Source: Acidimicrobiales bacterium mtb01 (GTDB taxonomy: Bacteria; Actinomycetota; Acidimicrobiia; Acidimicrobiales; Ilumatobacteraceae). From it: a DNA stretch of 54,808 bases. The translations under genes and the position numbers were made by a program. Shown piece after piece: positions 1 to 54,808 of this stretch. The notes under the pieces were generated by a model. That model was not told the origin of the DNA and did no database searches. It saw only the letters and a program-made list of their open reading frames with translations. The stretch lies in NCBI GenBank assembly GCA_004379135.1, contig NBNI01000001.1, forward strand, positions 1 to 54,808, given 5' to 3'. Each line of letters starts with the position of its first letter. Positions within the stretch are counted from its first letter, which is position 1.

Positions 1-242
1 GGTGTTCCTCAGCCCCTCGGATCCGAACTCCGTGTTTCCTCCGGGGTGGTCGGACTAGTCGATCCTGGCTCGGTTGAGGGTGGGTCGGACCCGCCGATAG
101 GGTTCTTACCTGCTGGGGCTATAGCTCCTTCGAATGATCTCCGCAGGAAGAGGTCGCGGAGACGGGAGACAAGCTCAGGTCGCGCGACGTTCCATCGACG
201 CGGACGAGATTTCCATACGGTGACACGTACGCAACCCATGGA
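1..242. other. Left edge, no gene recognised
   Basis: This stretch lies downstream of the methyltransferase-like gene on the minus strand. Short open frames occur on both strands, but none has a ribosome-binding site or a recognisable domain. I see no tRNA, clear hairpin or repeat. Confidence 0.5.
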
Positions 243-932
243 TCAATTGCGGTCCTTGACTGCCCTCAAGAGAGCGCCGACGTACAGGATGTGGTTTTGC
301 TCATGCCATGGCGAGGGGTACTCCTGCCACACGCGTTCGGCGTGGAAGTTGGCGGACAGATGTCGCACGTACTGACGCTGGTGAGTCTGGGTGTAGTACC
401 AGAACGAGTTCGGATTCCAGAACGAGCAATGTGAGGGATCCTGGAAAGCTCCTCTCCCATCGGAGGAGGGCGTGTACGAAAAGAACCATCCATCCGGAGC
501 CAAGACCCGGTGAATCTCGTTCATCATTCCTACGGTGCAGAAAGGCATCTTGTGGAGACATGACGAGTCCGCACAGTGCGGAATGTGTTCGAGAAAATCT
601 GCAGCGCGAACGACGCCAATGGTCGAGGATTCGAAAGGCAGGCCGCGGCGGATGTCGCAGTTGACGTCGGCGTCCTGAAGATCGACCGAGGTGTAGCCGG
701 GGGGCGCGTTGAAGGCGCCACCGAGATCGATCATGGGCAGGCCAGCACTTTTCGCCCAGTCTTCGATACTCACGAGTCGAATTATGTCACGCCGCGCCGG
801 ACGGTGGTCTCGATCTCCGGAATCCAATCCCGTATGGTCATTCAGTGCGATCCTCGGTAGGTTCCTGACCGTGAAGATGTTGCGTCGCGCCATGGCCGCT
901 CTGTCGTTCGCCGGAATCATCGCCGCCGCCAT
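243..932 (-). CDS. SAM-dependent methyltransferase-like protein
   Basis: The product (229 aa from this start) resembles small class I methyltransferases of the Methyltransf_11 type. A motif-I-like IDLGG is followed by SVDLQDADVNCD and then by LEHIPH and MNEIHRVLAPDGWF, the usual acidic strand and 'leadership' segment that precedes a C-terminal strand. The motif-I glycine loop is short, so SAM binding is likely but not certain. Its substrate cannot be read; relatives often sit in glycan or lipid modification clusters. The start is uncertain: the first 50 residues look unlike a folded domain, there is no clear ribosome-binding site, and a GTG at 773 would give 176 aa beginning at VSIEDW. It is transcribed divergently from the dehydrogenase-like gene at 975. 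Confidence 0.6.
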   Translation of the reverse strand: MAAAMIPANDRAAMARRNIFTVRNLPRIALNDHTGLDSGDRDHRPARRDIIRLVSIEDWAKSAGLPMIDLGGAFNAPPGYTSVDLQDADVNCDIRRGLPFESSTIGVVRAADFLEHIPHCADSSCLHKMPFCTVGMMNEIHRVLAPDGWFFSYTPSSDGRGAFQDPSHCSFWNPNSFWYYTQTHQRQYVRHLSANFHAERVWQEYPSPWHEQNHILYVGALLRAVKDRN

Positions 933-974
933 CCGCGTGCGTGGTCGTGGTGGTGTCCCCCCCGAGCGCGGCGG

Positions 975-1982
975 ATGGCGCGAATTGTCGCGGCCTCGTT
1001 CGTGACACCCTGCGCCGTCGTCGGCCTCGGAGCCGTCGGCTCACGAGTCGCTCACCAACTCACGTCATCCGGATTCGATGTGGTCGTTCACGACCCGTTC
1101 GTTCTCGGAGACGTGGAAGGCGCACCGGGTGCGCAACGCGTCTTCGACGTCGACGACATCTCCGGTGATCGCGTGGCCGCCGCGGTGTTGTGCGGACCAA
1201 CGCCGCACGGAGCCATCGCGCGGGAGTTGATCGGTCGTGGAGTGAATGTCATTTCCACCACCGACGACCCCGACGACGTTCATGCGATGCTGTCTCTTGA
1301 GGACGATTGTCGACGCTTGAACCGAACCGTCGTGGTGGGGGCGGCGGCGAGCCCGGGGATGTCGGGTTTATTGGTAGCCGAGTTGGCACGTCGCGTCGAT
1401 GTCGTCGACGAGATCCATGTGGCCTTCCACGGCACGGGCGGGCCGGCATGTGCGCGTCAGCACCATCAAGCTCTCGGCGGAGACGCGCTCGGTTGGCACG
1501 ACGGCGAATGGATCGAACGACCCGGTGGCTCGGGCCGAGAGCTTCTGTGGTTCCCCGAACCCATCGGAGGCAAGGACTGCTATCGCGCCGAACTGGCCGA
1601 TCCGATCGTTCTGCAACGGGCCTTCTCCGCCGCGAAACGCATCAGCGCGCGAGTGTCGGCCACGCGCCGTGATCGCCTCACCGCCCGACTGCCCATGATG
1701 TCTCCGCCCCATGCCGAGGGCGGGCTCGGTGGTCTGCGCGTCGAGATCCGCGGGTCGAAGAACGGCCAGCGCGTCACCGAAGTGGCCGGTATCGCCGAGC
1801 GAACCGCGGTCGTCACGGCTGCTGTCGCCGCGTCGGTGGCCGATCAGGTAATCGGTCGTGGAGCGAACTCTCCGCACGGGGTGGTGGTTCTCGGCGACGG
1901 ACGTCTCGACGACGAGGCGTTGGTGACAGCAGTCATCCAACGGGGTGTCGTCGTTCAGGAGTATGTTGGATCTCGAAATTGA
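975..1982 (+). CDS. NAD(P)-binding dehydrogenase-like protein
   Basis: A 335-aa protein with an N-terminal Rossmann fold: the dinucleotide loop GLGAVGSR lies at residues 17-24 after a hydrophobic strand. The layout (short Rossmann domain, GVNVISTTDDPDDV, then a mixed C-terminal domain) resembles the saccharopine dehydrogenase / homoserine dehydrogenase NAD-binding superfamily. No catalytic residues specific to one enzyme are evident, so the substrate is unknown. ATG 975 gives a short N-terminal extension; a GTG at 1002 would start just before the Rossmann strand. It stands alone on its strand, 75 nt before a secreted-protein gene with its own strong ribosome-binding site, and is probably not co-expressed with it. 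Confidence 0.6.
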   Translation: MARIVAASFVTPCAVVGLGAVGSRVAHQLTSSGFDVVVHDPFVLGDVEGAPGAQRVFDVDDISGDRVAAAVLCGPTPHGAIARELIGRGVNVISTTDDPDDVHAMLSLEDDCRRLNRTVVVGAAASPGMSGLLVAELARRVDVVDEIHVAFHGTGGPACARQHHQALGGDALGWHDGEWIERPGGSGRELLWFPEPIGGKDCYRAELADPIVLQRAFSAAKRISARVSATRRDRLTARLPMMSPPHAEGGLGGLRVEIRGSKNGQRVTEVAGIAERTAVVTAAVAASVADQVIGRGANSPHGVVVLGDGRLDDEALVTAVIQRGVVVQEYVGSRN

Positions 1983-2057
1983 CGACCTTCTCCCGAGATC
2001 CGCGGCCCGCTGTCACGCGGATGAACTCGTCGACGTTGGAGTTCGAAGGAGGCTGTC

Positions 2058-4127
2058 GTGAACAGACTTTTCTTGTCGTCGACAACACCAGGATCTTCTG
2101 ACCGGGGCCGGAGGAGTGCCCGTAGCCGGTTCGCCGTCGCACTTCTCGCGGTCGTGGGGGTCTCGATGTTTGCCCAGGTTGGCGGTGGTCAGGGAGTCGC
2201 GCATCCCGTAGGAAGTGACTCTCGCTCGGCGGCGATGAGCAACGGATCATCATTGGTCCGTGCGGCGACGTGCAGCCGCCTGGGTGCCACACGCTCGGTT
2301 GGTCGAACCAAACAGACCTGCCGTTTGGTCGCTGGCCGTCGCGTTTGGGTCAACACCTCAACTCCCCGTCGCTCTTCTACTCCGGCCGTGACGACCCCTC
2401 AGCGACCAGTGGTCGTCGATCCCCTCGCCAATGAATTCGCCACATTCACTCGTGCGCTTCCGCGCTCGGCCGTCGACCGCCCCGACGATCGCGTGGAACG
2501 GGCGCAGGTGAAGGTGATCTATGTCGTCCCATCATTCGCATCCGATCTTCGACGTGACACGACCGGAGAAATCTCCCAGGCCGTCTTTGCGGCCAACGAA
2601 TTTTGGGCTCGACAGAACGGGGGCTTCGGACTTCGTTTCGACACGTTCCAGGGTGCACTCGATGTCGGTTACATGACCTTTCAGTCCACAAAGACCGATT
2701 GGTATCAGACCTATTTCTCGGCTCTCGAGTCCGGGGGTGCTTTCAGGAATGGAATGAGCAAGTTCCAAGCCGAACTGGCTCGCGCCGGATGGTGGATTGG
2801 ACCCACCGCAGCGAGTTTTCAAGATTCCGTGGTTCGGGATTTCAAGAGCGGTCGGCTCTACTTGCTCGTGTTCGAAGCTCCGGCCGGGGCCTACGGTCGA
2901 ACCGGCGCCGGTGCTGGCTCATGCCGGTCGATGATCGATGCGATCAACGACGGGATTCCGATCATCGGTGTCGCCACCGTCGGTGACGATCTGAGGTCTT
3001 GTCGGGCTCTCAATGACCGGGGTCGATATCCGGCCACCGCCGCCGTCAACCTTCAGCACCAGTGGGTGAACAACCAGGGTCCTTTCATCGACCACATCGC
3101 CCAATGGATGCGAGTGCTCCCAGGGTGCTCGTATGCGCAGACTCCAAAAGACGGTGAGCCGGTCAAGATTCCGGGGGTTCTCGACGAGTCGAAAGCCTGG
3201 GAGATTCGTGGTGGGTTCTTGCGAGATCTGGCAGAGCCCAATGACCCCCTGGCTGATTCATTCATGGCCGGGCGTTGGAACGACAAAGCCCCGAGGTTCG
3301 ACGTCCGCAACGATCTGTACTTCCACATCACGTCGGACAAGTTGGCGTCATTGGGTGCCTGCAACAGCGACATCTCCAGACACCCTCTTTGGGACGATCT
3401 TCCTTTGGATCGCGAATCGGGACGCACGCTCCTCAGGAGCAGCTACGACCGCCCCGATGACATCAGTGGACCTCAGATTCATGCGGTGTACGTGGTACGA
3501 AACGGCGCCACCGACATGATGTACGACACCAGCGGAGACATCGAGCGGTCACTTCGGCATGCCGATGAGTGGCTGAGACGGGAATCCGGGAAGGGTCTTC
3601 GACTCGACACCTTCAAGGGTCGAATCGATGTGACCTACTTGCCTCTTCCTCCGCAGTTCGAGTTGCAGACCGGAAAGGACTGCTCCAAGGTTCCGTGTCC
3701 GAACGATCAGGATTTCTACGCGCACCTCCGCTCGATCGGCCGAATCGATCCGGACAAGACATACATGTTCTTCTATTCCGGTGGATTGCGTGATTTCGTA
3801 CTGTGCGGGGGTGCAGGACAGGGAAAGTCGGTGCTCCTCAATCTCGAGGTGAACGGCCGCTTCTGCTCCGACGCGAAATGGACGGAGTCGACCTCGACCG
3901 CTTTGTCCTGGGGCCTCCTTGCTCTTCACGAACTCTTCCACTCCCTGGGAGCGGTCTGTCAATCGGCTCCGGAGACCGATGGCTATGGACATTCGTCGGT
4001 CGTGGAAGACATCATGCACGCGAGAGCCAAGGGCAATGTACGCCTCGATCCAAGTCGGCGGAATTACTGGGGGAATGTTCCGCCAGGCTGCGCAGATCTT
4101 TCTCAGAGTCCTCTCTTCATTCAATGA
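2058..4127 (+). CDS. Secreted tandem metalloprotease, first copy inactive
   Basis: A 689-aa exported protein starting at GTG 2058 behind GAAGGAGG. Residues 24-48 form a signal peptide. Residues 71-99 carry a small module with C72, C88 and W97 that recurs in the next gene. Two homologous domains follow, recognisable by IYVVPS...DTTGEISQ (about 155-180) and VYVVRN...DTSGDIER (about 477-500) and by LRFDTFQG versus LRLDTFKG. The second copy has a zinc-protease signature, HELFHSLG at 624-631, then H645 in GYGH and a Met-turn-like DIMH (M653). In the first copy the aligned segment reads IAQWMRVL, so the zinc ligands are lost. The family is a gluzincin/metzincin-like HExxHxxG peptidase with no assigned substrate. 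The 4-nt overlap with an ATG at 4124 hints at coupling to the next gene. Confidence 0.75.
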   Translation: MNRLFLSSTTPGSSDRGRRSARSRFAVALLAVVGVSMFAQVGGGQGVAHPVGSDSRSAAMSNGSSLVRAATCSRLGATRSVGRTKQTCRLVAGRRVWVNTSTPRRSSTPAVTTPQRPVVVDPLANEFATFTRALPRSAVDRPDDRVERAQVKVIYVVPSFASDLRRDTTGEISQAVFAANEFWARQNGGFGLRFDTFQGALDVGYMTFQSTKTDWYQTYFSALESGGAFRNGMSKFQAELARAGWWIGPTAASFQDSVVRDFKSGRLYLLVFEAPAGAYGRTGAGAGSCRSMIDAINDGIPIIGVATVGDDLRSCRALNDRGRYPATAAVNLQHQWVNNQGPFIDHIAQWMRVLPGCSYAQTPKDGEPVKIPGVLDESKAWEIRGGFLRDLAEPNDPLADSFMAGRWNDKAPRFDVRNDLYFHITSDKLASLGACNSDISRHPLWDDLPLDRESGRTLLRSSYDRPDDISGPQIHAVYVVRNGATDMMYDTSGDIERSLRHADEWLRRESGKGLRLDTFKGRIDVTYLPLPPQFELQTGKDCSKVPCPNDQDFYAHLRSIGRIDPDKTYMFFYSGGLRDFVLCGGAGQGKSVLLNLEVNGRFCSDAKWTESTSTALSWGLLALHELFHSLGAVCQSAPETDGYGHSSVVEDIMHARAKGNVRLDPSRRNYWGNVPPGCADLSQSPLFIQ

Positions 4128-4147
4128 CCAATCTTCATGAGGTGAAC

Positions 4148-4975
4148 ATGCGGTTCCGTCGTCCCTTCCTGCTCCTGACCACTTTGTTCGTGCTCACGAA
4201 CTCGGTCTCTACCGAGGCAGCACCTCGGCCCTCGTCGACCACATGTAGCCGGACGGGGGCGACACGCACGTCGAGTAATCAACGACAAGTGTGCGTCTTG
4301 GTGGCGGGCAAGCGGTATTGGGTCAACGATCCACGGTTCGTGTCGAGTCCCTCATCGACCATGAGTCCACCTTCTGCGCAACAAATTCGTCCGGGCGGGG
4401 AACTCTCCAACTCGGATCTGCGAGGTTTGAATCTCGCCGGGCGTGACCTCTCGACTGCTCGGGCGGCCCGTTCGAACCTGGAAGGCGTGAATCTCGCCGG
4501 GGCGTTCATCATGAGCCTGAACTTTGCCTCGTCCAATCTTCGTCGCGCCGATTTGTCGCAGACGAATGGGGGATGGGTCTACTTCAACGGAGCCAACCTC
4601 GAAGGAGCGACGTTGACCGGAGCCCGATTGCGGGCATCGAACTTCGATGCGTACGTCGACAATATGACGATTCGCGTCAATCTTCGCGATGCACGCCTCG
4701 ACTCCGCTGACCTTTCGTGGTCCACTTTCGAAAACGCCGATCTGACCGGTGCTTATGCTCGGAATGCGTCCTTCGTCGGCGCCAACTTTCAACAGTCGAA
4801 GGTGTTGAGGGCAGATCTGTCGAATGCGGATTTCCAAGGGGCTGACTTGAGTGGCGCGGACTTCACGGGCTCGACCCTCTCGGCGAACTGGCGCAACAGT
4901 TTCAGTGGCGCTCGATTCTCGAATACGACCTGGATCGATGGCTCGGTGTGGTCATCGATGCCGACGACCCCCTGA
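4148..4975 (+). CDS. Secreted pentapeptide-repeat protein
   Basis: A 275-aa protein with a signal peptide (residues 1-23), a Cys/Trp module (TCSRTGATR ... CVLVAGKRYWVN) matching the one in the protease upstream, and then many A(D/N)LxX repeats (for example SNLRRADLSQ, ANLEGATLTG, ADLSNADFQGADLSGADF). Such repeats fold into a right-handed quadrilateral beta-helix; extracellular members are generally of unknown function. ATG 4148 is preferred because GAGGTG lies just upstream and the signal peptide begins there; an in-frame ATG at 4124 overlaps the protease stop codon and would add 8 residues. The two genes probably form one transcript encoding two exported proteins. Confidence 0.8.
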   Translation: MRFRRPFLLLTTLFVLTNSVSTEAAPRPSSTTCSRTGATRTSSNQRQVCVLVAGKRYWVNDPRFVSSPSSTMSPPSAQQIRPGGELSNSDLRGLNLAGRDLSTARAARSNLEGVNLAGAFIMSLNFASSNLRRADLSQTNGGWVYFNGANLEGATLTGARLRASNFDAYVDNMTIRVNLRDARLDSADLSWSTFENADLTGAYARNASFVGANFQQSKVLRADLSNADFQGADLSGADFTGSTLSANWRNSFSGARFSNTTWIDGSVWSSMPTTP

Positions 4976-5040
4976 CTGATCGGTACGTCCGTCGGGCGGC
5001 ACTGCAAGCGCCATGAGTTCTTCGGTTGTACATTCGAGCC

Positions 5041-5526
5041 ATGAGCCAGACACGGCGCGACGTGCACGATGTGGCGGGCGAACGTCTCCGTGCCATCGAT
5101 CAGCGCTACTCCACCGGTCGTCGCAAACTCGTGCAGATCCTGTCGTCGGCGGTCCATCCATTGGTGACAACCGAGATCACCGCGGCGGCCAGCGACCTTC
5201 CGCAGAGTTCGGTGTACCGCAATCTGTCGGTGCTCGAAGAAGCCGGCGTGGTCGTGAAGGTTCTCACCACCGGCGAGCGGGCGGCGTTCGAATTGGCCGA
5301 GGATCTGAAGGGCCATCATCACCACCTCGTGTGCGTCGATTGCGGCAAGGTGGTCGACATCGACGTGCCCGAAGATGTCGAGCGGTTACTCAACGACGGT
5401 GTTTCACCGGCAATCGCCGAGGCCGGCTTCACCCTCATCGGGCATCGCCTCGACCTGATGGGCCGATGTGGTCAGTGCTCGCGGTCGAGCCGCGCCGCCA
5501 ACTTCTCCACGACCTCGGTCAAGTAG
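5041..5526 (+). CDS. Fur-family metal-dependent repressor
   Basis: A 161-aa Fur-family protein. The N-terminal winged helix covers roughly residues 15-85, with the recognition-helix sequence SSVYRNLSVLEEAG. The dimerisation/metal domain begins with GHHHHLVCVDCGKVVDI and ends with a second CxxC (GRCGQC), giving the paired CxxC structural zinc site typical of Fur and Zur. Sequence alone does not separate Fur, Zur and related sensors. An upstream ATG at 5026 is in frame, but ATG 5041 gives the normal family N-terminus. The 3' end overlaps the convergent DUF1003 gene by 55 nt. No obvious Fur box is seen in the 65-nt upstream gap. Confidence 0.85.
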   Translation: MSQTRRDVHDVAGERLRAIDQRYSTGRRKLVQILSSAVHPLVTTEITAAASDLPQSSVYRNLSVLEEAGVVVKVLTTGERAAFELAEDLKGHHHHLVCVDCGKVVDIDVPEDVERLLNDGVSPAIAEAGFTLIGHRLDLMGRCGQCSRSSRAANFSTTSVK

Positions 5527-5993
5527 TCGACCTTCTGCCGCAACTCGTCGAGGTCGACGAGATCCCGCACGTCTTGTGTGGTGGCCACGTCGGTGAGCGA
5601 CATGCGCACGCTTGCGATCTCGCGGGCCAGGAACTCGGTGTCGGCCTGGGTGCGCTCGGCCACCTTGCGATCGAGTTCGGTCTGGGCGCGGTCGCGCGCT
5701 TCTTGCCGATTCTGTGCAAGCAGGATCAACGGCGCGGCGTACGACGCCTGCAACGAGAGGAGCAACGTGAGGAGCACGAGACCGCGACCCCAGGGGTCGA
5801 AGCGCCACGACTCGGGAACGACGAGGTTGTAGGCGATCCAGACGGCGATGACACCCGACTGCCACACGAGGAAGCGGGCGGTACCGAGAGTGCGGGCGAT
5901 CGATTCGGAGAACTGTCCGAAGGCGTCCGGGTCGTAGTGGTACCCGAGGCGGCGGCGCTGACGCGGAACGGCGAGTCGAGCTCGATTCTTCAT
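5472..5993 (-). CDS. DUF1003 membrane protein
   Basis: A 173-aa protein with two hydrophobic segments (about residues 42-60 and 68-92, around RFDPWGRGLVLLTLLLS) followed by a charged, coiled-coil-like C-terminus rich in E, R and Q. This is the standard DUF1003 layout. The start has a strong GGAGG 4 nt upstream. In actinobacteria this family is often found next to a PRC/MgtE-N/CBS protein, and the same pairing occurs here: the neighbour at 6055-7290 is on the same strand with a 61-nt gap. I infer shared transcription and perhaps a link with divalent-cation homeostasis, but the biochemical role is unknown. Confidence 0.8.
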   Translation of the reverse strand: MKNRARLAVPRQRRRLGYHYDPDAFGQFSESIARTLGTARFLVWQSGVIAVWIAYNLVVPESWRFDPWGRGLVLLTLLLSLQASYAAPLILLAQNRQEARDRAQTELDRKVAERTQADTEFLAREIASVRMSLTDVATTQDVRDLVDLDELRQKVDYLTEVVEKLAARLDREH

Positions 5994-6054
5994 GACGCCT
6001 CCTTTCCCTCGGTGTCTTCGTGATGGGGGTGTTCGTTACATCTGTTGTCGCGCC

Positions 6055-7290
6055 TCAGCCGATGCGGCTGGGTGTTTCCTGTCGTCGCCGCTGTCGCCAG
6101 CCCGTCGGCAGTGTTCGGTCGAGAACGTCATCGACCGTGATGGCTCCGAGCAGACGACCGGCTTCGTCGCACACGCCGATCGACAGCATGTTGTACGAGG
6201 CCAGACGCTCGGCGACCTCACGGTCGCTGATGTCGGGGGTGATGGTTGGTTCGGTCTCGAGGCACTTGCCGAGTTCCATGCTGGGGGGCTCGCGCAAGAG
6301 TCGCTGAAAGTGAACCACACCGAGGTACTTCCCGGTGGGTGGTTTGTACGGGGGCCGGCACACGAACACTTGCGCCGCGATCGAGACCAGCCACTCAGGG
6401 TCGCGTACCTGGGCCAGCGCTTCGGCCACGGTGGACTTGGGCCCAAGGACGATGATCTCCGGAGTCATGAGACCGCCGGCCGTGCCCTCCTCGTAGGAGA
6501 GGAGACGACGCATCATGTCGGCGTCCTCGTCGTCCATCGCCTCGAGGATCTTGGTCCGCTGGTCTCCGGGCAACTCGGCGAGGAGGTCGGCCAGGTCGTC
6601 CACTTCCATCTCGTCGAGCACGGCGATGAGACGCTCCATGTCGAGACCCTGGATGAGACCCACCTGCTCGGCCTCAGGCAATTCTTCGAGCACATCGGCC
6701 AATCGATCGTCGTCCATGGCGTCGGCGAGTTGGCGCCGCTGGGCCAAGGGCAGCGACCGAACGACGGTGGCCACATCGGTCGGGTGCATGTCGTGGAGAC
6801 GGGCGGCTTCGGCGGCCATCTCGGTGGTCGCGGCGAAGAGGTGACCCACCTCGGTCCATTCGACGAGGCGATGACTCGGCCGACGTCGCAGCGCGGTGCG
6901 CTTGGCGAGACGAACCTGGCTGATGTCCCAGCCGCCCGAACGGGAGTCGGAACGCCAACGCAAGGCCACGTCGGTGACGGTCTCTCCGTTGATGCGCCGA
7001 TCGATGACGTCGCGACCGAGGAGTCGCTCACCCTTCTTCTGCTTGAACGGGTTGAGGTCGATGTCCCATGACCGCAGGCGAACGCCTTCGTCGCCGATCT
7101 CGGCCACTTTGCCGGCGTTCACGAAGATGCGCCGCCGTTGGCTGGTCGCGGTGAAACCCACCACGCGAGGTGACGAACCCGAGCGACCCGGAACGACCAC
7201 GATGTCGTCGACGCGACCGATGCTGGCCCCGCCGGCGTCGAGCAGCGGCAGGCGCATGATGCGGAATGCGTAGATCAGATCGCCGGCCAT
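6055..7290 (-). CDS. PRC-barrel / MgtE-N / CBS domain protein
   Basis: A 411-aa soluble protein with three parts. Residues 1-80 resemble a PRC-barrel (LPLLDAGGASIGRVDDIVV). Residues about 150-280 carry repeated helical MgtE-N motifs (DVATVVRSLP, DDRLADVLEELP, VDDLADLLAELP, and the end-motif YEEGTAGGLMT). Residues about 280-395 form a CBS pair (STVAEALAQV; LLGAITVDDVLD). In true MgtE channels these cytosolic domains sense magnesium and gate a C-terminal five-helix pore; here no pore domain is present, and the protein stops after CBS2. This is a known actinobacterial architecture. It may act as a magnesium-responsive regulator; the partner is not visible, except that the DUF1003 membrane protein follows in the same direction. 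Confidence 0.8.
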   Translation of the reverse strand: MAGDLIYAFRIMRLPLLDAGGASIGRVDDIVVVPGRSGSSPRVVGFTATSQRRRIFVNAGKVAEIGDEGVRLRSWDIDLNPFKQKKGERLLGRDVIDRRINGETVTDVALRWRSDSRSGGWDISQVRLAKRTALRRRPSHRLVEWTEVGHLFAATTEMAAEAARLHDMHPTDVATVVRSLPLAQRRQLADAMDDDRLADVLEELPEAEQVGLIQGLDMERLIAVLDEMEVDDLADLLAELPGDQRTKILEAMDDEDADMMRRLLSYEEGTAGGLMTPEIIVLGPKSTVAEALAQVRDPEWLVSIAAQVFVCRPPYKPPTGKYLGVVHFQRLLREPPSMELGKCLETEPTITPDISDREVAERLASYNMLSIGVCDEAGRLLGAITVDDVLDRTLPTGWRQRRRQETPSRIG

Positions 7291-7311
7291 GGGGGCAGGC
7301 TACCGATGGGC

Positions 7312-8334
7312 TCAGGAGGTACGGCGGACGATGTCCCGTGCGATTTCGCCGAGGCGCTCGAAGCGTTCGGGGCTGCGCGACGCGTTGTAGAGAACGATTC
7401 GAGTGGCGAGACCTTCGTACTTCTCCACGAGCGCATCGGCCAGTCCGTCCCACGTCGACTCGGTGGCGAAGGTCGCGATGTGATCGTCGGTGATCTGCTG
7501 CGCCATACCCGCGAAATCGCCCGCCTTCTGCTTCTCGCGGATGCGGGCGGTGGTGCCCTCGAAGCCGGCTTCGTCCCAGATGAATGCGTAGTTGGGCGTG
7601 CTGCCGTAGAAGCTCAGGCTCGAGCGAACCAGGTCGCGATCGGCGACTCGCTCGGCCTCAGTGTCGCCGACGATCGTCATGACCGGAACGATCACCGAGA
7701 TGTCGTCGGCCGAGCGACCGCGGGCGCCGGCCCCGGTTGCCACTCTCGGCACGACATGACGGTGCAGGTATCCGGGCTCGCCGATCGGATGAACGTGCAC
7801 ACCGTCGGCGACCCGTCCCGCCATCTCGAGCATCCACGGATTCACCGCCGCGACGTCGACCTTCGGATCGTCGACGCGGATCGGACCCGGACTCCACTGC
7901 GGTGTGATGAAGTCGAGGTCGTAGAACTCGCCGTGATGGTCGAGGCGTCCGGTGCGGAATGCATCGAAGCAGGCCTTCACCGCGGTGACGTAATCGGCAA
8001 GACGCGGTCCGGGACGATCGAAGGTCATGCCGTACCGACGAACGATGTGCGTCTTGACTTGAGTACCGAGGCCGAGCCGGAAGTTCCCACCCGTCGATTC
8101 CTGCAACTCCCACGCGGTGGCGGCCGTGACGAACGGACTGCGTGGAAAGGCGACCGCGACTCCGGTGGACAACGTCAACCCCGGTGCCGCTTGCGAGGCG
8201 ACGGCGGCGTTGAGGTACGCCGTGCGTCCGCCTTCGGTGAATAGCAGTCCGGAGAAGCCCGCGTCCCGAACCCGCCGGGCGAACGGCCCGATCTGGGCCA
8301 GTGGTAGCGGGGTGGTCATCACGTCGACGTGCAT
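7312..8334 (-). CDS. F420-type luciferase-like oxidoreductase
   Basis: A 340-aa member of the LLM (luciferase-like monooxygenase) superfamily, most like F420-dependent actinobacterial subfamilies. Typical features are RVRDAGFSGLLFTEG near the N-terminus, FPRSPFVTAATAWELQ, the glycine-rich FRLGLGTQVK at about 107-116, and a C-terminal WDGLADALVEKYEGLATRIVLY. The TIM-barrel fold binds F420 or FMN; the substrate is unknown. I chose ATG 8334 because it gives MHVDVMTTP, a normal family start, with a GAGGG ribosome-binding site 5 nt upstream; an earlier in-frame start at 8394 would overlap the upstream gene. It follows a second LLM gene with a 13-nt gap, so the two are likely one transcript. Confidence 0.8.
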   Translation of the reverse strand: MHVDVMTTPLPLAQIGPFARRVRDAGFSGLLFTEGGRTAYLNAAVASQAAPGLTLSTGVAVAFPRSPFVTAATAWELQESTGGNFRLGLGTQVKTHIVRRYGMTFDRPGPRLADYVTAVKACFDAFRTGRLDHHGEFYDLDFITPQWSPGPIRVDDPKVDVAAVNPWMLEMAGRVADGVHVHPIGEPGYLHRHVVPRVATGAGARGRSADDISVIVPVMTIVGDTEAERVADRDLVRSSLSFYGSTPNYAFIWDEAGFEGTTARIREKQKAGDFAGMAQQITDDHIATFATESTWDGLADALVEKYEGLATRIVLYNASRSPERFERLGEIARDIVRRTS

Positions 8335-8347
8335 GACGACCCTCGTG

Positions 8348-9643
8348 TCACTCGCCTGCTGATGTGGGAAGTTGGTCCTCGCGGACTCCGCCACCGGGAC
8401 GGAACGTCGTCGAACGGTCGTCCTGCGCCGTCTGCATCTGTTGCATCATCGTCACCAACTCGGCTGATGCGCGTTCGTCGGCCATGATCTTCTGCATCAC
8501 GGCCGCACCGGCACCAGCCATCAGCGCGGCCTGATTGTCGTTCAGGAACTTCATCGACGCGCGCTGACGCTCGGTGGTGCGATTGATCTCGGGGATCACG
8601 TACCGCGCGACCATGTCCCATGAGCGACGGGTGTTCTCGCGGTTGGCCCAGTCGTGCGCGAAGCCGAGAACCACGCCGAAGCCGCCGGTGAGTTGCTGCA
8701 GGTTGCGAATGGCGGCGACGAGATCGTCGGGCGTTCCGACGACGGCCACTCCGCCGCCCACGGTCTGGTCGAGCAGAGCCCACTTGTCGTCGACGTGTTG
8801 CGCGCCGGGACGACCGAGGGTCCACACGTTGTATTCGTTGTGCCAGCGCTGCAGGCCATCGACGGCCTCGTTGCGCGCTTGCTCGCGGGTCTCGGCGATG
8901 TGCCAGCTCATGAGGATTCGCCAGTTGCGTCGATCGACGGTTTGGCCGTGTTTGGTCGCCGACTCCTCGGCGAACGACCACTGCGTGGGCAGCGCGGCGA
9001 GACCAGCGGTGCTGTTCGACGCGATCGACAGGACTCCGCAGCCGTACTTGCCGGCCATCTGCATTCCGGATGGCGACAGGGTGGAGGCGGTGGCGACCGG
9101 AATGTGGTCCTGCACCGGGAGGAGCTGAAGCTGTGCATCGCGCAGCGTGAACCAATCGCTCTCGTGGGTGAAGCGATCCTCGCCGCGCAGGAGGCGCAGG
9201 ATCACGCCCATCGCCTCGTCCTGGCGATCGCGCTGCACGAGCGGGTCGATGCCGAGGGTCCAGGCGTCGCTCGGAAGCGCGCCCGGGCCGGTTCCGAACA
9301 TCGCGCGACCCTTGGTCATGTGGTCGAGTTGCACGATGCGCTGAGCGACGTTGAACGGGTGGTGATAGGGCAGCGACACCACACCGGTGCCGAGCATGAT
9401 GTTGGAGGTCCGTTGTCCGGCGGCGGCCAGGAACATCTCGGGTGATGCGATCATCTCCCAGCCGCTCGAATGGTGCTCGCCGCACCAGAACTCGTCGAAG
9501 CCGAGACGGTCGAGGTGGGCCGCGAACTCGATGTCGCTCTGGAACTGGAGGGTGGGGTTCTCACCCACCGGGTGATGCGGAGCGAGGAAGGTTCCGAACT
9601 TCAAGCGGGGCGGTCGTCCGCCGGGCAGGCCAGTCGTCGTCAT
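8348..9643 (-). CDS. LLM-class flavin-dependent monooxygenase
   Basis: A 431-aa luciferase-like monooxygenase. The N-terminal segment LKFGTFLAPHHPVGENP, then FDEFWCGEHHSSGWE and MLGTGVVSLPYHHPF, matches the bacterial luciferase/LimB-type alpha subunit, and RAMFGTGPGALPSDA is the usual phosphate-binding loop. The length (about 400 aa plus a tail) fits LimB-like enzymes rather than short F420 enzymes. The C-terminal 60 residues are extra, helical, and rich in M, Q and A. It precedes the LLM gene at 7312-8334 by 13 nt on the same strand, so the pair may act on one substrate. No dedicated flavin reductase lies nearby; the ferredoxin-reductase-like gene at 12.3 kb is only a possible electron source. 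Confidence 0.8.
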   Translation of the reverse strand: MTTTGLPGGRPPRLKFGTFLAPHHPVGENPTLQFQSDIEFAAHLDRLGFDEFWCGEHHSSGWEMIASPEMFLAAAGQRTSNIMLGTGVVSLPYHHPFNVAQRIVQLDHMTKGRAMFGTGPGALPSDAWTLGIDPLVQRDRQDEAMGVILRLLRGEDRFTHESDWFTLRDAQLQLLPVQDHIPVATASTLSPSGMQMAGKYGCGVLSIASNSTAGLAALPTQWSFAEESATKHGQTVDRRNWRILMSWHIAETREQARNEAVDGLQRWHNEYNVWTLGRPGAQHVDDKWALLDQTVGGGVAVVGTPDDLVAAIRNLQQLTGGFGVVLGFAHDWANRENTRRSWDMVARYVIPEINRTTERQRASMKFLNDNQAALMAGAGAAVMQKIMADERASAELVTMMQQMQTAQDDRSTTFRPGGGVREDQLPTSAGE

Positions 9644-9728
9644 GATGTGAACAGTAGGTCCGTCGTTCGGAGCGGTCGTCAGTGGAGGCGCGCCACCGTG
9701 GTCGACGGCTAACCTGAGGAAGCCCTTC

Positions 9729-9802
9729 GGGGACGTAGCTCAGCTGGCTAGAGCACCTGCTTTGCAAGCAGGGGGTCGTGGGTTCGAGTCCCATCGTCTC
9801 CA
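9729..9802 (+). tRNA. tRNA-Ala (TGC anticodon)
   Basis: A full cloverleaf can be drawn. The 7-bp acceptor stem GGGGACG/CGTCTCC contains a G3-T70 wobble pair, the classic alanine identity element. The D stem is GCTC/GAGC, the anticodon stem CCTGC/GCAGG with loop TTTGCAA, and the T arm GTGGG-TTCGAGT-CCCAT. The discriminator base is A and CCA is not encoded. The SnoaL-like gene starts 17 nt downstream. Confidence 0.97.
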
Positions 9803-9819
9803 CTCTGTACGGTGCGCCC

Positions 9820-10623
9820 ATGGGGACGGCGCACGACATCATCCAGCGATTCGGCTCGGTCGAGGACGACCAGAAGTACACGAGGCTCGTCGAGTTGTTC
9901 ACCGACGACGCGGTGTACTGCGATCCCTTCGCCGGCGCCCAGCGCGGCAAGGCGGCCATCGCCGACTTCATGGGCGAGATGGAGCGGATCATTCCGAAGA
10001 TGGGCGTGTACTTCGCCAACTGGGAGACCAGGGCCGATTCGCACGTCGGATGGTCGCGTTGGGAGATGGTGGTGCCCGTCGACGGTGTGGAGCATCCCAT
10101 CAAGGGCCAGAGCCTGTATCGGCTCCGTGACGGCAAGGTGTGCTTCGCCGCCGACTACGTGGACTCGGCTGCGTACCGCCGCATCCGTCCCGACCGCGCT
10201 CCCGACCTGGGTTTCGCGGCCGCCGAGAACAAGGGCACGAGTGCGGGTGGACCGGCCGCCGATTTGGTTCGCCGCTTCTGGGAGTTGCAGACCTCGGCGC
10301 GCTACGGCGAACTGGCCGCACTCTTCGCTCCCGACTCGGTGTTCACCGATCAGGTCTACGGAGTGTTCGAAGGCCACGCCGCGGTGAGCGCGTATCTGCG
10401 TCGCATGGAAACCGAGATGCCCGATGAGGGAGTCACGTTCACGCTCGACGATTGCGGTGGCGAGGAGACCGTGGCGTGGTCGCAGTGGACGTGCCACGTT
10501 CCGAACGGGTCGTTCCCCGGTTGGACTCTGCACACCCTGCGCGACGGCTTGTTCACCCTCGATTCCGACTACTTCGACGTGGTCAAGGCCCGCCAGCTCC
10601 ACAAGGCGCGGCACGCCGGCTGA
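9820..10623 (+). CDS. Tandem SnoaL/NTF2-like protein
   Basis: A 267-aa protein made of two NTF2/SnoaL-like domains. The first (about 1-125) has IIQRFGSVEDDQKYTRLVEL followed by AVYCDPFAGAQRGKAAI. The second (about 145-265) repeats the plan with LVRRFWELQTSARYGELAAL and SVFTDQVYGVFEGHAAV. These cone-shaped alpha+beta domains act as small-molecule isomerases, hydrolases or binding scaffolds; tandem fusions are less common than single domains. No catalytic residues can be assigned with confidence. ATG 9820 is chosen because the longer open frame would begin inside tRNA-Ala. It ends 18 nt before the convergent L,D-transpeptidase gene. Confidence 0.75.
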   Translation: MGTAHDIIQRFGSVEDDQKYTRLVELFTDDAVYCDPFAGAQRGKAAIADFMGEMERIIPKMGVYFANWETRADSHVGWSRWEMVVPVDGVEHPIKGQSLYRLRDGKVCFAADYVDSAAYRRIRPDRAPDLGFAAAENKGTSAGGPAADLVRRFWELQTSARYGELAALFAPDSVFTDQVYGVFEGHAAVSAYLRRMETEMPDEGVTFTLDDCGGEETVAWSQWTCHVPNGSFPGWTLHTLRDGLFTLDSDYFDVVKARQLHKARHAG

Positions 10624-10641
10624 GCCGGGCACCCGCGGACG

Positions 10642-11430
10642 TCAGCGTCCGACCACGACGACGACGGTGCCGACACCGGCCCATCCGTACACGCGCTTGG
10701 CGTCGTTGAACGCCAGGCGGGCGCAGCCGTCGGACAACGGCCAGCCCAGGTCGTCGATGCTCTGCACGAGTTGGTTGCGAACACTCGGGATGCCGTGCGT
10801 GCCCACACTCGACACCGTGCGCTGGTAGCGCACCATGAAACGTCCGGAAGCACCTTCGGGAGTCCACAGTCGCTCGCTCTTCGAATAGACGCGGAAGCGA
10901 CCGCGCAACTCGTAACCCGATTCGGTCGGACGGCGTCGACCCGACATGAGGAAGGTGGATGCCACACGACCACTCGATTCGACCAGCCACACCTGCTGTG
11001 CGGTGATGTCGATCACCATGCGTCGCCCTGATCCCGAATCGGCGGGCAGTGGAAGCAGGCGATTTCCGGTGAGCAGTGTGATGCGGCCCAGACTCTTCAC
11101 CACCGTGTCGTCACCCGACATCGCCTCGACCACGAGCGTGATGGTCGACCCGAACGGTGCCGGCGCGCGGAGCCACAGATCGAGCGGCCCGGGCTCGTGT
11201 GGCACCAGGCCGACCTGAATGGACTTGTCGGCATTGCGATACCGAACGTGGTCGGCGTCGGTCGGAACTTCGGGCCCGATGAGATGGAAGAGTCCGGCAT
11301 CGGACTGCGAATCATCGGCCAGTCGCAAGGGTGATGGCTCGGGTGGGATCGACGCTCGAGCGTCAAGCGTGTGAAAGGGTACGAGAAGTGCAGCGGCCAA
11401 CAGGATCGAGTGCACGACGAACCGCTTCAT
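10642..11430 (-). CDS. Exported L,D-transpeptidase (YkuD family)
   Basis: A 262-aa protein with an N-terminal signal sequence (MKRFVVHSILLAAALLVPF). The C-terminal half is a YkuD domain: IDITAQQVWLVESSGR, then GTHGIPS and the active-site segment LSDGCARLA containing the catalytic Cys. The usual SHGC is SDGC here, which is unusual, although the upstream HG histidine is present. These enzymes form 3-3 peptidoglycan cross-links or attach proteins. The middle (about 30-140) is a beta-rich region of unknown role. The start is the ATG that begins the signal peptide. It follows the SpoU methyltransferase gene by 13 nt on the same strand. Confidence 0.8.
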   Translation of the reverse strand: MKRFVVHSILLAAALLVPFHTLDARASIPPEPSPLRLADDSQSDAGLFHLIGPEVPTDADHVRYRNADKSIQVGLVPHEPGPLDLWLRAPAPFGSTITLVVEAMSGDDTVVKSLGRITLLTGNRLLPLPADSGSGRRMVIDITAQQVWLVESSGRVASTFLMSGRRRPTESGYELRGRFRVYSKSERLWTPEGASGRFMVRYQRTVSSVGTHGIPSVRNQLVQSIDDLGWPLSDGCARLAFNDAKRVYGWAGVGTVVVVVGR

Positions 11431-11443
11431 CACGACGAGTGTG

Positions 11444-12301
11444 TCATGCGGAGCGATGCGTGATTGCGAACGCCACCGCGGCCGCATGGCCCACGTTGAG
11501 CGAGTCGACATCGGAGGCGATCGGAATGCGCACTCGTGAATCACAGGCGTCGAGAGTCGTCGCGTGGAGACCGAAACCCTCGCTGCCGAGAACGAGAGCG
11601 AGCGGTCGATCAATCCGGACGTCGATCGTCGCCAGACTCGGTGCGGATCGATCGGGTGTGAGTGCGAGCGAGGTACCGCCATGGCGGCGCACCGCCGTGA
11701 TGACGTCGGCGATCGACGAACGCACGACGGGAAGGAAGAGGATCTCGCCCATCGACACGCGGATGGTCCGCCGGTAGAACGGGTCAGCGCAGGTCGGATC
11801 GAGGACGAGGGCATCGATCCCGAAAGCTCGGGCCGAACGAGCGATGGCTCCGAGGTTCTCGTGGTCGTTGAGACCCTCGAGGACGGCCAGGCGGTGCGGA
11901 CGGCCGTGTGAAGTGGGTCGAGCCAGAACATCGTCGAGGCTCGGTGGCACGGGGCGCGCAGCCGATGCGATGACTCCGCGGTGGAGGTCGAATCCGGCCA
12001 CCGCAGAGATCACGGCCCGCTCGGCGACGAAGACGGGCGCATCGACACCATCGAGTGCGGCGGCCATGTCGTCGACGCGATTCGGGGCCAACACGATCGA
12101 ACGAATGGGCAGACCACTGGCCACCAGGCGGCGCACCACCTCGGGTCCTTCTGCGATGAAGAATCGATCGGCCTCGTGACGACGCACGATGTCGCGGTCG
12201 GTCAACCCGATGTAGTCGGCCAGACGAGGGTCGGCCGGGTCGTCGATCGTCGGCCATGGATGCACCACTCCATTCTTGTTGGTCGCGTGGTCGGCGATCA
12301 T
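11444..12301 (-). CDS. SpoU/TrmH-family RNA 2'-O-methyltransferase
   Basis: A 285-aa protein with all three SPOUT/TrmH motifs: NHENLGAIARSARAFG (motif 1, Asn and Arg in place), LVLGSEGFGL (motif 2) and IPIASDVDSLNVGHAAAVA (motif 3). The N-terminal part (HEADRFFIAEGPEVVRRL) resembles the substrate-binding domain of rRNA or tRNA ribose methyltransferases. Motif 3 usually reads SLNVSVA; here it is SLNVGHA, a small deviation. The particular RNA target cannot be named. It is divergent from the FAD-reductase gene at 12343 (41-nt gap) and probably co-transcribed with the L,D-transpeptidase gene downstream, although no functional tie is evident. Confidence 0.85.
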   Translation of the reverse strand: MIADHATNKNGVVHPWPTIDDPADPRLADYIGLTDRDIVRRHEADRFFIAEGPEVVRRLVASGLPIRSIVLAPNRVDDMAAALDGVDAPVFVAERAVISAVAGFDLHRGVIASAARPVPPSLDDVLARPTSHGRPHRLAVLEGLNDHENLGAIARSARAFGIDALVLDPTCADPFYRRTIRVSMGEILFLPVVRSSIADVITAVRRHGGTSLALTPDRSAPSLATIDVRIDRPLALVLGSEGFGLHATTLDACDSRVRIPIASDVDSLNVGHAAAVAFAITHRSA

Positions 12302-12342
12302 CGGATTCCACGCGATCTCGACGATCGTGGCATCGTGTCGTC

Positions 12343-13572
12343 ATGGGTTCGCTCGAGCGCGTCGTCGTCGTGGGTGCGTCACTCGCCGGACTTCGCGCCG
12401 CCGAAACGTTGCGCCAGGTTGGCTGGTCGGGTGTGCTCACTCTCGTGAGCGACGAAGACGAAATGCCCTACGACCGACCGCCGTTGTCGAAGAAACTGTT
12501 GGCCGGTGAATGGGAACCCGACCGCATCCGTTTGCGACGCCCCGACGACTTCGAAGGTCTGCGGGCCGAATGGGTGCTCGGCGATCGTGCGGTGTCGCTC
12601 GATACCGCGAATCGTGCGGTGACTCTCGCGTCGGGGCGCACTCTCGAGTACGACGGTCTCGTCATCGCGACCGGTACCGCCGTCCGTCGTCTGCCCGGGC
12701 AACCCGACTGGCCCGGTGTGCACACGTTGCGTTCCCTCGCCGATTCGCTCTCGCTTCGCGCCGAACTCGATCCGGGCCGCCGTGTCGTGGTGATCGGAGC
12801 AGGCTTCATCGGATTGGAAGTGGCCGCGACCGCGCGCGCGAAGGGTTGCGACGTGACCGTCCTGGAGGGCGCCGAAGCACCGATGATGCGCGGGCTCGGT
12901 TCGGCGATGGGACGTCGGGCCGCTCTCGTCCACGCCGACAACGGCGTCGACATTCGGTGCGGTGTGAGCGTGGCCGAACTGACACCCGCCGACGATGGTC
13001 GAGTGGGCGGTGTTCGATTGTCGACGGGCGAGATCGTTCCGACCGACGTCGTGGTCGTGGGCGTGGGTGTGGCGCCGTCCACCGGGTGGTTGGAAGGATC
13101 GGGACTCACCATCCGCGACGGTGTGGTGTGCGACGAGTTCTTGTTCGCCGGCGCACCGGGAGTGTTCGCCGCTGGCGACATCGTGCGGTGGCCGCACCGT
13201 CTTCTGGAGCGCGAGGTTCGCGTGGAGCACTGGACCAACGCATCGGAACAGGGTGCCGTGGCAGTCAAGAACCTCGTCGCCTCGGTCAGCGGCGGCGAAC
13301 CGACGGCCTACGCCGAGGTCCCGTTCTTCTGGAGCGACCAGTTCACGTCGCGCATCCAGTTCCTGGGTCGTGCCGAAGTCGACGACGACGTGGAGGTCGT
13401 GATCGGCGGTTCGGATGACCGTGCGTTCGTGGCGCTCTATCACCGCGATGGTCGACTCACGGCGGCGCTCGGTGTGAGCCGACCCAAGCAAGTGATGCCG
13501 TTCCGTCGTCTCCTCGCCGAGCGAGCGACGATCGACGAGGCGCGTGCTCTCGCGGCGTCGTTCGCCGTCTGA
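12343..13572 (+). CDS. Ferredoxin/rubredoxin reductase-like FAD oxidoreductase
   Basis: A 409-aa flavoprotein of the BphA4/rhodocoxin-reductase type. It has the FAD loop VVVVGASLAGLRAAE (about 7-21), the conserved YDRPPLSKK, LVIATGTAVRRLPG, the NAD(P) loop VVIGAGFIGLEVA (about 147-159), and the second FAD segment GVFAAGDIVRWPH. The C-terminal reductase domain ends with KQVMPFRRLLAERA. Such proteins pass electrons from NAD(P)H to [2Fe-2S] ferredoxins or rubredoxins serving P450s and dioxygenases. No ferredoxin gene lies beside it. The start is ATG 12343; an upstream in-frame start would run into the divergent gene. Confidence 0.88.
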   Translation: MGSLERVVVVGASLAGLRAAETLRQVGWSGVLTLVSDEDEMPYDRPPLSKKLLAGEWEPDRIRLRRPDDFEGLRAEWVLGDRAVSLDTANRAVTLASGRTLEYDGLVIATGTAVRRLPGQPDWPGVHTLRSLADSLSLRAELDPGRRVVVIGAGFIGLEVAATARAKGCDVTVLEGAEAPMMRGLGSAMGRRAALVHADNGVDIRCGVSVAELTPADDGRVGGVRLSTGEIVPTDVVVVGVGVAPSTGWLEGSGLTIRDGVVCDEFLFAGAPGVFAAGDIVRWPHRLLEREVRVEHWTNASEQGAVAVKNLVASVSGGEPTAYAEVPFFWSDQFTSRIQFLGRAEVDDDVEVVIGGSDDRAFVALYHRDGRLTAALGVSRPKQVMPFRRLLAERATIDEARALAASFAV

Positions 13573-13604
13573 CCCGTTCGTTGCAAACGGAACTTTCTCG
13601 TGAC

Positions 13605-13618
13605 AACGCACCAGCGTT
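13605..13618. promoter_or_regulatory. Inverted repeat ahead of the marR-like gene
   Basis: The sequence AACGC-ACCA-GCGTT is a perfect 5-bp inverted repeat 39 nt upstream of the MarR-like start codon, within a wider imperfect palindrome beginning GTGAC and ending GTTAC. Its position suits autoregulation by the MarR-like protein. This is inference from symmetry and location only. Confidence 0.35.
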
Positions 13619-13657
13619 TCGTTACGCTTTCGATGGCTTGACTCGGGGAGGAGGACG

Positions 13658-14104
13658 ATGCCGAGGCTCGATGCCGAACGGATCGCGTTGTGGCGCGCCA
13701 TGCAGACGGCGACCGAAGTCGTCTCGCGACTCATCGAAGCCGAGATGGCCGACGAGTTCCAGTTGTCGTTGCCTCAGTTCGACCTCCTCGCGGTGCTGGC
13801 CCACAACGACGACCAGATGCGGGTGAAGGAGTTGTGCGAGGCGTTGTCGGCGGTCCCGTCGAGCCTCTCGCGCCGAATCGACGCCTTGGTCGAGCGGGGC
13901 TACCTGCAGCGTGAACCGGCCCCCACGAACGAGGACAACCGGGCGGTGATCATTCGTCTCACGCGCATGGGCCGCCTGGTCTGGCGCGACGCGAACATCC
14001 TGTACCGACGGGCCATCCAGCGGGAGTTCGCCGCCGAACTGTCGGAGACCGACGTCGGAACCATGTCGCGGGCCCTGGCCAAAGTGGCCCCCTTCCGGAC
14101 CTGA
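13658..14104 (+). CDS. MarR-family transcriptional regulator
   Basis: A 148-aa winged-helix protein with the MarR plan: an N-terminal dimerisation helix, then LSLPQFDLLAVLAHNDDQMRV, the recognition helix region PSSLSRRIDALVERGYL, and the wing EPAPTNEDNRAVIIRLTRMGR. A GAGGAGG ribosome-binding site precedes ATG 13658. MarR proteins are dimeric repressors that respond to small phenolic or other ligands. It lies 99 nt upstream of the thiolase gene in the same direction and could control it. The likely operator is the inverted repeat at 13605-13618. Confidence 0.88.
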   Translation: MPRLDAERIALWRAMQTATEVVSRLIEAEMADEFQLSLPQFDLLAVLAHNDDQMRVKELCEALSAVPSSLSRRIDALVERGYLQREPAPTNEDNRAVIIRLTRMGRLVWRDANILYRRAIQREFAAELSETDVGTMSRALAKVAPFRT

Positions 14105-14203
14105 CCGAACCCGTTCCGCGTCGCCTGATTCGTCGTTTGCCCGGCTCGACCAGCAGACTGGCGAGGCTCACTTTCGAGTCCAACGTCAGGCAAGGAGACT
14201 CCC

Positions 14204-15373
14204 ATGACCACCGCCGTCATCGTCGATGCGATTCGCACACCCCTCGGCAAGCGCAACGGAAAGTTGAAGGATTGGCACCCGGTCGATCTCGCCGCCGAGA
14301 CGCTCAACGCTCTCATCCGGAACACCGGTATCGATCCGGCCATCGTCGATGACGTCGTGATGGGCTGTGTGATGCAGGTCGGCGAGCAGGCCGCCAACCC
14401 GGCGCGCAACGCCGTGCTCGCCGCCGGCTGGCCCGAGTCGGTTCCCGGCACCACGATCGACCGTCAGTGCGGTTCGTCGCAGCAGGCCGCCCACTTCGCC
14501 GCGCAGGGTGTGATGGCTGGCGCGTACGACGTCGTCATCGCCGCCGGTGTGGAAGTCATGACCCGCGTCCCGATGGGTTCGTCGATGGCCGATGGCAAGT
14601 TCGGTTTCCCGTTCGGCCCGAAGGTGGGCGAGCGGTATCAGCCGCAGGGTGGTCTTGTGCCGCAGGGAATTTCGGCCGAACTCATCGCCGACAAGTGGGG
14701 CATCTCGCGCGACGACATGGATCGTTTCGGAGTCCAGTCGCAGGAGCGTGCGGCTCGCGCGACGCGCGAAGGCCGCTTCGAACGCGAAATCCTCCCGGTG
14801 AAGGATGCCGAAGGCAATCTCATGACCGCTGACGAAGGCATCCGCGACACCAGCATGGAGAGCCTAGGCAAGCTCAAGCCCTCGTTCCGCCCGGTCGAGG
14901 AAGGCGGTCGCGTGACCGCCGGCAACTCGTCGCAGATCACCGACGGCTCGGCCGCTCTTCTCATCATGAGCGAAGAGAAGGCCAAGGCACTCGGGTTGCG
15001 TCCGCGCGCTCGTTTCGTGAACTTCAGCCTGGCCGGTGACGATCCCCGATTCATGCTCACCGCACCGATTCCGGCCACGGCCAAGGTGCTCGAGCGCGCC
15101 AAGTTGCGTCTCGAAGACATGGATGTCGTCGAGATCAACGAGGCCTTCGCCTCGGTCGTGTTGGCGTGGGAGAAGGAATTCCACCCCGACATGGAGCGCG
15201 TCAACCCCAACGGCGGTGCCATCGCCATCGGTCACCCGCTTGGTTGCTCGGGTGCTCGTTTGATGACGACGCTGCTCCACGAACTCGAGCGCACCGGCGG
15301 TCGCTACGGACTGCAGACGATGTGCGAGGGCGGCGGCATGGCCAACGCCACCATCATCGAACGCCTCGGCTGA
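14204..15373 (+). CDS. Acetyl-CoA C-acyltransferase (thiolase)
   Basis: A 389-aa thiolase of normal length. The nucleophilic Cys is in TIDRQCGSSQQAAHFAA (about residues 85-101). The C-terminal catalytic motifs are NPNGGAIAIGHPLGCSGAR (His) and CEGGGMANATIIERL (Cys). The N-terminus AVIVDAIRTPLGKRNGKL is typical of degradative FadA-type enzymes. It catalyses thiolytic cleavage of 3-ketoacyl-CoA or the reverse condensation. A GGAG-type ribosome-binding site precedes ATG 14204. It follows the MarR gene and ends 1 nt before a small membrane-protein gene, so the three may be one unit. Confidence 0.93.
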   Translation: MTTAVIVDAIRTPLGKRNGKLKDWHPVDLAAETLNALIRNTGIDPAIVDDVVMGCVMQVGEQAANPARNAVLAAGWPESVPGTTIDRQCGSSQQAAHFAAQGVMAGAYDVVIAAGVEVMTRVPMGSSMADGKFGFPFGPKVGERYQPQGGLVPQGISAELIADKWGISRDDMDRFGVQSQERAARATREGRFEREILPVKDAEGNLMTADEGIRDTSMESLGKLKPSFRPVEEGGRVTAGNSSQITDGSAALLIMSEEKAKALGLRPRARFVNFSLAGDDPRFMLTAPIPATAKVLERAKLRLEDMDVVEINEAFASVVLAWEKEFHPDMERVNPNGGAIAIGHPLGCSGARLMTTLLHELERTGGRYGLQTMCEGGGMANATIIERLG

Positions 15374-15374
15374 G

Positions 15375-15641
15375 ATGAGTTTCGGCGCCGTCGTCTGGGC
15401 GATCGGCGCCGTCGTCCTCTTCTTCTTTCTCTGGAGAGTGGGGGTCGGTCTGCTGCGCAGCATGACCGAACCCCTGCCACCTCCGCCGCCTCCCGGAGAG
15501 ATGCGGCGCATCAGCGTCCGCTACCGGTGCGGGGTGTGCGGCCTCGAATTGAAGATGACCCTGGCGCAGGAAGAAGACCCCGATCCGCCGCGGCACTGCA
15601 TGGAAGAGATGGATCAGATCTCGATCGACGAGGCTCTCTGA
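15375..15641 (+). CDS. Small membrane protein with CxxC motif
   Basis: An 88-aa protein of unknown function. Residues 5-27 are one hydrophobic segment, followed by a proline-rich stretch (PLPPPPPPGE) and a small Cys cluster: YRCGVCGLELKM and, 28 residues later, RHCMEEM. The CxxC plus HC arrangement suggests a zinc ribbon exposed on one face of the membrane. It starts 1 nt after the thiolase stop codon, so it is probably co-translated with it, though a metabolic link is not evident. A hairpin that could end the transcript lies just after the stop. Confidence 0.7.
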   Translation: MSFGAVVWAIGAVVLFFFLWRVGVGLLRSMTEPLPPPPPPGEMRRISVRYRCGVCGLELKMTLAQEEDPDPPRHCMEEMDQISIDEAL

Positions 15642-15646
15642 CGGGA

Positions 15647-15687
15647 CCGGCTGACCTGACCGGCCCGGACGGTCATCAGGTAGCCGG
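15647..15687. terminator. Hairpin after the thiolase unit
   Basis: CCGGCTGACCTGA pairs with TCAGGTAGCCGG, leaving one bulged G, around a 16-nt loop. It begins 6 nt after the stop of the small membrane-protein gene. There is no T-run, so it is not a textbook intrinsic terminator. Confidence 0.45.
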
Positions 15688-15770
15688 GAAGTTACATCGA
15701 TGTGACTATCCCCGGTTTCGTCCACAGTCTGTGGACAACCGAAATAGCACCAAAACGCCAGGTGGGGCTA

Positions 15771-16088
15771 TCAGTGATACTTGGTGGCTGTGTACAGACC
15801 ACCGAGGATGAAAGCCAGTCCGACGAGCAGGTAGTAGTTGCTCCGGCCGCCCGGCACGGCACCCAAGTAATAGAGCAGGATCACCAGTGCGCCCACGATG
15901 AAGAGGGCGAACATCAGGATCGGGACCCAGCGCGGGCTCTCCTTGACCGCCATCGGGATGGGCGGCGTGTACCGGGACGACGCCGCCACGCCGGACGCGT
16001 TGTGATCGGGATTCGCGGGTCGCCCCTCGTTGGGCCGGGTGCCCTTCGGAGTGGTGCGACCGCCGTTCTTGCGCTTGGGAGGTGCCAC
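15771..16088 (-). CDS. crgA: Cell division protein CrgA
   Basis: A 105-aa protein with a basic, low-complexity N-terminus ([20 protein letters not shown]) followed by two closely spaced transmembrane segments: [25 protein letters not shown] and [21 protein letters not shown]. This is the CrgA layout. CrgA is a small actinobacterial septal protein that interacts with FtsZ, FtsQ, FtsI and PBPs. Identification is supported by position: next to trpG and the pknB-fhaA cluster, as I recall for Mycobacterium. The start is taken as the GTG at 16088; a longer frame exists, but its extra residues do not look like CrgA. Confidence 0.88.
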
Positions 16089-16137
16089 GGGTCGAAAGTG
16101 TAGGGGAGAACCGGTGCTCCACTGGCAGGCTGAACGG

Positions 16138-16722
16138 GTGACGCCGAGCCGACGCCGCGTGGTCGTGATCGACAACTACGACAGTTTCGTCTACAACATC
16201 GTCCATTACCTCGGTGAACTGGGGGCCGAGCCCGCGGTGTATCGCAACGACGCCCTCACGGTCGACCAGGTGCTTGCGTCGAAGCCCGATGCGATCTTGC
16301 TCTCACCTGGTCCGGGCCGACCCGAAGATGCCGGCATCCTGTGCGATCTCGTCGAGCCGGCCGCGCGGTCGGGCGTTCCGGTGTTCGGTGTCTGTCTTGG
16401 CCATCAGGCCATTGGCCATGTCTTTGGCGGCCGCGTCATTCGCGCTCCCGAACTCATGCATGGCAAGACCAGTCACGTCGAGCATCGCGACACCGGGGTG
16501 TTCGCCGGTCTGCCCAATCCGCTGACCGCCACGCGGTATCACTCGCTCGTCATCGAAGCCGAGTCGTTGCCGGCGTGTCTCGAGGTCACCGCGACGACGG
16601 TCGATGGAATGATCATGGGCGTTCGCCATCGTGACTTGCCGATCGAAGGTGTGCAGTTCCACCCGGAGAGCATCCTGACCGAGGGCGGTCATCGCATGCT
16701 CGAGAACTTCCTGCGCCGCTGA
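16138..16722 (+). CDS. Glutamine amidotransferase, anthranilate/ADC synthase subunit II
   Basis: A 194-aa class I glutamine amidotransferase. The start [15 protein letters not shown], the oxyanion segment [13 protein letters not shown], the nucleophile in [11 protein letters not shown], and the His-Glu pair in GVQFHPESI complete the triad. It supplies ammonia to chorismate-using TrpE or PabB, so it is TrpG or PabA; sequence alone does not separate the two. No synthase large subunit is nearby. As I recall, the same orphan gene sits beside pknB in mycobacteria. The GTG at 16138 gives a family-typical N-terminus. It ends 10 nt before the convergent pknB stop codon. Confidence 0.9.
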
Positions 16723-16732
16723 ACCGCGTTCG

Positions 16733-18745
16733 TTACGGCGCGACGGTGGTGGTGGGGGCCGCGGTGCTCGACGATGTGGTGGTGGGTGCGGCCGCCTTGC
16801 CGACGACGAGGACGACTTCGCTGCCCACCGGCGCATCGGTACCAGCCGCTGGATTCTGCGAGATCACGCGATCGACATCACCCGAGTCGGCGGAGACTTC
16901 TTGATATTCGACCCGGATGAGGAATCCCTTGGCGGTGAGTTGGGGCCGAGCCTGCGATTCGCGCAGGCCGACCACCGGCGGCACCTTGATGGGTGCGCGA
17001 CCATTCGAGACGTAGACGGTGATGGTCGCACCCTTGGGCGTCTCGGCGCCGGCAACCGGGCTGGTGCGGATCACGTTGCCCACCGGAACGGTGTCGCTCG
17101 CCTCGATGATCTCGGTGACCACGAATTCGTACGGTTCGCCTTCGAGAACGGAGCGCGCTTCGTCGATCGTCTTGCCGTCGAGCGATGGCACCGGGTTGGT
17201 CCCCTTGCCCTGGCTCACGGTGAGGTCGATGGTCGCGCCGCCGAGCACCGATTCGCCGAACGCCGGTGTCGACGAGATGATCGTGTCGGCGGCGATGCCC
17301 GGATCGTTCACGTAGGTGATGTTGCCGATGGTGAGCCCGAGATTGAGGAGTGTCGTGCGGGCTTGATCGATGGTGAGCCCGGTGAGGTTCGGCACCGCGA
17401 TCGGCGTGTTCGACGGGTTGTACACGAGCCGAATCACCGCGTCGTCACCCACGAGTTCGCCGGCGGGAGGATCTTGCGACCACACGATGTTGGCATCGAC
17501 ACCCGGGTTCTCCTCGGCGATGGGCACGACCGTGAGTCCCAAGCTCTCGATGGCTCGCGCCGCTTCTTCGATGGTGAGCCCGGTGACGTTGGGAACCTCG
17601 ATCGACGGAGTGGACGTCGATTCGTTCGAGACGAGGAGCAAGCCAGCCACGAGTCCGGCGAGGATCAACATCGCGGCGATCACCGAGCCGACGATCAGCC
17701 CGGTTCGACGGCGCGGTTCGTCGGGTTGGACGAGCGCACCCGACGAATCGAAACCCGGCGGACGATCGCTGATCATGATCTTCGTTCGCGGCACGTCGGC
17801 CTTCGGAGCCGTGGCGGTGGGCGGCGGAAGAATCGGTTCGTTGGCGACGGTGGGCGGCGGTTCGGGAGTGTCGCGCTTGTTGATGATCGCGGCGAGAGCC
17901 TGAACGGGGAGTCCGTCGCGGAAGCGGCGCAGGTCGTCGCGGACCGCCTCGGCCGTCGGATACCGACGGGCCGGATCCTTGGTGAGCAGCCGGGCGACGA
18001 TCGCCTCGAACGCGCGCGGCACATCGGGCGCGTACTGGTTGAGCGGAGTGGGCTGATCGTGGACTTGTTTGTAAGCGATGGCGACCGTGTTCTCGCCGGT
18101 GAACGGCACGCGGCCGGCCACCATCTCGTAGAGGACGATGCCGAGCGAGTAGAGATCGCTGCGCGGGTCAGGTTGGCCCCCCTGCGCCTGCTCGGGTGAG
18201 AAGTAGGCGGCGGTTCCCATGACGGCACCGTGTTGTGTGAGACCGGTGTCGGCCGCGCTTCCGAGCGCACGGGCGATTCCGAAGTCGGCCACCTTGAGTT
18301 GGCCGTTGCTGCCGATGAGGATGTTGCCCGGTTTGATGTCGCGATGGACCACGTTGTTGCGGTGGGCGAACGACAACGCGGCGGCCACTTCGATCCCGAC
18401 TTCGGCGGCCTTGGCGGCCGAGATGGGGCCGATGTCGCGCAGAGCATCGGCCAAGGTTCGGCCCGGCACATACTCCATGGCCATGAAGTAGGTGTTGTTG
18501 CTCCGACCCCAGTCGTACACGCTCACGATGTTGGGGTGATTGAGGTTGGCGGCCGATTGGGCCTCGCGACGGAAACGTTCGACGAAGGCCGGATCGGTGG
18601 CGAACTCGGGGAACAGGACCTTGATGGCGACGAGGCGATCGAGAAGCACGTCGCGGGCCAGGTAGACGTCGGCCATTCCGCCGCGGCCGATGCGCTGCTG
18701 CATCTCGTAGCGGTCGTTGAGAATGACGCTGCCGTGGTCGGACAT
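16733..18745 (-). CDS. pknB: Ser/Thr protein kinase with four PASTA domains
   Basis: A 670-aa receptor-like kinase. Kinase domain residues 11-275: IGRGGMADVY, VAIKVLFPEF (ATP-binding Lys), HRDIKPGNIL (catalytic loop), DFGIARAL (DFG), and SDLYSLGIVLYEM. After a disordered linker, one transmembrane helix lies near residues 350-375 (GLIVGSVIAAMLILAGLVAG). Four extracellular PASTA repeats follow, starting at VPNVTGLTIEEA, VPNLTGLTIDQA, VPSLDGKTIDEA and VPPVVGLRESQA, then a Thr-rich tail. It senses muropeptides/lipid II and controls wall growth and division. It is the last gene of the fhaA-pknB cluster; unlike mycobacteria, no pknA lies between it and pbpA. Confidence 0.95.
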   Translation of the reverse strand: MSDHGSVILNDRYEMQQRIGRGGMADVYLARDVLLDRLVAIKVLFPEFATDPAFVERFRREAQSAANLNHPNIVSVYDWGRSNNTYFMAMEYVPGRTLADALRDIGPISAAKAAEVGIEVAAALSFAHRNNVVHRDIKPGNILIGSNGQLKVADFGIARALGSAADTGLTQHGAVMGTAAYFSPEQAQGGQPDPRSDLYSLGIVLYEMVAGRVPFTGENTVAIAYKQVHDQPTPLNQYAPDVPRAFEAIVARLLTKDPARRYPTAEAVRDDLRRFRDGLPVQALAAIINKRDTPEPPPTVANEPILPPPTATAPKADVPRTKIMISDRPPGFDSSGALVQPDEPRRRTGLIVGSVIAAMLILAGLVAGLLLVSNESTSTPSIEVPNVTGLTIEEAARAIESLGLTVVPIAEENPGVDANIVWSQDPPAGELVGDDAVIRLVYNPSNTPIAVPNLTGLTIDQARTTLLNLGLTIGNITYVNDPGIAADTIISSTPAFGESVLGGATIDLTVSQGKGTNPVPSLDGKTIDEARSVLEGEPYEFVVTEIIEASDTVPVGNVIRTSPVAGAETPKGATITVYVSNGRAPIKVPPVVGLRESQARPQLTAKGFLIRVEYQEVSADSGDVDRVISQNPAAGTDAPVGSEVVLVVGKAAAPTTTSSSTAAPTTTVAP

Positions 18746-18772
18746 AACTGTGGAAAGGCTATCGGTGGGCGA

Positions 18773-20248
18773 TCAGCGGGTCAGGGCAACGTCCATGACC
18801 GCTTCGGCCACCGGACCGGCCAGTCGTCCACCGGTGCCTTCGCTGATTTCGGCATTGGTTCCCTTCAGCATCACCGCGATGGCGTAGCGCGGTGCGTCGA
18901 CGGGCGCGAAGCCGACGATCCACGCGTGCGACCGTTCGGGTTCGCCGGGGCCGTTGAGTTGAGCGGTTCCGGTCTTGGCGGCGGCCTGAACGCCGTTGGC
19001 GAGTTGGAAGCAGCATGACGCCGTTCCGTTCTTGACCACCTCGGTCATGAGCTGGGTGAGGATCTTCGACGACTCGGGCGTCATGGTCTGCTTCCACACC
19101 GATGGACGCGTGCGATCGAGCAGTCGACCGTCGTGATCGCGTGTCGAGTCGATGACGTAGGGCTTCATCATCGCGCCGCCGTTGGCGACCGATGCCGCGA
19201 CGAGAGCCATGTGCAGAGGAACCATCTGGGTGTTGCCCTGTCCGAATCCGCCGATCGCGAGGAGCGGAAGATTGTCCTCGAAGAAGTCGGACGTTCCGAA
19301 CGTGCTGGCGGCTGATCGAGGAAGATCGAAGGGCAGCGACTCTCCGATCCCGAATCGCTGCGTGGCGGCCGTCAACTTCTCCGGTCCGAGTTCGAGCGCG
19401 GTTCTGGCGAACGGCGTGTTGCACGAGCGCCTGAACACTTCGATCAGGTCTCCGCCGCACACCTTGTTCTTGTAGTTGGTGATCGGGTCGGTGGTCTGGG
19501 GCGGAAGGAACTCGGACTCCTCGGCGAAGACGCTGTCGAGGCCGATGATGCCCGCGTCGAGCGCGGCCGCGGTGGTGATGATCTTGAACGTGGAGCCGGG
19601 CATGTAGCGCTGCTGGTACGCGTTCGCGAGCAGCGGATCGCCCGGGGCCTCGTTCAGATAACGAATGATGTCGCCGGCCAGATCGTCGTCATCGGTGGTG
19701 AGGAAGTTCGGATCGAAGGACGGGAAGCTCCACAACGCCTTGACCGCTCCGGTGCGGACATCGACCACGACGACCGAGCCCTCGCGTTCACCGAGGGCTC
19801 GTCGGGCGGCGGATTGGATCTTCGAGTCGATCGTGGTGACGACCGTGCCGGTGGTGTTTCCCCCGTCGAACAGTGACGCCAGGCCGTTGACTTGCTGCTC
19901 GGCGGTGCGTCCGGCGAGCACGTCGTTCGCGACCCGTTCGATCTGGGTGGCCCCGTAGGCGAAGGTGTAGTAGCCCGTCACGTGGGCGTACAACTCGCCA
20001 TCGGAGTAGACGCGCTTCCACGGATGCTCGCTGCCCGGATCGGAGCGCACCGACTCGGCGATCACCGTGCCGTCGATGGTGGTGATCTCTCCGCGCGGAT
20101 CGTTGAACGTGCGCACGGTGAGGCGGGTGTTGCGTGCGTCGGCATCGAGGGTCGCCTTGCGACCGACCTGGATGATGTTCAGCTGCACGAAGAGGATCGC
20201 GTAGAGGGCCAGCAATGCGATTGCGAGACGTCGAATGCGTTGATTCAT
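18773..20248 (-). CDS. pbpA: Class B penicillin-binding protein PbpA
   Basis: A 491-aa monofunctional transpeptidase. One N-terminal membrane anchor (residues 5-28) precedes a non-catalytic domain starting NTRLTVRTFNDPRGEITTIDG. The penicillin-binding domain carries PGSTFK (SxxK nucleophile), SCN (SxN) and KTGTA (KTG). It cross-links nascent peptidoglycan in partnership with the RodA glycosyltransferase encoded just upstream. The ATG at 20248 overlaps the rodA stop by 4 nt (ATGA), so the proteins are translationally coupled; a much longer frame upstream is a shadow of rodA. The stop lies 27 nt before the pknB start. Confidence 0.95.
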   Translation of the reverse strand: MNQRIRRLAIALLALYAILFVQLNIIQVGRKATLDADARNTRLTVRTFNDPRGEITTIDGTVIAESVRSDPGSEHPWKRVYSDGELYAHVTGYYTFAYGATQIERVANDVLAGRTAEQQVNGLASLFDGGNTTGTVVTTIDSKIQSAARRALGEREGSVVVVDVRTGAVKALWSFPSFDPNFLTTDDDDLAGDIIRYLNEAPGDPLLANAYQQRYMPGSTFKIITTAAALDAGIIGLDSVFAEESEFLPPQTTDPITNYKNKVCGGDLIEVFRRSCNTPFARTALELGPEKLTAATQRFGIGESLPFDLPRSAASTFGTSDFFEDNLPLLAIGGFGQGNTQMVPLHMALVAASVANGGAMMKPYVIDSTRDHDGRLLDRTRPSVWKQTMTPESSKILTQLMTEVVKNGTASCCFQLANGVQAAAKTGTAQLNGPGEPERSHAWIVGFAPVDAPRYAIAVMLKGTNAEISEGTGGRLAGPVAEAVMDVALTR

Positions 20249-21618
20249 GACGGCGCCCGTTCGTGTCGACGAGCCCGACGGGCCTCCCAGCGTTCGCGGA
20301 TGGTCGGCCGATCGGGAATCTCGCCCAGGCGGCGCGCGGACGCGTCGCTCGTGCGAATGAGGAGAGCGAGGATCGCGTAGTTGGCCACCAGGCTCGATCC
20401 GCCGTAGCTGACGAAGGGGAGCGTGATTCCGGTGAGCGGAACCACGCGAATCACTCCGCCGATGATGATGAACGCCTGGACGCCGAGAATCGTGGTGAGT
20501 CCGGTGGCGAGCAGTTTCTCGAACGGTCGCTGCGTGCGCAGAGCGGTGCGCAATCCGGCTCCGATGATGACGACGAAGGCGAGCAGGATCGCAGTGGCAC
20601 CGAACAGCCCGAGTTCCTCGCCGATGGCGGCGAAGATGAAATCGTTCTTGGCCTCGGGAATACGGGTCGGGTCGCCGAGACCGAGACCCGTGCCGGTGGT
20701 ACCGCCACTGCCGAGGGCGAACATCGCCTGCGCCAACTGGTAGCCCTTGCCGTCGTAGCGACTCCACGGATCGAGCCAGATGGCGACGCGCGTCTGCACG
20801 TGATCGAAGAGGTGGTACGCGGCGAAGCACGCTCCGGCGAAGAGAGCGAAGCCGAGAGCGAGATAGCCGGCCCGTTCGGTGGCGACCCACACCATCACGA
20901 CGAAGAGCGTGAAGAAGAGCAGGCTCGAGCCGAGGTCGCGTTGGCCAACCATCACGACGACCGAGAAGGCCCAGGCGCCGACCAGGGGCAGCAGATCACG
21001 CGGTTCGGGCACGGTGAATCGGCCCCATTGTCGCGTGCCGCGAGCGATGAGGCTGCCGCGTTCGGAGAGGTAGCCGGCGAAGAAGAGAGCCAGGGCCAAC
21101 TTGGCGAACTCGCCGGGTTGGAAGTTGATCGGCCCGAGGTTCACCCAGATGCGCGCGCCACCGGAACTGAAACCGAGTCCGGGCACCATCGGCAGGAGCA
21201 GCAGCAACGCGGCGGCACCGAAGAAGTGCCATTGGTATCGAGCCAGGTCGTTCACGCGCTCGACGAACAACAGGACGACGACGAAGGTCGCGATGGCGAT
21301 GAAGGTCCAAGTGGTCTGGAGTCCGGCCAGACGTTCGGACAGGCGAGCGATCATCACGTAACCGAGTCCGTTGAGGAACACCGCGATCGGCAGCAAGGTG
21401 GAGTCGGCGCCGTGGGCCAGTCGGCGAACGGCCACGTGCGCGGCCAGGAGCACGGCGAGAAGCACACCGAGGAAGGGAAGGATGCGAGGCGGGATGACCG
21501 AGTTCTTGCCGAGTGACGCGAGTGTGTAGGCGCCGGCGGTGATGACGCCGGCGGCGATCACCAAGCCGAGTTCGATGGATCGCCGACGATGGGCGATCGA
21601 GTAGTCGGGTGTGGTCAC
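20245..21618 (-). CDS. rodA: FtsW/RodA/SpoVE glycosyltransferase
   Basis: A 457-aa polytopic SEDS protein with about 10 or more membrane segments. Family marks include GLGFSSGGARIWVNLGPINFQPGEFAKLALALFFAGYL, QRDLGSSLLFFTLF, and the C-terminal VRVVPLTGITLPFVSYGGSSL. It polymerises lipid II into glycan strands together with PbpA. The GTG start at 21618 overlaps the pstP stop codon (GTGA), and the stop overlaps the pbpA start (ATGA). The gene is placed between the phosphatase and PBP genes as in other actinobacteria. Confidence 0.95.
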   Translation of the reverse strand: MTTPDYSIAHRRRSIELGLVIAAGVITAGAYTLASLGKNSVIPPRILPFLGVLLAVLLAAHVAVRRLAHGADSTLLPIAVFLNGLGYVMIARLSERLAGLQTTWTFIAIATFVVVLLFVERVNDLARYQWHFFGAAALLLLLPMVPGLGFSSGGARIWVNLGPINFQPGEFAKLALALFFAGYLSERGSLIARGTRQWGRFTVPEPRDLLPLVGAWAFSVVVMVGQRDLGSSLLFFTLFVVMVWVATERAGYLALGFALFAGACFAAYHLFDHVQTRVAIWLDPWSRYDGKGYQLAQAMFALGSGGTTGTGLGLGDPTRIPEAKNDFIFAAIGEELGLFGATAILLAFVVIIGAGLRTALRTQRPFEKLLATGLTTILGVQAFIIIGGVIRVVPLTGITLPFVSYGGSSLVANYAILALLIRTSDASARRLGEIPDRPTIRERWEARRARRHERAPS

Positions 21619-22520
21619 TGCGATGCGATGGCGCCGACGGCAACCGCCACCGTGATGGCGGCCGCGGCCAGCCACATCGCCCACGCGGCGACGCTGAACC
21701 ACACCGAGGCTCGGCTTCGCGTGGGCGGATCCATGATGGTCGCCGCGATCGGCGGGATCTCGGTGACGACCGGAGTGCCGTCGGTCGATGCACTGAGCGC
21801 GAAGTCGACCACGAGAACGGTGACGTTGTCACGACCGCCGTTGGCGTTGGCGAGGGCGACCAGACGATCGGCGAGATCCTGTGGGCCGATGGATGACCGC
21901 ACCTCGGCTTCGATCTCGTTGTCGTCGGCCTCGTCGACGAGACCATCGCTGCAGATGATGAAGCGGTCACCATCCTCGATGTCGACCTCGAAGGTGTCGA
22001 TCTCGACGTACGCATCGATGCCCATCGCCCGGAGCACGATGTTGCGCTGATGGTGAACGCGCGCTTCGGCGCGAGTGATCGCACCGCGGTCGACGAGCGA
22101 CTGCACGTGCGAGTGATCCTTGGTGACCTGTCGCAGCTCGCCGTGGCGCCACAAGTACGTGCGGGAGTCGCCGACGTTCGCCACCACGGCCTTGTGGTCG
22201 AACGGATTCGACACCGCCAGACCGGTGAGAGTCGTGCCCATGCCGGCCTTGGTGGAGTCGAGGACCGACTCGGAGTAGATGGCGGAGTTGGCGTGACGCA
22301 CCGCGGCGGCGATGTCGTCGGACGCGAGGACGATGTTGCCGGCTTCGCTCAGGACCTCGCGCAGAGTGGTGACGGCGATGTCGCTGGCGACTTCACCGGC
22401 GCTGTGACCACCCATCCCGTCGGCCACGAAATAGAGGCCGTTGGCGCAGAGGAACGAATCCTCGTTCGCCTCGCGAACCCGACCGACGTGCGTGGCCGCA
22501 CCGGCGACGACGCGGATCAT
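21615..22520 (-). CDS. pstP: PP2C-type Ser/Thr phosphatase PstP
   Basis: A 301-aa PPM phosphatase. Metal-binding motifs are visible: VREANEDSFL (Asp), FVADGMGGHSAGE (DGMGGH), FIICSDGLVDEA (SDGL) and GGRDNVTVLVV (RDN). A C-terminal helix near residues 272-295 (VAAWAMWLAAAAITVAVAVGA) anchors it in the membrane, with only a short tail outside; mycobacterial PstP has a longer extracellular end. It reverses PknB phosphorylation. Its start overlaps the fhaB stop (ATGA) and its stop overlaps rodA. Confidence 0.94.
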   Translation of the reverse strand: MIRVVAGAATHVGRVREANEDSFLCANGLYFVADGMGGHSAGEVASDIAVTTLREVLSEAGNIVLASDDIAAAVRHANSAIYSESVLDSTKAGMGTTLTGLAVSNPFDHKAVVANVGDSRTYLWRHGELRQVTKDHSHVQSLVDRGAITRAEARVHHQRNIVLRAMGIDAYVEIDTFEVDIEDGDRFIICSDGLVDEADDNEIEAEVRSSIGPQDLADRLVALANANGGRDNVTVLVVDFALSASTDGTPVVTEIPPIAATIMDPPTRSRASVWFSVAAWAMWLAAAAITVAVAVGAIASQ

Positions 22521-22990
22521 CGTTCGGCCTCGACGACGAGCGAGCCCATCTGGATGCGGTCACCGGGACGCAACGAGACGACTCCGGAGATGCGGCTGCC
22601 GTTGACCAGCGTTCCGTTGGTGGATCCGAGGTCTTCGACGACGGCCGCACCGTTGGAGGCCCAGATGCGCGCATGAACGTTGCTCAGGTACGAATCGTCG
22701 GCCACCGACAGATCGGTGTTCTCGGATCGGCCGATCACGAGCGGCTCGGAACCGATCTCGATCTGGTGTCCCTTGTGCCGTTTGGGAGCGACGACGCGGA
22801 GTTCGGTGACGCGCTGACGGCGGGTGACCTTGGCCGTGCCGTCGGTCGGCGGCGTCGGCACCGGTCCGGTGGACCGCGACACGGCCGGAACGCGAACCTC
22901 GGTCCACACCGCCCACACCACTCGGGCGAAGAAGAGATAGAGCGCGGCGAGAAGAACGAACCGCAGCAAACCGAGGAGTTGGTCGGTCAT
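22517..22990 (-). CDS. fhaB: FHA-domain protein FhaB/FipA-like
   Basis: A 157-aa protein with an N-terminal hydrophobic helix (residues 5-28) and a C-terminal FHA domain (about 75-155) showing LVIGRSENTDLSV, LSNVHARIW and EDLGSTNGTLVNG, the phosphothreonine-binding loops. In mycobacteria the homologue links PknB signalling to FtsZ/FtsQ and septum formation. ATGA overlaps on both sides place it inside one translational chain between fhaA and pstP. Confidence 0.93.
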   Translation of the reverse strand: MTDQLLGLLRFVLLAALYLFFARVVWAVWTEVRVPAVSRSTGPVPTPPTDGTAKVTRRQRVTELRVVAPKRHKGHQIEIGSEPLVIGRSENTDLSVADDSYLSNVHARIWASNGAAVVEDLGSTNGTLVNGSRISGVVSLRPGDRIQMGSLVVEAER

Positions 22991-23619
22991 CGTGCCGCGG
23001 CTTCGAACCGGATGGAGTGGCTTCCCAGGTTGATGATGTCGCCGTCGCGGAGGGCGCGCTCCGTGCCCACGGCGACCCCGTTGACCTTGGTGCCGTTGGT
23101 CGAGCCGAGATCGGCGATCGCGTACACACCGTTGACGACCTTCACCTCGGCATGACGGCGGCTCACGTTGGCGTCGTCGAGGACGATCGTGCAATCGGGT
23201 GAACGACCGATGACGACGGTCGATTCGCCGAGGGGGTACGACTGGCCACCCGACACCTTGAGTGAGCTGGCCGTGATCGGACTCTCGGCCCGGCGAACCT
23301 TGGAGTCGATTTCGATGCGACCCGACTTCACCTTGTCGTCGGCCACCAGCGAGACGGTGATCGGACCCTTCAGGTGGTAGCCCTCGGAACGCGCGTATTC
23401 CTTGGCGGCTTCGCCCAGTTCGATTTCGAGAGCGGCCTGGAACTCCTCGAGTTGGTCGAGGTCGCGCGGATGCAGCCGGAAGACGAAGTAGTTGGGGGCG
23501 ACCCGCCGGCTCTTCGAGTCGACCGAGCGCTTGTCGTCGATCTCGCGGACGAGATGGCGCCCGAGGTCGATGGGGCGAACGTTGGTGCGGTTGCCTCGAT
23601 TGAAGATTCCTGCGGCCAT
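22987..23619 (-). CDS. fhaA: FHA-domain protein FhaA (DUF3662)
   Basis: A 210-aa protein. Residues 1-115 form the DUF3662 domain (FRLHPRDLDQLEEFQAALEIELGEAAKEYA), and residues 125-210 form an FHA domain with VVIGRSPDCTIVL, VSRRHAEV and DLGSTNGTKVNG. The long disordered linker of mycobacterial FhaA is nearly absent. In mycobacteria FhaA binds phosphorylated MviN and helps control wall precursor export. It is the first gene of the chain; a strong GGAGG precedes ATG 23619, and the promoter must lie between here and tRNA-Leu. Confidence 0.93.
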   Translation of the reverse strand: MAAGIFNRGNRTNVRPIDLGRHLVREIDDKRSVDSKSRRVAPNYFVFRLHPRDLDQLEEFQAALEIELGEAAKEYARSEGYHLKGPITVSLVADDKVKSGRIEIDSKVRRAESPITASSLKVSGGQSYPLGESTVVIGRSPDCTIVLDDANVSRRHAEVKVVNGVYAIADLGSTNGTKVNGVAVGTERALRDGDIINLGSHSIRFEAAAR

Positions 23620-23738
23620 CGTCCACCTCCTTCGCCGTGATGACGGGCGGGGAAAATGGTACCGGTGCAGGGTGGACGCACCGTATCGCCCAGGTGGTCG
23701 GCCCGTGTTCGGGCGGTAGCGTTCGAGGCCTGTTACTC

Positions 23739-23821
23739 GGGCGAGTGGCGGAATGGCAGACGCGCTGGCTTCAGGTGCCAGTGTTCGCAAGGACGTGGGG
23801 GTTCAAGTCCCCCCTCGCCCA
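23739..23821 (+). tRNA. tRNA-Leu (CAG anticodon)
   Basis: A class II tRNA with a long variable arm. The acceptor stem GGGCGAG pairs with CTCGCCC, the anticodon loop TTCAGGT gives CAG, and the T arm is GGGGG-TTCAAGT-CCCCC. The discriminator is A, with no encoded CCA. It is the last core gene before the accessory region, and tRNA 3' ends are favoured integration sites; the integrase gene starts 592 nt downstream. I could not find a second copy of its 3' end in the window. Confidence 0.96.
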
Positions 23822-23928
23822 CAAAATCGTGTGACCGGTCCCACAACGACCGAGCAGTATCCGATACTGAGCGTCAACTGACGCTCGTCGCGCCGAACAG
23901 TGCCGATTCCCCTGACGTGAGTACAGGG

Positions 23929-24417
23929 ATGACGGCGATCAAGCGGGCACAGGTGGTGGCGGGCCGGCTTCGAGCTGCCGCCGAAACGCCTCGCCCGGAT
24001 GCAGTCGGCGGCGATGTCGCCCCCGTCCTCGCCGGGGTGCGTCGCCTCGCCAGTTCGCTCCCGACGTGGGACGGAACGTGCATCGTCGGCCGGCTCGACG
24101 ACCGGCGCCGTCTCTCGCTCGGCGGACTCGACGACATCGACGGTGTTCTCGACACGCATTTCAGTGGACCGTGGGTCGTGCTCACCAGCGGTGCGGCCGG
24201 ACGAGTACGGGGACGCTGCGCCATCGACCGCCGCCATCGCAGCGGTCGCATCGACCGCCGACTCCGGCTCTCAGGAGCGGTGGCGTCACATCTCCACCTC
24301 GACGTCGGTGACCTCGTGCTCGTCTACCCGGACCCTGCAGCGCAGCGCCTTCTCGTCACCTCCCCAATGGTCCTCGCTGCTGCGGTCGCCCCACTCGGTT
24401 TGGAGGCTGCGGGATGA
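23929..24417 (+). CDS. AbrB-like protein coupled to the integrase
   Basis: A 162-aa protein with no confident family. Its C-terminal third (LRLSGAVASHLHLDVGDLVLVY, then RLLVTSP) resembles the swapped-hairpin AbrB/SpoVT/MraZ DNA-binding fold, in which a basic strand is followed by a helix and a GD turn. An earlier stretch, CIVGRLDDRRRLSL, may be a second hairpin. Its stop codon overlaps the integrase start (ATGA), so the two are made together, which is the position often held by excisionases or integrase regulators. A GTG at 23917 is an alternative start. The function as a directionality factor or repressor is inference. Confidence 0.65.
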   Translation: MTAIKRAQVVAGRLRAAAETPRPDAVGGDVAPVLAGVRRLASSLPTWDGTCIVGRLDDRRRLSLGGLDDIDGVLDTHFSGPWVVLTSGAAGRVRGRCAIDRRHRSGRIDRRLRLSGAVASHLHLDVGDLVLVYPDPAAQRLLVTSPMVLAAAVAPLGLEAAG

Positions 24418-25667
24418 ACGCACCTCGCTCCCGTGTGCTCGACTCGGTCATCGACCTCCTCGATGCGCACGGCATCACGATGGACGAACTCCAGAGTCGC
24501 CTCGCAGGCCGCGGCGGTGTCGGCGTCACCCTCGGCGAGTTTCTCGACGACGAGCTCGCCAAGCTCACGTTCAACACTCGACGCACGTACGCCACCTCAC
24601 TGCAGCGACTGGCCGACGGCGCAGGACCGCACTGTGAGTGCGACTGCGCTCAATGCTCCGATACCACCGACGGTTGCGACTGCGAATGCAGGAAGTGCCG
24701 AACATCCAAGGTGCTCCTCGAACCGCTCAGAGATGTGCCGCTGACGTCGGTCACCTTCCGACAGCTTGAAGCAGCAGTCATCATCGCCCGGCGGGTCGCA
24801 CATAAGCGGGGCACCCAGGAGAACCGCCGACGCGCCGCCCGGGGTCGTGCAGCCAAGGCCGTTCACGGCAAGGGTGCAGCGGAAACCGCGGTGAACGCCT
24901 ACCGCTGGCTGTTCCTCAGGGCACGCCTCGTCGGACATATCCACAGTGACCCTGCGGTCGACCTGAAGATTCCACGACGCAGCGACACCCGCCGCAGGGC
25001 GCTCGCACCCAACGAGTTCGAGCCGTTCTTCGACGCCGTTGCCGGTGGTGGTGACGACCCCGAGCTCGACACGCTGCTGTGCTGGTTCCACGCCGAGACC
25101 GGAGCCCGCCGCGAAGGCGGCGTCGGACTGACCTGCGGGACGCTGCACGACGAACGACAGATGATTCGGCTCTCAGAGAAGTTCGAACTCGAGCGTGACC
25201 AACCCGTGTCCGCCGAACTCATCTCAGCATTACGGGCGCACGCCATCGAGCGAGGCGGGCCACGCTGCGACCCGACATCACCGTCATACGACCTCGAGTC
25301 ACCCGTGTTCTGGTACCGGGCGCGCGGCGGCCAACCATGCCGACCACTTACTGGCCGCCGCTACGACACGCTGTTCCAGCGCGTCCAGGCCACCCTGCCT
25401 TGGGCCGATCAGGTGGCGTTCACCGCACACGGGCTGCGCCATACGGCCGGCACGCTTGTCGAGCGACTCGCCGGCACGCAGGTCGCCCGCAGGTTCCTCG
25501 GTCACGCAGACCGCACCGTCACCGACACCTACACCGACGCGTCCGAGGCGGAAGTCGCAGCAGCCGTCGCACGACTCACCGGCCGACCACACCCACTCGT
25601 GCCGGCGCCAGGCGCACCCTCGGTCATCCCCACACAGCAGTTGGAGGAAAGGTCAGGACCGACCTGA
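24414..25667 (+). CDS. Tyrosine recombinase with Cys-rich insert
   Basis: A 417-aa phage-integrase-family recombinase. Catalytic residues: R232 in TGARREGG, H339 and R342 in HGLRH, H364 in GHAD, and nucleophile Y373 in TDTYTDAS. The N-terminal core-binding domain contains an unusual insert with eight cysteines at 74, 76, 78, 81 and 88, 90, 92, 95, a perfectly repeated C-x-C-x-C-x2-C pattern that probably binds zinc. It is coupled to the AbrB-like gene and lies just downstream of tRNA-Leu, so it probably integrates the accessory region there. A copy of codons around 364-406 occurs again at 27340-27466. Confidence 0.92.
   Translation: MNAPRSRVLDSVIDLLDAHGITMDELQSRLAGRGGVGVTLGEFLDDELAKLTFNTRRTYATSLQRLADGAGPHCECDCAQCSDTTDGCDCECRKCRTSKVLLEPLRDVPLTSVTFRQLEAAVIIARRVAHKRGTQENRRRAARGRAAKAVHGKGAAETAVNAYRWLFLRARLVGHIHSDPAVDLKIPRRSDTRRRALAPNEFEPFFDAVAGGGDDPELDTLLCWFHAETGARREGGVGLTCGTLHDERQMIRLSEKFELERDQPVSAELISALRAHAIERGGPRCDPTSPSYDLESPVFWYRARGGQPCRPLTGRRYDTLFQRVQATLPWADQVAFTAHGLRHTAGTLVERLAGTQVARRFLGHADRTVTDTYTDASEAEVAAAVARLTGRPHPLVPAPGAPSVIPTQQLEERSGPT
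25502..25631 (+). repeat. Integrase 3' end, direct repeat copy 1
   Basis: This 130-bp part of the integrase gene (from GHAD through the C-terminal tail) matches 27340-27466 in the same orientation with most bases identical, including an uninterrupted stretch around the codons for TYTDASEA. The two copies flank the lipoprotein/I36 pair between them. Confidence 0.85.
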
Positions 25668-25776
25668 GCCAACCGGGGCAACGTCAGGTGTGCACGTAAT
25701 CGAGTCAACTCGTTCAGAAACATTGCCTCCGTCATCGTCACCATCACGCGAACCTGAAGCCCCACCAGACGGCGAT

Positions 25777-26730
25777 CTAACTTGCAAGAAGCTCCGTTGC
25801 GCGGCCAATGGCCTGGCCGATTGTCAGCCGGTACTCCTCGATCACACCGAGGTTGGCATCGACTAGACCCTCCATCGACCGCTGCCACGCACGTCCGAAC
25901 ACTTCTCGCAGCCGACTCGATCGTGTGCACGAGCGGTCTGCGGTCCACACCGACATCGCTTCATCGGGATGCTGGTATGCGTACTGGCGGGCTTGCGTGA
26001 AGTGCTCGAACGCCCAGCCGCTGGCCGACATGCAACGAGCCCACTCTGCCCGCGCCGTGACAACATCTGGGTCGGCATTTGCCGACGTCACTGCAGTGAC
26101 GCTGATGCTCGCGACACCCATCTCAAACATGATTGCGTTTTCCGCCGAGCCAAACAGCGCGACGCGTGCCTCGGTCAGGCAACCTGTCTTCGGAATCGAG
26201 ACCTGACTCCCGTCCGGCAGGTTGACGGTGACTGCGTCGTCGAACTCTCCAAGCGCTGCTCGACTCCACGCAATTCGGGTCGCGTCGTCCAATGAGTTGG
26301 CATATGCGTCGTTGTCGAACACTCGGGCAGGGGCCACAGGCAGCGGAAGGTAACCAGTCGGTTCGATCACGTCATCAAGCGGTCTGTCTGCTCGATCTTC
26401 GTCCTGGCGCGCCTCAGCCATTGCGGATGCAGTCGCTATGTCGATTGCTACGAATCGGAAGCCCTTACGGCTCATGCACTCCGCAACCAGCCGCTCGCTC
26501 GCAAACGCGAGCGCCGCGCGGTCGTTGACCGAGACGTTCGGCAGCGCAAATCCCTGCAATACAGCAGCGTCCGAAGTGGCGGAGGCGCCGCCGGCTGCCG
26601 ACACGTCATCTGTGCCCGGGCCGTTCGTATCTCGATCGGTAGGCAAACCGGAAGACGTGCTCTGTCCATCGCAGCCCGTGAGTAACAGTGCCGCTAGCGC
26701 CAACAAGAGATGGGCTCGGCCAAGCCGCAT
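25777..26730 (-). CDS. Four-Cys lipoprotein, pair A
   Basis: A 317-aa lipoprotein with signal peptide and lipobox LLLTGC (Cys20), then a low-complexity Ser/Thr/Gly linker. The folded part shows the signature shared by at least four proteins in this window: ECMSRKGF, then GCLTEARVALFG, then WARCMSASGW, then DRSCTRSSRL. That is four conserved Cys beyond the lipid Cys, likely two disulfides. No known domain is recognised. The start ATG follows directly after the TAG stop of the upstream secreted-peptide gene (TAGATG), so translation is coupled. I infer a surface-anchored partner or immunity-like protein for that peptide. Confidence 0.8.
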   Translation of the reverse strand: MRLGRAHLLLALAALLLTGCDGQSTSSGLPTDRDTNGPGTDDVSAAGGASATSDAAVLQGFALPNVSVNDRAALAFASERLVAECMSRKGFRFVAIDIATASAMAEARQDEDRADRPLDDVIEPTGYLPLPVAPARVFDNDAYANSLDDATRIAWSRAALGEFDDAVTVNLPDGSQVSIPKTGCLTEARVALFGSAENAIMFEMGVASISVTAVTSANADPDVVTARAEWARCMSASGWAFEHFTQARQYAYQHPDEAMSVWTADRSCTRSSRLREVFGRAWQRSMEGLVDANLGVIEEYRLTIGQAIGRATELLAS

Positions 26731-27141
26731 CTAGCACGACCCGCCCGAGTTCCAGACGTGTGAACTCCCATTGTCCGCTGACCGACCGGTAGCGGCGAGG
26801 TTGAACCCGACGCCTGCCGCCACACAGTAGATTTGGGTGCCATAACCTTGGTACTGAAACACACGAACGCGAGATCCTGTCGAAGTGTTGCGGACCGACG
26901 AATCGTTGTTCTCGATTCCGCCATCCAAGTAGCCACCGGCTCCGGGCCAGTTGCTCGAGTCTCCGAACCATTGACCAAAGGCGCCGGACAAATCGGTCAC
27001 GAAGCCAGTGCCAGACCACGCACAGAAGTATCCAGGTGAAGCACACGTCGGCGAATCGGCGGCCGCACCTCCGGCATGGAGAGCGACTGTGGCCGACAAG
27101 GCGACCGCAGCGGCCGCTATACGGGATGCTCTGACCAGCAT
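26731..27141 (-). CDS. Secreted I36/crystallin-like peptide, pair A
   Basis: A 136-aa exported protein: signal peptide to about residue 29, then CASPGYFCAW (C33, C40), IENNDSSVRN, IYCVAAG (C106) and a terminal SGGSC, with Cys as the last residue. The CxxxxxxCxW start and N(N/D)xSS motif resemble peptidase inhibitor family I36 (beta-gamma-crystallin fold, as in the Streptomyces metalloprotease inhibitor SMPI). ATG 27141 has GAAGGAG upstream; a GTG 15 nt earlier is a weaker alternative. It is the first gene of a two-gene unit with the lipoprotein. Possible roles are protease inhibitor, toxin or signal; none is proven. Confidence 0.75.
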   Translation of the reverse strand: MLVRASRIAAAAVALSATVALHAGGAAADSPTCASPGYFCAWSGTGFVTDLSGAFGQWFGDSSNWPGAGGYLDGGIENNDSSVRNTSTGSRVRVFQYQGYGTQIYCVAAGVGFNLAATGRSADNGSSHVWNSGGSC

Positions 27142-27339
27142 TGTAATCTCCTTCACTCAAGTCCGGATCAAGGTCCGGAACGACGTGCTGCTCATAAGGT
27201 GTCGCCACCGAAGCTGGTGTTACTCCCACGCGTTAGGTAGTGACGAGCGACGATTGGATGACCTCACGCAAGAGCCCGCGTGGCGTGGAACTTCCAGCCA
27301 CAACGCGTGTCAGCGCTCGCTGAGAACCGCGATCTGCGC

Positions 27340-27466
27340 TCACGCCGACCACACGGTCAGCGACACCTACACCGACGCGTCCGAGGCAGAGGTCGCAGCA
27401 GCCGTCGCACCATTCACCGGCCAACCACGCCCACTCGCCGGCGCCTGGCGCACCCTCGGTCATCCC
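27340..27466 (+). pseudogene. Integrase 3'-end fragment (direct repeat copy 2)
   Basis: The translated fragment reads HADHTVSDTYTDASEAEV and continues like the C-terminus of the integrase at 24414-25667, including the nucleophile Tyr. It lacks all upstream recombinase sequence. The DNA is close to 25502-25631 but has many third-position changes, so it is not a recent duplicate and may derive from a related, now lost, integrase. It lies between pairs A and B. Confidence 0.85.
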
Positions 27467-27564
27467 CCCGGACCAATGAGGCGAGCAGAGGAACACACGG
27501 ATCGGGGCGAACACTCACTACTGAAAGCAGGCAACTGGTCACCTGTCGAGACAAGGAAACAGCA

Positions 27565-28050
27565 ATGAATCCGATCCACACAAGCTCGCGGAGATTTGTC
27601 ACCTCAATCTGCGTGCTCGCAATCACCCTCGTCGTCCCGTTCCTTATCACCGGACGTGCAGATGCCCTCACCTACACGGTGTCTCAGTGCGGTTCAGGCG
27701 ACATCTGCATTTCGGATGGTACGAGTTTCTCGACATCCTCAACCGCCTCATCCGGGTGCACGATGGCGGGTTGGGATCTTCTCACAAGCGAAACTGGTAT
27801 CACCATCAACTTCTATAACTATTCGTATGGTGGATCGGGATGTTCCAACTACACGACAGTGAACAACGCCGATCAGGTGAGGAACCGCATGTCGGCCTCT
27901 GGACGGACAGCTTGCTACTACAACGAGCCGAATCTTGTCGCTCCGGTGTTCGCGCTGCCCTATAACTCAACCACCTGGAACACGCTGGCGTCTGCCTACC
28001 GAAATCAGACATCTTCCATCACCGCGGTCGTAGCAGGTGCATCCTGTTGA
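27565..28050 (+). CDS. Secreted Cys-rich crystallin-like peptide, pair B
   Basis: A 161-aa exported protein with a signal peptide to about residue 34, then CGSGDICISDG (C42, C48), further Cys at 65, 93 and 117, VRNRMSASGRTACYYN, and the ending YRNQTSSITAVVAGASC with Cys161 last. The plan (N-terminal CxxxxxC, NxTSS-type turns, C-terminal Cys) parallels pair A, but the sequence is strongly diverged. An AAGGA ribosome-binding site precedes ATG 27565. The lipoprotein gene starts inside its stop codon (TTGA overlap). Assignment to the I36 superfamily is tentative. Confidence 0.7.
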   Translation: MNPIHTSSRRFVTSICVLAITLVVPFLITGRADALTYTVSQCGSGDICISDGTSFSTSSTASSGCTMAGWDLLTSETGITINFYNYSYGGSGCSNYTTVNNADQVRNRMSASGRTACYYNEPNLVAPVFALPYNSTTWNTLASAYRNQTSSITAVVAGASC

Positions 28051-28919
28051 GAGCCGTTGTATTGCTGTGGGCCGGCCTTACGCTGACCACTGTCGGATGC
28101 GGAGCCAACGGTGACGAGAAGTTGGAGACAGGTGGTTCTACTGCTGAGTCACTCGGCACGGAGATCGCCACGTCGGGCGTCGCGTATGCCCCGGTCTCCA
28201 GTTTCTACTCCACGTTCGGTCCCCCACCATCTCTCATTCAGGCTCTACACGTTGAGTGGCAACAGCAAGTACTTACCTGCATGACTGGAGCCGGCTTTCC
28301 TGACTACCAGGTCCTCCCGAAGCCGGAAGGCCCCTTTCGGCCAGTACGACACGATGAGTTGGCTCGGGACGAGTTGGAGGTGATGGGCTTTCTTCCCATC
28401 AGTAACGTTGACCAGCTTTACGCTCGAGCCGCCGACGATCAGGACGCGCGGCTCGAGTCGGACGGCGCATTCCGCGCCGCGTTGGTCGGCGATGAATCAT
28501 CCACGAGTACTGGATGTGCAGGTAGTGCTCGGTCCGATGTTTATGGCGTAGACAATGTGCTCACCTCGACTGCTGCACTGCTCTCCAATCTTGACTCTGA
28601 GGTCTTGGTTCGCGTGCTTTCGAGTTCTGACTACACATCGTTGGAGCACGACTGGAGCGAGTGCATGGAGGAGAAGGGAGAGACTTTCTCGACCCGCTCC
28701 TCCATGTTCAATCGCACCTGGGAAGCACCGAGGCCATCGTCCGATGAGATTCGTGTATCCCTCGCTGACTTTGACTGTCGTGCGGTCGTCAACTTCGGCG
28801 AGAGGTATGCCTCGATTTCAGAACCGATCTTTCGGTTGATCGCAGAGGACAACGCCGAGCAACTGGCGGATGCTACGAGCCAACTCGATGACTTGGCGCA
28901 AACGGTTGAGGTCCCATAG
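28047..28919 (+). CDS. Four-Cys lipoprotein, pair B
   Basis: A 290-aa lipoprotein (TTG start; lipobox TTVGC, Cys18). It carries the family signature: TCMTGAGFPDYQVLPKP, GCAGSARSDVYG, WSECMEEKG and DFDCRAVVNFG. The order and spacing match pair A and the copies at 32996 and 53044. The TTG overlaps the TGA of the peptide gene, which forces coupling and supports this start. No domain of known function is present. Expected location is the outer face of the cytoplasmic membrane. Confidence 0.78.
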   Translation: MRAVVLLWAGLTLTTVGCGANGDEKLETGGSTAESLGTEIATSGVAYAPVSSFYSTFGPPPSLIQALHVEWQQQVLTCMTGAGFPDYQVLPKPEGPFRPVRHDELARDELEVMGFLPISNVDQLYARAADDQDARLESDGAFRAALVGDESSTSTGCAGSARSDVYGVDNVLTSTAALLSNLDSEVLVRVLSSSDYTSLEHDWSECMEEKGETFSTRSSMFNRTWEAPRPSSDEIRVSLADFDCRAVVNFGERYASISEPIFRLIAEDNAEQLADATSQLDDLAQTVEVP

Positions 28920-29214
28920 CCAGTCGATTCGCTCCAACTCGTGCGGAATCTATGTTGCGACGCCAGTTGCAGCAGGCCTTGCTCCGATAGGTCACTCCTC
29001 CGGCGTTCGCGTCGGCATCCAAGGAAAGGGAAGATAGGCGGTCTCGCCTCTTGCCGGTCGGCTAACTCACGCCGGGTGTCAGAAGGTGGCTGTGCCACGA
29101 CGTTGAGTCCTCGCGTCTGGAATGCGAAGCCCGCAACGTGGTGTGCATCGAGCGAAGGCTCCAAAGGTTGCGCTCTGCTCGACTGGGCCCAGCGGTCCGA
29201 CTGCACCGGGTTGT
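28920..29214. other. Gap between pair B and the sigma-WhiB gene
   Basis: No convincing gene, repeat or strong hairpin is seen. It should hold the promoter of the sigma-WhiB gene, but I cannot point to clear -35/-10 boxes. Confidence 0.4.
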
Positions 29215-30183
29215 ATGACAACTCGAAACAACCACCAACGCCATCAACTTCACGAACAGTTGCTCGCTGTCCATCGGGCCGGCCTGGCTGCTGCCGCGAC
29301 GGTCGAGACCGCCGCCAACCGAATCGTCCGTCGCCGTGCGATCCGCGAAGGCGACAGAGCCCTCGAGGACCTACTTCGGGATCTCGATGGCCTGCTCCGC
29401 TACTTCGCACGTCGCTTCGCACACGACCACCACGACTTGGAGGACCTCATGCAGACGGCACGGCTCCATGCAGTCCGAGCACTTCCGTCGTGGCAGCCGA
29501 ACGGCGGGGCGACCATCGCCACGTGGGTGGCAACGTTCCTCCACTCCGAGTTGCGCTCCGCAATCCGTCGCATCCGCCCCCACCACGAGGTCCTGACCTC
29601 CTTCGACATCAATGCACTCGACGACCTCGGACTCGAGCCGTGCGTGGTCGAACAGGCCTTCGAGTTCGTCGAATCCGCCACCGATACCGGTGACCGCCTC
29701 GACCGGCTGCACTCGACGCTCGATCCGCACGACGCTCTTCACCTCGCCGAGATGGCTCGCGGCGACGTGGGCGCCGCAGGGTCAGCGTGGGCCCGCGGTC
29801 GAGTTCGCGCCCTCGTCGCTCACCCGACAAGCGGCGTCATGCAGACCACCGCAACGTCCTCTCCATTCCCGAGACCGTCAACACCGATCGACATCGATGC
29901 CGACACCGCGTGGGTGGCAGCCAACCCCGAACCACAACCGAACTGGACGGTCCTCGCCCGCTGTGCCGGAGATGAGCAGGCGGACTATTTCCCGCCCCGC
30001 GGTGTCGCATACGCGGATTCGACCATCGAGCGCTGTCGAACCTGTCCGGTACGCCTTGACTGCCTCGCCGCAGGATCGCAGGACTCCACCTGGCCCGGCA
30101 TGTGGGGCGGTCACCCGCTTCGAGCACGCACAGCGATCCGAAAAGCCATGCGAACCAAGCACTCCAAGGTCACTACCAAATGA
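29215..30183 (+). CDS. Sigma-70 region 2 fused to a WhiB domain
   Basis: A 322-aa protein with two recognisable parts. Residues 52-120 are sigma-70 region 2: LLRYFARRFAHDHHDLEDLMQ (core binding), GGATIATWVATFLHSELRSAIRR (-10 recognition side). Residues about 225-310 are a WhiB-like domain with C250, C274, C277 and C283 (C-x23-C-x2-C-x5-C, the 4Fe-4S ligands) and the GMWGG turn. A possible degenerate region-4-like helix pair lies near 168-205. WhiB proteins normally bind a separate sigma factor; here both sit in one chain, so a redox- or NO-sensitive sigma factor is a reasonable inference. Start chosen at ATG 29215; the ribosome-binding site is weak. It is coupled (ATGA) to the next gene. Confidence 0.82.
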   Translation: MTTRNNHQRHQLHEQLLAVHRAGLAAAATVETAANRIVRRRAIREGDRALEDLLRDLDGLLRYFARRFAHDHHDLEDLMQTARLHAVRALPSWQPNGGATIATWVATFLHSELRSAIRRIRPHHEVLTSFDINALDDLGLEPCVVEQAFEFVESATDTGDRLDRLHSTLDPHDALHLAEMARGDVGAAGSAWARGRVRALVAHPTSGVMQTTATSSPFPRPSTPIDIDADTAWVAANPEPQPNWTVLARCAGDEQADYFPPRGVAYADSTIERCRTCPVRLDCLAAGSQDSTWPGMWGGHPLRARTAIRKAMRTKHSKVTTK

Positions 30184-30854
30184 GTATGGAACACATCACT
30201 GAGTCCAGCATTGCCATCAACCGCGCCTCCCGCATCGCGTTGCGAGCATCCTCACCCGATGCCGACGACTACCTCGCCGGCTGGCTGCTTGGATCACTGC
30301 AGCGCTGGTGGATGATGCACCGACGACTCGTCACGGAAGCGGGTGTTCGCGACGTCTTCGCCGATGCCGTCGAGTCGTCGCTCCAACACCTCGAGCGCAC
30401 GGACGGAGACCGACGTGTCCTCACTGGCTTCGTCGCCAGCCTGCGAGACAGCGAGCCGGCGGTCCGCTACGCCGTCGCACGAGCGGTCGTCGTACACCTC
30501 GGTCTCGACCCGGACGCCACCGTGCTCTCGCAACACCTCAGCGAATGGGACTACGCGCCGACGAGCGTTGAGGGAGACACCGACGAGGAGGCCGCCGCCT
30601 ACCTAGGATCGCTGACCCGGCAGTCCATCATCCTCGTCGCCGACCCGGACACGTCACCGGAAACACGGGAAGAGATCATCGCCACCGCTTACTCGAACTT
30701 GCGACACATCGCATGCACTCGTTCGCGCAACGACGACTTGTGGACAGCTGTAACGGCCGGCCTTCACGCATTCCCTGGAGACGACGACCTCACGCGACTC
30801 GCCCGAATCTCATGCGTCGTGGAGTGCCTTGACATTTGCAGGGATACGCCGTAG
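30180..30854 (+). CDS. Unknown protein coupled to sigma-WhiB gene
   Basis: A 224-aa, acidic, apparently all-helical cytosolic protein. I recognise no family. It starts within the stop codon of the sigma-WhiB gene (ATGA), so the two are made together. Stretches such as YLAGWLLGSLQRWWMM, SEPAVRYAVARAVVVHLGLD and TREEIIATAYSNLRHIAC suggest HEAT-like helical pairs. By position it could be an anti-sigma or co-regulator, but nothing in the sequence proves this. There are no membrane segments and no Cys cluster. Confidence 0.7.
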   Translation: MSMEHITESSIAINRASRIALRASSPDADDYLAGWLLGSLQRWWMMHRRLVTEAGVRDVFADAVESSLQHLERTDGDRRVLTGFVASLRDSEPAVRYAVARAVVVHLGLDPDATVLSQHLSEWDYAPTSVEGDTDEEAAAYLGSLTRQSIILVADPDTSPETREEIIATAYSNLRHIACTRSRNDDLWTAVTAGLHAFPGDDDLTRLARISCVVECLDICRDTP

Positions 30855-31088
30855 TGCCATGCCCGGGAACGCTTCTTTATTGGGGGGTAGAGCGTTACCC
30901 GTCAGTTGAGCACCGATCTCAGGGCGACGGCCGCCATCGGATCTGGACGTGAGCCGAGGGCCCGGGGTTGCTCAGGCGATCGCCGTCCGCCGCCTCAACG
31001 ACTCGTCGCGAGGCCTTGGAACGCCTGAGGCCCACGCGACACCTATCGATTGACCACACTCGGTTCGGTCGAAGGGAGGAACTCAAGC

Positions 31089-31988
31089 ATGACGCGACTT
31101 CGACCTCAGTCGCGATCGCGACGGCTCGCCTTTGCACTGCTGCTGGCTCCGGTGGCGGCTGGGGCGGGCTGTAGTCCATCGTCGGGTTCGACGGACTCGA
31201 CGAACCAGCAGCAGAACGTTGCGACCACGGACGACGTCACGCCGCTGCCCCTGGAGGATCGACTGACTCGGGTACTCGGCCACTCACTTGCAGAGATCTT
31301 TCGTGCTGTCGAATCGGTGCGACGCGACTGGATCGTCACGTGTGTCACTGACAGGGGATGGATGTTGACCGCCGAACAGCAGCGCAACCTTGGCCCTGCG
31401 CCCGCGCCCGGGTCGGGGTACGCGGAACAGATCGCCGACGCGATCGAATCCGGCGAGCTGGCAGCGGTCGCATCCGGGCAGCAAGAAGCCGAAGACCCGG
31501 CGTTCGCTGGGGCCGTCACCGATTGCGTGTCGAAGGCCGAGTCGGAGTTTCCGAACCCGAACGCTTCGATACTCGACCAGCTCGAGCAGTTCAACGTCGA
31601 CGTAGCAGGCCGAGCCCAGGCAGACCCGAGAACCGTGGCTGCTGCGTCGGAGCGAGAGGAGTGCCTTGCTTCCACGGGTATCGCGGCCGGCCCTGGTGGA
31701 TCTCTGGCAGACGCCCTTGCGTTCGAGATCGATTCCGTCGTGTCCTCGTTCGTTTCGAGTGGGCTTGGCAGTGAGGAAGCAGTGCGAGAGCTGCGGCAAC
31801 TCGCTCAGGCGGAGCGACTCGTCGCAGATTGCCTCCAGGCCTACGCCAATGTGGAGGACATGGTCGTCGGCGAAGTGCAGACCGATCTGCTCGGGCAAAA
31901 TCCTGGACTGCTGGAGGGGATCGCCGAGCAGGTGGTCGTTGAGTTGCAGCGGTACGAGCAGTATCTCGACAGCGATCCGTCCACGTGA
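31089..31988 (+). CDS. Lone Cys-containing lipoprotein C
   Basis: A 299-aa lipoprotein (lipobox AGAGC, Cys28), with a Ser/Thr/Asn-rich linker and a helical domain. Cys-centred motifs TCVTDRGW, DCVSKAESEF, EECLASTG and DCLQAYANVEDM are reminiscent of the pair-type lipoproteins, but spacing differs and the W-x-x-C-M motif is absent, so it is a distant member at best. A GGGAGG ribosome-binding site lies 9 nt before ATG 31089. Unlike the others it has no secreted-peptide gene upstream; the 234-nt gap after the previous gene has none. Confidence 0.7.
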   Translation: MTRLRPQSRSRRLAFALLLAPVAAGAGCSPSSGSTDSTNQQQNVATTDDVTPLPLEDRLTRVLGHSLAEIFRAVESVRRDWIVTCVTDRGWMLTAEQQRNLGPAPAPGSGYAEQIADAIESGELAAVASGQQEAEDPAFAGAVTDCVSKAESEFPNPNASILDQLEQFNVDVAGRAQADPRTVAAASEREECLASTGIAAGPGGSLADALAFEIDSVVSSFVSSGLGSEEAVRELRQLAQAERLVADCLQAYANVEDMVVGEVQTDLLGQNPGLLEGIAEQVVVELQRYEQYLDSDPST

Positions 31989-32098
31989 GTGTGAGCGCCT
32001 CGCTGATCAGCGGATCGTCAGCGCTCCTGACGCCAGTGAATCTGAACTTCTGACCGGCGTTCGATGCTTTGGCCCAGGCGCGGCCGCCTCGTGCGTTG

Positions 32099-32233
32099 AT
32101 GCTCAGCGCGCTGGTCGTGAGCTCGTTGCTTGTCCTCGTCGGATGCACCTCCGTCGATGATCCGTCGGGTGAGGCGCCAACCCGAGCCAGCGCTCGAGGA
32201 CACGGTTTGACGTCGTCAAGGTTGTCGACCTGA
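32099..32233 (+). pseudogene. Truncated lipoprotein start cut by an IS-like end
   Basis: An open frame of 44 codons begins with a good lipoprotein signal: SALVVSSLLVLVGC (lipobox LVGC, Cys16), then TSVDDPSGE. It runs into the left terminal repeat of the IS-like element at about 32221 and stops 13 nt inside it. It is best read as the 5' remnant of another lipoprotein gene interrupted by the insertion. It is too short to show whether it carried the four-Cys signature. Confidence 0.55.
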
Positions 32234-32693
32234 ACCGGCTGGGGTCTCCCATCAGGTGCTGCATCACTTCCAAAGGATCAGGAGATGCCAGCGAGGAAGG
32301 AGTACACGGCCAAGTTCAAGGAGCAGGCCTTCAGGTTCGTGCTCGAGGAGATCGAGTCGGACGAGTCGTGTGAGCACGCGTCTGATCGATTTGCGCCGAA
32401 ACCGTCGGTAAAGGCTAGGACGCTCTACAACTGGTACGCGCCAGGTCCGGCTCATCCGGCGGTAGCGCCGGATTCGATCGAGGAGTTCCTCGCTCAGAAG
32501 GCGGCGCTCCTGAAGGAGAACCTTGAGCTTGCTCGAGCGAATGCAGTCCTTCAGGACGCGGCGGCTCTCTTCGGGGCGGCGCTCGACCGCCAAGAGAAGT
32601 AGCAGCGTTCGTGGCTTCGCCTGGGTCGACTACCGCCGCCTAACCCCAACACCCACGGATCTGATGCAGAAGACCGGCTGGTTCACCAGCAAC
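32221..32693 (+). mobile_element. Internally deleted IS3-type element
   Basis: Imperfect inverted ends can be aligned: left 32221-32255 (GTTG...TGAACC...GGTCT...CATCAG) and the reverse complement of 32661-32693 (the same blocks in the same order). Between them lies a complete IS3-type orfA, but the roughly 850-nt orfB transposase is missing; only about 60 nt separate orfA from the right end. It therefore looks like a non-autonomous remnant about 470 bp long. Confidence 0.6.
32285..32602 (+). CDS. IS3-family OrfA (HTH transposase subunit)
   Basis: A 105-aa protein matching IS3 OrfA: RKEYTAKFKEQAFRFVLEE, the HTH segment VKARTLYNWYAPG, and the leucine-zipper tail IEEFLAQKAALLKENLELARANAVLQDAAALFGAALDR. 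OrfA binds the terminal repeats and normally joins OrfB by -1 frameshifting. OrfB is absent here, so transposition in cis is not expected. AGGAG lies 4 nt before ATG 32285. Confidence 0.85.
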   Translation: MPARKEYTAKFKEQAFRFVLEEIESDESCEHASDRFAPKPSVKARTLYNWYAPGPAHPAVAPDSIEEFLAQKAALLKENLELARANAVLQDAAALFGAALDRQEK

Positions 32694-32839
32694 ACCCCAC
32701 CCGCCGAGACACTCAGGGCGTAACAAACCTGGCGCAGGTGCGACGACGCACGTTGAGGAACATTACGTGGTGGGTCGACACTCATTGCCAGGCGTACGAC
32801 AAGTCCGTCGTGTGCCGAAATGAGAGTCTGGAGACAGAA

Positions 32840-32989
32840 ATGACTTACGGAACAGGGCGTGCCTCGATGAAGAGTGTCGGCGTCGCGTTGGCCCTCGTAG
32901 TCGCCAGCGCCCTTCCGGCTCAGAGCGCATTTGCGGCGGCCGGAGACTGCAGTGTCACGGGCAACCTGTGCATGAGCAAGACGGCCTGA
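32840..32989 (+). CDS. 49-residue secreted peptide, pair D
   Basis: A 49-aa product: signal peptide MKSVGVALALVVASALPAQSAFA with a 9-residue leader, then only GDCSVTGNLCMSKTA. The C-x6-C element equals the first motif of the longer I36-like peptides (CASPGYFC, CNSGRVC), after which the frame stops. It keeps a ribosome-binding site (GGAGACAG) and lies 6 nt before its lipoprotein gene, as in the other pairs. It may be a deleted gene kept as a leader, or a genuinely short exported peptide of about 15 residues with one disulfide. Confidence 0.6.
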   Translation: MTYGTGRASMKSVGVALALVVASALPAQSAFAAAGDCSVTGNLCMSKTA

Positions 32990-32995
32990 GGACAG

Positions 32996-33880
32996 ATGCG
33001 AGGCAGACATGTGGTTATTTCCATGGCGTTCCTTTTGTGCGGGTGCGCGAGTGGCTCTCTACCCACAACCTCAGACAGCCGTTTGGTTGAGTCCACGTTG
33101 TCCGATGCAGTTGCACCGAACCCGGAGCGGTTTCCGGTGGGACGGGAATGGCGGCAGGTCTATGGCTTCTTCCTAGGTGGAGATGATGAGTCGCGCGTGT
33201 ACGCACTGTGGCAGTCAGCTATCGAGAGCTGTATGACGCGTCGCGGCTCTGACTATCTCGCCCTGCCGCCTCCAGAGGACCAGGGTTACCTACCCAACCC
33301 GCTCGACGCTGCTGCTGCTCTGAGCCTTGGTTACCATTCGGGCGTTGCGCAAGTCGCACCGAATCCCAATGATCAACGGGCCAATAGCGACCCCGCCTAC
33401 GCCCTTCTGCTTTTCGGGAATGATGAAAGACCGGGCTGTATACCACTTGCGTCGCAATTTGCCTACGGCGACGGCGGCGGCGAGTACATTGACAGTCTGA
33501 ACTCCCTATCGGCCTCGATGCAGGAGGCTCAGGCGCGTTGGTTCGGGAGTCCGGACCAGATCAGCATCACAGAGCGTTGGTCGGAATGTATGAAGTCGAG
33601 GGGATATGACTTCCCAACACCCGATGCACCTCGCTCGCTGTATGCCGAGGAGCGTGAAATATCACAGGCAGAGCTTGACACCCGTTCGGCGGACCTCGAA
33701 TGTGATCGAGCAACTGGATTGACCGTCGCGAGATCAAACGCGGAGCGTGAACTGTTGAAGGCCTGGGCGCAGGACAATGAAGCGGCGATCGCAGCGACGA
33801 TCGAAGCGCGCGCGACGTACCTTGCGTCGCTTGCAACCAAGGAGTCATCCATCGCAGACGGAACAGCTGCGATCGGTTAG
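32996..33880 (+). CDS. Four-Cys lipoprotein, pair D
   Basis: A 294-aa lipoprotein (lipobox LLCGC, Cys17). Signature motifs: SCMTRRGSDYLALPPP, GCIPLASQFAYG, WSECMKSRGYDF and DLECDRATGL, matching pairs A, B and E in order. Residues in the second half are charged and helical (ERELLKAWAQDNEAAIAATIEAR). The reading frame is intact even though its upstream peptide gene is cut short, so selection may still act on it. No enzymatic motif is seen. Confidence 0.78.
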   Translation: MRGRHVVISMAFLLCGCASGSLPTTSDSRLVESTLSDAVAPNPERFPVGREWRQVYGFFLGGDDESRVYALWQSAIESCMTRRGSDYLALPPPEDQGYLPNPLDAAAALSLGYHSGVAQVAPNPNDQRANSDPAYALLLFGNDERPGCIPLASQFAYGDGGGEYIDSLNSLSASMQEAQARWFGSPDQISITERWSECMKSRGYDFPTPDAPRSLYAEEREISQAELDTRSADLECDRATGLTVARSNAERELLKAWAQDNEAAIAATIEARATYLASLATKESSIADGTAAIG

Positions 33881-33983
33881 CGGCCGGGAGGCAAACCCCG
33901 GGAGAGCCAACCCATCAGGGCGGCAGGCGCTTCACGAGCCACCCGACCAACGACGCATCTGACACTACGAACCGTCCGGCACA

Positions 33984-34328
33984 TCACATACAAGTCGGCG
34001 CTTCACTGAATCCGCTGTGGATCCATTTCTCGGCCAACTGTCCCGACGCCACGCCGATAGCCACCCACTGGGTCGCCTCGTCCGCGGCGAACCCCCAGAT
34101 CACCTACTCCTCGACCTCTGTGTTCGACAGTCCAGTCGCAAGCCACTGACGCATGCCGTCGACGGAGAGGTACGGGGCCATTCGCTTCGCCATTCCGTCC
34201 GGGATCCCGGCACGCGCGGCGGCTTGAGCGAGATTGTCTCGTGCGCCGTCGCTGTATTCATGACCAACGTAGGCATCGCGATGTTTGAAGCCTCGATCGA
34301 TCGCGTCGAGGATCTTGCGCCTCGGCAT
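33984..34328 (-). pseudogene. Helical-repeat gene with in-frame TAG
   Basis: A minus-strand frame begins MPRRKILDAIDRGF and runs 74 codons to a TAG at 34104-34106. The same frame then continues for another 40 codons (GFAADEATQWVAIGVASGQLAEKWIHSGF) with coding-like composition and the same repeating W-x3-G helical pattern as before the stop (MRQWLATGLSNTEVEE). I read it as one gene broken by a single amber codon, or less likely an amber readthrough. The family is unknown; such W...G repeats occur in phage and plasmid proteins. The preceding gene on this strand is also broken. Confidence 0.55.
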
Positions 34329-34355
34329 CCCAAACCAGGGAGTGAGGTGGCGGCT

Positions 34356-34822
34356 CTATAACCATTCGAACGTGATCCCACCCATGGCGTCCCGGCTCTC
34401 CGGCGTGGGTGCCCGCGCTACGAACGCAATGTGCTCGTTCCAATCGTCAGGGTTCAGCCCGTTGGCGACAGCGATCAGTCGGTCCTCGTCGGGTGATGTC
34501 GGGTCTGGGATGAGGCCGTCCCAGGCGAACGCGATGCGCGGTGGGATGCCGTCGGGGCAGTCAACCCCTATCGAGTTGAGAAACTCGAACCTCGAGCACT
34601 CGAAGACGTTCCACAGCCGAAAGGTACTGCGTCCATCGGGTCCCCCGGCGTTTTCTGAGACATGCAGTCGAAGGTCGCATTGCTCCAAGCGCTGGCGATG
34701 TTGGCAGGTCCCCGGAGTAGGTATGTCAGCGCTGCGTCGGCGTACCAGGGCGGCTGGGTTCGATCGCCGCAGCGTTCGACGCGGATGCCTTTGGCTGCGC
34801 GCGATGATGCGGTGCATGGCAA
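34356..34822 (-). pseudogene. Frameshifted hypothetical gene
   Basis: Two overlapping minus-strand frames together make one plausible protein. The first, from ATG 34822, reads MPCTASSRAAKGIRVERC ... PPWYADAALTYLLRGPANIASAW ... CMSQKTPGDPMDA. Near 34640 the coding character moves to another frame, STFRLWNVFECSRFEFL ... DGLIPDPTSPDEDRLIAVANGL ... GGITFEWL, ending at 34356. One indel would join them. No family is recognised. It lies 27 nt upstream of the amber-broken gene on the same strand. Confidence 0.45.
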
Positions 34823-35487
34823 AGAGGCCTACAGCGCGCACGCGGGTCCGTTCAACCGATGAACTGTTGGGTGACTTGCGACGCGCCACTCTTCAGATCG
34901 ATGAGGGAATCTCGCGCTTCGACGGTGGCGATCCTGCGGGCCTGGACCTCATTGCCGCCCGTGTCCGGCTGGTTGCCTGCCGCGGAAGAGGAAATGAGCT
35001 CCTCCAGCGAGTGTGCGACCGTGTGAACGAGCCGATGCCGCTCGTCGGTCACAGCAGCCCGGCGGTGCACACCCCGAGCACCGCGTTCGCGGTGGGCGGG
35101 CTCCCTGCGTCTGGCGAGGGGGCGCTTCGGTCGCCACTCGCAAAGCTGATGAGCCAGGTCTGCTTGATCGTCGATGACGACGGCGAGCTCAACTCGTTCA
35201 CTTGGGACGAGTTGGTGTTCGTCGCTGCCAACAAGCTCCTGCTGGTTCATAGCGATGACGACATCCCGACAGCGCTCGACGAGATCGACACCTTCTCGAT
35301 TGGCGCCCATCGCGGGATCGCTTACATGATTCGCCAGGCGGGCGTGCTGACGGTGAGGGCCACAACCGTCGCGCTGGCAGCAGCCGGCACGCCAGCACAA
35401 GTCCGAGATCATCCAGACGGCGTCTCTGGCGATGGAGCGATGTACGCACTGATCGTGCGAGAAGGTCGAGATTTGTTCTCAAGCTGA
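34816..35487 (+). CDS. Hypothetical protein
   Basis: A 223-aa cytosolic protein of unknown function, taken from ATG 34816 (MAKRPTARTRVRS); an ATG 9 nt earlier is also possible. The N-terminal half is helical (LLGDLRRATLQIDEGISRF), and the second half reads like an alpha+beta domain (LIVDDDGELNSFTWDELVFVAANKLLLVHSDDDI ... VREGRDLFSS). There are no Cys clusters, membrane segments or known catalytic motifs. It starts within the 5' end of the divergent broken gene. The reading frame is intact, unlike its neighbours on either side. Confidence 0.55.
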   Translation: MAKRPTARTRVRSTDELLGDLRRATLQIDEGISRFDGGDPAGLDLIAARVRLVACRGRGNELLQRVCDRVNEPMPLVGHSSPAVHTPSTAFAVGGLPASGEGALRSPLAKLMSQVCLIVDDDGELNSFTWDELVFVAANKLLLVHSDDDIPTALDEIDTFSIGAHRGIAYMIRQAGVLTVRATTVALAAAGTPAQVRDHPDGVSGDGAMYALIVREGRDLFSS

Positions 35488-35650
35488 CATCTGGACACTC
35501 GGCACGGCGTGTCGCATTCGTGGCGGCGCATTCGGAAGGCTCCAAATCAGATGTCGCCCGACGCTGATTCACGCAGCTGCCTTCCCTTGTTCATTGGATC
35601 GACACGTCGCGGAGCTAGAACCGGCCAAGGCGACCGAGGGAGGGCACCCG

Positions 35651-36215
35651 GTGGACTACAACGAGGCTGAGCGCGAGGTCCTGAACCATCTCGGGTGCGA
35701 GTCCTTCAGTCGCGTCAAGAAGGACGACATCATCAAGGTTGCGGCGATGATGCCCGAGTTGCCGCCGGAACATGCGCTGAGGATCATCGAGCAGTTCCTG
35801 AGTTCGCGCGGTCGCCTCGGAAACCCTCGACACTCTTGAGAAGGGGCACCAATCGTCGCTTGAGCGCACAGCCAGGACTAGTTCTACGAGGCGTGCAAGG
35901 AAGTGAGAGTTCCTCAGGGGCGAGCTTGGTAGAGACGACATCACTCCCGAGTAGCGGAAGCACGTCCTCGACCTGCTGATGCAGATCTTGAGCATGGAGT
36001 CTGCGAAGGACAGCGAGAACAAGCCGTTCTCTGACAGTCGGTACGCGAAGGTCGGCCTTACCGTGGGCGGCCTAGTCGTTGGTGTGTTGGCTTTCGTTGG
36101 CGGGAAAGCGGCTATCGAGGGCGCGGCGAAGCGGCGGCTGACGGTGGCCTCAAGGCCCTGGCCAAAGGTGGCGCCAAGGCGATCGATGGGATGGGCAAAG
36201 CGATCCCCAAGTAGC
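35651..36215 (+). pseudogene. Decayed small membrane-protein gene
   Basis: Pieces of one protein lie in successive frames. GTG 35651 behind GGGAGGG gives VDYNEAEREVLNHLGCESF ... MPELPPEHALRIIEQF. After a shift near 35810 the frame is lost; GRDDITPE followed by an in-frame TAG and then KHVLDLLMQILSMESAKDSENK resumes near 35920. It continues into a membrane helix (VGLTVGGLVVGVLAFVGGKAAIEGAAK) and, after a further 1-nt shift near 36130, ends KALAKGGAKAIDGMGKAIPK at 36213. At least three lesions are needed, so this is a pseudogene. Confidence 0.6.
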
Positions 36216-36363
36216 CGGCGCGTCTAGGCTCCGGTTGCCGGCGATTGTGCCGCGAGTCCCGCCCGGTCCTGTGCAGGGTTACCCTTGAGCACCAAACCGC
36301 CTGGTTCCGTCAGGCCAGTCGCTTGTTGAACCCAGCAGATTTGGGGTCGGTTAGGCTGTGAGT

Positions 36364-36522
36364 ATGACGGAGGACCGAACCCCTAAGTCCACGGACAACA
36401 AGGGCGGCAAGCAGGGTGAGTTCTCGGAGCGAGGGCAGCAACAGGCGCTTCGTCCGCCGGCTCAATCGCCAGCGCGAGCCGAGTTGCCGAAGGACCCGCC
36501 GCCTTCGCCGAAGGACAAGTAG
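36364..36522 (+). CDS. Small Pro/Lys-rich peptide before DUF6338 gene
   Basis: A 52-codon open frame, too short to stand on its own statistically: MTEDRTPKSTDNKGGK, then a Gln/Ala/Pro stretch and the ending LPKDPPPSPKDK. It is charged and disordered, with no signal peptide. It ends 3 nt before the TTG start of the DUF6338 gene, which suggests translational coupling. The function is unknown. Confidence 0.5.
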   Translation: MTEDRTPKSTDNKGGKQGEFSERGQQQALRPPAQSPARAELPKDPPPSPKDK

Positions 36523-36525
36523 TCG

Positions 36526-37233
36526 TTGTTCCCCACGACGGTCGTGGGATTGGCGGTGCTCGTCTTCGCCCTTACCCCAGGGTTCGTGTTTCTCCAGAGG
36601 CGAGAGATGTTTCACCCGGGACGGACGTACTCCGCGCTCAGGGAAACAAGTATCGTCGTGGTGACAAGCCTGGCCGCCAACGTGTTTGGGGTTGTTGTGG
36701 TGGCGCTCGCGTCGACGTTCGTGCCGGGCAGCCGTGCCGCAGCGGATGCGTTCATGCGTGACGGCACCTCTTGGCTCGAATCGAACTACAGGGCATCCGC
36801 AGTCTTTGCGGTATCGATCCTCGTCGTCGCTTCACTCGCCTCGTTTGCTGCCGCAGCACCTCCATTATGGCTTGGGATCGGAAATGAGGCGGTGACGGCG
36901 AGGATCACGGCCTGGCGTGGCGATCGCCAGCACGTCGCCTCCGCCTGGACTAAGGCGTTTCGCGACCTGAATCCTGAAAAGCCCTGTGTGGTGGGACTCG
37001 AGCTCGAGGACGGTACCTTTCTGCGAGGGGTGCTTCATCAATGGTCGTCGAACTTGAAGGAGGACGGCGACCGGTCGCTGCTGCTTGGCGAACCGCTGTC
37101 TATTCGGCGCGGTGACAGTTATGCGGACCTTGACGCACATTACGTAGAGGTGTCGGCATCAAGGGTGGTGTTCACTACGGTGCTTTACGTCGAGGAATCT
37201 GCGCTGAAGGCCGACCCTGTCGCCAAGAACTGA
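36526..37233 (+). CDS. DUF6338-like membrane protein
   Basis: A 235-aa protein with an N-terminal helix (TTVVGLAVLVFALTPGFVFLQR), then RREMF and SALRET, followed by two more membrane segments (about 43-66 and 88-115) and a soluble C-terminal domain with CVVGLELEDGTFLRGVLHQW. This order matches the DUF6338 family of phage-, island- and chromosome-encoded proteins, whose function is not established. The start appears to be TTG 36526, coupled to the short gene before it. The C-terminal domain resembles a small beta-barrel. Confidence 0.7.
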   Translation: MFPTTVVGLAVLVFALTPGFVFLQRREMFHPGRTYSALRETSIVVVTSLAANVFGVVVVALASTFVPGSRAAADAFMRDGTSWLESNYRASAVFAVSILVVASLASFAAAAPPLWLGIGNEAVTARITAWRGDRQHVASAWTKAFRDLNPEKPCVVGLELEDGTFLRGVLHQWSSNLKEDGDRSLLLGEPLSIRRGDSYADLDAHYVEVSASRVVFTTVLYVEESALKADPVAKN

Positions 37234-37503
37234 ATCCGATGGCTCACGCGGCCGTGACGTGTGCAGGTCGTGGCTGATGTCGTCGGTAGCCTGTTCTTCC
37301 ACGTTCTCGGCGACACACGAGTTCTCAACCCGCACGATCGATTGTTCGCGGGTCATCTCTCGCGCGGTGAGATTGTCCGTCTCTATCCACGAATCAGGCA
37401 ACAGCGAGTGAACAGATTGAACTCGACCGGCCGCGTGGTCAGAAGCGACCTGAGTCCAGAATGGTTTTCGACGCAGTGAGGAAACAACACGACTTACGGG
37501 GCG
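37234..37503. other. Gap before the exporter operon end
   Basis: Short frames exist on both strands (for example 37159-37401 minus), but none has a supporting ribosome-binding site or domain. The plus gene upstream and the minus operon converge here, so a terminator is expected; I do not see a clear one. Confidence 0.4.
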
Positions 37504-38721
37504 TCATCCCCGAAGAGTGTCGGCGGGTGGTGTTCGTGATGCCTTCAGCGCTGGGATGAGCCCGGCGAGGGCGCCGGTCAGGACACCGATCAGGGGTGCG
37601 GCAAGCAGTACCGCTGGGGCAATGGTAGGTGTCCAGGTGCGGGTGACGGCAACGGCGGTGACGGCGGCGATGCCGAGGATGGCGCCGATGGTGCCGGCGA
37701 TGATGCCGGTGAGGGCGGCTTCGAGTGTGATCTGCGCCGTGATGTGCGTTCGTCGGGCACCGAGAGCGCGCCGAAGGCCGATCTCGGGTCGTCGTTCGAT
37801 GATGTTGAGGAGGGTGGCGTTGGTGATGGCGACTGCGCCGATGAGGAGTGCGAGCGCGGAGAGTGCGTAGAAGAGTGATTGGACGTCGCCCTCGACCTGG
37901 TTGCGGAGTGTCTTGGGGTCGGGTGGTACGAGGGATTGGAGTCGTTCGGGCTGCTGTGGGCGTAGAGCGAGTGGTGCTTGGGTTCCGATCAGTTGGGCGG
38001 CGCCAGGTGCGGTGTCGATGATCACGTTGCGTTCGACGCTGCGGGTGTCGAACTGGGCGTCTGCGCTGGTGGTTGGAATGGTGATCGCGAGGAGGAGGTC
38101 CGGGTTTCGTCGGACGTCGTCGAGGATGCCGATGATGGTGTAGGGGGTGTCGGCGAGGAACACGACGGGTTGGTGGTCGATGCGGGTGATGCCGAGTTGG
38201 TCGGCGGCGACTCGGCCGAGGAGGGCGACGTGTTCACCGCGTTGTTGGTGCCATTGGTCGTAGTTGCGGCCGGCGGCCATCGTCGGCAGTGATGCGTCGA
38301 TCGCGCCTGGTGTTGCAGCGATGACGGGGATCGGTGTGGTGGTACCGGTGGGGCGTGTGGCGGTGTTTCGGGCCTGGATGGTGCCGTTATCGGGGATGGC
38401 GAAGGTGAGACCGGCGTGGTTGACGCCGTTGAGTTGTTCGAGGCGTTCATCGACGTCGACGGGGAACGGGTTGGTGCCGTCGGGTGCGGCGTCTTGGACA
38501 CGGACCTCGGTCGCGCGGAGTGCATCGAACCGTGATGAGACCTGAGCGCGGGCGGTCTCGGCGAGGCCAGTGGTGGTGACAAAGGCACCGACACCGAGGA
38601 TGGTCCCGAGTGCGGTGAGCAGTGTGCGCACCGGTCGCTGCGCGATGACTGAGAGCGCTTCTGCCAACGCGTCGCGGATGCGCAATATGGATCGTTGGGT
38701 GGCGTCAGTGTTGCGTCGCAT
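37504..38721 (-). CDS. MacB/FtsX-type ABC permease
   Basis: A 405-aa permease: first transmembrane helix near residues 30-50 (VRTLLTALGTILGVGAFVTTTGL), a large extracellular MacB-PCD domain (about 55-270), then three helices (FYALSALALLIGAVAITNA; ALTGIIAGTIGAILGIAA; ILLAAPLIGVLTGALAGLIPA) with the coupling motif RRPEIGLRRALGARRTHI. This is the FtsX fold of mechanotransmission exporters, which pump from outside the membrane rather than from the cytosol. The ATG at 38721 overlaps the ATPase gene by 17 nt. It is the last gene of a six-gene operon. Confidence 0.9.
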   Translation of the reverse strand: MRRNTDATQRSILRIRDALAEALSVIAQRPVRTLLTALGTILGVGAFVTTTGLAETARAQVSSRFDALRATEVRVQDAAPDGTNPFPVDVDERLEQLNGVNHAGLTFAIPDNGTIQARNTATRPTGTTTPIPVIAATPGAIDASLPTMAAGRNYDQWHQQRGEHVALLGRVAADQLGITRIDHQPVVFLADTPYTIIGILDDVRRNPDLLLAITIPTTSADAQFDTRSVERNVIIDTAPGAAQLIGTQAPLALRPQQPERLQSLVPPDPKTLRNQVEGDVQSLFYALSALALLIGAVAITNATLLNIIERRPEIGLRRALGARRTHITAQITLEAALTGIIAGTIGAILGIAAVTAVAVTRTWTPTIAPAVLLAAPLIGVLTGALAGLIPALKASRTPPADTLRG

Positions 38722-39427
38722 GCGTGGGTTGACGTTCGGTGAGGACGCCGTCGGAAATCGTGAGTTGTCGTGGTGCACCTGCAGCGATGACAGGGTCGTG
38801 GGTGATGACCACGATCGTCATGCCCGATCGGTGCAGCGAATCGAGCAGTTCGAGGATCTGTTGGGTGGTGGTGGAGTCGAGGTTGCCGGTCGGTTCGTCG
38901 CACAGCACCAACGCCGGGTCGCGCACGAGGGTGCGAGCGATCGCCACACGCTGCTTCTCGCCGCCGGAGAGGGTCGTGCATCGTGCATGGCGGCGGTGGG
39001 ACAGGCCGACCTGTTCGATGACGTCGAGTGCGCGGCGTTGACGCTGCCCTTTCGGAACACCTTGGTACAGGAGGCCGAGCTCGACGTTGTCGATGACCGT
39101 GCGGTAGCCGACGAGATGGAATGCCTGGAAGACGAACCCGATTCGGTGTGCGCGCACCGCGGAGCGTTCCCTGTCGTCGAGTCCGGCGACGTCGATGCCG
39201 TCGAGCAGGTACCGGCCTGCTGACGGGGTGTCGAGCAAACCGAGCAGCGAGAGCAGCGTGGTCTTCCCCGAGCCTGAGGCACCGGTGATCGCGGTGTAGT
39301 CGCCGCGTCGGATCGAGAAGGTGCACGGGTGCAGCGCCGTGACCGCCGGTGGGCCGGGGAACGTCTTGGTAAGACCGTCGACCACGACCACGTCGGTGTC
39401 GGCGGTCGAGGCGGCGGCCACCGTCAT
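38705..39427 (-). CDS. LolD/MacB-type ABC ATPase
   Basis: A 240-aa nucleotide-binding subunit with Walker A GASGSGKTT, Q-loop FVFQAFHL, signature LSGGEKQR, Walker B ALVLCDEPTGNLD and the switch His in VVITHD. Length and motifs fit LolD/FtsE/MacB-class ATPases that drive FtsX-type permeases. It overlaps the adaptor gene by 4 nt (ATGA) and the permease gene by 17 nt, so all three are produced together as one exporter. Confidence 0.94.
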   Translation of the reverse strand: MTVAAASTADTDVVVVDGLTKTFPGPPAVTALHPCTFSIRRGDYTAITGASGSGKTTLLSLLGLLDTPSAGRYLLDGIDVAGLDDRERSAVRAHRIGFVFQAFHLVGYRTVIDNVELGLLYQGVPKGQRQRRALDVIEQVGLSHRRHARCTTLSGGEKQRVAIARTLVRDPALVLCDEPTGNLDSTTTQQILELLDSLHRSGMTIVVITHDPVIAAGAPRQLTISDGVLTERQPTHATQH

Positions 39428-41133
39428 CGGCCGACGACGACTTTGTCGCCGACGGACACTCCGTCGGGCTCGATGGGTTCGATTGCCACGAACCCGTCGG
39501 CGCTGAGCCCCGCGTTCACCGCGACCAGCACCGGATCGGCCGCCCCGGGGGCGAGGACCGACACCGAGGTTGTGCCGTCGGCGGCGGACGAGATCGCCGT
39601 GATCGGCACCACGAGCGTCGCCGTTTCGGTCGACGCCGCACGGATCGTCACGCGCAGGTTCACCCCGGCAAGCTCCGCCGGCAGCGGCTCGTCAGCGGCA
39701 ATCGCGGCCCGGTAGCCAATCTGTCCGTCGGCGCCCGTCGTCGTGGTGTCCGCCACGGTCGACAACGTCGCCGGATATGCGGTGTTGGTCTGCTCGTCGA
39801 GCAACTCGACCGCGGTCCCGGCACGCACCAGATCTCGTTCGTCGGCACGAAGTCGCATCGTCACGATCAGGTCACCGGCCGACAACTCGACCAGCTGCCC
39901 CGTCGAGCCTGCAGCCTGCGTCGGGTCAGATCCGCTGGCACCGACCGGTCCCAGCACCGTGACCGCCGATCGGACACGTGCGGGCAACGACGGCACGAAC
40001 ACGACCTCACCCTGCGCGACAGTCGGGCCGGTGATCGCCCGCAGTGCGTCACGTGATGTCACGGCGTTGTCGCGGGCCTGCAGCGCCCGACCCAACGCCA
40101 GATACTCCGCCGTCGAGTCTGGGTTCTTGGCCTCGGTGAGGCGGGCCTCCGCGAGCCGCACCTGGTCCGCAGCGGCAGCGACGGACAACGTGCCGGAGCG
40201 ACGCGCCGCATCGACCGCGGCGGTCTTCGCGGCGACCTCGGCCTCAGCCTCGGCGATCGCGCCTGCAGTGGCAGCTGGGTCGCTGCGTAGCCGATCGAGT
40301 TCACCCTGCGCGAGCGACAGGTCGGTCCGGGCCTGCGCCAGCGCTGCAGCGGCTGACGCGACCGCGTCGTCGTAGGCGCGGCGGGCTGCACCCAACGCCA
40401 GTTCTGCGGCCAGCAACTGCGAACCCTGATCGCCCGATACCGCCGCCTGATACGCGCTTTGCGCCATGGCGAGTTCGGCCTCGGCGTCGGTGACGGCCTG
40501 GTCTGCTGCGGCGAGGTCAATCGCCTCCGTCGGCGACGACGGCACCGGCGCGTAGCCGGCATTGGCATAGAACGCGCCGACACACGCCTTGGTCCCCTCG
40601 CCGAACAGCCCCGCTGCGTCGGGGTTGACGCACCCGAGCCGAGTCATCGCCGCCTGCAGCTGCTCGACATCGGCACCCGACATACCCGGTCGTAACGGCC
40701 GGTACGTCGGCACCTCGCCGACCAGCACGAACACCGGCCGACCCGACACCTCGACCAGACGCTGTCCCTCGCTGACCTCATCACCCGCCACGACACCGAT
40801 ACCGGTGACCACCGGGTCACCCTCCACCGACGACGGAACGCCGACCACCGCAGAGACCTCCGGCACGACATCACCGCGGGTGATCACAGTCTGCGTCAGC
40901 ACCCGATGCTCGACGGTCGCGGTCACCCACGACGGCTCGGGTGGCAACGCGTTCGCCGCAGCCTGATCCGGTGATTGCAGTTGGCGCGCTGCAACCCAAC
41001 CCCCGGTGATCGCAAGCGTGATCACCAGGCCACCAGCCAACCACAAACGTCGCCACGACGCAGGCGGCTTCGACGCTGCATCGAGCGCAGCGGATCCGGC
41101 GGCGGACTCAACCAATGTAGATACTGCTGACAC
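39424..41133 (-). CDS. Membrane-fusion adaptor with peptidoglycan-binding domain
   Basis: A 569-aa adaptor. Residues 28-50 are a membrane anchor (RRLWLAGGLVITLAITGGWVA). A lipoyl/barrel half-domain follows (TQTVITRGDVVPEVSAVV). A peptidoglycan-binding type 1 motif is inserted at about 145-190 (LRPGMSGADVEQLQAAMTRLGC). A long Ala/Glu/Gln coiled-coil hairpin spans about 205-340, and the beta-barrel and membrane-proximal domains close the protein (PITAISSAADGTTSVSVL). This is the Gram-positive MacA-like adaptor for MacB permeases. It overlaps the crystallin-like gene by 26 nt and the ATPase by 4 nt. Confidence 0.87.
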   Translation of the reverse strand: MSAVSTLVESAAGSAALDAASKPPASWRRLWLAGGLVITLAITGGWVAARQLQSPDQAAANALPPEPSWVTATVEHRVLTQTVITRGDVVPEVSAVVGVPSSVEGDPVVTGIGVVAGDEVSEGQRLVEVSGRPVFVLVGEVPTYRPLRPGMSGADVEQLQAAMTRLGCVNPDAAGLFGEGTKACVGAFYANAGYAPVPSSPTEAIDLAAADQAVTDAEAELAMAQSAYQAAVSGDQGSQLLAAELALGAARRAYDDAVASAAAALAQARTDLSLAQGELDRLRSDPAATAGAIAEAEAEVAAKTAAVDAARRSGTLSVAAAADQVRLAEARLTEAKNPDSTAEYLALGRALQARDNAVTSRDALRAITGPTVAQGEVVFVPSLPARVRSAVTVLGPVGASGSDPTQAAGSTGQLVELSAGDLIVTMRLRADERDLVRAGTAVELLDEQTNTAYPATLSTVADTTTTGADGQIGYRAAIAADEPLPAELAGVNLRVTIRAASTETATLVVPITAISSAADGTTSVSVLAPGAADPVLVAVNAGLSADGFVAIEPIEPDGVSVGDKVVVGR

Positions 41134-41641
41134 GGTTGTCCCATCCGGTCACCATGGTCGACGCGGAGGAGTTCGCTCCGGTAGCGCCCGGGTACAGCGG
41201 CGTGCCACCGTTGGCGCCGTCGTAGAAGTACGCGGGACAGGCCCCGACCCGATAGCTGCTCGTGTCGTTGTCGAACCCGTACAACGACAGGTTGATGTAG
41301 GTGTACCGCGTCGCGAGCTGGAGCACCGCACCGCCGTACGAGGTCGACCGGTAGAGGCGCAGGTACGACGAGCACGCAGCCATCGTCCCGACACGTCCGG
41401 CGGACGTCGAGTTGCCAGTGAATCGGTCCATCTCCGCTTCGGTTCGGAAGCATTGCGTCGTGACCCCGTCGCTGGTGCACGCCCGTGCCTTACCCCAGCT
41501 CACGGACAGGTCGATGACCTGTCCTTCGAACGTCGCCAAGGCGCCTGTGCTCTCTGCCCTCGCCGCCGTGGCCGACAGCGGAATGATCATGGTCATTGCG
41601 GCGGTCAGCAGGATCGTGACGCGGCGTCGGATGATGGACAT
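41108..41641 (-). CDS. Secreted beta-gamma-crystallin/I36-like protein
   Basis: A 177-aa exported protein: signal peptide to about residue 29, a linker with C55 and C64, then a crystallin-type domain (about 90-177). Two Greek-key motifs are clear, LRLYRSTSYGGAVLQL and AYFYDGANGGTPLY, each followed by a calcium-binding consensus: DNDTSS at 124-129 and DNRVSS at 168-173, both fitting (N/D)(N/D)xx(S/T)S. ATG 41641 is preferred, with GGAG upstream; ATG 41659 would give a longer leader. It lies between the anti-sigma-like and exporter genes of one operon, so it may be the exporter's cargo or partner. Confidence 0.82.
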   Translation of the reverse strand: MSIIRRRVTILLTAAMTMIIPLSATAARAESTGALATFEGQVIDLSVSWGKARACTSDGVTTQCFRTEAEMDRFTGNSTSAGRVGTMAACSSYLRLYRSTSYGGAVLQLATRYTYINLSLYGFDNDTSSYRVGACPAYFYDGANGGTPLYPGATGANSSASTMVTGWDNRVSSIYIG

Positions 41642-41655
41642 GGTGCTCTCCTTGC

Positions 41656-42417
41656 TCATGGGAACTTGACGATCTGGATGATGCGACCCGTCACATCCAC
41701 GGTCGCCTTCGCGCAGGTCGCCGCAACGGAATCGGGGCGTGTCTCGACGCTCCAGCCGACGATGTTCAGCTCCTCGATGAGCCGATGCGCGCTCGTGGCA
41801 GCGGCGTCCGCAGCGACACACGGTCCCTGGTTGATCTCCGCCGCCACTCGATCCTGCAACAGCACGAGGGCCTGGTTCGACGGGTCAAGTGTCGGATCGG
41901 CGTCGATGAGACCGAGCGAGCGACATGTGTCGGTCGAACCGGGATACACCTCGACCACACCGATGGTAGAGATACACGCGACAAGGGGAGGAATGCCATC
42001 GATGGAACCTGACATCTCGCCGAACCTGCCCTCGCGCCACAACTCACGGCAGCCACCGAGCGCATCGCTGGTCGGTTCGATCACGATGACGTCCGCGTCG
42101 GCCGCAGACCCCGAGCGGCACGCGATGCCAGCCGTCGGCTGGGCCGGTTGGCCGAGACGAACCAGGGCCGCCACTCCGACCGCGCTCCCAGCCACGACCG
42201 CTGTCGAGAGCAGACCAACGGCAAGAACGCGCCGACGCCGACTCGAGTCACGTTGTCGATGACGAGCCATCCGGGAACCGGACACGATGTCGGCGACCAC
42301 GCGATCCACGAAGGCCGGTGACAGTGGATCAACTCCATCTCCCCACAGTTCGGGGCGTGCCCCGATGCAACGCGCGATGATGTCGCGGTCGCCGTCGTTG
42401 CCGGGTTCTGCGGTCAT
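41656..42417 (-). CDS. Single-pass membrane protein, anti-sigma position
   Basis: A 253-aa protein with a cytosolic N-terminus (residues 1-64, containing SPAFVDRVVADIVSG), one membrane helix at about 65-85 (VLAVGLLSTAVVAGSAVGVAAL), and an extracytoplasmic domain with several Cys (GIACRSG, GGCRELW, VACIST, DTCRSLG, GPCVAA, ATCAKA). Its start overlaps the sigma factor stop (ATGA). Position and topology fit an anti-sigma factor, but no ZAS zinc motif is present, so the role is inferred from context only. Confidence 0.7.
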   Translation of the reverse strand: MTAEPGNDGDRDIIARCIGARPELWGDGVDPLSPAFVDRVVADIVSGSRMARHRQRDSSRRRRVLAVGLLSTAVVAGSAVGVAALVRLGQPAQPTAGIACRSGSAADADVIVIEPTSDALGGCRELWREGRFGEMSGSIDGIPPLVACISTIGVVEVYPGSTDTCRSLGLIDADPTLDPSNQALVLLQDRVAAEINQGPCVAADAAATSAHRLIEELNIVGWSVETRPDSVAATCAKATVDVTGRIIQIVKFP

Positions 42418-43010
42418 GGCGCTGTCCTTTCCTGAGCAGCGTCGGCCTCGGTGCCGGGAAGTGGATCGCTCGTCAGGGCGACGAACTGGCGTCGAAACGC
42501 GAGCCGCGCCACCATCAATCGCTTTCGGGCCGCGCCAGCGCTGATCCCGAGTTCGCGTCCGATCGCTGGCCCATCGTGGCCGAGCGCGTCGAGGATCAAC
42601 ACTCGCCGATCCACGTCGCGAAGCAACTGCAACGCCCGTTCAACCTCCCGGAGCACAGCTCGCTGCTCGTCCTCTTGGCCGGCCTGCTCGATCTCGTCCT
42701 CCGCGGTCAACTGCAGCTCCAGAGGTTCGGTGGCCAGACGATCCAGCATCCTTCGCCACGAGATGTTTCTCCGCCCGTGGTTCGCGACGAGATAGAGCGA
42801 TGTCCGGATGAACCACCCCCGCTGCCGACCGTCGGACAACCCTATGAGTTCGTCGAGACGGCGAAACGCCAGCAAGAACACGTCCGACCAGAGGTCGTCG
42901 ACGTCATCCCGGTTGCGTTCCGAGCGCGAAAGAACGACACGGACCATTCGTCCATGTACGGAGATCAAGGCCCGAAGGGCCGCTTCGCGTTCGTCGTTGT
43001 CGTCAGCCAC
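42414..43010 (-). CDS. ECF-type sigma-70 factor
   Basis: A 198-aa sigma factor. Region 2 is about residues 15-80 (DDVDDLWSDVFLLAFRRLDEL, RGWFIRTSLYLVANHGRRN); region 4 is about 120-180 (LLRDVDRRVLILDALGHDGPAIGRELGISAGAARKRLMVARLAF) with an HTH. It starts at a GTG at 43010 and leads the operon of a membrane protein, a crystallin-like secreted protein and an ABC exporter, so it probably drives its own operon. No -35 element for ECF sigma could be fixed by eye in the 87-nt upstream gap. Confidence 0.9.
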   Translation of the reverse strand: MADDNDEREAALRALISVHGRMVRVVLSRSERNRDDVDDLWSDVFLLAFRRLDELIGLSDGRQRGWFIRTSLYLVANHGRRNISWRRMLDRLATEPLELQLTAEDEIEQAGQEDEQRAVLREVERALQLLRDVDRRVLILDALGHDGPAIGRELGISAGAARKRLMVARLAFRRQFVALTSDPLPGTEADAAQERTAP

Positions 43011-43097
43011 AGCACTCGTCTCGGCGCCAGTCGACAGGCCGCCAGTACTTCAGTGTTGCATCCAACCCAAGTGTTCCTGAGGGCCTCAATGAAAACC

Positions 43098-43382
43098 TCA
43101 ATCCGGCGGCTCGAGCGCGAGCACTGTGGCCGCAAACCCCGCGGGCGTCGCATCGGTGAGCGCAGAGATGAGTTGGTCAGCGAACCCCAACGCGTCAACC
43201 GGGTCCTCAAAGGGGCCAAAGACGCTCGCAAGCCCACTCGAATGATCGAGGAGGTGCACGACATGCGGCAGCGACAGACGCTGCATCCCATCAGCCACCA
43301 CCGCAACGTCGACCCAATCCAGCACCGACATCCGCCCGCCGAGGGTCACTGCCACGTTGCCTGGCTCAGCGGTCGCGGTCAT
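43098..43382 (-). CDS. Small hypothetical protein upstream of the sigma factor
   Basis: A 94-aa product from ATG 43382 (MTATAEPGNVAVTLGG), with no known domain. The middle reads VDVAVVADGMQRLSLPHVVHLLDHSSGLASVF, suggesting an alpha+beta fold. It lies 87 nt upstream of the sigma gene on the same strand. The upstream DNA contains a run of nine G (43404-43412), a place where length variation or sequencing error can occur and where a longer N-terminus could be lost. Confidence 0.5.
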   Translation of the reverse strand: MTATAEPGNVAVTLGGRMSVLDWVDVAVVADGMQRLSLPHVVHLLDHSSGLASVFGPFEDPVDALGFADQLISALTDATPAGFAATVLALEPPD

Positions 43383-43542
43383 TTCTCGTACTGGAAAACT
43401 CGTGGGGGGGGGATTTTCGGGCCCTTCCCATCTTTCACCACCTCTGCCGTTCGGGTTCATCAACTGCGCCACTATCGGAGAAAGTGTCTTATGCCAGTGA
43501 TCTGTTCCGCGGTCCGCCTGGGGTGGCACCGAGTCACTGGGC

Positions 43543-44571
43543 TCAGACCGGTCTGGCGAACCCAGACCGGATGGCGGCGTCGATGGTGGCGTTGTCCGGG
43601 CCCTTGACTGTCAGGCCGACGATGACGCCGTGAGGGTGGGCCCAGAGGTCGTCGGTGGCGTCGCCGTTCACGACCGGCATGCCATGCCAGGTGGTCGGCA
43701 GCTGCTGGTTGCGTCGGGTGCTGAACACCACGGCCACGGTGTGTCCCTGGTCGAAGATGTCGAGAATCTGTGCGTCAGTCCACCGCTCGCTGGCCGAGTA
43801 GACGATGCGAGTGAGGCCCGCCATCTCGGGCCGGGCGGCTGGGGTGTGCTTGGTGTAGGCGTAGGCGGCAGCGACACCGAGCATCCCGGGAGCGACGCTC
43901 TCCCAGCGGATGTCGTCACCGATGTTCATCCGCCAGCGGACGTTGTCGGCGCTGTGACGTACCACCAGCTCGCCCAACGCTGCTCGGGTCAGTTCCAGCG
44001 ATTCGGCGGGGTGGGCGAGCGTCAGGAGCGTGCGGGCGAGCCGGGTTAGCGGGGTCGTGCCGTTCTGAGCGTTGCGGGAGCGAGCGACGACGCAGCCGTC
44101 CCGGCAGCCCTTCGTGGAGCGTTCGCACACGGTGTGGCGGACCAGCTCGTCGATGTCGTCGACGCTGTACTCGAGCACCTCGGCCCATGCCGAGCGTTCA
44201 CGGGCTGTCAGCGACGCCCACTCGGTGCGGGCACCGGTGGCCGATAGCAGCGTCATCCCGGCGGGGACCACGTCGGTGTTCCGCCGGGTCTTGGCGAACT
44301 TGGCGCTGTCGAGTGTCATCCACCGCTTCGCCGAGATGTCGTCGTACTCGAGGAGCGTGCGCAGCTCGGCCCACCGGGCGAGTGCCTCCTGGTGGGTCCG
44401 GCCGGTGGGGTCGGGCCCGGTCCAGGGGATGCCGCCGAGACGGTCGACGAGGAGTCGCTCGACGGGTGATGTCGCCCAGGCACCGGGGCTGGGGCGACGG
44501 CGGCTGGGCAGACCGACCGGGGTCGAGTCGACGGCGGGCATGCTGGCTGGGGACGCGGGGTGGTGTGTCAT
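43543..44571 (-). CDS. Gp88-like accessory protein
   Basis: A 342-aa protein. The central segment has a Cys cluster, VCERSTKGCRDGCVVARSRN (C-x6-C-x3-C), followed by VRWRMNIGDDIRWE, AYAYTKHTP and a C-terminal TWHGMPVVNGDATDDLW. This order (Cys cluster, RxHxxGD-like strand, YTK) resembles the phage/plasmid Gp88 family of unknown function. The identification is by memory of the motif order and is tentative. ATG 44571 is preferred; a TTG at 44592 is possible. It is divergent from the second recombinase gene and probably belongs to the same mobile unit. Confidence 0.6.
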   Translation of the reverse strand: MTHHPASPASMPAVDSTPVGLPSRRRPSPGAWATSPVERLLVDRLGGIPWTGPDPTGRTHQEALARWAELRTLLEYDDISAKRWMTLDSAKFAKTRRNTDVVPAGMTLLSATGARTEWASLTARERSAWAEVLEYSVDDIDELVRHTVCERSTKGCRDGCVVARSRNAQNGTTPLTRLARTLLTLAHPAESLELTRAALGELVVRHSADNVRWRMNIGDDIRWESVAPGMLGVAAAYAYTKHTPAARPEMAGLTRIVYSASERWTDAQILDIFDQGHTVAVVFSTRRNQQLPTTWHGMPVVNGDATDDLWAHPHGVIVGLTVKGPDNATIDAAIRSGFARPV

Positions 44572-44722
44572 GTCCAGCCAATCGGCGTCCAACGCGCCGG
44601 CAGGGCCTCACCGGCCACCAGGTCTCGTCCGATTCCTGACCTACGCCTTGATGCATGTGAGAGGGGTCAGCCGCGGCCCGGGCCGCCGGGACTGGGCCGA
44701 GCGGGCAGAGCCGACCACACCC

Positions 44723-45649
44723 ATGAGCACCGTCACCGCCCCCACCATCGCCGTCTCGCCTGCCACGCTGTATCTCGCCCGGCGATCCACACCCGCGTCG
44801 CGTGCCACAGCGACCTCGGCGCTCAACGCGGCCGCCCGCATCCTTGGACATGCGGACCACACCACCCTCGACTGGGCGCTCGACTACTCCCAGGCAGCGC
44901 TCATCCGCGCCGGCCTGACTGCCGCGGAGCCAGGCTGGGCCAAGGTCATCTGGTCCGCGACCCGGCAGGTGACCGCCGAAGCGCACCGCCTCGGCCTGCT
45001 CGATGCGCAGACCGCAGCCAACATCGCTGCGCTGCCCGCACCACGTGGTTCGGGCGGGCACCGCGGCCGGACACCCGACGACACCGAGGTCGGCCTCCTG
45101 CTCGAGGCCGCAGCGGCCGATTCCACGCTTCGAGGCCGCCGGGACGCAGCCGTCATCGCCATCCTCGCGGGACTCGGCCTCCGCCGCGCCGAAGCCTCCA
45201 CCCTGCGCGCCGACCTCGACTGGCACCCAGCCCGTCGCCACCTTACGGTCCGGTCAGGGAAGGGCCGTCGACACCGCGAGATCCCGGCCCCGGAGTGGGC
45301 TGCCGAGCTCATCGACGAGTGGATTGCGACCGGTGACGGCAGCGGCCCCCTGCTGGTCGGCATCGACCGATGGGAACGCCGCGGAGGCCCACTGTCGGGT
45401 CACGCCCTCAACGAGATCGTCCTGCGGCTCGCCACCGCCGCCGACCTCGAGCCGTTGACGTGTCACGGGCTGAGACGTTATGCCGTGTCGAGCATGTTGC
45501 GCGTCGCGGACGTTGGACTCGCCCAACGCATGGCAGGGCATGCTGACGTCTCCACCACGCTGCGCAGCTACGACGCTCGCGGCCTGGACGAGCTCAAGGA
45601 GGCCATGCATCGGAGACCGACGCCCCAATGCGTCGCAAGCCACGCATGA
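44723..45649 (+). CDS. Second tyrosine recombinase (XerC/D-like)
   Basis: A 308-aa recombinase of Xer-like length with catalytic R154 in GLGLRRAE, H248 and R251 in CHGLRRYA, H273 in GHADVSTTLRSY and nucleophile Y283. The N-terminal SAM-like domain starts VSPATLYLARRSTPASRAT. ATG 44723 gives a family-typical length; the open frame extends upstream through the divergent gene but that part is a shadow. It lacks the Cys-rich insert of the first recombinase and is not closely related to it. It lies near the right end of the accessory region, so the region may be composite. Confidence 0.9.
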   Translation: MSTVTAPTIAVSPATLYLARRSTPASRATATSALNAAARILGHADHTTLDWALDYSQAALIRAGLTAAEPGWAKVIWSATRQVTAEAHRLGLLDAQTAANIAALPAPRGSGGHRGRTPDDTEVGLLLEAAAADSTLRGRRDAAVIAILAGLGLRRAEASTLRADLDWHPARRHLTVRSGKGRRHREIPAPEWAAELIDEWIATGDGSGPLLVGIDRWERRGGPLSGHALNEIVLRLATAADLEPLTCHGLRRYAVSSMLRVADVGLAQRMAGHADVSTTLRSYDARGLDELKEAMHRRPTPQCVASHA

Positions 45650-45661
45650 CAGACTGAGTTC

Positions 45662-46234
45662 GTGGACACCCCGAGATGCCTACCACCACAACGGCACTTC
45701 ACGGAACCTGTCATCAAGACTCTGTTTGCGCTCTCTGGAAACCGCTGCGCCTTCGACGGATGCGAAGAGCACCTGACCCGGGCCGAGTGGCCCGCTGTCA
45801 ACGCCGACATCGCGCACATCGTCGGCCTACGGCATGGCTCGGCGAGGCATGCCTGCGACCATCCCGACGTGAACGGCTTCGAGAACCTTCTGCTCCTGTG
45901 CAAGAACCATCACCACCGCGTCGACACCCAGCGTGTGCAGGATGTAACACAGCCTGGCAACGACTGTCCGGCTACGTCGACTCTCGCCGAGATCGCGGAT
46001 TCCGGTGTCTCGCCGATCTGGCGGTTCAGGCTCCGCGGGACTCGGGCGCGCTCGGCTGCAAGAGACGACGCAGCTGCTCCGCAAGCGCGGCCTGGTCCAG
46101 CTCGGCGTCGACAAGGGCGCCGAGCCAGATGTGCGATTCGATTACCCGCAGTACACCGTCAGCCGAGAGGGCGAGTTGGTGCGCATCGGTCAGCGCACCT
46201 TCGCGCGCCAGGAGCGATTCGATGTAGCCCCTGA
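45662..46234 (+). pseudogene. HNH endonuclease-like gene with foreign 3' end
   Basis: The first about 90 codons encode an HNH-type module: ALSGNRCAFDGCEEHL (CxxxxC zinc half-site), ADIAHIVG, and FENLLLLCKNHHHRVD (N...H). After about codon 110 the frame continues as low-complexity Arg/Ala sequence that is simply the antisense of the TetR gene (46026-46610). The original C-terminus is therefore missing. The start is a GTG 12 nt after the recombinase stop. The change of character between about 45950 and 46026 probably marks a recombination junction. Confidence 0.65.
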
Positions 46235-46610
46235 GGCGGGGGCGGACCCCGCCGACGGGGTCTGCCAAGGCCTCGATAGCCTCGAGTCCTTCTCGCCGGA
46301 CGAACGCTGCCACGGCTCCGGTCGCGTTCGCCGTGGCGACGAATCGGGCGAGCCCCTGCGCGACTCGCTCGGCCGGTGATGCACCGGCCGGTTGATCGTC
46401 GACGCATCGGGCCATCGTCGTCACGGATAGGCGTACGGCGATGGCGTCGAGCAGGTCCCGACGGGTGCCGACCCAGCGATGGACGGTGACTCGACTGACG
46501 CCGAGGGATGCGGCCAAGGCGCCGAGATGAATCGGCTCGCCCGCGAGAAAGGTCTCCGTGGCCGCACGCAAGGCGTCAGCGCGTGTTGGACGCAGCACGT
46601 CGTTGGCCAC
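46026..46610 (-). CDS. TetR/AcrR-family regulator
   Basis: A 194-aa regulator with an N-terminal HTH (IHLGALAASLGVSRVTVHRWVGTRRDLLDAI, about 27-57) and a helical ligand-binding domain. The HTH ends VHRWVG rather than the common YxHF, as in QsdR-like TetR proteins. It starts at a GTG (46610) and is divergent from the oxidoreductase/ligase cluster, with 314 nt between; an inverted repeat in that gap (46640-46667) may be its operator. The ligand is probably a CoA ester or other substrate of the adjacent pathway, by inference. Confidence 0.83.
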   Translation of the reverse strand: MANDVLRPTRADALRAATETFLAGEPIHLGALAASLGVSRVTVHRWVGTRRDLLDAIAVRLSVTTMARCVDDQPAGASPAERVAQGLARFVATANATGAVAAFVRREGLEAIEALADPVGGVRPRLRGYIESLLAREGALTDAHQLALSADGVLRVIESHIWLGALVDAELDQAALAEQLRRLLQPSAPESRGA

Positions 46611-46639
46611 CGCGCGATGCTACCAACCCCCGACCGATT

Positions 46640-46667
46640 ATGTTGCGAAAGGCTTGACTTGTAACAT
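46640..46667. promoter_or_regulatory. Inverted repeat in the tetR-oxidoreductase gap
   Basis: ATGTTGC and GTAACAT form a 7-bp inverted repeat (6 of 7 pairs) with a 14-nt spacer, 30 nt upstream of the TetR start. TTGACT lies inside it and could be a -35 box reading toward the oxidoreductase gene. A short frame at 46695-46928 overlaps the GTG of that gene but is low-complexity and doubtful. Confidence 0.35.
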
Positions 46668-46924
46668 CCGGTAGCGGCTTCTACGATCCGGGCTATGTCT
46701 TCACGAGGGGGTACTTCGCTGAGCGCGTCACGCGGCCCTGCGGCTCCAGCTCGGTCAACCGAGCCGGGAGCCCTCGTTGGCGGATTGGCCGTTCACGAGC
46801 ACCATGCCTCCGGCCTTCCCACCCGGGGACCGCGTCGGCGAGGCGACCGCGGCGGCGAAACGAGTTCGACGATCACCAGCGCCTGCTGTGCGGACGCCGA
46901 GGACCGTTCCACGGGGGAGAACCG

Positions 46925-47959
46925 GTGAGGCTCGCCATGGCGGCGCCGTACGCCGGTGGGTTCAAGCGCACGGCCGCGCAAGTGGCCGAGTACGAGTACG
47001 CAGGCCTCGACATCGTGTGGGTCGCCGAGGCCTACGGATTCGACGCCCCGAGCTTCATGGGGTATCTCGCTGCCAGCACAGACCGGATCACGATCGGGTC
47101 TGCGGTAATGCCGATCTTCACGCGGACGCCAACGCTGCTTGCCATGACCGCGGCGGGGATCGATGCCCTTAGCGATGGACGGTTCATCCTGGGCCTTGGG
47201 AGCTCGGGGCCGCAGGTAGTGGAGGGCTGGCATGGCGTGCGTTACGACGCACCCGTCGCTCGGACCCGTGAGGTCATCGAGATCTGTCGTGCGGTGTGGC
47301 GCCGCGACGGCGCCCTCGAGCACAGGGGGCGCCACTACCGGCTGCCCCTGCCGCCCGAGCAGGGCACGGGCTTGGGTAAGCCGCTCAAGATCATCGGTCA
47401 TCCCAATCCGCACATCCCGATCTATGTCGCGGCCCTGGGCGAGAAGAACGTCCGCATGACCGCCGAGGCAGCCGATGGCTGGCTCCCTGTCTTCTTTGTC
47501 CCGGACAAGGCCAAGGACGTGTGGGGTGCAGCCCTCGACGCCGGCCGCGCGGCGCGAGACGCCACGCTCCGGCCGCTCGAGGTCGTGGCCGGTGGCGCCG
47601 TGTCGGTCACCAACGATCCCGGGCCAGTTCTCGATCTCGCCCGGCCGATGGCCGCGCTCTACATCGGCGGTATGGGCGCCAAGGAGAGGAACTTCTACAA
47701 CCAACTCGTGTGCCGGTACGGCTTCGAGACAGAAGCGAAGCAGGTGCAGGAGCTCTACCTCGCCGGCAACAAGGCCGCCGCTGAGGCGGCCGTACCCGAG
47801 GAGCTCCTTCGGCTCGCGAACCTCGTCGGCGACGAGGGCTGGATCAAGGATCGCATCGCTGCCTTCCGGGACGCCGGCGTCACCGTGCTCAACATCACTC
47901 CCGTGGCCGACAAGCCGGTCGAGCTCATCGAGAAGCTCAAGGACTGGGTCGATGGCTGA
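46925..47959 (+). CDS. F420-type LLM oxidoreductase
   Basis: A 344-aa luciferase-like oxidoreductase: YEYAGLDIVWVAEAYGFDAPSFMGYLA, IGSAVMPIFTRTPTLLAMTA, and FILGLGSSGPQVVEGWHGV. These are the usual segments of actinobacterial F420-dependent LLM enzymes in acyl-CoA or steroid-type catabolic clusters. It begins at a GTG (46925) with GGGGGAG-like sequence upstream. The stop overlaps the start of the acyl-CoA ligase gene by 8 nt, so the two are coupled. The substrate is unknown. Confidence 0.85.
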   Translation: MRLAMAAPYAGGFKRTAAQVAEYEYAGLDIVWVAEAYGFDAPSFMGYLAASTDRITIGSAVMPIFTRTPTLLAMTAAGIDALSDGRFILGLGSSGPQVVEGWHGVRYDAPVARTREVIEICRAVWRRDGALEHRGRHYRLPLPPEQGTGLGKPLKIIGHPNPHIPIYVAALGEKNVRMTAEAADGWLPVFFVPDKAKDVWGAALDAGRAARDATLRPLEVVAGGAVSVTNDPGPVLDLARPMAALYIGGMGAKERNFYNQLVCRYGFETEAKQVQELYLAGNKAAAEAAVPEELLRLANLVGDEGWIKDRIAAFRDAGVTVLNITPVADKPVELIEKLKDWVDG

Positions 47960-49505
47960 GCTGCTCGACAAATGGGCGACCACTGTGCCGTCGCAACCAG
48001 CGTTGGTCGATGAGCGCGGAACAACGAGCTGGCACGAACTCAACGAGCGCGTGAACCGGCTCTCGAACGCACTTCGGGGACGCGGTCTGCCAGAGGGCAG
48101 CACGATCGCGTTGATGTGCGGGAACCGGCGGGAGGCCTTCGAGGTCACCCTCGCTGCGATGCACTCTGGGCTCGTCGTCGTTCCGGTCAACTGGCACTGG
48201 GCGCCCGACGAGCTCGCTTACGTGATGCAGGACGCAGGAGCCTCGGTCCTGTTCGTGGACGACACGCGCCTCGAGGTCGCGCACGCAGCCTCAGGCGAGT
48301 CCACCCACGACGGCGAGCTGGTGGTGGTCGGTCCGCGTTCCAATGGTGCAATCCAGTACGAGGATCTCGTCAGCGAAGGCGATCCCGCAGCCCCCGCGAG
48401 CCAATCGTCGGGCGGGCCGATGTTCTACACGTCCGGCACGACCGGACGACCGAAGGGCGTCCGCGGCGGGCTCTCGCGCACCGGCCTGCCGGCAACGGGC
48501 TTCGAGTTGCTGGCGGCGGGCATTGTCGACACGGCGGGCATCCCGCGTCAGGGGACGACGCTGCTGGTCGGTCCCATGTACCACTCGGCGCAGTGGGTGT
48601 TCTCGGTCGCACCACTCGTCTCAGGTTCGACCGTCGTCATGCGAGAGCGGTTCGATCCGGCCGAGACCCTCGAGCTCATCGACGCGCACCGATGCACCAA
48701 CGTCCATCTCGTCCCGACTCAGTTCGTGCGACTGCTCCGTCTGCAACCCGAGCAGAAGGCGGCCTTCGACGGATCTTCGCTCTCCGTCGTTCTGCACGGT
48801 GCGGCGCCTTGCCCACCCGAGGTGAAGCGCCAGATGCTCGACTGGTGGGGACCGGTGATCACCGAGTACTACGGCGGGACCGAAGGGGGGGTGCTCACCA
48901 CCATCACCGGCGACCAGTGGTTGCAGCGTCCTGGCAGTGTGGGTCGACCCACCAGCTACGCGGACATCCTGGTCTATCGCGATGACGGCAGTGAGGCAGG
49001 CTGCGGCGAGACCGGGCAGATCTACTTCCGCTCACGCGTCGGTGCGGACTTCCGCTACCACAACGCCGACGACAAGACCGCGGCCGCGCATCGGGCGCCC
49101 GGCGTCGCGACACTCGGCGACATCGGCCACCTCGACGCCGACGGCTTCTTGTACCTCTCAGACCGCAGGATCGACATGATCATCTCCGGCGGGGTCAACA
49201 TCTATCCCGCAGAGATCGAATCGGTGCTCGCCACCCATCCTGCGGTGCTCGACGCCGCCGTCTTCGGTGTGCCCAACGAGGAGATGGGCGAGGAGGTCAA
49301 GGCCGCCGTCCAGCTCGCGTCGGATGCAGTCGCATCCGACGACCTTGCCGCTGAGCTCGTCGCCCACGTCCGTGCTCACCTCGCCGGCTACAAGGCTCCT
49401 CGGACCATCGACTTTGTCGAGAGGCTTCCGCGAGACGCCACCGGCAAGCTCTTCAAGCGCGAACTCCGTGACCCATTCTGGGCGGACATCGGGCGGCGGA
49501 TCTGA
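47952..49505 (+). CDS. Acyl-CoA synthetase (AMP-dependent ligase)
   Basis: A 517-aa ANL-superfamily ligase with the core motifs: FYTSGTTGRPKG (A3 P-loop), YYGGTEG (A5), GDIGHLDADGFLYLSDRRIDMI (A7/A8) and RDATGKLFKREL (A10 lysine). It adenylates a carboxylic acid and transfers it to CoA. The chain-length preference cannot be told. ATG 47952 is the family-like start (MAELLDKWATTVPSQPALVDERG); the frame upstream overlaps the oxidoreductase gene and is not coding. It is the second gene of the LLM-ligase-hydrolase unit. Confidence 0.93.
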   Translation: MAELLDKWATTVPSQPALVDERGTTSWHELNERVNRLSNALRGRGLPEGSTIALMCGNRREAFEVTLAAMHSGLVVVPVNWHWAPDELAYVMQDAGASVLFVDDTRLEVAHAASGESTHDGELVVVGPRSNGAIQYEDLVSEGDPAAPASQSSGGPMFYTSGTTGRPKGVRGGLSRTGLPATGFELLAAGIVDTAGIPRQGTTLLVGPMYHSAQWVFSVAPLVSGSTVVMRERFDPAETLELIDAHRCTNVHLVPTQFVRLLRLQPEQKAAFDGSSLSVVLHGAAPCPPEVKRQMLDWWGPVITEYYGGTEGGVLTTITGDQWLQRPGSVGRPTSYADILVYRDDGSEAGCGETGQIYFRSRVGADFRYHNADDKTAAAHRAPGVATLGDIGHLDADGFLYLSDRRIDMIISGGVNIYPAEIESVLATHPAVLDAAVFGVPNEEMGEEVKAAVQLASDAVASDDLAAELVAHVRAHLAGYKAPRTIDFVERLPRDATGKLFKRELRDPFWADIGRRI

Positions 49506-49533
49506 ACGCGCCTCGAGCTGAGAGGATCCAACA

Positions 49534-50256
49534 ATGACCGCGTCTCGGCTCCTGTTGGTGCACGGTGCCTGGCATGGAGCTTGGTGCTGGGAGCGCCTCA
49601 TCCCGCGGCTACGCGCCCGGGGCCTCGATGTCGACACCATCGACCTGCCCAGCCACGGCCCCGCGACTGACAGCCTCGGCGACCTCTATGCGGACGCCGA
49701 CGCGGTGCGCTCCCGGCTCGACGCCTACCGCGAACCAGTGCTGCTGGTCGGCCACAGCTACGGCGGCATGGTCATCACCGACACCGGCGCGCACGAGGCC
49801 GTCGCAGGTCTCGTCTACCTGTGCGCCTTTCTGCCGAGCGCCAGCCAGACACTCCTGGACCTGTTCAGCGCACCAGCACCCGACGGCGAGTCGTCCTCCG
49901 AGCTCGTCGCTCACCTGGCCGTCAGCGAGGACGGCAACGCGACCTCACTCGTGCCGGATGGCGCCGCCCAGGCCTTCTATGCCGACTGCGATCCCGCCGA
50001 CCAGCAGTGGGCGTTAGGGCAGCTGGATTTCCAGGGCGCCGCATCCGCGACCCAGGCGCCGCGCCAACTCGCGTGGCAGGCCAAGCCGACGACCTACGTC
50101 GTGTGCAGCGAGGACCGCGCCATCCCAGCGTGGCAGCAACGCGCCATGGCGCTGCACGCCAACCACGTGGTCGAGCTTCGCACCAGCCATTCGCCGTTCC
50201 TTGCGGCGCCCGGCTCCCTGGCGGAGATCCTGGTGGCGGCCGCACGGGCCCGGTAG
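49534..50256 (+). CDS. Alpha/beta hydrolase
   Basis: A 240-aa hydrolase of the short esterase/hydroxynitrile-lyase-like class. It starts LLLVHGAWHGAWCWERL (oxyanion loop), with nucleophile Ser in VGHSYGGMV, Asp in CSEDRAIP and His in TSHSPFLA. It follows the ligase gene by 28 nt with AGAGGAT upstream, so it belongs to the same unit. It could release a CoA ester or cleave an ester in the pathway; the substrate is unknown. Confidence 0.88.
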   Translation: MTASRLLLVHGAWHGAWCWERLIPRLRARGLDVDTIDLPSHGPATDSLGDLYADADAVRSRLDAYREPVLLVGHSYGGMVITDTGAHEAVAGLVYLCAFLPSASQTLLDLFSAPAPDGESSSELVAHLAVSEDGNATSLVPDGAAQAFYADCDPADQQWALGQLDFQGAASATQAPRQLAWQAKPTTYVVCSEDRAIPAWQQRAMALHANHVVELRTSHSPFLAAPGSLAEILVAAARAR

Positions 50257-50361
50257 GTGGTCACGCGATGTGACGGAGTCGCGGGGCCTTGGGCGTAGAT
50301 GTGCCACCGCGGTCCTGCATGTGTGCGTCGGTCACCGTGAGCAGCAGATGCTGCCTACGTC

Positions 50362-50721
50362 TCATGCGTTGGCGTTGGCGAACGCCCCGGTGTCGAAGAG
50401 CGCCTTGATGGCGGTGATCTTGCCGCCGGTGATCTCGAAGCACTTGGCGGAGAGCACGTTCGGGGCTGGGTGCGTGTGCGTGTAGTAGAGCAGCAGGGCG
50501 GTGGTGTCGTCGCCGTAGCTGGCGACGAGGGTCGCACCTTGCAGCATGGGAGCGAACTGCGCTTCGGAGTCGCGGAGCGCATCGGCGCCGTGGATCGGAC
50601 CGAAGGGGGTCTCCGAAACGACGTCGTCGGCGACGACCTTCATGGCGTCGTCGTGGCGGTGGTCGCGCCAGGCGTCGAAGTACTCGATCGCGATCTGCAG
50701 GGCGGGAATGGGTGCGGTCAT
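50362..50721 (-). CDS. SnoaL-like nuclear-transport-factor-2 fold protein
   Basis: A 119-aa single-domain NTF2-like protein from ATG 50721 with AAGGAG upstream: ALQIAIEYFDAWRDHRHDDAMKVVADDVVSETPFGPIHGADAL, and the C-terminal strands ALLLYYTHTHPA and CFEITGGKITAIKALFD. These proteins are small isomerases/hydratases or ligand binders. It is convergent with the hydrolase gene (105-nt gap). It is unrelated at sequence level to the tandem protein at 9820-10623 beyond the fold. Confidence 0.78.
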   Translation of the reverse strand: MTAPIPALQIAIEYFDAWRDHRHDDAMKVVADDVVSETPFGPIHGADALRDSEAQFAPMLQGATLVASYGDDTTALLLYYTHTHPAPNVLSAKCFEITGGKITAIKALFDTGAFANANA

Positions 50722-50813
50722 CGTCGTTCTCCTTGTTGTCGGTGTGCCACGCAGTCTGCGACCGAATACATGCCACTCAACGTCAGGTATTTTCATTGGG
50801 GTTGGAGGGGATC

Positions 50814-51180
50814 GTGGCGCCGGGTGAGCACGACCCCGCTGACGTCGGCGTCCTCCTGCCCTGGCAGCCCGGGTACCCGGGCTGGGCGGTCGGCGACCAA
50901 GACGGTGACAGCGCCGACGTCGTGGTCGCCGCCGGCCCGGACGCTGTGGTCGTGCCAGGCGAGCAGCTCCTCGAGCCAGGCCCCGGCGGGGTGCTGGATG
51001 CGGAATCTCTGCGACCGCTGCGTGATGCGCCCCGGCACTTCAGGCGTGCTCGATCTGGCAGCGAGTGCGGCACCGGTCTTCGTCACCGCTACCGACATCG
51101 GTGGCGATCCGTCGGCCAACATCGAGCTTCAAGTGCTGACCGACCCCCCAATCCTGCTGCGCATCGGGAGTCTGGATTAG
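50814..51180 (+). pseudogene. Possible frameshifted hypothetical gene
   Basis: GTG 50814 behind GGAGGGG opens an acidic, coding-like frame (VGVLLPWQPGYPGWAVGDQDGDSADVVVAAGPDAVVV) up to about 51040, where it turns into Arg-rich sequence. A second frame then gives GVLDLAASAAPVFVTATDIGGDPSANIELQVLTDPP to a stop at 51180. One indel would join them. A minus-strand frame (50793-51122) is equally GC3-rich, so even the coding strand is uncertain. Confidence 0.3.
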
Positions 51181-51642
51181 GTCGGCGGCGGATGGGGTGC
51201 GTCCGGCTCGGCCTCGGGTTACCGCTCCCGCGGCGACCGCATCGTCACCTAACTAACCAGTTCAACGGCGGCCGGAGCGGCTACAGCTGCGAGTGGCACT
51301 GGAACCTCGACGCACCGTGACGGCCCCCGGTACCCGCCCCCGCCATCGCGCCTCTCTCCGAACCCCGATCTACACACCGGCCCGCCGCCATCCTGCCGCA
51401 ACGGACTGACGCCGCCCGGTCGTACGTCGTCGGAGGAGCGGACGATGTCCCGGTACGCCGCTCTCGGGTCGCAGGTTCGTCATGCGCGTTCCGTAGGTGG
51501 ACGTACGCCCCCCGCTGATACCGCTCCTCGGTCCGGGTTAGAGATGCTCGCCATAGAGCCCCGCCAGCACATCGTGCTGTTCAGCGCCACATCACGCACG
51601 AGATCAAGAACAGTAGTTGCTCTTGGGAACGCTCGCTGGTCG
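51181..51642. other. No gene recognised
   Basis: Short frames occur on both strands (for example 51445-51660 plus), without ribosome-binding sites or domains. The sequence looks like decayed or intergenic DNA. I see no tRNA or obvious long repeat. Confidence 0.4.
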
Positions 51643-51846
51643 TCAGCGGGCTCTGCGTAGTCCCGGCACTTGACCACGGTTGGTGGCCTTCAGCCGGTCC
51701 GGTTTCTGTACCTCCACCGAGGGCCAGTGCCGGGCTCGTGTTCCGGCACGGTGCTCGAACCGAACCCACACCTTGCGAGGTTCATGGAACTCGAAGTTCC
51801 CGACCTGCACGTCTTCCCAACCGTCGGCCACGGTGCATCCCCCCAC
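51643..51846 (-). CDS. Doubtful small hypothetical protein
   Basis: A 67-codon minus-strand frame with fairly coding-like codons: GWEDVQVGNFEFHEPRKVWVRF and HWPSVEVQKPDRLKATNRG. It ends LRRAR. It has no recognised domain and no clear ribosome-binding site, and may be a fragment of a longer gene. It lies 39 nt from the TetR gene stop, on the same strand. Confidence 0.3.
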   Translation of the reverse strand: MGGCTVADGWEDVQVGNFEFHEPRKVWVRFEHRAGTRARHWPSVEVQKPDRLKATNRGQVPGLRRAR

Positions 51847-51885
51847 CCAATAGCCATGCCGGGCACGGCGCCTGCGCCGTCGAGA

Positions 51886-52500
51886 TCACGGATTCGTTCG
51901 CGACCGGTTGAAGACGCCTCGCCCGAGCTGTTCGAGCACCTTGCGCGCCATGTCCGAGGGCCAGGCGAAGTCGGGGTCGGCGATCAGCAGCGACGTGATG
52001 CCGTGCACCGAGGTCCAGAGGGCGATGGCGATGTCGCGAGGGTCCCCTGGCTGGAGCGCGCCCTCTTCGATCGACGCTCGCACCACCGACACGAACCCCT
52101 CGAAGACCAGCGAGGTGTACGAGGGGTCCACCTGGCGCCGGCGCGGCTGCATGAAGAGGATGCGGTACGCCTCGGGCCGGTCCAGCCCGAACTGCACGTA
52201 GGCCTCGCCCATGGCGTAGAGCGCCTGGCTCGGCCGCTCGCGTGTCGCCGCTGCTTCCAGTCGCTCGCGGAGCCCGCCGAAGGCGCCCTTGGACACTTCG
52301 ACCATGAGTTCGTGCTTGTCGGCGAAGTGCAGGTAGATCGACGGTGGCGAGACGCCGACGGCCTTGGCGATGGCGTCGATGGACACTGCGTCCTCCTTCC
52401 CGCGTTCGAGAAGCAGGGCGGAGGTCTTCTCGAGGATTTCCTCCCGCAGTCGGTCGCCGTCTCCGCGCCGAGCGCGTCGGCGCGACGGGGTCGACGTCAC
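51886..52500 (-). CDS. TetR/AcrR-family regulator
   Basis: A 204-aa TetR regulator from a GTG at 52500 (an upstream frame extends further but lacks family character). A basic N-terminus (RRRARRG) precedes the HTH VSIDAIAKAVGVSPPSIYLHFADKHELMVEV (about 40-70), and the C-terminal domain includes FEGFVSVVRASIEEGAL. SIYLHFADK is the standard TetR recognition segment. A short perfect palindrome 60 nt upstream (52560-52576) is a good operator candidate. No divergent target gene is evident in the 470 nt beyond it. Confidence 0.85.
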   Translation of the reverse strand: MTSTPSRRRARRGDGDRLREEILEKTSALLLERGKEDAVSIDAIAKAVGVSPPSIYLHFADKHELMVEVSKGAFGGLRERLEAAATRERPSQALYAMGEAYVQFGLDRPEAYRILFMQPRRRQVDPSYTSLVFEGFVSVVRASIEEGALQPGDPRDIAIALWTSVHGITSLLIADPDFAWPSDMARKVLEQLGRGVFNRSRTNP

Positions 52501-52559
52501 GCCGAGGCCTTTGTCAGGTGCACGGTCCGAAGTTAGCGTTTGCCAGGTGCACGTCACTA

Positions 52560-52576
52560 AGTTAGGTTGCCTAACT
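52560..52576. promoter_or_regulatory. Palindrome upstream of the tetR-like gene
   Basis: AGTTAGG-TTG-CCTAACT is a perfect 7-bp inverted repeat with a 3-nt centre, 60 nt before the TetR start. It may be the TetR operator. It also resembles part of a DtxR/IdeR iron box (TTAGGTTAGnCTAACCTAA), so iron-dependent control is an alternative reading. Confidence 0.45.
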
Positions 52577-53043
52577 CATGGAGGGATCACCGGGGCCAGC
52601 TGCGTTGGCGGTAGTGAGTCACACGGCCTAGGCGTTCGACCTTGTCTGGGACGGGTCACGGTGACGTCTATCGGCTCCGAAGCCAACGGCACTTTGACCT
52701 GGTTCTTTGCGGCTGATGGGCCGGCAGACGTCTATCTGCTTGCGGGGGCGACAAGCGCGGCGAACCGCTCGGCGGCGCCGCCGCTCACGCCCGGCAGCAG
52801 GTGTTGGTTGAAGCGCCCCGGGTCTGGTGGAGGGATCTCGTGTGCCCAGGGCTCTTGGCGCTGTCACCCCCGTTGCCACGTTGACTGGAAACAACACTGC
52901 AGAGAGGCTCAGAGTCAGAGGCTACCGATCCGGAGTCGAGTAGCGACGGACGTGATGGTCGTTGGGTGTCGGCTTCGGAATCGAACGATCGGCATCGATG
53001 ACCGTGACCACCGCAGGCACGGCCAGCGATCGGTGGGCAGCGG
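52577..53043. other. No gene recognised
   Basis: This stretch lies between the TetR palindrome and the pair E lipoprotein stop codon. Frames on both strands are shadow-like with poor codon character. No repeat, tRNA or clear terminator is seen. Confidence 0.4.
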
Positions 53044-54009
53044 TCAATCCAACGGGTCGTATGCTTTGGCCCGTTCGACGGCAGCTTTCACCTGCGACTG
53101 GAACACTTGTGCGAACGGTGACTCCTGAAGAAGCTGGTTCTGCACGCGGGTTTCGGCGTCGAACATGATCCGCTCCAGGCCGACCAGACGGCGGCACTGA
53201 GCGTCGGCGGTCGCCTGGTCGATTTCCGCAGTCGTCACGCTGTTGCCTGGAACGAGGAACTTCGCAGGAGCGTCGACCCAAGTGGTGAACTGATAGCCGC
53301 GCTCTGCCATGCACGCTGACCACGCCCGGTCCGCGGCCATCACGTCGTCCTCGTGGTGAATCAGCTCGCGAGACTGGACGGAGAGATCGACGATTGCTTC
53401 GTAGCCAGGGACAGACATCAGGCCTGTGGGGCCGCCCCAGATCTGCATCGACGCGTCGCCGCGACAACCGCCGTCGCCGTTCGGGCCGTAAAGCGTCGTC
53501 AAGTACGACTCGCCGGCGGCCTCGCGCTCGCGATCGATCTTGTCGACTGCTGCCAGGTACTCGGCGGGATCACCAGACGGGATGGTGCTGCGGTAGCCCG
53601 AGGTGGCGGCGTCGGCTGCGGTCAGCAGCCCGTAGCGCGTCCGCAGATCGAGCAGGTTGCGCTTCGGTCGTGGGGGGTACGGCCGATAGTCGAAACCCCG
53701 CTGCTTCATGCAGTCCTTGGTGAGGACGTCGACGGCGTTGTCGAGAAGCAGGTAGTCGGTCTCGGTGGGCGCGAGCAGATTCTGAAGCGGCAGCACGTCA
53801 GCGAGAAGGGCCTGCAGGTCGGGTTCATCGGGCGTGGACGGCGAAGAGTCGATCGCTGACACCGACCTCTCCGCGTCATGTTCAGCTTCGCCCGAGGAAC
53901 ACGAACCGAGTGCGAGACACAGGCACCAGGCGAAGGTCGCACTCCTTCGCCTCGTGCGCAGACCCCTGTTGCGCCTCTCGTTCGCCCCTTTGGGTTCGCG
54001 AGCGAGCAT
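53044..54009 (-). CDS. Four-Cys lipoprotein, pair E
   Basis: A 321-aa lipoprotein (lipobox LALGSC, Cys37, after an unusually long and basic N-terminal region). Signature: DCMKQRGFDYRPYPPR, GGCRGDASMQIWG, WSACMAERGYQFTTW and DAQCRRLVGLERIMFDAET, in the same order and spacing as the pair A, B and D copies some 20-27 kb away. ATG 54009 starts 5 nt after the peptide stop codon; a TTG at 54021 would overlap it instead. The presence of the same family outside the recombinase-bounded region shows that it is not confined to that element. Confidence 0.78.
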   Translation of the reverse strand: MLAREPKGANERRNRGLRTRRRSATFAWCLCLALGSCSSGEAEHDAERSVSAIDSSPSTPDEPDLQALLADVLPLQNLLAPTETDYLLLDNAVDVLTKDCMKQRGFDYRPYPPRPKRNLLDLRTRYGLLTAADAATSGYRSTIPSGDPAEYLAAVDKIDREREAAGESYLTTLYGPNGDGGCRGDASMQIWGGPTGLMSVPGYEAIVDLSVQSRELIHHEDDVMAADRAWSACMAERGYQFTTWVDAPAKFLVPGNSVTTAEIDQATADAQCRRLVGLERIMFDAETRVQNQLLQESPFAQVFQSQVKAAVERAKAYDPLD

Positions 54010-54014
54010 CAGGC

Positions 54015-54359
54015 TCAGCAAGTGGTGATCGTGATCGTCGTGTAGGTGTGGGCGCCGCTACCCCAGCCGGTGTTCGGGGCGCCGGTCGCGATGAGGCCGC
54101 TCGAGCCGTAGTACGCCGCGCACTTCGTGGTCTTGTTGAAACGGCTCTGCGCGTTGACGCTGATGACTCCCGTCGTGGATGAGTACTGTGCGGATGTCGT
54201 GCCGACGAAGTTGGGCGACGCCCACAGGCAGACGCGGCCGCTGTTGCAATCGCCGAGGCTTGCGCTGGCGATGTCCTGGCTGGAGATCACCCCACCAGCT
54301 CCGATGGCGACGATGAGCGCGGCTCGTGCGGCCAGTGACTTGGCTGACGGCTTCTTCAT
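54015..54359 (-). CDS. Secreted I36-like peptide, pair E
   Basis: A 114-aa exported protein: signal peptide to about residue 34, then GDCNSGRVCLWASPNFVG (C38, C44), VNAQSRFNKTTKC (C80) and the ending TTITITTC with Cys114 last. CxSGRVCLWxxxNFxG is a strong match to the start of peptidase inhibitor I36 / beta-gamma-crystallin domains. GAAGGAG lies 5 nt before ATG 54359. It forms an operon with the lipoprotein gene. Four Cys allow two disulfides, with the terminal Cys probably closing the fold. Confidence 0.8.
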   Translation of the reverse strand: MKKPSAKSLAARAALIVAIGAGGVISSQDIASASLGDCNSGRVCLWASPNFVGTTSAQYSSTTGVISVNAQSRFNKTTKCAAYYGSSGLIATGAPNTGWGSGAHTYTTITITTC

Positions 54360-54737
54360 GGGATTCTCCTTCGTTCGTTGTGGATGTCGAACGAGGCACC
54401 GTCCCGCAGGATCCTGCAGTGACAGGATTCGACCTCGTACACAGAGGTGTGCGTACAAGCCCGAAGTGTTCCACGCATCGCCAGCCTCGTTGCCCACCGC
54501 AGGTCCTGATCTGCCCTCTCGCTTGGCTCGCCGAGGAAGAAGTGCTCGAACCTGCGACGCCTCCTGCGCGGGTCAGGCCGGCCGAACCGATCGACTTGGT
54601 GCGGTGGTGCCGGCGGCTGCAGAGCCGTTCACGAAGCCAGGGCCGTGCAGAACCTCTGCTTGCGAACAGATTTGCTGCGGCACGACACCTCAAAGCGAGA
54701 GGGCAAGGACTTCTTGCCCATCTGGACGGAGGAAGTC
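54360..54737. other. Divergent intergenic region
   Basis: It separates pair E (minus) from the partial secreted-protein gene (plus) and must carry both promoters. No further gene is seen. I could not fix -35/-10 boxes or a clear operator by eye. Confidence 0.4.
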
Positions 54738-54808
54738 ATGAGACGTCAAATTGCCCTGGTTTGTGCGGTCTTCTTGGGTTCGGTGCCGGCCGTTGCTCTG
54801 GTGACGTC
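54738..54808 (+). CDS. Start of a secreted protein, cut by window end
   Basis: ATG 54738 behind GGAGGA opens MRRQIALVCAVFLGSVPAVALVT, a clear signal peptide, and continues to the window edge (23 codons). The family cannot be told. Given its position next to pair E, another small secreted protein of the same system is one possibility. Confidence 0.6.
   Translation, partial: MRRQIALVCAVFLGSVPAVALVT

Follow-up and report, generated by a model that had tools for sequence, protein, structure and literature searches.

The window, a stretch of 54,808 nucleotides that is an entire contig of Acidimicrobiales bacterium mtb01, carries on its forward strand a gene (29215-30183) whose 322-residue product joins a sigma factor region 2, a linker and a WhiB domain in a single chain. 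The frame starts at the ATG at 29215 and ends with the stop codon at 30181-30183; an in-frame extension to the ATG at 29122 would give a longer N-terminus, but is disfavoured by the G+C content of the three codon positions, which differs between the frame itself (0.70/0.53/0.73) and the extension (0.68/0.74/0.52). The Sigma70_r2 domain spans residues 56-119 (29377-29571), was found with Pfam (44.3 bits against a cut-off of 24, E 1.5e-11) as well as in a scan of the whole genome, and retains Q80 of the region-2.2 motif and T103-W104 of the region-2.3 motif. The WhiB domain at residues 244-307 (29944-30135), likewise found in both ways (38.0 bits against a cut-off of 23.6, E 2.4e-9), covers profile positions 1-64 of 65 and contains C250, C274, C277 and C283 in the pattern C-X23-C-X2-C-X5-C, followed by GMWGG, in which the methionine is a slight departure from the G[I/V]W[G/A]G turn of Wbl proteins. 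Thus, the domain search proposed in the earlier note bears out its central claim, namely that a region 2 and a complete four-cysteine WhiB domain with GMWGG share one chain, both Pfam matches lying above their cut-offs. In a PDB search, the C-terminal part of the protein had its best match among solved WhiB proteins in 8dy9 (E 4.1e-6), and the N-terminal part its best match among sigma factors in 8b3z (E 0.0054), while the NCBIfam sigma70-ECF model aligned with residues 49-124, the region-2 half, at E 5.8e-10, a match that scores under the model's own cut-off. In the translation, the WhiB domain is followed by a basic tail (residues 308-322, 30136-30180), a putative DNA contact. An AlphaFold model computed without an alignment reached a mean pLDDT of 35 and drew the linker (residues 120-243, 29572-29943) as helices to about residue 200, at a confidence too low to be usable.

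The genome holds a second fusion. A protein search with the window fusion returned a match on contig C1 (40%, residues 9-318), where a protein of 323 residues, P0001, is 41% identical to it; the Sigma70_r2 (E 1.5e-7) and WhiB (E 4.1e-9) matches of P0001 both exceed the Pfam cut-offs, its turn reads GIWGG, and all four WhiB cysteines are kept in a pairwise comparison with the window copy. Their retention between copies that have diverged to 41% identity suggests selection. Directly upstream of the second fusion, and overlapping it by ATGA, the translation reveals a WhiB-only gene of 178 residues, P0004 (L039:5324-5860, contig C1), which has the WhiB part and the last stretch of the linker in common with the two fusions (38% over 127 positions in one comparison and 33% over 128 in the other). 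All three proteins have R....L.AHP..G or a close form of it before the WhiB domain; in the window fusion, this common linker motif is RGRVRALVAHPTSG (residues 194-207, 29794-29835).

Both fusion genes also overlap a gene at their 3' end. In the window, the stop codon of the fusion forms an ATGA overlap with a 224-residue partner gene (30180-30854, forward strand), and the 3' end of the second fusion overlaps a 144-residue partner gene, for which we chose the start codon. The two partners match each other over 77 residues, within the C-terminal 80 residues or so of the window partner (36%, E 3e-9 in a single comparison). A profile of this shared part found both partner places in the genome itself, together with a weak third on contig C5 (E 0.126); it had no match at E<=0.001 in 297 other genomes of the order, and one weak match in 149 other genomes of the family (G050, E 7.3e-4, in a 520-codon frame). 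The best Pfam match of the window partner is HEAT at E 0.0088, below the cut-off, no helix-turn-helix (HTH) or region-4 match was reported by Pfam for either partner, and AlphaFold predicts the window partner as all helical with a mean pLDDT of 53. The codon-position G+C is alike in both fusion copies and both partner genes. As the second fusion lies on a separate contig and the genes overlapped by the two fusions are homologous to each other, chance or misassembly is an unlikely origin for the architecture. The overlap of fusion and partner, both of which occur twice in the genome, suggests a real transcription regulator, and the conservation of the overlapping gene means that the fusion protein might not act alone. 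No sequence common to the upstream regions of the two operons was found: their best match, 15 of 24 positions, is no better than the 15-17 obtained in 12 single-base shuffles, and a shared promoter was therefore rejected.

The setting of both genes suggests mobility. A tRNA-Leu (CAG; 23739-23822, forward strand), a possible integration site of an island, and an adjoining tyrosine recombinase of the phage integrase family (24414-25667, forward strand; Pfam E 9.1e-10) are situated 3.5 to 5.5 kb upstream of the window fusion. This succession of tRNA and recombinase (23739-25667) resembles the left border of an integrated island; a downstream repeat of the 3' end of the tRNA was not found on the window contig. 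Within about 5 kb of the second fusion lie a tyrosine recombinase and a CBASS-like pair of an oligonucleotide cyclase and a NucC-type nuclease (L039:7321-8825 and 10060-11562), and also an N6/N4 DNA methylase (L039:4304-5110). From this we infer that the two fusions reside on mobile elements. Around the window fusion, four proteins of about 300 residues, predicted to be secreted and lipoprotein-like, appear alike by eye (25777-26730 on the reverse strand; 28047-28919, 31050-31988 and 32996-33880 on the forward strand), three of which have no Pfam match over the cut-off. Further downstream, an ECF-type sigma factor (42414-43010, reverse strand) is the reverse of the fusion in having a region 4 (E 6.6e-6) and a weak region 2 (E 0.02); by eye, it resembles another locus of the genome, L099 (G000:C4:8971-9174).

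Is a region 4 hidden in the fusions? For the window fusion, Pfam reported no domain besides Sigma70_r2 and WhiB, and for neither fusion any region-4 model, at a maximum E of 10, for which the effective limit is nearer 0.1, since the HMMER filters drop most matches above about that value. As a control, we took the 15 places in the genome with a Sigma70_r2 match at E<=1, two of which are the fusions, and ran the other 13 through Pfam: all 13 have a region 4 at E<=1.4e-4, 12 of them over a cut-off. The statement of the earlier note that a normal region 4 is not evident thus holds for both fusions, against 13 of 13 other sigma-type proteins that are positive in the same search. A hidden ECF-type region 4 is likewise unsupported, as a profile of the fusion linkers aligned with eight ECF region-4 sequences of the genome at an hhalign probability of 0.5% (E 0.12). 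For a region 4 of the sigma-A type, the hhalign global alignment has a probability of 0.2%, and the best local match is to the HP tail alone, which speaks against this candidate as well. The linker of the second copy has a sub-threshold match to HTH_32 (residues 171-197, E 0.75, 10.8 bits against a cut-off of 33.7) and may hold a much-changed HTH.

How widely does the architecture occur? The search for it elsewhere, which had been proposed along with the domain search, was successful in the organism itself, where it yielded the second fusion on contig C1, and gave no third full-length relative in samples from genus to phylum, in GTDB, or in viruses, phages and plasmids. Beyond the two copies, full-length relatives were found in none of 23 other genomes of the genus, 297 of the order, 394 of the class and 395 of the phylum, samples that overlap so that the counts are not additive, and in none of 149 other genomes of the family among the matches listed. 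These scans score the best first-look candidates, five per genome for class and phylum and nine for the order, and they recovered both fusions each time. The remaining listed matches are WhiB alone or region 2 alone, except for two longer kinds. Several candidates were rejected upon inspection: a 214-residue match in G101 that contains two TGA codons (L109) is by eye an ordinary ECF factor with its region 4 between the stops; L057, L058 and L060-L062 are ECF factors, L058 being cut by the contig end before a complete region 4; L106 is RpoD-like; and the long frame of L073 has an ordinary WhiB part, with no region 2 seen. Nine WhiB matches (L110-L118), most of which extend into the linker, were set aside since none of the nine likely proteins contains R..L.AHP; the string AHPTS does occur ahead of the likely start of L117, which indicates that such a string can arise by chance. 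In the genome itself, L006 (G000:C1:435193-435393) is an ordinary WhiB domain in an open frame of 487 codons and could be part of a longer protein. Two scans of 84,980 GTDB species with short peptide patterns, a method that finds close relatives best, returned 383 and 341 stretches, none of which was confirmed, and three such scans of viruses gave no fusion. The window fusion has no match in phages and plasmids at 1e-5. With looser limits, the second fusion matched six phage records, all of them WhiB genes and none with a place covering 80% of the query, and the window fusion matched 51 plasmid records, the best 20 of which are WhiB or sigma genes where annotated, some being unannotated; 80% of the query is covered in none of the 51.

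The residues on which function would depend are kept to different degrees. The glutamine of region 2.2 has a role in clamp binding. In an alignment of the fusions with 12 sigma rows from the same genome, it is kept in the window fusion (Q80) and in nine of the 12 rows, while the position is a glycine in the second fusion and likewise in L098, a sigma factor with a region 4; the tryptophan of region 2.3 is kept in both fusions (W104 in the window copy). For the Wbl half, alanine substitution of F31, F32 or W76 in WhiB3, which correspond to F17, F18 and W60 of WhiB1, abolishes the complex with sigma-A in pull-downs, as does substitution of H516 in sigma-A (PMC10245118). Counted from the first cysteine and the GxWGG turn, the window fusion has W244, Y258, F259 and W297 at WhiB1 W3, F17, F18 and W60; the same four positions are W, V, M and W in the second fusion and W, A, V and L in P0004. 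Since the aromatic pair is F-F in all seven other Wbl proteins of the genome, and Y-F, V-M and A-V in the three proteins of the fusion group, the group, to judge by these positions, departs from the usual Wbl contact in trans, the window copy least of the three. Having a glycine for the region-2.2 glutamine and no F-F pair, the second fusion either works differently, or the glutamine and the pair are dispensable.

Our preferred reading, to which we give a probability of roughly 40%, is that the fusion is an Fe-S-gated, sigma-like transcription factor in which a Wbl module takes the position of region 4, and that it is probably carried by an integrated element. As it does in sigma-70 proteins, region 2 would dock on the core RNA polymerase clamp and open the -10 element. 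A [4Fe-4S] cluster would be bound by the WhiB part, which would occupy the region-4 site near the beta flap and the -35 side and leave the basic tail free for contact with DNA. Whether this cluster is intact, nitrosylated or oxidised would then decide if transcription starts at a limited group of promoters, possibly the element's own, and the partner protein would perhaps hold or release the fusion protein. In favour of this reading are the two domains over the Pfam cut-offs in both copies, the failure to detect a region 4 in either while all 13 other sigma-type proteins have one, the retention of Q80 and W104 in the window fusion, and the overlapping frames with homologous partners at both loci; a precedent is provided by CorE, a sigma factor controlled by a metal-sensing cysteine domain that is fused to it (PMC8999054). 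It is weakened by the second fusion, which has neither the region-2.2 glutamine nor the F-F pair and whose linker gives the sub-threshold HTH_32 match, and by the lack of a common sequence upstream of the two operons. The more specific proposal of the earlier note, a self-contained sigma factor responsive to redox or NO in which WhiB replaces region 4 in the -35-side contacts, is plausible, yet it is complicated by V-M at the F17/F18 positions of the second fusion and by the conserved overlapping partner genes.

Of the alternatives, the one that survives best is that the fusion is a decoy, with region 2 filling the clamp of RNA polymerase or WhiB capturing region 4 of sigma-A, such that the housekeeping holoenzyme is blocked or redirected, for instance to the advantage of the element. 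The lack of a detected region 4, set against the 13 of 13 in the control, would fit such a role, as would the integrase genes near both loci and the W, Y, F and W at the Wbl interface positions of the window fusion; however, the region-2.3 tryptophan is kept in both copies, which is beyond the needs of a pure blocker, and the aromatic pair is lost in the second fusion. We consider a decoy unlikely. Still less likely is an adaptor in trans in the manner of WhiB3 or WhiB7, whose WhiB domain would bind region 4 of sigma-A while region 2 would be a vestigial or regulatory appendage. The window fusion does have Y258, F259 and W297 at the contact positions that are needed in WhiB3 (PMC10245118), but the departure of the fusion group from the F-F pair of the other Wbl proteins argues against it, and its region 2 should compete with region 2 of sigma-A for the site on the core enzyme, in which case the two halves of the fusion could not work in one complex.

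We are more doubtful again about a split sigma factor, in which the fusion would supply region 2 and another protein region 4. The precedent is SigO-RsoA, where regions 2 and 4 reside on separate proteins (PMC8103513), and an overlapping partner gene is conserved at both loci; however, neither partner has an HTH or region-4 match in Pfam, and the best match of the window partner is the weak, sub-threshold one to HEAT. Least probable is that the gene belongs to an integrated element, is decaying and serves no function at present. Although the fusion is known from one genome among those searched, its domains score modestly and the two copies differ in some functional residues, two intact frames at 41% identity have kept the overlapping partner and the linker motif as well as the four cysteines and the GxWGG turn, with codon-position G+C alike in both copies and both partners.

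Within the reading of the fusion as a sigma-like factor, the linker motif could hint at how the two halves meet. R..L.AHP resembles the C-terminal tail of region 4.2 of sigma-A, with weak and mixed support. Two sigma factors of the genome, L086 and L087, end in RALGKLRHPS and RAMSKLRHPS, the histidine of which aligns with H516 of the 528-residue mycobacterial SigA, and the SigA-like L088 has RLRHMAGG in the alignment with SigA, with the histidine present and the proline absent. The docking tail for Wbl proteins thus varies within one genome, being LRHMAGG in L088 and LRHPS in L086 and L087, and SigA-like factors of relatives have tails such as LRHVAS. We scored 14-residue windows against seven of 11 collected sigma tails, with 72,900 windows as background, taken from six-frame open stretches of at least 150 codons, a set that extends beyond real genes. 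The best window of P0004, ELRAMSLLAHPASG, outscores the entire background (p 1.4e-5 per window, about 0.001 per linker), while the fusion linkers score more weakly, at about 0.11 per linker each with all tails and at 0.017-0.16 and 0.056-0.11 with other tail sets; all of these values are post hoc, since the likeness to the HP tail had been spotted by eye before testing. The N-terminal ELRAMSLLAHPASG of P0004 is close to the tail of L087, EARAMSKLRHPSS. With hhalign, the linkers align with the same 12 tail columns of sigma-A region 4 at E 0.046 in a single comparison and a probability of 1.2%. With hmmsearch, P0004 was placed at the sigma tail (E 0.045 among three short pieces) and the two fusions were not aligned there; when five whole proteins were scored, the partner P0002 equalled P0004.

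In the scenario that this likeness evokes, one chain carries both halves of the interface between sigma factor and Wbl protein: region 4 would have collapsed and lost its HTH, with a docking tail, RxRxLVAHPxSG, surviving in the linker. The fusion's own WhiB domain would dock there, comparable to the docking of WhiB3 on the sigma-A tail around H516, and the Fe-S cluster would act as a latch within the protein, giving the -35-side surface of a minimal sigma factor its shape or uncovering it. We regard this internal docking as improbable, having lowered our estimate because the partner scores equal to P0004 and the SigA-like L088 has the histidine without the proline; the loss of the F-F pair in the second fusion counts against it too.

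How does the sigma-like reading of the fusion relate to known systems? CorE-like ECF sigma factors, formerly ECF44 and now within ECF238, have a C-terminal cysteine-rich metal-sensing domain and thus, like the fusion, combine a sigma region 2 with a cysteine-based metal sensor in one chain, with no separate anti-sigma factor (PMC8999054). The fusion may work in the manner of such a sensor-bearing sigma factor, but CorE keeps region 4 and senses copper through its cysteine-rich domain, whereas the fusion has a sensor of the Wbl type and, as no region 4 was found, is not a CorE-type factor. With WhiB1, WhiB3 and WhiB7 it shares the four cysteines, the GxWGG turn and a basic tail at the C-terminus, and the window copy also has aromatic residues at the positions that contact sigma; WhiB1, WhiB3 and WhiB7 act in trans, on the primary sigma factor's region 4, whereas the Wbl module of the fusion is covalently joined to a sigma region 2. 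ECF41 factors keep region 4. SigG1 (ECF56) is a sigma factor with a fused C-terminal regulatory domain that also occurs in actinobacteria; it differs in keeping region 4 and in an extension that is not a WhiB domain (PMC7730460). In SigO-RsoA, a region 2 likewise comes without a region 4 of its own (PMC8103513), the differences being that no region-4 partner was found for the fusion in the overlapping genes and that it ends in a WhiB domain. For ECF58 factors, an iron-sulfur protein is encoded nearby (PMC8999054). In the titles and the beginnings of abstracts among the open-access papers listed, we found no fusion of sigma region 2 and WhiB; the Wbl review PMC6282962 contains no words that start with 'fusion', and the ECF reviews PMC8999054 and PMC8103513 contain none that start with 'WhiB'. 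Such a fusion has apparently not been described so far.

If the fusion works as a sigma factor, region 4 would be replaceable by an Fe-S sensor, and the protein would offer a small, single-chain model of the way in which Wbl proteins link the chemistry of their cluster to the choice of promoter. The fusion would further hint, on genetic grounds, that sigma factors and Wbl proteins are partners close enough to be fused. The integrase genes near both loci suggest, moreover, that a mobile element may time its transcription by a redox signal.
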